Virus record (IMG/VR): IMGVR_UViG_3300010883_000489
Coordinates: 1-23,594 of that record
DNA: 23,594 bases
Strand: one strand, 5' to 3'
Source of the DNA: a virus
Below the pieces are notes generated by a model. The model had not been told where the DNA came from. It was given only the letters and a program-made list of their open reading frames with translations, and searched no databases. The position numbers and the translations under genes were made by a program. This document shows, one piece after another, positions 1-23,594 of the stretch. Each line of letters begins with the position of its first letter. Within the stretch, counting starts at the first letter, position 1.

Positions 1-1
1 A

Positions 2-586
2 GAGTCTACACTAGAAGACAAAGGACATGCTCTAGCAAAATTGCCAGAGCATGATAAGCTAGCAGAGTTCGATTATAAAAGACATGTAGAGTTCGATTAT
101 AACATAGCAAAAGTGCTAGAAGACAAAGGACATGCTCTAGCAAAATTGCCAGAGCATGATAAGCTAGCAAAGTTCGATTATAAAAGACATGCAGAGTTCT
201 ATTATAACAAACTAGAAGAGCGTTCTGCACTATCAGTAGCATCTTGTGATAGGTTTAAGACGTGGAGAGACTTAAGTCTGGGAGAAATCCACAACTCTAC
301 GACCATAGAAGCATCCACTGCATGTATGATAGCATACTTAAACAACATAACAAACCCTAACCAACAGGAACAACCTATGAGCCTTACCATCACTCGCCCA
401 GTACTAGTAGGTACTACAAACATCTTAACTGCAACAAAAGATCAATTAGCAGTTCTAATTCGTGAAGCACAAAACCAAATCAGTAACAATAAAGATTTGT
501 CTGAAATCTCTGACCACTACAAAGTACAAAAAGAAGAACTTGAAGAAACTATCAAGTTGTGTGTTGAGCAGCTTGACAAAAAGTAA
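2..586 (+). CDS. Repeat-containing open frame, truncated at the window start (hypothetical)
   Basis: This frame is open from the first bases of the window to a TAA at 584-586, so its 5' end lies outside. The first ~70 residues consist of a 35-residue unit (LEDKGHALAKLPEHDKLAEF and following) present almost twice, exactly 105 bp apart, so the repeat preserves frame. Inside the unit an 8-residue sub-repeat (EFDYKRH-, EFDYN) occurs. The composition is rich in K, E, D and H and would suit a helical or charged linker. The frame then continues without a stop into what looks like a separate small protein beginning at ATG 377, which has its own ribosome binding site. Either one long protein is made, or the repeat part ends up fused by chance readthrough. 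I do not recognise the family. Confidence 0.35.
   Translation, partial: ESTLEDKGHALAKLPEHDKLAEFDYKRHVEFDYNIAKVLEDKGHALAKLPEHDKLAKFDYKRHAEFYYNKLEERSALSVASCDRFKTWRDLSLGEIHNSTTIEASTACMIAYLNNITNPNQQEQPMSLTITRPVLVGTTNILTATKDQLAVLIREAQNQISNNKDLSEISDHYKVQKEELEETIKLCVEQLDKK
11..208 (+). repeat. Two tandem 105-bp repeats, each with a 28-nt near-palindrome
   Basis: Copy 1 (11-103) and copy 2 (116-208) match over 93 bp with three differences (positions 65/170, 87/192 and 95/200); the period is 105 bp. Each copy holds an inverted repeat: CATGCTCT, A, GCAA, AA, TTGC, C, AGAGCATG, at 26-53 and 131-158. That is a 13-position stem with one A/C mismatch and a two-base centre. A 24-bp sub-repeat based on AGAGTTCGATTATAA follows (64-78 and 88-102). 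A vestige of the unit start (CTAGAAGA) recurs at 212. Confidence 0.9.
377..586 (+). CDS. Small hypothetical phage protein (69 aa), possible independent start inside the longer frame
   Basis: ATG at 377 is preceded by AGGA at 366-369 with a 7-base spacer, which is a good initiation region. The bases before it (AACAACATAACAAACCCTAA) look like untranslated leader and resemble the leaders of other genes here. The product starts MSLTITRPVLVGTTN and has a helical, charged C-terminal half rich in E and K that ends in LDKK. No known domain is recognised. It is in the same frame as the upstream repeat ORF, so the start cannot be settled from sequence alone. It is followed after about 70 bases by another small gene, consistent with an early cluster of small proteins. 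Confidence 0.55.
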   Translation: MSLTITRPVLVGTTNILTATKDQLAVLIREAQNQISNNKDLSEISDHYKVQKEELEETIKLCVEQLDKK

Positions 587-656
587 TACGTACAAACTTT
601 TAATGCATTCTTTCTAGGGTGCATATCTAAATTAAACTAATTAATGAGCAAAAACT

Positions 657-914
657 ATGAACGGTAAAAAAGCAAAGATGTTACGTGGATTAGCTCGTAT
701 TAATAAAGAAAACCGTAACAGTACTAAGTATGTACAAGTTAAGAGAACACTACGCACCAAGCCTGTGTTCCACCCAACTGAATTAAACGACAAAGGTTTG
801 CCTAAGCAGATTGCTGTATTTAAGACAGTAACCTTTGAGATGGGTGAATGTGTTCGTAAAGTATACAAAAGTCTTAAGCGAATACGCAAAGCACGTACTG
901 GGAAGTTTGCATAA
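657..914 (+). CDS. Small basic hypothetical protein (85 aa)
   Basis: The product begins MNGKKAKMLRGLARINKENR and is strongly basic at both ends (closing KSLKRIRKARTGKFA), which would suit binding to nucleic acid. That is only an inference from charge. The leader is AT-rich, with a weak AATGAG purine stretch ahead of the ATG. The gene stands alone between the repeat-region protein and the long non-coding structured region that starts right after its TAA. I do not recognise a family. The antisense frame over the same bases is a shadow. Confidence 0.7.
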   Translation: MNGKKAKMLRGLARINKENRNSTKYVQVKRTLRTKPVFHPTELNDKGLPKQIAVFKTVTFEMGECVRKVYKSLKRIRKARTGKFA

Positions 915-950
915 CACAGAAGAAATCCAACCGATGACTTAGGAGATTAT

Positions 951-980
951 ATGAAAGCATACACTAAACGTAGGCGATAG
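951..980 (+). CDS. Possible 9-codon leader peptide (MKAYTKRRR)
   Basis: TAGGAGATTAT directly precedes an ATG at 951, and the reading frame closes with TAG after nine codons. The last base of the stop codon is the first base of a 9-bp RNA helix (980-988 with 1038-1046). A strong SD and the arginine-rich end would suit a leader peptide whose translation affects folding of the RNA downstream. Against this, the SD stretch lies in a segment similar to 1401-1446 (shared AGAARTCCAACC and GATGACT), so it may be part of an RNA motif instead. Confidence 0.2.
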   Translation: MKAYTKRRR

Positions 981-1046
981 CTCTACCTAACACAACAAGC
1001 AAACCTTGAAGCGGTATCAGCCTGCTTGTCAGTTGTGAGGTAGAGC
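980..1046 (+). other. Long multi-segment RNA hairpin
   Basis: GCTCTACCT (980-988) pairs perfectly with AGGTAGAGC (1038-1046). After a 2-nt bulge, CACAAC (991-996) pairs with GTTGTG (1032-1037), and AAGCA (997-1001) with TGCTT (1023-1027) across a 4-nt bulge. That is 20 base pairs in register around a 21-nt apical loop. There is no T-run after it, so it is not a terminator. Confidence 0.75.
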
Positions 1047-1068
1047 AACAGTCCTACCGAGACTATAA

Positions 1069-1208
1069 ACTAGAATCACATTAAGGGCACTATTGTGTTA
1101 CCTTTGATCATGTGTAGATACTAAACCTCTCCTTGTGCGTGAAATAACGCATATCAAGTGTATAGTGATAGCCTTACCAACTTAAATCGTGTCTTGATTG
1201 ATACTAGT
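1069..1208 (+). other. 140-nt nested helical domain of the structured RNA
   Basis: The outer helix ACTAG/CTAGT (1069-1073/1204-1208) stacks on AATCA/TGATT (1074-1078/1195-1199). Inside are AAGG/CCTT (1083-1086/1172-1175), CACTAT/ATAGTG (1088-1093/1162-1167), CTTG/CAAG (1132-1135/1155-1158) and TGCGT/ACGCA (1136-1140/1147-1151) with a GAAATA loop. All six helices are in consistent nested order, which is unlikely for random sequence. Confidence 0.65.
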
Positions 1209-1303
1209 CGCGCAATGACAGACGATAAACATTCATGCCCTGTAACCTCCTAGGGATTAGTGCGTACTCGCACTATATTGATAGGTCTGGATAGTAATTG
1301 ACA

Positions 1304-1390
1304 CTTACTTGAAGGAACTGCTCGTACCCTCTCTTGAGGCAGAATAAAGATTTGAGGCTAAGTAGTTAATTGTTTGAATCTACTAGTAAG
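1304..1390 (+). other. Three-way-junction RNA domain
   Basis: CTTACT (1304-1309) pairs with AGTAAG (1385-1390) and encloses two hairpins. One is CTG/CAG with CCTC/GAGG around a TCTT loop (1318-1342). The other is AGTAG/CTACT (1361-1365/1380-1384), whose 3' strand abuts the closing helix, allowing coaxial stacking. Confidence 0.5.
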
Positions 1391-1737
1391 CGAGAAACAA
1401 AGAAGTCCAACCTCCTGATGACTAACCTAAAAGCTGGAGAATTAAGGAAGTGTAGAGTACTTCGTAGTATGCTAGAGAGTAACAAACTAGTCAAGAGATT
1501 GGCTGACCTCAAGTCTAGTGTACTACCAAGCACTTTGTGTTTGGCATAGAGAGTAAACTAAGGTCCAAGAGACTTGCAGAGCAGGTAACCACTTGACAAC
1601 CAAATCTATGTATGGTATTACATAACAGCAAACTACCAGCATTGTCGAAGATACGCGAAAGCTTAATTAGTACTAGTATCCGTGCATCACAGCGTAAAAA
1701 TGTCGAGTAGACCAGTGAGAAGCTGGCCACGGTGGTT

Positions 1738-1786
1738 TAGGAGCTGTCCCGTAATACAGCAGCCTACGTCTTTGTCACCTAGACGT
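1738..1786 (+). other. Two adjacent strong hairpins in the structured RNA
   Basis: TAGG-A-GCTGT (1738-1747) pairs with ACAGC-AG-CCTA (1756-1766), 9 bp with a small internal loop. It is followed at once by ACGTCT/AGACGT (1766-1771/1781-1786), 6 bp with a 9-nt loop TTGTCACCT. The two compete for one base (1766). Confidence 0.6.
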
Positions 1787-1799
1787 TAAAATAAGATGA

Positions 1800-1969
1800 T
1801 AGTCAAGGTAAGACGATAAAAAGTAAATGAGGTAACTCATAGACTAATACATGCTAGTAGCCAATCTCAACTTATTGGAGTAAGACTAGACTGCTACTAG
1901 GCAGTAGGTAGGCGAATGACAGGCATACGTGTCTTTGAATCAATGCTTGCATAGACAGAGTAAACTGCC
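1800..1969 (+). other. Linked helices with GNRA loop and 8-bp long-range stem
   Basis: TAGTC/GACTA (1800-1804/1842-1846) encloses ATGAG-GTAA-CTCAT (1827-1840), a 5-bp stem capped by a GNRA tetraloop. CTAGTAGC/GCTACTAG (1854-1861/1893-1900) is a perfect 8-bp helix around CAAT/ATTG. GGCAGT/ACTGCC (1900-1905/1964-1969) follows and encloses TGTCT/AGACA (1930-1934/1953-1957). Confidence 0.55.
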
Positions 1970-1993
1970 AATCCAGTGGAAACTAAGTAGCCC

Positions 1994-2022
1994 GTGGTAG
2001 CGCACGTAAAAACGCTAATATG
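1994..2022 (+). repeat. Direct repeat, copy A
   Basis: This 29-nt segment begins GTGGTAGCGCACGT and continues with an A-run, ACGC and AATATG. A near-identical copy lies at 2091-2120. The core GTGGTAGCGC resembles a tRNA D-loop (GNGGTAG), so the two may be remnants of tRNA genes. Confidence 0.8.
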
Positions 2023-2023
2023 A

Positions 2024-2090
2024 CGGTTAGGTTCTGGTAACTACTAGCGATTGAATATCGTGAGTATGGGTTCGAATCCTTACTATCCGA
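2024..2090 (+). pseudogene. Degenerate tRNA-like element (possible Phe GAA anticodon)
   Basis: A canonical T-loop sequence GGGTTCGAATCC is present at 2068-2079. CGGTTAG (2024-2030) can pair with CTATCCG (2083-2089) with one T/T mismatch as an acceptor stem. GCGA-TTGAATA-TCGT (2048-2062) gives a 7-nt loop with GAA in the anticodon position. The T-stem has two mismatches and the D-arm is not recognisable, so a working tRNA is doubtful. It lies exactly between the two GTGGTAGCGCACGT repeats. Confidence 0.3.
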
Positions 2091-2120
2091 GTGGTAGCGC
2101 ACGTTAAAACGCGAATTATG
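2091..2120 (+). repeat. Direct repeat, copy B
   Basis: This is the 30-nt partner of the segment at 1994-2022, 97 bp downstream. The two share GTGGTAGCGCACGT, an A-run, ACGC and AATNATG, differing by a few substitutions and a 1-nt indel. Confidence 0.8.
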
Positions 2121-2219
2121 GATGTATAGATGCTATGGGTTGTTGAGAGCCTAGTAACAATAGTAGTCTAACCTGTTAACGGGTGTCGCCCGTCGTAGCG
2201 ACTGCATTCTCCAAATTAT

Positions 2220-2291
2220 GCAGAGGATTGAGGGAATGTAAAGTGAATACTGATCAATCACTTAAGGCTGGTTCGATTCCAGCCCTTTGCT
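2220..2291 (+). pseudogene. tRNA-like element with an aberrant anticodon arm
   Basis: The T-arm is perfect: GCTGG-TTCGATT-CCAGC (2267-2283). The acceptor GCAGAGG (2220-2226) pairs with CCTTTGC (2284-2290) with one G/T pair. Between them, the best stem AAGTGA/TCACTT leaves an 11-nt loop instead of 7, and no normal D-stem is seen. CTGATCA could present a GAT (Ile) anticodon only with an unpaired stem. CCA is not encoded. An alternative fold pairs CTGCAT (2202-2207) with ATGCAG (2218-2223). It is either a decayed tRNA or a tRNA mimic. Confidence 0.3.
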
Positions 2292-2301
2292 GCAATTTAA
2301 A

Positions 2302-2368
2302 CCGTAGTAGCACAAAGAGTGCAGACGTTAGAGTAAGCGTGAGGCAGTGGGGCAGTACCACTCTACGG
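2302..2368 (+). other. Cloverleaf-shaped RNA element without tRNA consensus loops
   Basis: CCGTAG (2302-2307) pairs perfectly with CTACGG (2363-2368) and encloses three hairpins in tRNA order. The D-like arm is GCAC-AAAGA-GTGC (2310-2322). The anticodon-like arm is ACGTT-AGAGTA-AGCGT (2325-2340). The T-like arm is AGTGG-GGCAGTA-CCACT (2346-2362), 5 bp with a 7-nt loop. The T-loop lacks TTCRA and the D-loop lacks GG, so this is tRNA-shaped but unlikely to be aminoacylated by the usual rules. It ends 10 nt before the true tRNA-Met. Confidence 0.45.
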
Positions 2369-2378
2369 CAACAAATTC

Positions 2379-2453
2379 GGGACTGTAGCTTAAAGGTGAA
2401 GCACCGTGCTCATAACACGAAGAGTCTGGGTTCGAGTCCCAGTAGTCCCACCA
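2379..2453 (+). tRNA. tRNA-Met (anticodon CAT), with encoded CCA
   Basis: A complete cloverleaf is visible. The acceptor GGGACTG/TAGTCCC (2379-2385/2443-2449) has one G/T pair. The D-stem is GCTT/AAGC (2388-2391/2399-2402) with GG in the loop. The anticodon loop CTCATAA (2409-2415) presents CAT at 2411-2413. The T-arm is CTGGG-TTCGAGT-CCCAG (2426-2442), and ACCA closes the 3' end. The first base pair is G-C and the anticodon stem lacks the GGG/CCC run, so it is not an initiator. It is an elongator Met tRNA, or Ile2 if C34 is converted to lysidine. Confidence 0.93.
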
Positions 2454-2458
2454 AATTT

Positions 2459-2587
2459 AATAAAGTTGCTGAGAACTCTTTATTACAACTCTTACCTAGT
2501 TTGTCATAGTTAAGTTTCAATAGAGACACGGACAGGGTACGTTACACCCTAGCTCATATAGAGCGAATACACCGAGCACCTTCGCTC
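2459..2587 (+). promoter_or_regulatory. Structured leader between tRNA-Met and the acidic protein gene
   Basis: Three hairpins occur in this 5' leader. AATAAAG/CTTTATT is at 2459-2465/2478-2484. AGGGT-ACGTTAC-ACCCT is at 2534-2550. The strong 7-bp GAGCGAA/TTCGCTC is at 2561-2567/2581-2587. None is followed by a T-run, so they are more likely RNA processing or stability elements than terminators. I find no convincing sigma-70 or phage promoter. Confidence 0.5.
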
Positions 2588-2614
2588 AAAATAATTAATA
2601 TAGAGAATATAAAC

Positions 2615-2977
2615 ATGTCACAATCACAAATCGTAGAAATCTTTGGTAAATTTGCTGTTGAATTAGAAGACGGCCCTAAATTGTTTGATACACATGCAGA
2701 AGCATTAACTGCCGAAACTGAACACTTGAAAGGTGCTGAGTTCCGTGAAGAAGCTGATGGCTTCAATGCGTTTGCTGGTAACGAAGGCAAGAACGCTAAA
2801 GGTAAGTCTAACGTAATCGTTGGTTACTTGAACTGGGTAGCCGCTGGTAAGCCAGAAGCTCCAGTGAAAGAAGAAGTCGAAGTAGCAGAAGAAGCTGCTG
2901 CTGACGAAGTTGCTGTGTCTGTAGATGCTGTTGATGCTGTTGATGCCGATGGCACAATTGCAAACGTAGACTTCTAA
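2615..2977 (+). CDS. Acidic small phage protein (120 aa), unknown function
   Basis: The ATG lies 27 bases after a strong leader hairpin. The product starts MSQSQIVEIFGKFAVELEDG. Residues 1-80 look like a small folded domain (FxxHAEAL..ETEH, GYLNWVAAGKP). The last ~40 residues are an acidic, low-complexity tail of E, D, A and V with the repeat DAVDAVDADG, encoded by a 9-bp tandem repeat around 2926-2949. The gene is flanked by a structured leader and a perfect-palindrome terminator, so it is probably an independent, well-expressed unit. An acidic tail could serve protein interaction or DNA mimicry as in T7 Ocr, but no homology is seen. Confidence 0.85.
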   Translation: MSQSQIVEIFGKFAVELEDGPKLFDTHAEALTAETEHLKGAEFREEADGFNAFAGNEGKNAKGKSNVIVGYLNWVAAGKPEAPVKEEVEVAEEAAADEVAVSVDAVDAVDADGTIANVDF

Positions 2978-2998
2978 GACTAAATTGCTGCCGTTTAG

Positions 2999-3026
2999 AA
3001 GCCCTAGTTAATTAACTAGGGCTTTT
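2999..3026 (+). terminator. Perfect-palindrome intrinsic terminator
   Basis: A 26-nt perfect palindrome centred on TTAATTAA, with arms AAGCCCTAG and CTAGGGCTT (2999-3024), is followed by TTTT. It lies 21 bases after the stop of the acidic protein. Because it is symmetric it could act on both strands. The AAGCCCTA arm is reused in the terminator after the SSB gene. Confidence 0.88.
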
Positions 3027-3130
3027 GAGTTTATCTAAGTGGTTATGTCCTACTCAATGCTGTGTAGGTTTGTACTAACTGATTAGTACAAGCTCGATAG
3101 AGCAAAACTCGTGACCACTTAAATAAGCTT
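3027..3130 (+). ncRNA. Compact four-way-junction small RNA candidate
   Basis: A long outer helix joins 3027-3043 to 3114-3130. It includes TAAGTGGT/ACCACTTA and TTAT/ATAA with a single C/A mismatch, 16 paired positions in all with three wobbles. It encloses three hairpins in order: CCTAC/GTAGG (3049-3053/3064-3068, 10-nt loop), TTGTACTAA-CTGA-TTAGTACAA (3070-3091, 9 bp perfect) and GCTC-GATA-GAGC (3092-3103). The element fits exactly between one terminator and a second one starting at 3136. No ORF is present. Expression and function are unknown. Confidence 0.6.
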
Positions 3131-3135
3131 AACTT

Positions 3136-3176
3136 AGCTCTTGCCTGAACAGGTGAGGGCTTTTCTATTTTTTTTT
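3136..3176 (+). terminator. Strong intrinsic terminator with long T-run
   Basis: AGCTCTTGCCTG (3136-3147) pairs with CAGGTGAGGGCT (3150-3161) including several G/T pairs, so the central pairs open to make a usable loop. It is followed by TTTTCTA and nine T's to 3176. It comes directly after the four-way-junction RNA and before the lysis genes. Confidence 0.85.
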
Positions 3177-3198
3177 GTAACCAACTAGGATAAATACT

Positions 3199-3453
3199 AT
3201 GAGTAAGAAAAAAACTAGGCACCTATTAGCTGCCTGTAACCGAGATACTGATGTATTTAACACTATTGTGTTTAATACACAAACACAAAAGTATAGCTGG
3301 GGCGGTAAAACAGCTACGTGTGTTGAAGCCTTAAGTAATGAACCATCAGATTACACTTACAATGGGACACCAATAGCTGTTGGGTCAACGAGGAAGTACC
3401 TACTAGGTTGGCTTAAAGGCGATGAACGATTTACTAAAATAGTAATGGGGTAA
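3199..3453 (+). CDS. Hypothetical protein (84 aa)
   Basis: The ATG at 3199 is preceded by AGGATAAATACT, a good SD and spacer. The product starts MSKKKTRHLLAACNRDTDVF, is soluble and slightly basic, and has a central SWGGKTATCVEAL segment. No domain is recognised. It is the first gene after a strong terminator and is followed 3 bases after its stop by the holin-like gene, so it probably belongs to the lysis cluster. Confidence 0.75.
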   Translation: MSKKKTRHLLAACNRDTDVFNTIVFNTQTQKYSWGGKTATCVEALSNEPSDYTYNGTPIAVGSTRKYLLGWLKGDERFTKIVMG

Positions 3454-3456
3454 TAT

Positions 3457-3888
3457 ATGAACCCAGTAATATCGTTCATAGGTGGGCTAATCAAACCTGT
3501 GTCAGATCACTTTTCAGAAAAATCTAAAATAAAATCAGCTATAGGTAAGCGCAAAGATGAGTTAACTAAACTCAACCTAAAGGCTAAAATAAAACTAATA
3601 CAGAAGTCAGGAGATGCTAGTTTATCTATTGACCAAGCTAACGGGAGTGACCCAATACCATGGGCAAACGATGCAACATTAATATTATTCTTACTACCAT
3701 TTGTTTTATCTTTCTATCCTCCTGCTTTACCTCACATAGTAGCGGGGTTCCAAGCACTGGATGGCATGCCCCAATGGTACAAGTACAGTCTGGGGATGAT
3801 GCTGATATCAGTGTGGGGATACAGAAACCTAGTATCACCAATAATTCAGTCAATAGCAAAAGCTTACCTAAGCCGAACAAAACTTTAA
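3457..3888 (+). CDS. Holin-like membrane protein (143 aa)
   Basis: Residues 1-65 are charged and probably cytoplasmic (EKSKIKSAIGKRKDELTKL, then a QKSGDASLSIDQANGSDPIPW linker). Two hydrophobic segments follow at about 73-94 (ATLILFLLPFVLSFYPPALP) and 107-125 (WYKYSLGMMLISVWGYRNL). This architecture, a charged coiled N-terminus then a D..PW entry to membrane helices, resembles phage 3TM/GTA-type holins, which form membrane lesions that release endolysin. Position directly before the lysozyme supports this. The ORF start follows the previous stop by 3 bases. A second hydrophobic frame lies inside this gene (3660 onward). Confidence 0.65.
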   Translation: MNPVISFIGGLIKPVSDHFSEKSKIKSAIGKRKDELTKLNLKAKIKLIQKSGDASLSIDQANGSDPIPWANDATLILFLLPFVLSFYPPALPHIVAGFQALDGMPQWYKYSLGMMLISVWGYRNLVSPIIQSIAKAYLSRTKL

Positions 3889-3908
3889 CAAAATTAGAGG
3901 AAACACAG
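3660..3908 (+). other. Hidden frame with lipoprotein-like signal inside the holin gene, in frame with lysozyme
   Basis: In another frame than the holin, ATG 3660 opens a stretch beginning MGKRCNINIILTTICFIFLS followed by SCF. It is a basic start, a hydrophobic core and LSSC, which fits the lipobox consensus. It then runs through a polar, proline-containing region (VPSTGWHAP, SLPKPNKT) without any stop into the lysozyme frame at 3909. If used, it would give a 238-residue membrane-anchored lysozyme. Nested lipoproteins are typical of Rz1 spanins, but here there is no separate stop codon. The SD (GGGAG, 12 bases upstream) is poorly spaced, so chance is possible. Confidence 0.25.
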
Positions 3909-4376
3909 ATGGATATTAGAAAGATTTTACAGTCAGAAGAAGGCTTCCGCAGTCAACCCTACCTATGCTCTAATGGGTATGTAACAATTGGCTATGGTAC
4001 TAAGCTGCATAAACGCAAAGGTATGAACCCGAAGAACTTCCCACTACATATTAGTGAAGCTGCTGCAACTGAGTTACTAAACCAAGAAGTACTGTCTATC
4101 CGTAACTCCCTACTAAACTCAAAACATGGGAAGACGTTTGCAGACTTATCACGGGTAAGACAAGATATATTAGTATCTATGGCTTATCAACTAGGTGTAA
4201 CTGGCTTGCTTAAGTTTAAGAAAACTTGGAAGAATATTGAGCTTGGCCTGTTTACTCTAGCTGCCATGGAAATGTCAGACTCTAAGTGGGCAAGACAAGA
4301 TTCACCAGCAAGAGCCAATCGACACAGCTTAGCAATGGCCCATGACAACTTAAATGAATACAAGATCTACTTCTGA
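3909..4376 (+). CDS. T4-type lysozyme / endolysin (GH24), 155 aa
   Basis: Hydrolyses the N-acetylmuramic acid to N-acetylglucosamine bond in peptidoglycan for host lysis. It begins MDIRKILQSEEGFRSQPYLC and aligns with the T4 lysozyme N-terminus: Glu11 before Gly12 matches the catalytic Glu, Thr26 matches the catalytic Thr, and the Asp20 position holds Cys20. This fits the E-8aa-D/C-5aa-T triad known for phage endolysins. Later GH24 features include the helical DILVSMAYQLGVTGLLKFK stretch. The start is chosen because AGAGGA sits 8 bases upstream. The same frame is open back to 3660. Its TGA overlaps the next ATG. Confidence 0.92.
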   Translation: MDIRKILQSEEGFRSQPYLCSNGYVTIGYGTKLHKRKGMNPKNFPLHISEAAATELLNQEVLSIRNSLLNSKHGKTFADLSRVRQDILVSMAYQLGVTGLLKFKKTWKNIELGLFTLAAMEMSDSKWARQDSPARANRHSLAMAHDNLNEYKIYF

Positions 4377-5032
4377 TGGTTAACATAAAGTTTGAGCTGA
4401 TTGATGCTTGCTCTAAATACATAGAAGACAAAGACTGCTCTTACCTTGCTAAGGAAGGGCAAATTGTCTACTACGCAAGCACCACAGGGCGCAAGTCAGA
4501 TTATATTTGGCACAAGCTCTCTATCTTAGAAGTGCTTAGAATCATACGAGCTATGAGGCTGAGTACTGAACATGCTAGAGAGCTCAAGGAACGCCACCTG
4601 ATAACAGCTTTCCAAGAACTGGGGCGAGTGTATGAGTTTGGCGTTAAAACACGTCATGTGACCAGCACGGGCATATTTAACTACTCTGAACACAGTGAAC
4701 AAAGCCTAGGGGATGATGCAATGGGTATGCTAGTTGAGTCGATGCAAATGCAGGGACTTACAGCGGTTCTAATGGGTTCTGTGGTAAACCTATTCAATGT
4801 GTTACAGGCCAAATTAAAACTTAACCTAACGTCTACAGAGCAGCGAGATTTGATGTATAAGCACTTTGAGAGTGTTGGATATATACTCAAAACAGGTGCG
4901 CGTAGACCCCTTATTAATAATAAGAAGCAACCAGCTATAATGATGCCTAGCACCAAGCCAGCCGAAGTTGTTGGTATTACAGCGGAGGTAGGTAATAAAT
5001 TTATAGCTAAGATATTTGGAGAACTTGTATGA
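4376..5032 (+). CDS. Hypothetical protein (218 aa)
   Basis: It starts at an ATG that overlaps the lysozyme TGA (TGATG), so translation is probably coupled. The product begins MVNIKFELIDACSKYIEDKD and is mostly helical by composition. A middle stretch around residues 113-147 (DDAMGMLVESMQMQGLTAVL, then MGSVVNLFNVLQAKL) is moderately hydrophobic. The C-terminus (EVVGITAEVGNKFIAKIFGE) may be amphipathic. No family is recognised. Position between lysozyme and two micro membrane proteins suggests a late or lysis-linked role, which is only inference. ATGA overlap joins it to the next gene. Confidence 0.75.
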   Translation: MVNIKFELIDACSKYIEDKDCSYLAKEGQIVYYASTTGRKSDYIWHKLSILEVLRIIRAMRLSTEHARELKERHLITAFQELGRVYEFGVKTRHVTSTGIFNYSEHSEQSLGDDAMGMLVESMQMQGLTAVLMGSVVNLFNVLQAKLKLNLTSTEQRDLMYKHFESVGYILKTGARRPLINNKKQPAIMMPSTKPAEVVGITAEVGNKFIAKIFGELV

Positions 5033-5145
5033 TCAATTACATTCGCATAGGTATGAGTATTATACTGGCAGGATTTATAGCTACTGGAATAGCAGTTATA
5101 GTCTACTGGCCAATCTTTAATATGATTAAATCAATCTGGAGCTAG
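5029..5145 (+). CDS. Single-pass membrane micropeptide (38 aa)
   Basis: It opens at ATG 5029 in an ATGA overlap with the previous stop. The product starts MINYIRIGMSIILAGFIATG and contains one transmembrane helix (residues ~9-27) and a short tail ending NMIKSIWS. A second micropeptide with the same ending (WS) follows after one base, and the bases CTGGAGCTAGTATGG at its end serve as SD, stop and next start. A role in lysis (antiholin, pinholin or spanin-like) is plausible from context but not shown. Confidence 0.65.
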   Translation: MINYIRIGMSIILAGFIATGIAVIVYWPIFNMIKSIWS

Positions 5146-5146
5146 T

Positions 5147-5260
5147 ATGGTAAAATTAATAATGAAAGGACTATTCTTAGTAGGTGCAGTATTAACAGTA
5201 GCTGCAATCCTAGCTATATTTACTGCCTGTGTATACATATCAATGATAGTCTGGAGTTAG
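5147..5260 (+). CDS. Single-pass membrane micropeptide (37 aa)
   Basis: It begins MVKLIMKGLFLVGAVLTVAA and is almost entirely one hydrophobic helix with a basic N-terminus, ending ISMIVWS. Its terminal bases CTGGAGTTAGTATGG copy those of the preceding peptide and supply the SD and start for the primase gene. An FTAC motif inside the helix loosely resembles a lipobox, but only 12 residues follow it. The pair of look-alike peptides suggests duplication and divergence, or a conserved ribosome-handoff cassette. Confidence 0.65.
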   Translation: MVKLIMKGLFLVGAVLTVAAILAIFTACVYISMIVWS

Positions 5261-5261
5261 T

Positions 5262-6113
5262 ATGGCCAAGTCAGTGTGTATAGAAAAAATTACTTGCCCT
5301 GACTGTTCAGTACAACCTAATACCCACCTACAAACCTACCTTAATGTTGATGATAGCCTTGGTATGGAATGGTATACATCATTCTGTCATGGCAGTTGTT
5401 GGGAAATTAAGGGAGACCCTTACGGAGACAAAGTAGCACCTAAAGCAGTCATCAAGACTCCTGCACAATTAAAGGAAGAAGCTGATGACATTAAGCTATG
5501 TGCTCACTTTAATCCCAAGGGTGGTTATCGTGGTATTCCAGCAGCCTTCTATAAAAGTTTTAGTTGTCGATTACTCCTTAGTGAGTACGATGGTAAAACC
5601 CCTAATGGTGTAGCGTTTCCTTATTCGGATTACGGTAAGCTATGTGGATGGAAGGCTAGATTATTTAAACTCACTAGCGATGGGAAGAAGATATTCTACG
5701 CTATTGGAAGAACTGCTGATGCAGACCCATTTGGTTTAGCTAGAGCCATAGCTGTAGGTGGGGACACACTCTGGATAACGGAGGGTGAGTTTGATGCTAT
5801 TGCATTAGATTACTGTATGGTGTTGGCTGGCAATCAAGAGAAGTATGCTGTTGTATCACTCACTGCGGGTGGTGGCAGTTTAGAAAAGAATTTTGACTAC
5901 ATAGAATCAAGAGTTAAGCGTAAGTTTAAATATATTGTATTAGTACTTGATGATGATGAAGTAGGCAAATTAGCAGAAGTAGCAGCCCAAGAGCTTTGGG
6001 GTAACAGAGTGCATATTGTAAATAAACCAAAAGGTAGCAAAGATGCAAATGATGCGGTAAAAGCTGGACAAGCTGTTGAAATGGGCAAACTAGCCCTCAA
6101 CTTTAATAGATAG
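5262..6113 (+). CDS. T7 gp4-like DNA primase (zinc finger + TOPRIM), no helicase domain, 283 aa
   Basis: Makes RNA primers for lagging-strand synthesis. The N-terminal zinc-binding module has Cys12, Cys15, Cys42 and Cys46 (CPDC ... FCHGSC), matching the T7 primase zinc finger in layout. A linker and RNAP-basic region follow (GYRGIPAAFYKSF, YGKLCGWKARLF). The TOPRIM core is clear: WITEGEFDAIAL with Glu174, VLVLDDDEVGK with Asp230-232, and SKDANDAVKAG at 259-268. T7 gp4 fuses this to a hexameric helicase; here the protein stops right after TOPRIM, so the helicase must come from another gene or the host. It starts one base after the previous TAG. Confidence 0.93.
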   Translation: MAKSVCIEKITCPDCSVQPNTHLQTYLNVDDSLGMEWYTSFCHGSCWEIKGDPYGDKVAPKAVIKTPAQLKEEADDIKLCAHFNPKGGYRGIPAAFYKSFSCRLLLSEYDGKTPNGVAFPYSDYGKLCGWKARLFKLTSDGKKIFYAIGRTADADPFGLARAIAVGGDTLWITEGEFDAIALDYCMVLAGNQEKYAVVSLTAGGGSLEKNFDYIESRVKRKFKYIVLVLDDDEVGKLAEVAAQELWGNRVHIVNKPKGSKDANDAVKAGQAVEMGKLALNFNR

Positions 6114-6118
6114 TAAAC

Positions 6119-6268
6119 ATGAAACTTAATGACAAAGAGGTAGAAATTCTTAATGAAGACCTAGCCCTTAAAACGCAAGTCTCAGCGGAAGAGACACAAC
6201 CAGAGATAATCTGGCCCGAACACTATGAAACTTACTTAGGCGATGGTATATACCTAGGCTGTTCGTAG
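6119..6268 (+). CDS. Small acidic hypothetical protein (49 aa)
   Basis: ATG at 6119, five bases after the primase stop. The product starts MKLNDKEVEILNEDLALKTQ and ends GIYLGCS. It is acidic, with no membrane segment and no recognised motif. The SD is weak, so coupling to primase translation is likely. It is too short for family assignment, but the frame is neatly placed between genes. Confidence 0.5.
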   Translation: MKLNDKEVEILNEDLALKTQVSAEETQPEIIWPEHYETYLGDGIYLGCS

Positions 6269-6295
6269 AGTACTCACTAAACCAAAGAGGTAATT

Positions 6296-6532
6296 ATGAA
6301 TCCATACCTAATATTAAGTAAGTCTTTTGTGATGTTTGATGGTAGTAAACCAGACCTGACAGTAGGTAGCAAATACGAAATTGTTTGCTCCTTCTTTGAT
6401 TATATATTCGAAGTACAGGCATGCCAAATTTTAGATGACAAAGGCATAGTACGTACATTTTACAGAGGAATTTGGTTTAGTCAGCACTTTACAGTACATG
6501 GTGACGTTGATTCCGTATTGGAGCAAATATAA
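6296..6532 (+). CDS. Hypothetical small protein (78 aa) with a DLTVGxxYEV-type motif
   Basis: The SD AGAGG lies 7 bases before the ATG. The product starts MNPYLILSKSFVMFDGSKPD and carries DLTVGSKYEIV ... DDKGIVRTF. This short beta-rich motif recalls the N-terminus of the protein at 8669 in this window (HNLTLGKVYNL), so the two may share a small phage domain. The TAA overlaps the next ATG (TAATG). Function is unknown. Confidence 0.7.
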   Translation: MNPYLILSKSFVMFDGSKPDLTVGSKYEIVCSFFDYIFEVQACQILDDKGIVRTFYRGIWFSQHFTVHGDVDSVLEQI

Positions 6533-6708
6533 TGGCTAAATGCTTTGTAACAAAATATGCACTAAGCAACAAGACCTTCTTACTTTGGGAGTCTGAATTA
6601 GAAGGCAGATACAAGGAAGAATTCATCAAGAAGTTACAAAACTTAAAAGTAGGCGAAAGGTTAAAAGTAGATAACTTTTTAGATATAGAGAGGGCAGAAG
6701 ATGACTAA
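6532..6708 (+). CDS. Small charged hypothetical protein (58 aa)
   Basis: The start overlaps the previous stop (TAATG) and the end overlaps the DNA polymerase start by 8 bases, so three genes are translationally coupled. The product begins MAKCFVTKYALSNKTFLLWE and has a lysine/glutamate-rich helix (KEEFIKKLQNLKVGERLKV). Its 3' end (GAGAGGGCAGAAG) provides the SD for the polymerase. No family is recognised. Confidence 0.65.
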   Translation: MAKCFVTKYALSNKTFLLWESELEGRYKEEFIKKLQNLKVGERLKVDNFLDIERAEDD

Positions 6709-8656
6709 ACGACTATTCATGTCAGACATAGAAGGCGATGACCTTCTTGACAACATAACAAAAATTTGGTGTGCTAGCTTTCACGAGCTAGATGCACAGA
6801 TGAATGACAAGGGCAAGCCATTTACCTTAACTGGTATGGCAGAGATAATGGAATTTTTCTCTAACCCTGAACATATTTTAGTAATGCACAATGGTATATC
6901 TTTTGATAAGGCTGCTATTGAGAAAGTATTACGAATCGAAGTCAAGTGTGAGATTATTGATACCTTATTCTTGTCTTGGTACTTATACCCTAAAATGCTA
7001 CGTCATGGACTAGCAGTATGGGGTGAAGAGTTTGGTGTACCTAAGCCCAAGATTGATGACTGGGAAGGCCTAACGCTTAAAGAGTATATCCACCGTTGTG
7101 AAGAAGATGTACGTATTCAGACCTTGCTATGGAAACAAATATGGAAGCACTTGTTGCTACTGTATGGTACTCCTAAAGGTTGCTGGCATATTATACGTCA
7201 CCTTAACTTTAAAGCTAAGTGTGCGGCCATGCAAGAGAAGTCTAAGTGGAAGCTAAATGTACCAGAAGCTGAAAAGTTACAAGTAACATTTGAAGGTAAG
7301 TATGGCGTTGCTACTACTGCCCTTGAAGCTTGTATGCCTAAGGTACCTGTCAAAGCTAAGAAGACTAGACCTAAGAAGCCTTTTAAGAAGAATGGCATGT
7401 TATCTGCCACTGGACAAAAGTGGAGTGACTTGGTAGCTAGTTGTATAGACCCAGAAGAGTATGACTTTGGCAACCCTGTAGAATATGATGGCATAATCGA
7501 TGTCATTACTGGCTACAAAGAACCCAATGCTGGCTCCTCTTCTCAATTGAAAGATTGGTTGTTTGGTATGGGATGGGAGCCAGAGAGCTTTAGTTTTGTA
7601 CGTAATAAAGAGACTAATGAGACTAGAAATATTCCTCAAGTCAAGAACGCAGAATCAGGCCTACTATGTGAAAGTATTGTTAGGCTAATACCTCAAACAC
7701 CATCACTAGAATACCTGAAAGAGATGTCTATTGTTAAGCACCGCTTAGGTGTTGTGAAAGGTCTCCTTAACGCCATTGACGAAAACGGCTTTGTATATGC
7801 TGCTATTCAAGGGCTAACCAATACCTTAAGGTTCAAGCACAAGATTTGTGTGAACTTACCTTCTGGTCGTAAGCCTTATGGTATGGAAATACGTGGCCTA
7901 CTAATGGCTCGTAATGACAAGCTAGAATTATGTGGCTCAGATATGTCCTCGCTAGAAGACAGAACTAAGCAACATTACATGTACAAGCACGACCCTGAAT
8001 ACGTTAAGGAAATGCAAGTGAAGGGCTTTGACCCTCATATTGATATGGCTATTACTGCCAAGATGATGTCTTACGAAGAAGGGGAAGAATTTAAAAGGCT
8101 TAAGAAGATACCTCATAATGAGGTTACTGATGCTGAAATGGCTGAGTATGAAAGGTTAGGTGGCATACGTCATCCTGCTAAGTCTACTAACTACGCTGCT
8201 ACCTATGGTGCTCGTGGGCCGACTATTGCTCGTACTGCTGGCTGTACAGAAGCAGAAGGTGATACATTATTTGATGCTTACTGGGCACGTAACTGGTCAA
8301 TCGCAGCTATTGCTGACGAATGTATAGTTAAGAGCTCCCGTGGTATGAAGTGGTTGTGGTGTCCTGTTGCTCAAATCTGGCTATACCTTAAAGCTGAAAA
8401 AGATAGGTTCTCTACTCTTAACCAAGGAACAGGTACATACTGTTTTGACCGTTGGGTGTTCTTCATACTTAGTCGTAGGCCACAACTTACTGCTCAGTTT
8501 CACGATGAAGTTATCTTAGAACTTAAGAAAGGTAATCGGGATGCAATGACTAAAATTCTTAAAGACTCTATTTCAGACGTTAATGACGAATTAAAGTTAA
8601 ATCGAGACTTAGATTGTGATGTTGACTTCGGTAAAGATTACAGTAAAATTCACTAA
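6701..8656 (+). CDS. Family A DNA polymerase with 3'-5' exonuclease (T7 gp5-like), 651 aa
   Basis: The replicative polymerase of the phage. The N-terminal proofreading exonuclease shows Exo I (Asp9, Glu11 in SDIEGD), Exo II (HNGISFD, Asp69) and Exo III (CEEDVRIQ, Asp136). The polymerase domain has motif A (GSDMSSLEDR, Asp414), motif B (HPAKSTNYAATYGA with Lys494, Tyr498, Tyr502) and motif C (FHDEV, His601-Asp602-Glu603). The T7 Tyr526 equivalent is Tyr498, as in T7. The length is somewhat below T7 gp5 (704), and a basic insertion PVKAKKTRPKKPFKK at ~216-230 lies between the domains. It overlaps the preceding small gene by 8 bases. Confidence 0.96.
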   Translation: MTKRLFMSDIEGDDLLDNITKIWCASFHELDAQMNDKGKPFTLTGMAEIMEFFSNPEHILVMHNGISFDKAAIEKVLRIEVKCEIIDTLFLSWYLYPKMLRHGLAVWGEEFGVPKPKIDDWEGLTLKEYIHRCEEDVRIQTLLWKQIWKHLLLLYGTPKGCWHIIRHLNFKAKCAAMQEKSKWKLNVPEAEKLQVTFEGKYGVATTALEACMPKVPVKAKKTRPKKPFKKNGMLSATGQKWSDLVASCIDPEEYDFGNPVEYDGIIDVITGYKEPNAGSSSQLKDWLFGMGWEPESFSFVRNKETNETRNIPQVKNAESGLLCESIVRLIPQTPSLEYLKEMSIVKHRLGVVKGLLNAIDENGFVYAAIQGLTNTLRFKHKICVNLPSGRKPYGMEIRGLLMARNDKLELCGSDMSSLEDRTKQHYMYKHDPEYVKEMQVKGFDPHIDMAITAKMMSYEEGEEFKRLKKIPHNEVTDAEMAEYERLGGIRHPAKSTNYAATYGARGPTIARTAGCTEAEGDTLFDAYWARNWSIAAIADECIVKSSRGMKWLWCPVAQIWLYLKAEKDRFSTLNQGTGTYCFDRWVFFILSRRPQLTAQFHDEVILELKKGNRDAMTKILKDSISDVNDELKLNRDLDCDVDFGKDYSKIH

Positions 8657-8668
8657 TAGGAAATAATT

Positions 8669-9205
8669 ATGAAAAATATTTTAGTTGGTAGGAAGGATGG
8701 CGCACCTTTAGATCATAACCTAACCTTGGGAAAAGTGTATAACTTAAAGCAGGATACCTTTAAAAAGTACTTCCTCGGTGATGGTTTAAGTTATTTTAGT
8801 GCTGAACCCTTTGTTTGGGAAGAAGCTCAGATGGAACTCACTCCTGAACCTACTCATGAAGAGCTAACCTTTGGAGAACTGCCTGAGAAAGCTTCCCGCA
8901 AGAACTCTGGCAAGTCCCAGTTTAGTTACATCTTAGACCTACCTAACGCTTGTGCTGGAGTATCTGCTGCATTTGCTATGGGTGCTGAGAAGTACGAACG
9001 TGACAACTGGAAGAAAGGTTTTGATCGTAAAGAGCTTATTGATAGTGCTATGCGGCACTTGGTAAAAGCAGAGAACGGGGAAGTCTTTGATGAAGAATCA
9101 GGACTTGATCACTTACATCACTTTGCTTGGAATGCTATGATATTAGCAGAGCAATTTGGTACAACTAAACCAGAGGCACAAGATGGATTTAGTACAATAC
9201 GCTAG
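8669..9205 (+). CDS. dATP/dGTP diphosphohydrolase-like protein (DUF5664 / MazZ-type), 178 aa
   Basis: Residues ~80-165 match the phage dATP/dGTP diphosphohydrolase N-terminal domain: SGKSQFSYILDLPNA, FAMGAEKYERDNWKKG, ELIDSAMRHLVKAENGE, and DEESGLDHLHHFAWNAMIL, with the acidic and histidine residues expected for a helical MazG-like metal site. Such enzymes hydrolyse purine dNTPs or tune dNTP pools; in some phages they act with PurZ to make 2-aminoadenine DNA, but no PurZ is seen here. The first ~50 residues look like an added small domain resembling the 78-aa protein at 6296. The gene follows the polymerase by 12 bases with SD AGGAAAT. Confidence 0.82.
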   Translation: MKNILVGRKDGAPLDHNLTLGKVYNLKQDTFKKYFLGDGLSYFSAEPFVWEEAQMELTPEPTHEELTFGELPEKASRKNSGKSQFSYILDLPNACAGVSAAFAMGAEKYERDNWKKGFDRKELIDSAMRHLVKAENGEVFDEESGLDHLHHFAWNAMILAEQFGTTKPEAQDGFSTIR

Positions 9206-9302
9206 TGACATACTAAATCTTAAAGAAGAAGTCGCACTATTATTAGTAGGCTTATTCATATATGCATGTTGTGCTGCATTAGGAGGTTGCTATCGCAATT
9301 GA
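9183..9302 (+). CDS. Membrane micropeptide (39 aa) bridging two genes
   Basis: ATG 9183 lies inside the end of the preceding gene in another frame. The product starts MDLVQYASDILNLKEEVALL and has one hydrophobic segment (ALLLVGLFIYACCAALGG) with three cysteines. Its final codons carry the AGGAGG that is the SD for ThyX, so ribosomes reaching its TGA at 9300-9302 would be close to the ThyX start region. Function is unknown. It may serve mainly for translational coupling. Confidence 0.5.
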   Translation: MDLVQYASDILNLKEEVALLLVGLFIYACCAALGGCYRN

Positions 9303-9945
9303 ATATTTATCCCATGATGGCAGTGACAACAGCGTAGCAAATACTGCGCGCGTTTCATTTGCTGGGGAAGACTGGCTAAACCTGCCAGAAGGTTACTCTG
9401 CCGAACAGCGTAATAAGCTTATTAAGTACTTAGCCAAACACAAACACGTATCACCATTCCGCCACAATAGTATATCTATTCGCTGTGAGATGCCTATCTT
9501 TATTGTTCGTCAATTAGGTAAGCATCAAGCAGGGCTTAGCTGGAATGAAGAAAGTCGTCGGTATACTACAGAAAATATTACTTTCCATGTACCTGACGAG
9601 TGGCGAGTAGTACCTGATAAAAGTATTAAGCAAGGTAGTGGTGGCGCTCATTACGACAACGATTTTTGGAACAGAGTCTACGCTAAGCACCTTGAACGAT
9701 CTTTGTATGTTTACGAAGGTATGATTAATGATGGCGTTGCACCAGAAATGGCTCGTATGGTACTACCTCAATCCATGAACACTAAGTGGGTATGGACAGG
9801 TAACTTACTAGCCTTCGCTCATATCTACAAAGAGCGTAGTGACAGTCATGCCCAGCTTGAGTGCCAACATTTTGCTAAGGAACTTGATGAAGTAATTCGT
9901 CCACTGTTTCCTGAGGCTTGGGCTGCATTGGTAGATAAATGCTAA
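9292..9945 (+). CDS. thyX: Flavin-dependent thymidylate synthase ThyX, apparent non-AUG start, 217 aa
   Basis: Makes dTMP from dUMP using FAD, NADPH and methylene-tetrahydrofolate. Conserved ThyX features begin well before the first in-frame ATG (9490): IEYLSHDGSDNSVANTARVSF, LIKYLAKHKHVSPFRHNS and EMPIFIVRQLGKHQ. The frame opens only after TAG at 9280-9282, and no ATG, GTG or TTG precedes 9490. A perfect AGGAGG at 9281-9286 sits 5 bases before ATC 9292, the best start candidate; ATT 9298 is next. The signature RHRx7S is altered: residues 77-91 read KHQAGLSWNEESRRY, keeping NE, S and RY but losing the RHR arginines. Starting at 9490 would remove 66 conserved residues. The TAA overlaps nrdB. 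Confidence 0.88.
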   Translation: MAIEYLSHDGSDNSVANTARVSFAGEDWLNLPEGYSAEQRNKLIKYLAKHKHVSPFRHNSISIRCEMPIFIVRQLGKHQAGLSWNEESRRYTTENITFHVPDEWRVVPDKSIKQGSGGAHYDNDFWNRVYAKHLERSLYVYEGMINDGVAPEMARMVLPQSMNTKWVWTGNLLAFAHIYKERSDSHAQLECQHFAKELDEVIRPLFPEAWAALVDKC

Positions 9946-10988
9946 AGGTTCAATGTCAGACACCTAAAACAATTCCTACTTATGACTACCCTGCTGCTAT
10001 CTTAGCGGCAGAGGCTCAAGCAGATATAGCATGGTTGCCTACTGAGCCTAAGGTTGAGAAGGACTTACATTGCATCAAAACTGTAATGTCACCTTCTCAA
10101 GTACACGGCGTGATGTCTACCTTAAAACTATTTACTCTCTATGAGCAAGTTGCTGGTAATGAGTACTGGGGTGGTCGCTTTAAGCGTATGTTCCCAAGGC
10201 CAGACTTCTTACGTATGGGAACAAAGTTTGCTGATACTGAGGTCAATGTACACTCACCATTCTATCAACGTATAGACGAGTTGCTTGGCCTTAATACTGA
10301 CGAGTTCTACTCCTCATTTACAGACAGTCCTGTGCTCAAGGCACGTATGGACTTTCTAAGCTCAGTAATATCTGGTAAAGATGACTTGAAATCTGTTGCT
10401 GTATTCTCAATGGTCGAAGGCTCTATCTTGTATAGTAGCTTTGGATACCTAATGAGCTACCAGACAGAAGGATGGAACTACTTAGCCAATATGCAAGCAG
10501 GTTTAACTTTCTCCGTGAAAGATGAAAACCTACACTCAGAAGGTGGAGCATGGGCTTACCGTACTTTACTAAATGAGAAGCTTGAAGCTAAACTGATTAC
10601 TGTTGAAGAAGTTAAAGCACTGAAACAAAAAATACAAGCCGCTGCTGTACAGATATACTTACATGAAGCTAAGATCATTAAGATGACTTTTGCTAAAGGT
10701 AATGACCATCCTGTAACAGCTAAAGACTTACGTTTGTTTGTTAAGCACCGTATCAACCTATGCCTAAAGCAATTAGATATAGAGCCAATCTTTAAAGAAG
10801 AGAAAAGCCCTATTGAAGATTGGTTCTATGGCATGATTGGCGGTGATATTCAGCATGACTTCTTTGTTAAAATAGGCTCTTCATATAACCGTAACTGGTC
10901 TAAAACTGGATTCGTCTGGACTTTAGGTGGGTTGCAAGGAAGAGACTGGGCAGACATTGAGAAGGATAATACTGATGTCAAAATTTGA
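9939..10988 (+). CDS. nrdB: Class I ribonucleotide reductase small subunit NrdB, 349 aa
   Basis: Generates the radical used by NrdA to reduce ribonucleotides. Ferritin-like helices carry the metal ligands: Glu69 (E. coli Asp84 position), His105, Glu160 (VEGSILYSSF), Glu196 and His199 (DENLH). Tyr109, four residues after His105 (VHSPFY), matches the radical tyrosine. One oddity: the second ligand is normally Glu three residues before the His; here that place holds Val102 and Glu101 is four before. It overlaps the thyX end by 7 bases and the nrdA start by 14, so the genes form one translational unit. Confidence 0.94.
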   Translation: MLKVQCQTPKTIPTYDYPAAILAAEAQADIAWLPTEPKVEKDLHCIKTVMSPSQVHGVMSTLKLFTLYEQVAGNEYWGGRFKRMFPRPDFLRMGTKFADTEVNVHSPFYQRIDELLGLNTDEFYSSFTDSPVLKARMDFLSSVISGKDDLKSVAVFSMVEGSILYSSFGYLMSYQTEGWNYLANMQAGLTFSVKDENLHSEGGAWAYRTLLNEKLEAKLITVEEVKALKQKIQAAAVQIYLHEAKIIKMTFAKGNDHPVTAKDLRLFVKHRINLCLKQLDIEPIFKEEKSPIEDWFYGMIGGDIQHDFFVKIGSSYNRNWSKTGFVWTLGGLQGRDWADIEKDNTDVKI

Positions 10989-12669
10989 AGAACTGTCAGC
11001 GGAACGTAAGAAGTTACAAGCCTTGGGTGAGCTACCTCAGTGGATGACTACTATGGGATGGCAAGCCTTTAAAGGTAAGTACCTGTACGAAGCAGGCACC
11101 TTCGAGGAACAGATTGATCGCATAGTTAATCACTTAGCACAATTCCTGAACCAAGGAGAGCGTGAGTACTTTAAAGGTCGCTGGAAAGAGTTAATCATGA
11201 ATAATCATGCTTACCTTGCTACTCCAGTACTAGCTAATTGTGGTACTGAAAGGGGATTATCAGTCTCTTGTTCAGGTGGTGTTATTGATGACAGCATATA
11301 TGGGTTTGGAATGGCCCGATTAGAACAAGCTATCTTATCACAAGAAGGCTTTGGTACTAGCTCATTTATGAGTGAGATTCGACCTAGAGGTGCTCCAATA
11401 TCTCGTGGTGGTACTGCCGATGGTGTACTACCAGTATTTAAAGATATGGTTATAGGTGCTGAAAATGTATCACAAGGCGGAGTTCGTCGTGGTGCATGGG
11501 CTGGCTACTTAGACTTATCTCACCCAGACTTCTGGGAAATTGCACTAGAAGTTAAGAAGAATCCTGATGGCTCTAACATTGGTTGGAACATCTACGATTC
11601 TGATATAGCTAAGCTAGATGCTGGCGATAAGGAAACCACTGAGCGTTTCCAAGAGACTCAATATCTCAAGTGCTTAACTGGTAAAGGTTATTACTACTTC
11701 CCAGACAAAGTAGCTCGTATGCAACCACCAATGTATGAAGCACATGGACTATCTAGCAAAGCTAGTAACCTATGTACTGAAATTACACTACACGCTGACA
11801 AAGACAATAGTTACACTTGCGTACTATCAGGAATGGTTCTTACGACTTACGATGAATGGAAAGACACTGATGCAGTATTTTGTATGACAGTATTACTAGA
11901 TTGTCTTGTAGAAGACTTCCTAGTATCTGCCCGTAAGATTAAAGGGTTAGAAGCTGTTATATCTGGTACTGAGAAAGGCCGAGCTATTGGCTTAGGTGCT
12001 ACTGGTTATCACTCTGCTCTACAACAGAAAGACCTACCTTGGGATTCTTTTGAAGCACATCTATTTAACATGGAAGTGTTTCGTCATATCCAAGAAGAGT
12101 CTCTAAGAGCTAGTCAGTATATGGCTATAGAGTATGGTGAGCCTGAGTGGTGTGTAGGTTACGGAGTTCGTAATACTCACAGAACTGCTTTAGCTCCTAA
12201 CGTGTCTTCTGCTCTAATCTTCGGGTCAGAGTCTCAGGGTGTAACTCCTTGGTACGGTAACGTATATCAAGAAGGTACTGCCTCTGGAGAGATGTTCCGA
12301 GTCAACCCTGCTTTTGTTAAAGTACTAGCCAAGTATGGTAAAGACAATAACGAAACCTATATGCAGGTACTTAATGATGGTGGTTCAGTACGTAGCTTAG
12401 ATTACCTATCTGATCATGAAAAGCAAGTCTTCTTGACCTTCTTTGAAATTAATCAGATAGAAGTACTAAATGCTGCTAGTCGTCGTCAAAGCAAAATCTG
12501 TCAAGCACAAAGCATTAACCTTGCCTTTGCTGCTGATGAAGATGAAGCTTACATTTCGTTTGTACACCAACGTGCCTTTGAAGACCCTAACTGTAAATCG
12601 TTATACTACACTCGTAATAAAGCGGGGGTGGATGCTTCTAAAGGTGGATGCACAAGTTGTGCTAGTTAA
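10975..12669 (+). CDS. nrdA: Class I ribonucleotide reductase large subunit NrdA, 564 aa
   Basis: The catalytic subunit that reduces NDPs to dNDPs. Key residues are visible: Cys99 (SVSCSGG) and Cys282 (YTCVLSG) as the redox pair, the loop Asn265-Cys267-Glu269 (NLCTE) with the thiyl cysteine, LAPNVSSALIFG, the radical-transfer tyrosines Tyr544-Tyr545 (SLYYTR), and a C-terminal CTSCAS tail (Cys559, Cys562) for reduction by thioredoxin or glutaredoxin. It is much shorter than E. coli NrdA (761) and has no N-terminal ATP-cone, so classical dATP feedback inhibition is probably absent. The frame is open further upstream to 10927, but ATG 10975 has AAGGA at good distance and leaves only a small overlap with nrdB. 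Confidence 0.95.
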   Translation: MSKFEELSAERKKLQALGELPQWMTTMGWQAFKGKYLYEAGTFEEQIDRIVNHLAQFLNQGEREYFKGRWKELIMNNHAYLATPVLANCGTERGLSVSCSGGVIDDSIYGFGMARLEQAILSQEGFGTSSFMSEIRPRGAPISRGGTADGVLPVFKDMVIGAENVSQGGVRRGAWAGYLDLSHPDFWEIALEVKKNPDGSNIGWNIYDSDIAKLDAGDKETTERFQETQYLKCLTGKGYYYFPDKVARMQPPMYEAHGLSSKASNLCTEITLHADKDNSYTCVLSGMVLTTYDEWKDTDAVFCMTVLLDCLVEDFLVSARKIKGLEAVISGTEKGRAIGLGATGYHSALQQKDLPWDSFEAHLFNMEVFRHIQEESLRASQYMAIEYGEPEWCVGYGVRNTHRTALAPNVSSALIFGSESQGVTPWYGNVYQEGTASGEMFRVNPAFVKVLAKYGKDNNETYMQVLNDGGSVRSLDYLSDHEKQVFLTFFEINQIEVLNAASRRQSKICQAQSINLAFAADEDEAYISFVHQRAFEDPNCKSLYYTRNKAGVDASKGGCTSCAS

Positions 12670-12690
12670 CTAACTTAATAAGGAGAACTT

Positions 12691-13152
12691 ATGTTCTTAG
12701 ATTTATTTAAAAGAGAGAAAACATCACTGTTCAGAAAGATTAATAGTAAAGCTGTATTTCCTGTACGTAGTACTGAACACTCTGCTGGTCATGATCTAGT
12801 CTCCTTAGAAGGTGGTGTTATTAGGGCTGGAGAGCGTGCAGTAATACATACAGGCATTGGCTGGAACGAAGAGTTTCAGGAAGATGGGCAACTCTTCTTT
12901 GGCCTCATTAAAGAACGCTCTGGCCACGCTAGGTATTTTGGCTTGCAAGTATTGGGTGGAGTAGTTGATTTAGACTATAATAACAGTATAACAGTAATAT
13001 TACTTAATACTGGTGAAACCTCATTTCATTTCGACAAAGGTGACAAGATTGCACAATTGCTGGTCTTGCCATACGGACGAGCTAGGAATGAGATCACAGT
13101 AGAGACTCAGCGAGATGGTGGCTTTGGTAGCACTGATAGCGTATACGCGTAA
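12691..13152 (+). CDS. dut: dUTPase (trimeric type), 153 aa
   Basis: Hydrolyses dUTP to dUMP, limiting uracil in DNA and feeding ThyX. All five dUTPase motifs are present: 1 AGHDLV (32-37), 2 ERSG (75-78), 3 GVVDLDYN (90-97) with the catalytic Asp, 4 GDKIAQLLVLP (117-127) and 5 RDGGFGSTD (141-149). An extra N-terminal stretch of about 18 residues (MFLDLFKREKTSLFRKIN) precedes the core. The start is supported by AAGGAGAACTT before the ATG. It lies 21 bases after nrdA and completes the nucleotide block. Confidence 0.95.
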   Translation: MFLDLFKREKTSLFRKINSKAVFPVRSTEHSAGHDLVSLEGGVIRAGERAVIHTGIGWNEEFQEDGQLFFGLIKERSGHARYFGLQVLGGVVDLDYNNSITVILLNTGETSFHFDKGDKIAQLLVLPYGRARNEITVETQRDGGFGSTDSVYA

Positions 13153-13234
13153 TATTACGCAAGTCTAAGCCGACTATAAAAGGGTGGGTGTGACGAAGTA
13201 ACCTTACCGACCATCGCGTTGGAATAATAAAGTC

Positions 13235-13288
13235 AGTGGCTACCACTAGAACTAGATCAAGTTGGTAGATCTTGGTAATAACTACCAA
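13235..13288 (+). promoter_or_regulatory. Leader hairpins before the SSB gene
   Basis: The 167-bp gap between dUTPase and SSB holds AGTGG-CTA-CCACT (13235-13247) and TTGGTAG/CTACCAA (13262-13268/13282-13288). The leader ends in an AT-rich TTAATTAACTAATT and GGAACAACT before the ATG, similar to leaders of other genes here. Neither hairpin has a T-run. RNA processing or mRNA stabilisation of an abundant SSB message is the likeliest role. A TATAAAAG at about 13180 could be a -10-like element but lacks a clear partner. Confidence 0.4.
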
Positions 13289-13319
13289 ACCTTACATTAA
13301 TTAACTAATTGGAACAACT

Positions 13320-14033
13320 ATGTCAGCACCAGTCGCACAAAAGAAAGAAACAAATATCGTAACAATGAAAGATATTATCTACATGTTCAGCTCTGTTAAT
13401 CGCCCTGTTGAGCAGCTTAATACAGACAACAAGCCACCTATTTCTGGTAAAGATTCACCTACCTTTGGTTTGGAATTTCACTCCTATGAAATCAAAATCT
13501 TAATACCTGAGTCTCGCTTCAAGGCATTGAAGAAAAAGTTCAAAGGCGCTAAGAACTTAGTGAACGCTAAAGAGTGTGAGCGAGATGACTTACTTGAGAA
13601 GTATGACTTCTTAAAGCCAGAAGACTTAACAGAAGATGATATGGTCTTAGTTAAGTTCTCTCAAACTTGCCTAATCGGTAAAGCTAACAAGGATGGTGTG
13701 AGGAGAGAATCATACCCTGTAAAACAGATTGGTATTAAAGGCAAAGTACAAGACCTTAAAGGCTTGACAGTTGACCAAGATACCAACCTTGGCAATGGCT
13801 CTAAAGGTCATTTCCAATTCAAGCCTGTAGATGGGCCAAATGGTCTGTACTTGTACCCTAACTTACTATGTATTACTGACTTAATAGAGTACGTAGGTGG
13901 TGGTGCAGAAGAAGATATGGACTCATTAGGCATTGAAGAGCTTGATGATACAGACATGGCAGTAGTTGCTCAAGAGCAAGAGCAAGAAAAGGAAGTAGAC
14001 GAAGTACCTGAGCAAGACGAAGGTATGTTTTAA
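13320..14033 (+). CDS. Single-stranded DNA-binding protein (T7 gp2.5-like), 237 aa
   Basis: Assigned from context and architecture. It has a length close to T7 gp2.5 (232 aa) and a globular N-terminal region with likely OB-fold strands (FGLEFHSYEIKILIP, MVLVKFSQTCLIGKA, GLYLYPNLLCITDLIEYV). The C-terminal tail of about 40 residues is highly acidic (EEDMDSLGIEELDDTDM, then QEQEQEKEVDEVPEQDEG) and ends in Phe, as in gp2.5, where the tail contacts polymerase and primase. It has its own structured leader and a strong terminator, fitting an abundant protein. It sits between nucleotide synthesis and recombination genes. Confidence 0.85.
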   Translation: MSAPVAQKKETNIVTMKDIIYMFSSVNRPVEQLNTDNKPPISGKDSPTFGLEFHSYEIKILIPESRFKALKKKFKGAKNLVNAKECERDDLLEKYDFLKPEDLTEDDMVLVKFSQTCLIGKANKDGVRRESYPVKQIGIKGKVQDLKGLTVDQDTNLGNGSKGHFQFKPVDGPNGLYLYPNLLCITDLIEYVGGGAEEDMDSLGIEELDDTDMAVVAQEQEQEKEVDEVPEQDEGMF

Positions 14034-14047
14034 GTCAGTTAATTATA

Positions 14048-14078
14048 AGAAGCCCTAGACTTACTTAGGGCTTCTTTG
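14048..14078 (+). terminator. Intrinsic terminator after the SSB gene
   Basis: AGAAGCCCTA (14048-14057) pairs perfectly with TAGGGCTTCT (14066-14075), giving a 10-bp stem with an 8-nt loop followed by TT. The AAGCCCTA arm is shared with the terminator at 2999, so the two are probably related copies. Confidence 0.85.
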
Positions 14079-14123
14079 TCAAGTCTACTTAATTCAGAGT
14101 AGCTTTCACAAAGAAGAGAAATT

Positions 14124-14255
14124 ATGACAACTTATTTAGCAGTATCAAACGATGGCGGAACTGAACATTTCTCTGCCTACAATCATTCAGATGCTTATCA
14201 GCAAGCTACAGATTGGGCTGGCGATGACGGGCTACGGAGCTTCGATGAAGTTTAA
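14124..14255 (+). CDS. Small acidic hypothetical protein (43 aa)
   Basis: AAGAAGAGAAATT precedes the ATG, giving a good SD. The product starts MTTYLAVSNDGGTEHFSAYN and ends DDGLRSFDEV. It overlaps the next gene by 11 bases. Another frame running through here from 14152 appears to be an upstream extension of the next ORF and is less likely, since it would overlap this well-initiated gene almost completely. No family is recognised. Confidence 0.6.
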   Translation: MTTYLAVSNDGGTEHFSAYNHSDAYQQATDWAGDDGLRSFDEV

Positions 14256-14631
14256 CCCAACATCACCGTCAGTTATTTTGGCTCTAAATATGGAGACAGA
14301 AGAAGAAGAGTTAAGAGTATTAAGGTGGTTCTACTCAAAAGAACCTACTAAGCTAGTAGGTTACTGGGAAGGAAAGGAAGAGCGTAGTTACCAACTTGAC
14401 TCTAAGTACATTACAGACGAAAGAGGACTTCGTATAGCTCTTTTGAATAATAAACAGAAGGCTTTCATAAGCATAAGCCATGGAGGAGGTGCTGTACTAC
14501 AAAGTCCTGCTGGATTATTTGAAAAAGTATTCTTAGGTTATATGCTAGAATACTTTTCCAACTCTGGCAACTGTACCTATTGCCCAACATCTAAAACCTA
14601 CTGGAAAGCAGTAGGATGGACACTAACATGA
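14245..14631 (+). CDS. Hypothetical protein (128 aa)
   Basis: The start is set at ATG 14245 (MKFNPTSPSVILALNMETEE), with GGAG five bases upstream. The frame is open back to 14152, but that region encodes the preceding 43-aa gene. The product is a mixed alpha/beta soluble protein with a short Gly-rich segment (ISHGGGAVLQSPAG) and a C-terminal SGNCTYCPTSKTYW with two cysteines. No domain is recognised. The TGA overlaps the exonuclease start (ATGA). Confidence 0.65.
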   Translation: MKFNPTSPSVILALNMETEEEELRVLRWFYSKEPTKLVGYWEGKEERSYQLDSKYITDERGLRIALLNNKQKAFISISHGGGAVLQSPAGLFEKVFLGYMLEYFSNSGNCTYCPTSKTYWKAVGWTLT

Positions 14632-15599
14632 GCTTTGAAGATTTAGGAGTAACAGGACTAGTAAGTAAAATACTACTAGTCGATGGAGATATAATTGTCT
14701 ACCAACCATGTACCATATACACAGAAGACGATGATGCTTCTCGCAGGTCTATTGGTAGAAAAATAAGTAACAAACTAGATAAGTTAATGACTGCTGCTGG
14801 ATGCGACAGATACATGTTCTTTCTTACAACTAAGTTTAACTTCCGTAATGAGCTTGTGGATGACTACAAAGCTAATCGTAGTAAAAAGGACAGACCAGTC
14901 AACTTAGAGTGGGCCAAGAAGTTTGCTGTAAAGCACTTGAACGCACACTATGTTAAAGGCCTAGAAGCGGATGACTTGCTTGGTATCTATATGAAGGAAG
15001 ACTGTGTAATCTGGAGCATAGATAAAGATTTGCGTCAGATTCCTGGTGAGCATTTAGATGATGATACTCAAAAAGTAATTACTATCACTGAGGAAGGTCG
15101 CCTAGAGCAAAAGTTTTGGGTAACTAAAGATGGCAACCCGCGTGATAAAATATACTTTGAAGGAGACTTAGGGTTATACCATCAAATGCTTATTGGAGAC
15201 AAGACCGATAACATTTTAGGTTGTGCTCAAATGAAACCTGTTATGACTAAAACTGGAGCTAACAAAGGACAAGTTAAAGTCAAGCGAGTAGGCGTAGGTG
15301 AGAAGGCTTCTTACAAAGCTATTATCGCAGGTATTATAAAAGCTAGAGCTACTGGCACTAGAACTGATAGTGAAGCTGCATTAGCGGTAGTAATATTTAA
15401 CTACAAGAAAATCTGGGGCGATAAGTGGCAAGTCCATTTAGAAACTCAAGCTAACTTACTATTCATGGTACGTATGATGCAGGGCGATATATTTCGTCGT
15501 TGGACTTACGATGGCCGTAAAGAATACTTCCATCTAATAGAAGGACGTATTCTAACAGAAGAGGAATTTATTAATGACTACAAGACAATTAAGAACTGA
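14628..15599 (+). CDS. 5'-3' exonuclease (T7 gp6 / FEN family), 323 aa
   Basis: Removes RNA primers and 5' ends during replication and recombination. The family acidic clusters are clear: LLVDGDIIVY (Asp19, Asp21), GLEADDLLG (Glu113, Asp115, Asp116), SIDKDLRQIPG (Asp132, Asp134) and LIGDKTDNILG (Asp191, Asp194), followed by an H3TH-like region (KRVGVGEKASYKAI). Start ATG 14628 gives the common ATGA overlap; ATG 14616, four codons earlier, is an alternative. It overlaps the next nuclease gene by 26 bases. Confidence 0.92.
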   Translation: MSFEDLGVTGLVSKILLVDGDIIVYQPCTIYTEDDDASRRSIGRKISNKLDKLMTAAGCDRYMFFLTTKFNFRNELVDDYKANRSKKDRPVNLEWAKKFAVKHLNAHYVKGLEADDLLGIYMKEDCVIWSIDKDLRQIPGEHLDDDTQKVITITEEGRLEQKFWVTKDGNPRDKIYFEGDLGLYHQMLIGDKTDNILGCAQMKPVMTKTGANKGQVKVKRVGVGEKASYKAIIAGIIKARATGTRTDSEAALAVVIFNYKKIWGDKWQVHLETQANLLFMVRMMQGDIFRRWTYDGRKEYFHLIEGRILTEEEFINDYKTIKN

Positions 15600-15969
15600 T
15601 CAAGTAGATGCAACAAGGAAACAGTATGCAGCTAAACAGAAATACCGTTGTCCGTTATGCAAAGGTGCTATTGCTCACGGTATCAATGCACTTGACCACG
15701 ACCATAAGAATGGTATGGTTCGGGCAACACTATGTCAATCGTGTAACGTGTCAGAGGGTAAAGTACTTGCGGGCGTTAAATTCAGGACTCCCATTGGGAA
15801 TTTGGCCTACAAAGACCCCGTGGAGTGGTTGCGCAGACTAGCTGACTACTGGGAGTGGCACAAGAACAACCCATCTGGGATAGTACACCCTACGTTTGAC
15901 TTGAAGACTGGTAAGCAAAAGCCAGTCAAAAGAAAGACAACTAGCAAAACAGCTAAGAAACTTTTTTAA
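15574..15969 (+). CDS. Recombination endonuclease VII-like nuclease (His-Me finger), 131 aa
   Basis: Probable branched-DNA or debranching nuclease. CPLC (Cys26, Cys29) and CQSC (Cys54, Cys57) form the structural zinc site, with the His-Me core LDHDHKNGMVRATLC (Asp41-His44) followed by Asn58, the pattern of T4 endonuclease VII. T7 uses the unrelated endonuclease I (gp3) here, so this may be its functional replacement. The C-terminal tail is lysine-rich (KQKPVKRKTTSKTAKKLF) and may bind DNA. The start overlaps the exonuclease end. Confidence 0.9.
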   Translation: MTTRQLRTDQVDATRKQYAAKQKYRCPLCKGAIAHGINALDHDHKNGMVRATLCQSCNVSEGKVLAGVKFRTPIGNLAYKDPVEWLRRLADYWEWHKNNPSGIVHPTFDLKTGKQKPVKRKTTSKTAKKLF

Positions 15970-16002
15970 GCTTTCATTAAGCTTGCACTATTGGAGACTA
16001 CT

Positions 16003-16197
16003 ATGGTACAAGATACACCAATGAGTACCCTTAGAAATAAAGACCGACCAGAAGAGCCACATATAGTACAGTATGTAAGAGAGAAGTTTTATAGCTTTAG
16101 AAACACTCATAGATACACGCCACCTTCTACCGAATGTGAATTATGTGGCAGCTATAAAGAAACCTCAATATGTGTAAGAACTATAACTAGGAACTAA
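16003..16197 (+). CDS. Small hypothetical protein (64 aa)
   Basis: ATG 16003 is chosen because GGAG lies 6 bases upstream; a TTG at 15991 would add four residues but overlaps that SD. The product begins MVQDTPMSTLRNKDRPEEPH and has one CELCG pair near residue 46 plus a later Cys, hinting at a partial zinc site. No family is recognised. It sits 2 bases upstream of the ligase. Confidence 0.55.
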   Translation: MVQDTPMSTLRNKDRPEEPHIVQYVREKFYSFRNTHRYTPPSTECELCGSYKETSICVRTITRN

Positions 16198-16199
16198 CT

Positions 16200-17204
16200 A
16201 TGAACATCTTTCAACTATTAGGACTTCCAGCAGACCATCGCAAGGAAGACAAAGTAACACAATTAGTAAAACACTATGATGAAGTTACACAAAAGCACAA
16301 AGAAGGCAAGCGGTTTGCTGTACAACTAAAAGAAGATGGCGTATGTGCAATCACTGTTATTCGTGATGGTATGGCTATTATCTTTAGTCGTACTGGACGC
16401 AAGTTTACAAACACTGGAAACTTATGCCAAGTAATAAGCTCAAATAACTTTCCAGACGGAGTATACTTTGGCGAATTAGTAAACTCACATGTAAGTTTAG
16501 AAGTACTTTCAGGTAAAGTAAGTCCTAACAGGACTAAACCCCTAAAGCCAGAAGAAATGTACATAGCCCAAACACTGCGTATGCGCTTCTTTGATTTAAT
16601 AAGCATTGAATCATTTATTGAAGGTGCCAGCCAGACTACTTACCAAAGAAGATACAATAATCTTTGTGAACGTGTACGTGAAGGTGGTTTCCTATGTAAA
16701 GACAGACACAGCCGAGTTAGTGTAATAAACTTAATGCCTATTGACAATGAAGCCGAAGCAGATCATTACTTAGATGAATTAGTAAAGAAAGGCGAAGAAG
16801 GCCTAGTAATCATCAACCTAGACGCTGATTGGGAAGCTGGGCATAAAGGCTGGCGCAAGATGAAGAAGGTTCGTGGTTGTGATTACGACCTAAGATGCAT
16901 CGGCTACGAAGAAGGCAAAGGTAAGTATAAAAGCTTAGTCGCCAACTTAGTCTTTGAGTGGAAGGATGGGAAGACTATCAAGTGTATGCTTGGTAAAGGT
17001 TGGACTCATGAGATGGCTAGAGACATGTTCTATGCTGCAAAAACTCATAAAAACTATGGAGCTAGTTGCCCTCCACATATTAAGCAATCTAGCCCAATTG
17101 GTAAAGTCTTCCAAGTGTACGCACTAGAAGAATCTAGCAAAGGCAAACTACGCCTACCTAAAGTTGGTGAGCAACGGTTTGATAAGGTGAAAGCTGATGT
17201 TTAA
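16200..17204 (+). CDS. ATP-dependent DNA ligase, 334 aa
   Basis: Seals nicks by adenylating Lys44. Nucleotidyltransferase motifs are in order: I KEDG (44-47), Ia-like SRTGRKF (63-69), III YFGELV (89-94), IV EEGLVI (199-204) and V WRKMKKVRGCD (218-228). An OB-fold C-terminal domain follows (YDLRCIGYEEGKGKYKSLVA, then LGKGWTHEM). The length is near T7 ligase (359). It starts 2 bases after the previous stop and overlaps the next gene by 8 bases. With the exonuclease and endonuclease VII-like protein it completes the repair and recombination set. Confidence 0.93.
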   Translation: MNIFQLLGLPADHRKEDKVTQLVKHYDEVTQKHKEGKRFAVQLKEDGVCAITVIRDGMAIIFSRTGRKFTNTGNLCQVISSNNFPDGVYFGELVNSHVSLEVLSGKVSPNRTKPLKPEEMYIAQTLRMRFFDLISIESFIEGASQTTYQRRYNNLCERVREGGFLCKDRHSRVSVINLMPIDNEAEADHYLDELVKKGEEGLVIINLDADWEAGHKGWRKMKKVRGCDYDLRCIGYEEGKGKYKSLVANLVFEWKDGKTIKCMLGKGWTHEMARDMFYAAKTHKNYGASCPPHIKQSSPIGKVFQVYALEESSKGKLRLPKVGEQRFDKVKADV

Positions 17205-17466
17205 CTTAAATAAAATCCAAGAAGCAGTAGGACATAATCTAACTAACTCTGAAATATGTATTATACCGAAGTTAGGTGGTACGGTAGAGTTAGTGATAAC
17301 TTCTAAGGGTCCTAATAGTGGAGTAGAGTTTAGAATGTCTTATGCGTTTGGTGCACCAGAATTATTTAGTATAGGTGACAAAGCTATGGAAAAGATCATA
17401 GTAGATGCAGCTTACAGAATGTCTGACGATATACGCCTTCACCCAGAATACCACAAGGATTGCTGA
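17197..17466 (+). CDS. Hypothetical protein (89 aa)
   Basis: It overlaps the ligase end by 8 bases and the terminase small subunit start by one base (TGATG). The product begins MFNLNKIQEAVGHNLTNSEI and is alpha/beta with no membrane segment; the C-terminus is DDIRLHPEYHKDC. I do not recognise it. The overlaps indicate co-translation from ligase into the packaging genes. Confidence 0.65.
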   Translation: MFNLNKIQEAVGHNLTNSEICIIPKLGGTVELVITSKGPNSGVEFRMSYAFGAPELFSIGDKAMEKIIVDAAYRMSDDIRLHPEYHKDC

Positions 17467-17939
17467 TGTCTGAACTAGTAACACAAGAACACATACCATT
17501 ACCTCAAGACCACGAGCTAATTGCTCTAGCAATGCTAGAAACTCGTGGTGACTTAGCTAAGGCAAGCCGCTCAGATACAGTAGAGCATAACGCTATGTCA
17601 CTACGAGCAGAAGTTAAGAAGTACCCAGCGATACGTAAGCGGTATCATGAACTACTTACAGATGAACTGCAAGAGAAAGGCTTACATATCGCTGAACGTA
17701 TCTTACGTATGGCTGAGTTGCAAGAACAAGCAATGGGCCAGACAGTGATGGTTGATGGTATGGATGGCCCAGAAGCTATGGATATGCCAGCAGACCCTAA
17801 GATGGTTATTGAACTATCTAAGGAAATATCAAGATTGATTGCAGAAGGTAAAGGGCAAAACATGTCCTCCAAGGCTGCGGTTATGATTGCAAGCAAAGAA
17901 GATGCTAGGGAGTTACTAGCAAGCTACTTAGACTCGTAG
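17466..17939 (+). CDS. Terminase small subunit, 157 aa
   Basis: Recognises phage DNA for packaging. The N-terminal region ALAMLETRGDLAKASRSDTV and the following LRAEVKKYPAIRKRYHELL look like the helix-turn-helix of small terminases. A long helical middle (ERILRMAELQEQAMG) and a conserved-looking SKEISRLIAEGKGQ follow. Position two genes before the large subunit supports it. ATG 17466 (TGATG overlap) is preferred over the TTG at 17460. The next gene has a perfect AGGAGG immediately after its stop. Confidence 0.72.
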   Translation: MSELVTQEHIPLPQDHELIALAMLETRGDLAKASRSDTVEHNAMSLRAEVKKYPAIRKRYHELLTDELQEKGLHIAERILRMAELQEQAMGQTVMVDGMDGPEAMDMPADPKMVIELSKEISRLIAEGKGQNMSSKAAVMIASKEDARELLASYLDS

Positions 17940-17947
17940 GAGGAGCT

Positions 17948-18082
17948 ATGTACATACCAGTCAATGCAATTACTTTCAGCACACCAAAAGGTGATGTAGT
18001 AGTTAAGGGCTACGTAGATGGTGACTTGACAATTAAGATTCCCCGTAAGGAGAAGCCTGATGAGTTACATATCAAGCCTTGA
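17948..18082 (+). CDS. Small hypothetical protein (44 aa) between the terminase genes
   Basis: Starts with a perfect SD (TAGGAGGAGCT) and overlaps the start of the large terminase by 23 bases. The product begins MYIPVNAITFSTPKGDVVVK and is a short beta-rich, basic peptide ending HIKP. It may act in translational coupling to the large subunit. No family is recognised. Confidence 0.6.
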   Translation: MYIPVNAITFSTPKGDVVVKGYVDGDLTIKIPRKEKPDELHIKP

Positions 18083-19652
18083 CGAACATGAAATAAGTGT
18101 GCTACGTGAACACCTAGAAGGTAACTTCGAGGAGTTCTCCAAGTTCTGTTTTAAAGTAATGACAGGGCAGAAACTACTTCACGTAGATTATTATGTAATC
18201 TTGTTTGAAGCTATCCAAAGATTGATTGATCAAGAATGTACTAGGATGATTATTAATATTCCTCCTAGAGCTGGTAAGACTTTACTTATTAGTATCTTCT
18301 TACCCTTGTTCGCTTGGGCAAGAAACCCTTCTGGTCAAACAATCTTAACTGGCTTCAACTCAGATGTATTAGCTGAATGCTCAGGTTATATCAGAACGAT
18401 CATGAGTGACCCAGACTTCCGCAGAGTCTTCCCTGATGTTGTCATAGACAATAACAAGAAGTCTGTAGAACGTCTAGGTACTATGAGTGCTGGTGTACTA
18501 CATGCAATCCCTACCACAGGTAAGATGACTGGTAAGGGTGCAGGAGCTTTAGTTGAGGGCTTTTCAGGGTTAATGTCTATTGATGATGTTATTAAACCTG
18601 ATGATGCAAACTCACCAACTGAGAGAGACAAGATTAACAATCGGTTTAGTAATACACTACTAAGCCGACTAGCAACCGAAACCACCCCTTTGATCATAAT
18701 AATGCAACGGCTACATGCCGATGATCTGTGCGGCTACCTAATGAAAGGAGGTAGTCATGATTCCTACGATTGGCTTAACATCCCAGGAATTGTAACTAAG
18801 GAGACTGGTTCGGCAAAATGGTATCAACAGCAAATAGAGGAGTTCGGCTATACACATGTTAAGCCTATCTTATATTCTCTTGCTGACAGTGAGAGCCGAG
18901 AATGGAAAGAGGTAATGTTTGAAGGTATATTACAACTCGTTTCATCTTTCTGGTCTATACGTAAGACTGTTGATACCCTAATGGGGTTATGCGTTAAAGA
19001 CCCATACACCTTCTTCTCCCAATACCAAGGAAAGCCAGTTAGTAAAGGCAAGGCAGCTTTAAAGGCTGACTACTTGTCTTACTATGGCGAGTACGATCAC
19101 AAGAACATTCGGTATACTTTTATGACCGCTGACACTGCTGCTACTACTAAAACATACTCAGATTATACTGTAGTATGTTGGTGGGGAGTAACTAGGTCTA
19201 GTGAATTAATACTACTTGATGCGATCATAGGCAAGTGGGAAGTACCAGAGCTAATACCAGCAGTAAGGGATTTCTGGAGGAAACACAAGAAGTTTAACAG
19301 GATGCAACCTACCATGAGCCCTAGGGCTATGTACATGGAAGACAAATCCAGTGGCTTGTTTCTTAACCAACAATTTATAAAAGACGGTACAGTGAAAGTC
19401 AAGAAAGTACCTAGAGATGGGACTGCTAATAATGACAAGTTTACTCGTTTCCTAAATACTATTCCTTACTTTGAGTCAGGGAAAATACTTATACCTAGGA
19501 AGCATAAACACACTGAATATATCGTTAGAGAACTACTAGGACAGAGTGAGTACGGGTCTGCGACTGGCCATGATGATGTGGCTGATAATTTTGCTGATGC
19601 CGTCACTGTTGTGTGGGCACAACAGATGATGACTTACGAGTCTTGGAGTTAA
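18060..19652 (+). CDS. Terminase large subunit, 530 aa
   Basis: The packaging ATPase and nuclease. The ATPase has Walker A IPPRAGKT (67-74), Walker B LMSIDD (171-176) and a coupling-like IIIMQRLHADD segment. The C-terminal RNase H-like nuclease shows TADTAATTK (Asp358), MYMEDKSSG (Glu427, Asp428) and GHDDVADNFADAV (Asp505, Asp506), so it looks intact. The layout matches Terminase_6-type large subunits. It starts within the preceding 44-aa gene and is followed by an 80-bp gap with two purine-rich SD-like stretches. Confidence 0.95.
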   Translation: MSYISSLDEHEISVLREHLEGNFEEFSKFCFKVMTGQKLLHVDYYVILFEAIQRLIDQECTRMIINIPPRAGKTLLISIFLPLFAWARNPSGQTILTGFNSDVLAECSGYIRTIMSDPDFRRVFPDVVIDNNKKSVERLGTMSAGVLHAIPTTGKMTGKGAGALVEGFSGLMSIDDVIKPDDANSPTERDKINNRFSNTLLSRLATETTPLIIIMQRLHADDLCGYLMKGGSHDSYDWLNIPGIVTKETGSAKWYQQQIEEFGYTHVKPILYSLADSESREWKEVMFEGILQLVSSFWSIRKTVDTLMGLCVKDPYTFFSQYQGKPVSKGKAALKADYLSYYGEYDHKNIRYTFMTADTAATTKTYSDYTVVCWWGVTRSSELILLDAIIGKWEVPELIPAVRDFWRKHKKFNRMQPTMSPRAMYMEDKSSGLFLNQQFIKDGTVKVKKVPRDGTANNDKFTRFLNTIPYFESGKILIPRKHKHTEYIVRELLGQSEYGSATGHDDVADNFADAVTVVWAQQMMTYESWS

Positions 19653-19732
19653 AGGATTGCTAATAGGCCAAAAACCTACTAGGAGTAAGGGAGGTAGAAA
19701 TACTTCAAATTTCAACAAGAAAGGAAATAATT

Positions 19733-20089
19733 ATGTCACAAGACAGACGAGTACTAATAAGAGGGAAAGTAAAAGAGGGTATGGTAGATTTAGGAACAAC
19801 TAATAAACTAGCACTAACTCACATTCTCTCTATAGTATTTTACGATGACGAAGAAGCACTACCCGAACATGCTGTGGATAAAGCTAACATGTCAGGTAGT
19901 ATTCACTTCTCTGCCTCGGAGACAGGAGTGGAATATACCCCACTTAATAGCCCAACAATAACTTTAGGAACTACTGACTACGAAAGACCAGTTGCCTTTG
20001 GAAGTTATGCAAAGTTCCGTATGGATATGTCTAGTGTGGCGGGAGCTACCCATTACATAGTTTGCTTAGTAAGTGCAGGAGGAGTGTAG
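19733..20089 (+). CDS. Putative small structural protein (118 aa)
   Basis: SD AAAGGAAATAATT before the ATG. The product begins MSQDRRVLIRGKVKEGMVDL and looks like a beta-rich single domain (GSIHFSASETGVEYTPL, KFRMDMSSVAGATHYIVCLV). Position after the terminase and before larger beta-rich proteins suggests a virion component such as a head or tail accessory protein. That is inference from order and composition only. The last codons provide the SD for the next gene. Confidence 0.6.
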   Translation: MSQDRRVLIRGKVKEGMVDLGTTNKLALTHILSIVFYDDEEALPEHAVDKANMSGSIHFSASETGVEYTPLNSPTITLGTTDYERPVAFGSYAKFRMDMSSVAGATHYIVCLVSAGGV

Positions 20090-20090
20090 T

Positions 20091-20636
20091 ATGCCATTAC
20101 CAAGTTTTGGAAACGAAGAAGCTGGCACAACTACAGGCACTGAAATAGAGGCTACCCTAAACGAGATACTAGAGACAAGGTTGAAAGTTTGGAGCTACAA
20201 AGACGCAGATTACTTAACTCAAGCGACGGCACTTCAAGTGCCACAAAACTTTCCAGCCCCTGTTGATTTGTTTGCAAACTCTATAATGGAAGCAAACATT
20301 TACGGGTCTATCGAGAACGCGGGCGCTTTTTCTGTAACCTTAGATTCTATTATAGAGGTCACAGTAAGTCTAAAAGTTGACCCTCAAGCCTCAAGCAATA
20401 ACTACACGTTAAATGTTTTTAGTGTTTCAGGGGAGTTTAGTATTAGGGCAGCTAGTGTATCAACTAGCCGTATAGATCAAGGGCAAACTTTAGACTTCGT
20501 TTTTCCAGCATTCAAAGTAGAGGAATCGCATGTTACTAGTGGTATCAAGATAGTCTTAAACGACTATGATAGCACCAGTAGTAGTGCCGTGTATGACGTA
20601 AGAGCAACAATAAAGAACCTAGGGAGATCACTTTGA
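20091..20636 (+). CDS. Putative structural protein (181 aa)
   Basis: ATG 20091 is chosen because AGGAGG (20078-20083) lies 7 bases upstream; a GTG at 20073 lies before that SD. The product begins MPLPSFGNEEAGTTTGTEIE. After a short helical part (LNEILETRLKVWSYKDADYL) it is rich in Ser, Thr and Val and beta-like throughout (SVTLDSIIEVTVSLKVDPQA), as in phage tail or fibre-associated proteins. Its TGA overlaps the TTG start of the next gene. No specific family is recognised. Confidence 0.65.
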   Translation: MPLPSFGNEEAGTTTGTEIEATLNEILETRLKVWSYKDADYLTQATALQVPQNFPAPVDLFANSIMEANIYGSIENAGAFSVTLDSIIEVTVSLKVDPQASSNNYTLNVFSVSGEFSIRAASVSTSRIDQGQTLDFVFPAFKVEESHVTSGIKIVLNDYDSTSSSAVYDVRATIKNLGRSL

Positions 20637-23594
20637 ATAAAATATACCTTGAAAATAAAAATATAATTGTTAGGAATGAAACAACGGATTTAGTTCTAAC
20701 ATCATTAGATATATTCAGCTTCAAGTTCTCTGACATTATTGCAGGTGAATCCACTCCTGCTTTGTTGTTAAGCGATGGATTTAACGTAGAGGTAATTGCT
20801 AAGTTTTCTGAATCTTTAGACTCAGACGGCAGTACATTTGCAAGCATTGAGGAAATGAAAAATTACCTTTCCAACCTTTGCAAAAGATCACCAAACTTAG
20901 GCACGAATATTCGCTTAGATAATATTGAGCTATCAAACACTGGCTCACATCTAAAGATGGTCAACTTAAACACTAACGAACAGTCATTTCTTGTTCAACA
21001 AAGAGTGGACCCCATCCTAGGTACTACCAGTGTATACTACACGGAACATACGGCAGAGGTACAGCATGAAGACGCAAGTAATGCGTACCAAAGTTTGGAT
21101 GTACATAGTATAAATGGTAACCAAAACGCGTCAGGACGATACGCCTTACCAATTGATATTCAAGCGGTACAAAACACTTTTGTGCATGAATACAGAAGTA
21201 AGCTAAACACTAGCATTGAAAATCTTAACATTAAGATTTTCAATGTTACTCAGTCACCTGAAAGTATAGACAACTACAGAGTGTTATCAGGGGCGGGAGT
21301 TGTTGCAGGTTGGTATATCTCAAAAAGACCTTATTGGACACTAAACAAGCAGTCCACCATTGACACGGGAGCAGGTCATTTTATAGATAGTGGCGATGCA
21401 TATTTGCCATTTGACGAGGGCTTTAGTTTGAGTGCAGGAGGCTATTATAGATTTGTAATCTCTGGCGACAACAACTTTGAATTGCAAGGTATTGCAGGAG
21501 CACCAAGCCCTTTTGGTGGCACTCAAAACATACCTTACATAGAGCGTTCTTATACTGGAGAAACCGAGGTAAACGTCAAGACAGAAGGTGCAAAAACGCA
21601 CACCTCAGCCTTAGACTTCTACAGAGATGGTACAAACACTTCTATAATACTAAGTGATGGCGAAAACTACAATGTCAATACCATCAAAGCAATAGAAAGT
21701 AGTGGGACAATTGAGATAGTGTCAGTTGATACAGATGTTAGTATCACACACTATAAACAAATTAATCACGACTTAGTGACAATTGCAGGCACAAGTGCAG
21801 GCACAAGTGTGCAGGCAGTTGTCAATGCGCTAAATGGATTGTTTGCAGTGCAACCTCTGGGCTTGGGTGGTGATTATATCAGTACTTTGCCAACACTCGA
21901 TGGTGTAGATGTCACAAGCAACTTTGCGGAAGGTCAGAATCCTGTTGGTGATAGTATCTATTCCGTGGCAACGGCAACGGGACAGCACGATGCACGAGTA
22001 TGGTCTGATGAGACTATTGATAGTGTAGGTGAGTTTTACGAAGTTAAGATAACTGGACGTGGACAGTTCATGTTGGGGCTCTATTCCGTAGCTGATGGCG
22101 ACCTAACAGAGATTCAAAACAATACTGGCAACGGCCATACAGGCTATAAGTGGGCTAATGCCTTCTACAACTATGGTTCTTACATAGCGCCTTGGACAAC
22201 TTATGGCTCTAACTCCAGCTTGTCGTACGGCCCAGGATGGCAAACAACAGCACAGATGATGCGCTATAATGCGATTGTTCAAGATAATCTTGAGAACGCT
22301 AATCCTGCGAACCCAGCTTTATTTAAAGTAGGTATCAACGCGCAAGGCTATATTGCTGTTTATTACTTTGATGAAGGCAGGACTAACGAATATGTAATGA
22401 CGGCTAGGAGTTCTTACACCCTGCCTTCTGGTGAGTATGGCTTAATGGTTAAGTTGGTTAATGGTGCAGTTCAGTTGGCAGAAACGCCAAAACGCACAGC
22501 AGTAGACCCTACAGCGCCTGTATTGACTTACCACTTTATTGAGAGTCCGGATGATGTTTTCCAGTATCCTTTATTTTCTACAGAAGAAGAAGCGAATTAT
22601 TTTGATAGCGTAAACGGTGGGGCAGGTACAAGTCATACCCATACATTTGCAGATGACCTAACGGCCGCAACATGGTACATGCCTGATAATGGTGGAACTA
22701 TGACGGCAACGAGCGCACCAGCCGACACTATTGACGCAACTTATAATGAAATTTCTAGTTTAACGGATGCAGATTTAGTACCCACAATGTTTGCAGCTAA
22801 CAACATCACACAGGAAGAAGCAACGAGTGTAAATATACAAGTTACGCCAGCAGGTGCTACTTGGTCATCTTCTGTAAATATAACCCCTGCTGGTAGTGGG
22901 TTAGTTTATGATGGCAGCAGTTTGATACAAGGCACCTTAGCAGATGTTGGAGCAGATACGGTTTACACAGTAACTGTAACACGCGCTAACTCTTACGGTA
23001 GCTCTGTAGGTACAATGACTATTACAGCAACAGATGTACCCGTTGTAAGCTCTTTATTAACGCCTTGGAGTAAAGCAGTGGTTATTAATGGAGCGAATGA
23101 GTATTTAATGCAAGTAAGTAACAGCAATTCATTTAACATCATGAACATGGGTGGTATGAATAATGATGTGTGGGGTGCTAATAATGGTAAGACTTCTACA
23201 GATACAGATGCCAGACCTTGGAGTATTTCGCAAGTAGTTTACATTGATAACTCTAAGCCTCAATGTTATTTTTCGCAGGCTGAGAACTATGATAATGATA
23301 GAATCTCTTTAAGCACTCACGAAACTGGAGCAGGCTCTAAGATAGAATTTTATTGGGGTCGTTCTACTGGTACAAACGGAGCGAACAGTAATGGGTGTCA
23401 GTTCTTATTTGATAAGCCTGCTGATGGTTGGTATGGTTACTACATAGATACTACGGGTTTTAGACCTAATCAAACTCAGTCAACTGTGTCGGCTTTAGCT
23501 GATAACTTCAGATTTAAGCAGGTTGATTTAGTGACAGGAACGGTAACTGATGTTACTGGTACTTGGGCGATAGTAGGTGACGGTAGATTGAATA
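20633..23594 (+). CDS. Large structural protein, TTG start, runs off the window (at least 987 aa)
   Basis: The frame from TTG 20633 stays open to the last base, so the 3' end is missing. The TTG overlaps the previous TGA and has AGGGAG six bases upstream; the next in-frame ATG is more than 200 bases later, so TTG is the best start. The protein is beta-rich. Residues ~460-620 have aromatic, lectin-like features (GYKWANAFYNYGSYIAPW). Around 730-800 a segment ending in TVYTVTVTRANSYG and GTMTITATDVPVV resembles Ig-like domains. From ~805 a region with PWSISQVVYIDNSK and GWYGYYIDTTG recalls concanavalin-like folds. A tail fibre or adhesin-like virion protein is the likeliest role. Domain names are inference. 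Confidence 0.75.
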   Translation, partial: MNKIYLENKNIIVRNETTDLVLTSLDIFSFKFSDIIAGESTPALLLSDGFNVEVIAKFSESLDSDGSTFASIEEMKNYLSNLCKRSPNLGTNIRLDNIELSNTGSHLKMVNLNTNEQSFLVQQRVDPILGTTSVYYTEHTAEVQHEDASNAYQSLDVHSINGNQNASGRYALPIDIQAVQNTFVHEYRSKLNTSIENLNIKIFNVTQSPESIDNYRVLSGAGVVAGWYISKRPYWTLNKQSTIDTGAGHFIDSGDAYLPFDEGFSLSAGGYYRFVISGDNNFELQGIAGAPSPFGGTQNIPYIERSYTGETEVNVKTEGAKTHTSALDFYRDGTNTSIILSDGENYNVNTIKAIESSGTIEIVSVDTDVSITHYKQINHDLVTIAGTSAGTSVQAVVNALNGLFAVQPLGLGGDYISTLPTLDGVDVTSNFAEGQNPVGDSIYSVATATGQHDARVWSDETIDSVGEFYEVKITGRGQFMLGLYSVADGDLTEIQNNTGNGHTGYKWANAFYNYGSYIAPWTTYGSNSSLSYGPGWQTTAQMMRYNAIVQDNLENANPANPALFKVGINAQGYIAVYYFDEGRTNEYVMTARSSYTLPSGEYGLMVKLVNGAVQLAETPKRTAVDPTAPVLTYHFIESPDDVFQYPLFSTEEEANYFDSVNGGAGTSHTHTFADDLTAATWYMPDNGGTMTATSAPADTIDATYNEISSLTDADLVPTMFAANNITQEEATSVNIQVTPAGATWSSSVNITPAGSGLVYDGSSLIQGTLADVGADTVYTVTVTRANSYGSSVGTMTITATDVPVVSSLLTPWSKAVVINGANEYLMQVSNSNSFNIMNMGGMNNDVWGANNGKTSTDTDARPWSISQVVYIDNSKPQCYFSQAENYDNDRISLSTHETGAGSKIEFYWGRSTGTNGANSNGCQFLFDKPADGWYGYYIDTTGFRPNQTQSTVSALADNFRFKQVDLVTGTVTDVTGTWAIVGDGRLN

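Follow-up and report, generated by a model that had tools for sequence, protein, structure and literature searches.

What does a phage encode in the noncoding stretch in front of its lysis genes? Such stretches are usually left blank in annotation, and the question is raised by a segment at 3027-3176 of a 23,594-base viral fragment from IMG/VR (the window), which a first-pass annotation had singled out as a folded small RNA with its own terminator. The segment follows a gene for a phrog_4429-like protein and is followed by a small gene, a gene for a phrog_2524 protein and a gene for an endolysin-like protein. It thus adjoins the lysis genes on their 5' side, between genes all read in one direction; the phrog_2524 protein is probably holin-like, judging from its place and its hydrophobic segments. 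The window terminase shares 45 to 47% identity with its counterparts in Vibrio phage VPs20, Aeromonas phage pAh6-C, and similar phages of 52 to 56 kb, and VPs20 and other records matching the phrog_13087-like protein are filed under Chaseviridae. On the strength of this identity and this filing, the window was read as a fragment of a probable marine relative of this lytic phage family. The features of the locus are listed in Table 1.

Table 1. Features of the locus around the folded element (window coordinates)
Feature	Position	Strand	Evidence
Upstream gene for a phrog_4429-like protein of 120 aa whose acidic C-terminal tail ends in Phe	2615..2977	+	PHROGs E 1.3e-6; family alignment
Hairpin 1, 11 bp, terminator-like, weak U tract (UUUUGAG)	2999..3024	+	Fold; recurs in relatives
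Closing helix, 5' strand (20-22 bp; C-A mismatch 3035/3122)	3025..3047	+	Fold, inverted-repeat scans
Inner hairpin 1, 7 bp, interrupted	3049..3068	+	MFE and centroid structure
Inner hairpin 2, 9 perfect bp, CUGA loop	3070..3091	+	MFE and centroid structure
Inner hairpin 3, 4 bp, GAUA loop	3092..3103	+	MFE and centroid structure
Closing helix, 3' strand	3110..3132	+	Fold, inverted-repeat scans
Intrinsic terminator 2, 11-bp stem 3136-3161, long U tract to 3176	3136..3176	+	Terminator scan
Downstream small gene, 84 aa; L033 has a similar gene, by eye	3199..3453	+	ORF list

In the MFE fold of 3027-3176, the + strand formed a four-way junction at 3027-3130, with three hairpins inside a closing helix. 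The fold had an MFE of -57.9 kcal/mol (z -7.55), and none of 200 dinucleotide shuffles was as stable; for 3027-3130 alone the values were -42.4 kcal/mol and z -7.4, and a closing helix of equal length was reached in 0 of 500 shuffles. Among 940 overlapping 110-nt segments scanned across the whole stretch, the best z belonged to the one at 3026. The closing helix consists of 8 bp (3027-3034/3123-3130), a C3035-A3122 mismatch, and 12 bp (3036-3047/3110-3121), and its 20 bp become 22 bp when U3025-U3026/A3131-A3132 are added. The four-way junction described in the first-pass annotation is therefore real by these fold statistics, and the three hairpins it named, one of them with 9 perfect base pairs, are all seen in the fold; of the 16-bp closing helix with one mismatch, the mismatch stood and the length was revised upwards. 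The segment had also been called free of ORFs, which holds at a threshold of at least 60 aa, with a 13-codon ATG frame beginning at 3045. Taken together, the original observation on this segment was confirmed and is stronger than first described.

Helix length was assessed by an ungapped, strand-symmetric inverted-repeat scan with a loop of 20 to 260 and at most one mismatch. It replaced a permissive helix count allowing bulges, which was dropped because it proved unspecific, with many helices of 17-22 'bp' elsewhere. By the ungapped scan, the whole window contained a single inverted repeat of at least 18 bp, and this was the 22-bp closing helix; in 60 window shuffles, repeats of at least 20 bp occurred at a mean of 0.1 and repeats of 22 bp did not occur.

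The two flanks of the element differ in strength. The terminator that had been placed upstream of it, ending at 3026, did not hold up: the hairpin found there has a poor U tract and was not called by the terminator scan. The terminator reported to start at 3136 was recovered by the scan as a strong one, beginning five nucleotides past the end of the element. A promoter check between 2980 and 3030 had been proposed; no sigma-70-like promoter was found on the + strand between 1800 and 3562, no promoter of the GJ1 type was found in the window, and the 21 nt between the stop of the phrog_4429-like gene and hairpin 1 leave little room for one. Chaseviridae encode their own RNA polymerase, with promoters that are unidentified according to the ICTV profile (PMC12842549). 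In GJ1, two 'putative phage promoters' are annotated (L073:1172-1191 and 1504-1523; AAGAATTAGTTGGAAGAGGA and AAACATTAGTTGGATGTGGA), one of which sits just upstream of the phrog_4429 gene despite the 'not identified' of that profile (PMC12842549). Because 2999-3024 is a poor terminator, it is just as conceivable that the RNA forms the 3' portion of the phrog_4429 gene transcript. The idea of a discrete small RNA, as first put forward, is partly supported: the selected structure and its own strong terminator are borne out, whereas a promoter of its own found no support and the first terminator is poor.

The 3' flank of the phrog_4429-like gene was classed at 14 marine loci, the window included. 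These relatives were gathered through terminase neighbors, record searches, and alignments of phrog_4429-like and phrog_13087-like proteins, a search with the phrog_4429 protein of the window alone having returned no homologs. At 9 of the 14 loci (the window, L022, L023, L024, L025, L030, L032, L033, and L041), a terminator-like hairpin preceded an RNA with a closing helix of about 22-29 bp, and at six of these nine a second terminator hairpin came after it. The other five (L027, L031, L040, L048, and L049) were without the element, which marks it as dispensable; L047, with a weaker, separate helix only, and L054, which is distant and resembles cultured phages, were counted in neither group. 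At all six loci put through the ungapped scan, no inverted repeat in the noncoding stretch covered was longer than the closing helix. What is kept among the relatives is only this long helix and its position, whereas the four-way junction, the sequence, and the inner size vary. Interiors ranged from 23 nt in L025, essentially one hairpin, to more than 200 nt in L023 and L030, and the interiors and front hairpins of the window were unrelated to those of L032 and L033, although the neighboring proteins are 56-60% identical. A place and a clamp retained while the sequence turns over point to a real, undescribed phage RNA. In L032 and L033, the two nearest relatives of the window, further helix-closed stretches of 20-23 bp were observed upstream of the phrog_4429 gene (L032:3415-3540, L032:3722-3793, and L033:4555-4681).

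The least probable explanation, scarcely credible on these data, is that two neighboring terminators happen to enclose a fortuitous inverted repeat. The region is indeed noncoding and A+T rich, and terminators are common, yet a 22-bp helix was never reached in the window shuffles, and chance is already contradicted by the return of this architecture, in the same position, at nine marine loci and in cultured Chaseviridae.

Whether the helix is maintained as RNA or as DNA was judged from its base pairs. Summed over the nine closing helices, G-U pairs made up 28 of 221 pairs on the + strand versus 2 of 177 on the - strand, a count somewhat biased towards the + strand by the picking of helix arms from + strand folds. 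The + strand fold was also the more stable one at every locus with the element (9/9 marine and 4/4 cultured). Between L028 (= L023) and L030, the 25-bp closing helix contained two double compensations and no broken pair, and 11 pairs were double-compensated overall, counts that rest on two sequences. The interiors of homologous pairs (L028/L030 and modules B and D, described below) were likewise structured and compensated. The G-U excess on the + strand and the compensatory changes in homologous pairs together indicate that selection acts at the RNA level on such helices, specifically on the + strand. A cruciform or inverted repeat serving replication, recombination, or packaging is accordingly a highly improbable reading: a long inverted repeat in a noncoding stretch and an endonuclease VII-like protein encoded by the phage would suit it, whereas the G-U pairs, the better folding of the + strand at all loci with the element, and the transcription terminators flanking it speak for RNA. 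Since blastn detected no phage homolog of the window element and its 9-bp hairpin had no exact match in IMG/VR, the covariation is that of the elements of its relatives; the conservation of pairing called for at the outset was therefore seen as compensatory changes in L028/L030 and in the modules rather than on the window sequence itself.

Comparable units were found in cultured Chaseviridae. In members such as Faunus, Y2, GJ1, flopper, MLP1, and PM1, up to about 1.2 kb of noncoding sequence lies downstream of the phrog_4429 homolog; it opens with a terminator-like hairpin and continues with one or two helix-closed modules on the + strand. Module A was present in flopper, MLP1, TH33, and Mangalitsa, module B in GJ1, 4HA13, and, as the second module, flopper, module D in Y2, Farigoule, SSEM1, Aioli, and Fifi451, and module E as the second module in Y2 and Farigoule, so that modules are swapped between genera. 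Part of module A lies downstream of a core RNA in Faunus and 4HA13. Module D contained four double-compensated pairs. The interior of module B recurs in FelixO1-like phages, and comparison of Chaseviridae with FelixO1 revealed six compensated pairs in this module, its closing helix having four double compensations, one broken pair, and one gapped pair. As judged from module compensation, distribution, and the recurrence of interiors elsewhere, the helix-closed units in this position are genuine RNA structures and undergo exchange. One typical Chaseviridae region was seen in a record labeled 'Staphylococcus phage Pel53' with the host Staphylococcus hyicus (L067, PP952070); this host label may be wrong, because Chaseviridae are described from Gammaproteobacteria (PMC12842549).

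The class was delimited by a position directly downstream of a phrog_4429-family gene and by a terminator-like hairpin immediately followed by a closing helix of 10-12 to about 20 bp or more. The window element has the phrog_4429-like neighbor, and its hairpin is followed by the 22-bp closing helix; the cultured locus resembles it in the left gene, the terminator-like hairpin, and the helix-closed RNA on the + strand. Compared by blastn with 50,697 phage records, 2600-3460 showed no similarity to the cultured modules; we infer from shared place and architecture that the element belongs to the same system. The loci also differ in that the cultured ones often consist of one or two modules and then a conserved core RNA of about 175 nt, which the window and its marine relatives are without. 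Fold statistics, conserved architecture, compensation, and G-U bias together support an RNA structure that is real, under selection, and equipped with a strong terminator.

The core RNA (Faunus L058:8300-8469 and aligned copies) matched 226 phage records, among them Chaseviridae, Schitoviridae, 46-kb siphophages, FelixO1-like and Klebsiella phages, and the lambdoid phage HK633, and its 3' part matched 136 of 5,426 E. coli genomes. Its hairpins covary, and a pseudoknot is likely (TCGA/TCGA against CCAA/TTGG). No Rfam family matched it at the six Chaseviridae loci put to this search, and as covariance model R1 it gave no credible match in the window, itself a fragment, or in the marine relatives. 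In HK633 (L078:1130-2109), it lies in a noncoding stretch of about 950 nt running from the annotated late promoter pR' to the holin gene, again just before lysis genes. In FelixO1 (L079:1190-1432), module B and the core RNA stand side by side in the tRNA region, with a core match of 90.6 bits.

Searches for a known family agreed with the initial remark that the element resembles none. Among the covariance models of Rfam 15, GOLLD and ROOL included, only a tRNA was found in the window at the gathering threshold and nothing overlapped 3027-3176 at E values up to 5; ARAGORN and Rfam located tRNA-Met at 2379-2453 as the only tRNA or tmRNA, leaving the element unmatched. Blastn of 2600-3460 against the 50,697 phage records returned no match to any part of the locus, and the exact sequence of the 9-bp hairpin was absent from IMG/VR. 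Two candidates were rejected: the interior motif of L023 and L030, AATCGTCCCTGTGCGGG, used as a probe, gave two new matches without neighboring genes that were judged to be chance, and an integron attC site was dismissed by eye for the wrong orientation of its boxes. No account of helix-closed RNAs in Chaseviridae was found in the open literature searched, which is weak evidence, as the search was largely confined to freely available papers.

Other parts of the window were recorded alongside. The phrog_4429-like protein had no Pfam or PDB match, and its structure model was of low confidence (pTM 0.40) with no meaningful fold match; most of its relatives share the acidic tail ending in Phe, as in single-stranded DNA binding proteins. 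Upstream of its gene, 1.7 kb without long ORFs (914-2614) contain the tRNA-Met, two copies of a 26-nt repeat similar to a tRNA D arm (1994 and 2091), and pieces like T arms near 2067 and 2270, which may be either degenerate tRNAs or a larger RNA. The same noncoding stretch contains a strong stem with interrupted pairing at 960-1043 (GCTCTACCT...AGGTAGAGC), whose z ranks among the better ones and improves further on the - strand. At the contig start, a tandem 105-nt repeat, 92% identical, occupies 11-220 within the ORF at 41-586.

RNase III sites of the T7 type are long stems between genes that span some two helical turns in the transcribed strand. The window element shares with them a stem of at least 20 bp on the transcribed strand between genes; they are simple irregular hairpins, whereas the window stem encloses an interior of several hairpins and is followed by a strong terminator. 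GOLLD and ROOL are phage-linked and occur near tRNAs. With OLE, these large ornate RNAs (PMC12286853) are structured and noncoding like the window element, but they are much larger. A title cited in PMC12197685 points to DicF RNA as a precedent for a route through RNase III and termination, and DicF and similar phage-derived small RNAs, made by termination and by RNase III or RNase E, resemble the window element in being structured RNAs with their own terminator in a phage operon; the likeness covers the structure and the proposed processing route. The anti-sRNAs AgvB and AsxR of E. coli O157 prophages, phage small RNAs acting on host regulation (PMC4104026), are a possible model for action in trans; they differ in being Hfq-bound sponges. 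The element is of a known kind, a structured noncoding RNA of a phage, and no Rfam family fits this one.

The most likely identity of the element is a terminated phage RNA, possibly trimmed by RNase III, for which a function can be proposed. A transcript from the phrog_4429 gene would read through the weak hairpin at 2999-3024 and end at 3136-3176. The clamp of 20-22 bp, two turns of A-form duplex, would protect the ends of the RNA, and host RNase III could cut it, a step already suggested for other phage RNAs, to free a compact RNA of about 105-150 nt from the mRNA. In the infected cell, and ahead of the switch to the lysis genes, the freed RNA would then act in trans, for instance by binding a host RNA or protein or by serving as a decoy for one. 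This whole course, a clamped + strand structure made in the phrog_4429 transcript, trimmed, and acting in trans, is given an even chance; its weakest step is the action in trans.

The main rival holds that only the stem matters, in cis. As a T7-type RNase III site or a 3'-end block, it would part the phrog_4429 mRNA from the holin/endolysin mRNA and shield mRNA ends, with the interior as mere filler and no RNA acting in trans. This account is a serious possibility, if one held with less confidence, and it draws on the retention of only a 22-29-bp helix and its place around interiors that range so widely in length, on the position between co-directional genes just before the lysis genes, and on the absence of the second terminator in some relatives. 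Filler would hardly be structured and compensated, as the interiors of L028/L030 and of modules B and D are, nor would it recur in other phages, as some interiors do. The variability of the interior thus favors the stem acting in cis, and compensated, recurring interiors in relatives favor an RNA acting in trans; fast turnover of the interior would be in keeping with a region that follows a host target.

The observations tentatively suggest that the element belongs to an undescribed modular RNA system of lytic phages, in which self-contained, clamped units come and go at a noncoding locus near the lysis genes, are exchanged, and receive new closing stems, many enteric phages adding the pseudoknotted core RNA, and which would provide exchangeable tools against host functions or defenses. 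Since GJ1, MLP1, and flopper (on E. coli) carry comparable units, their expression, processing, and function are open to immediate testing. Units acting in trans would offer a new source of phage RNA tools; units acting in cis would form a clear class of processing stems in a family whose RNA polymerase promoters are unidentified (PMC12842549).
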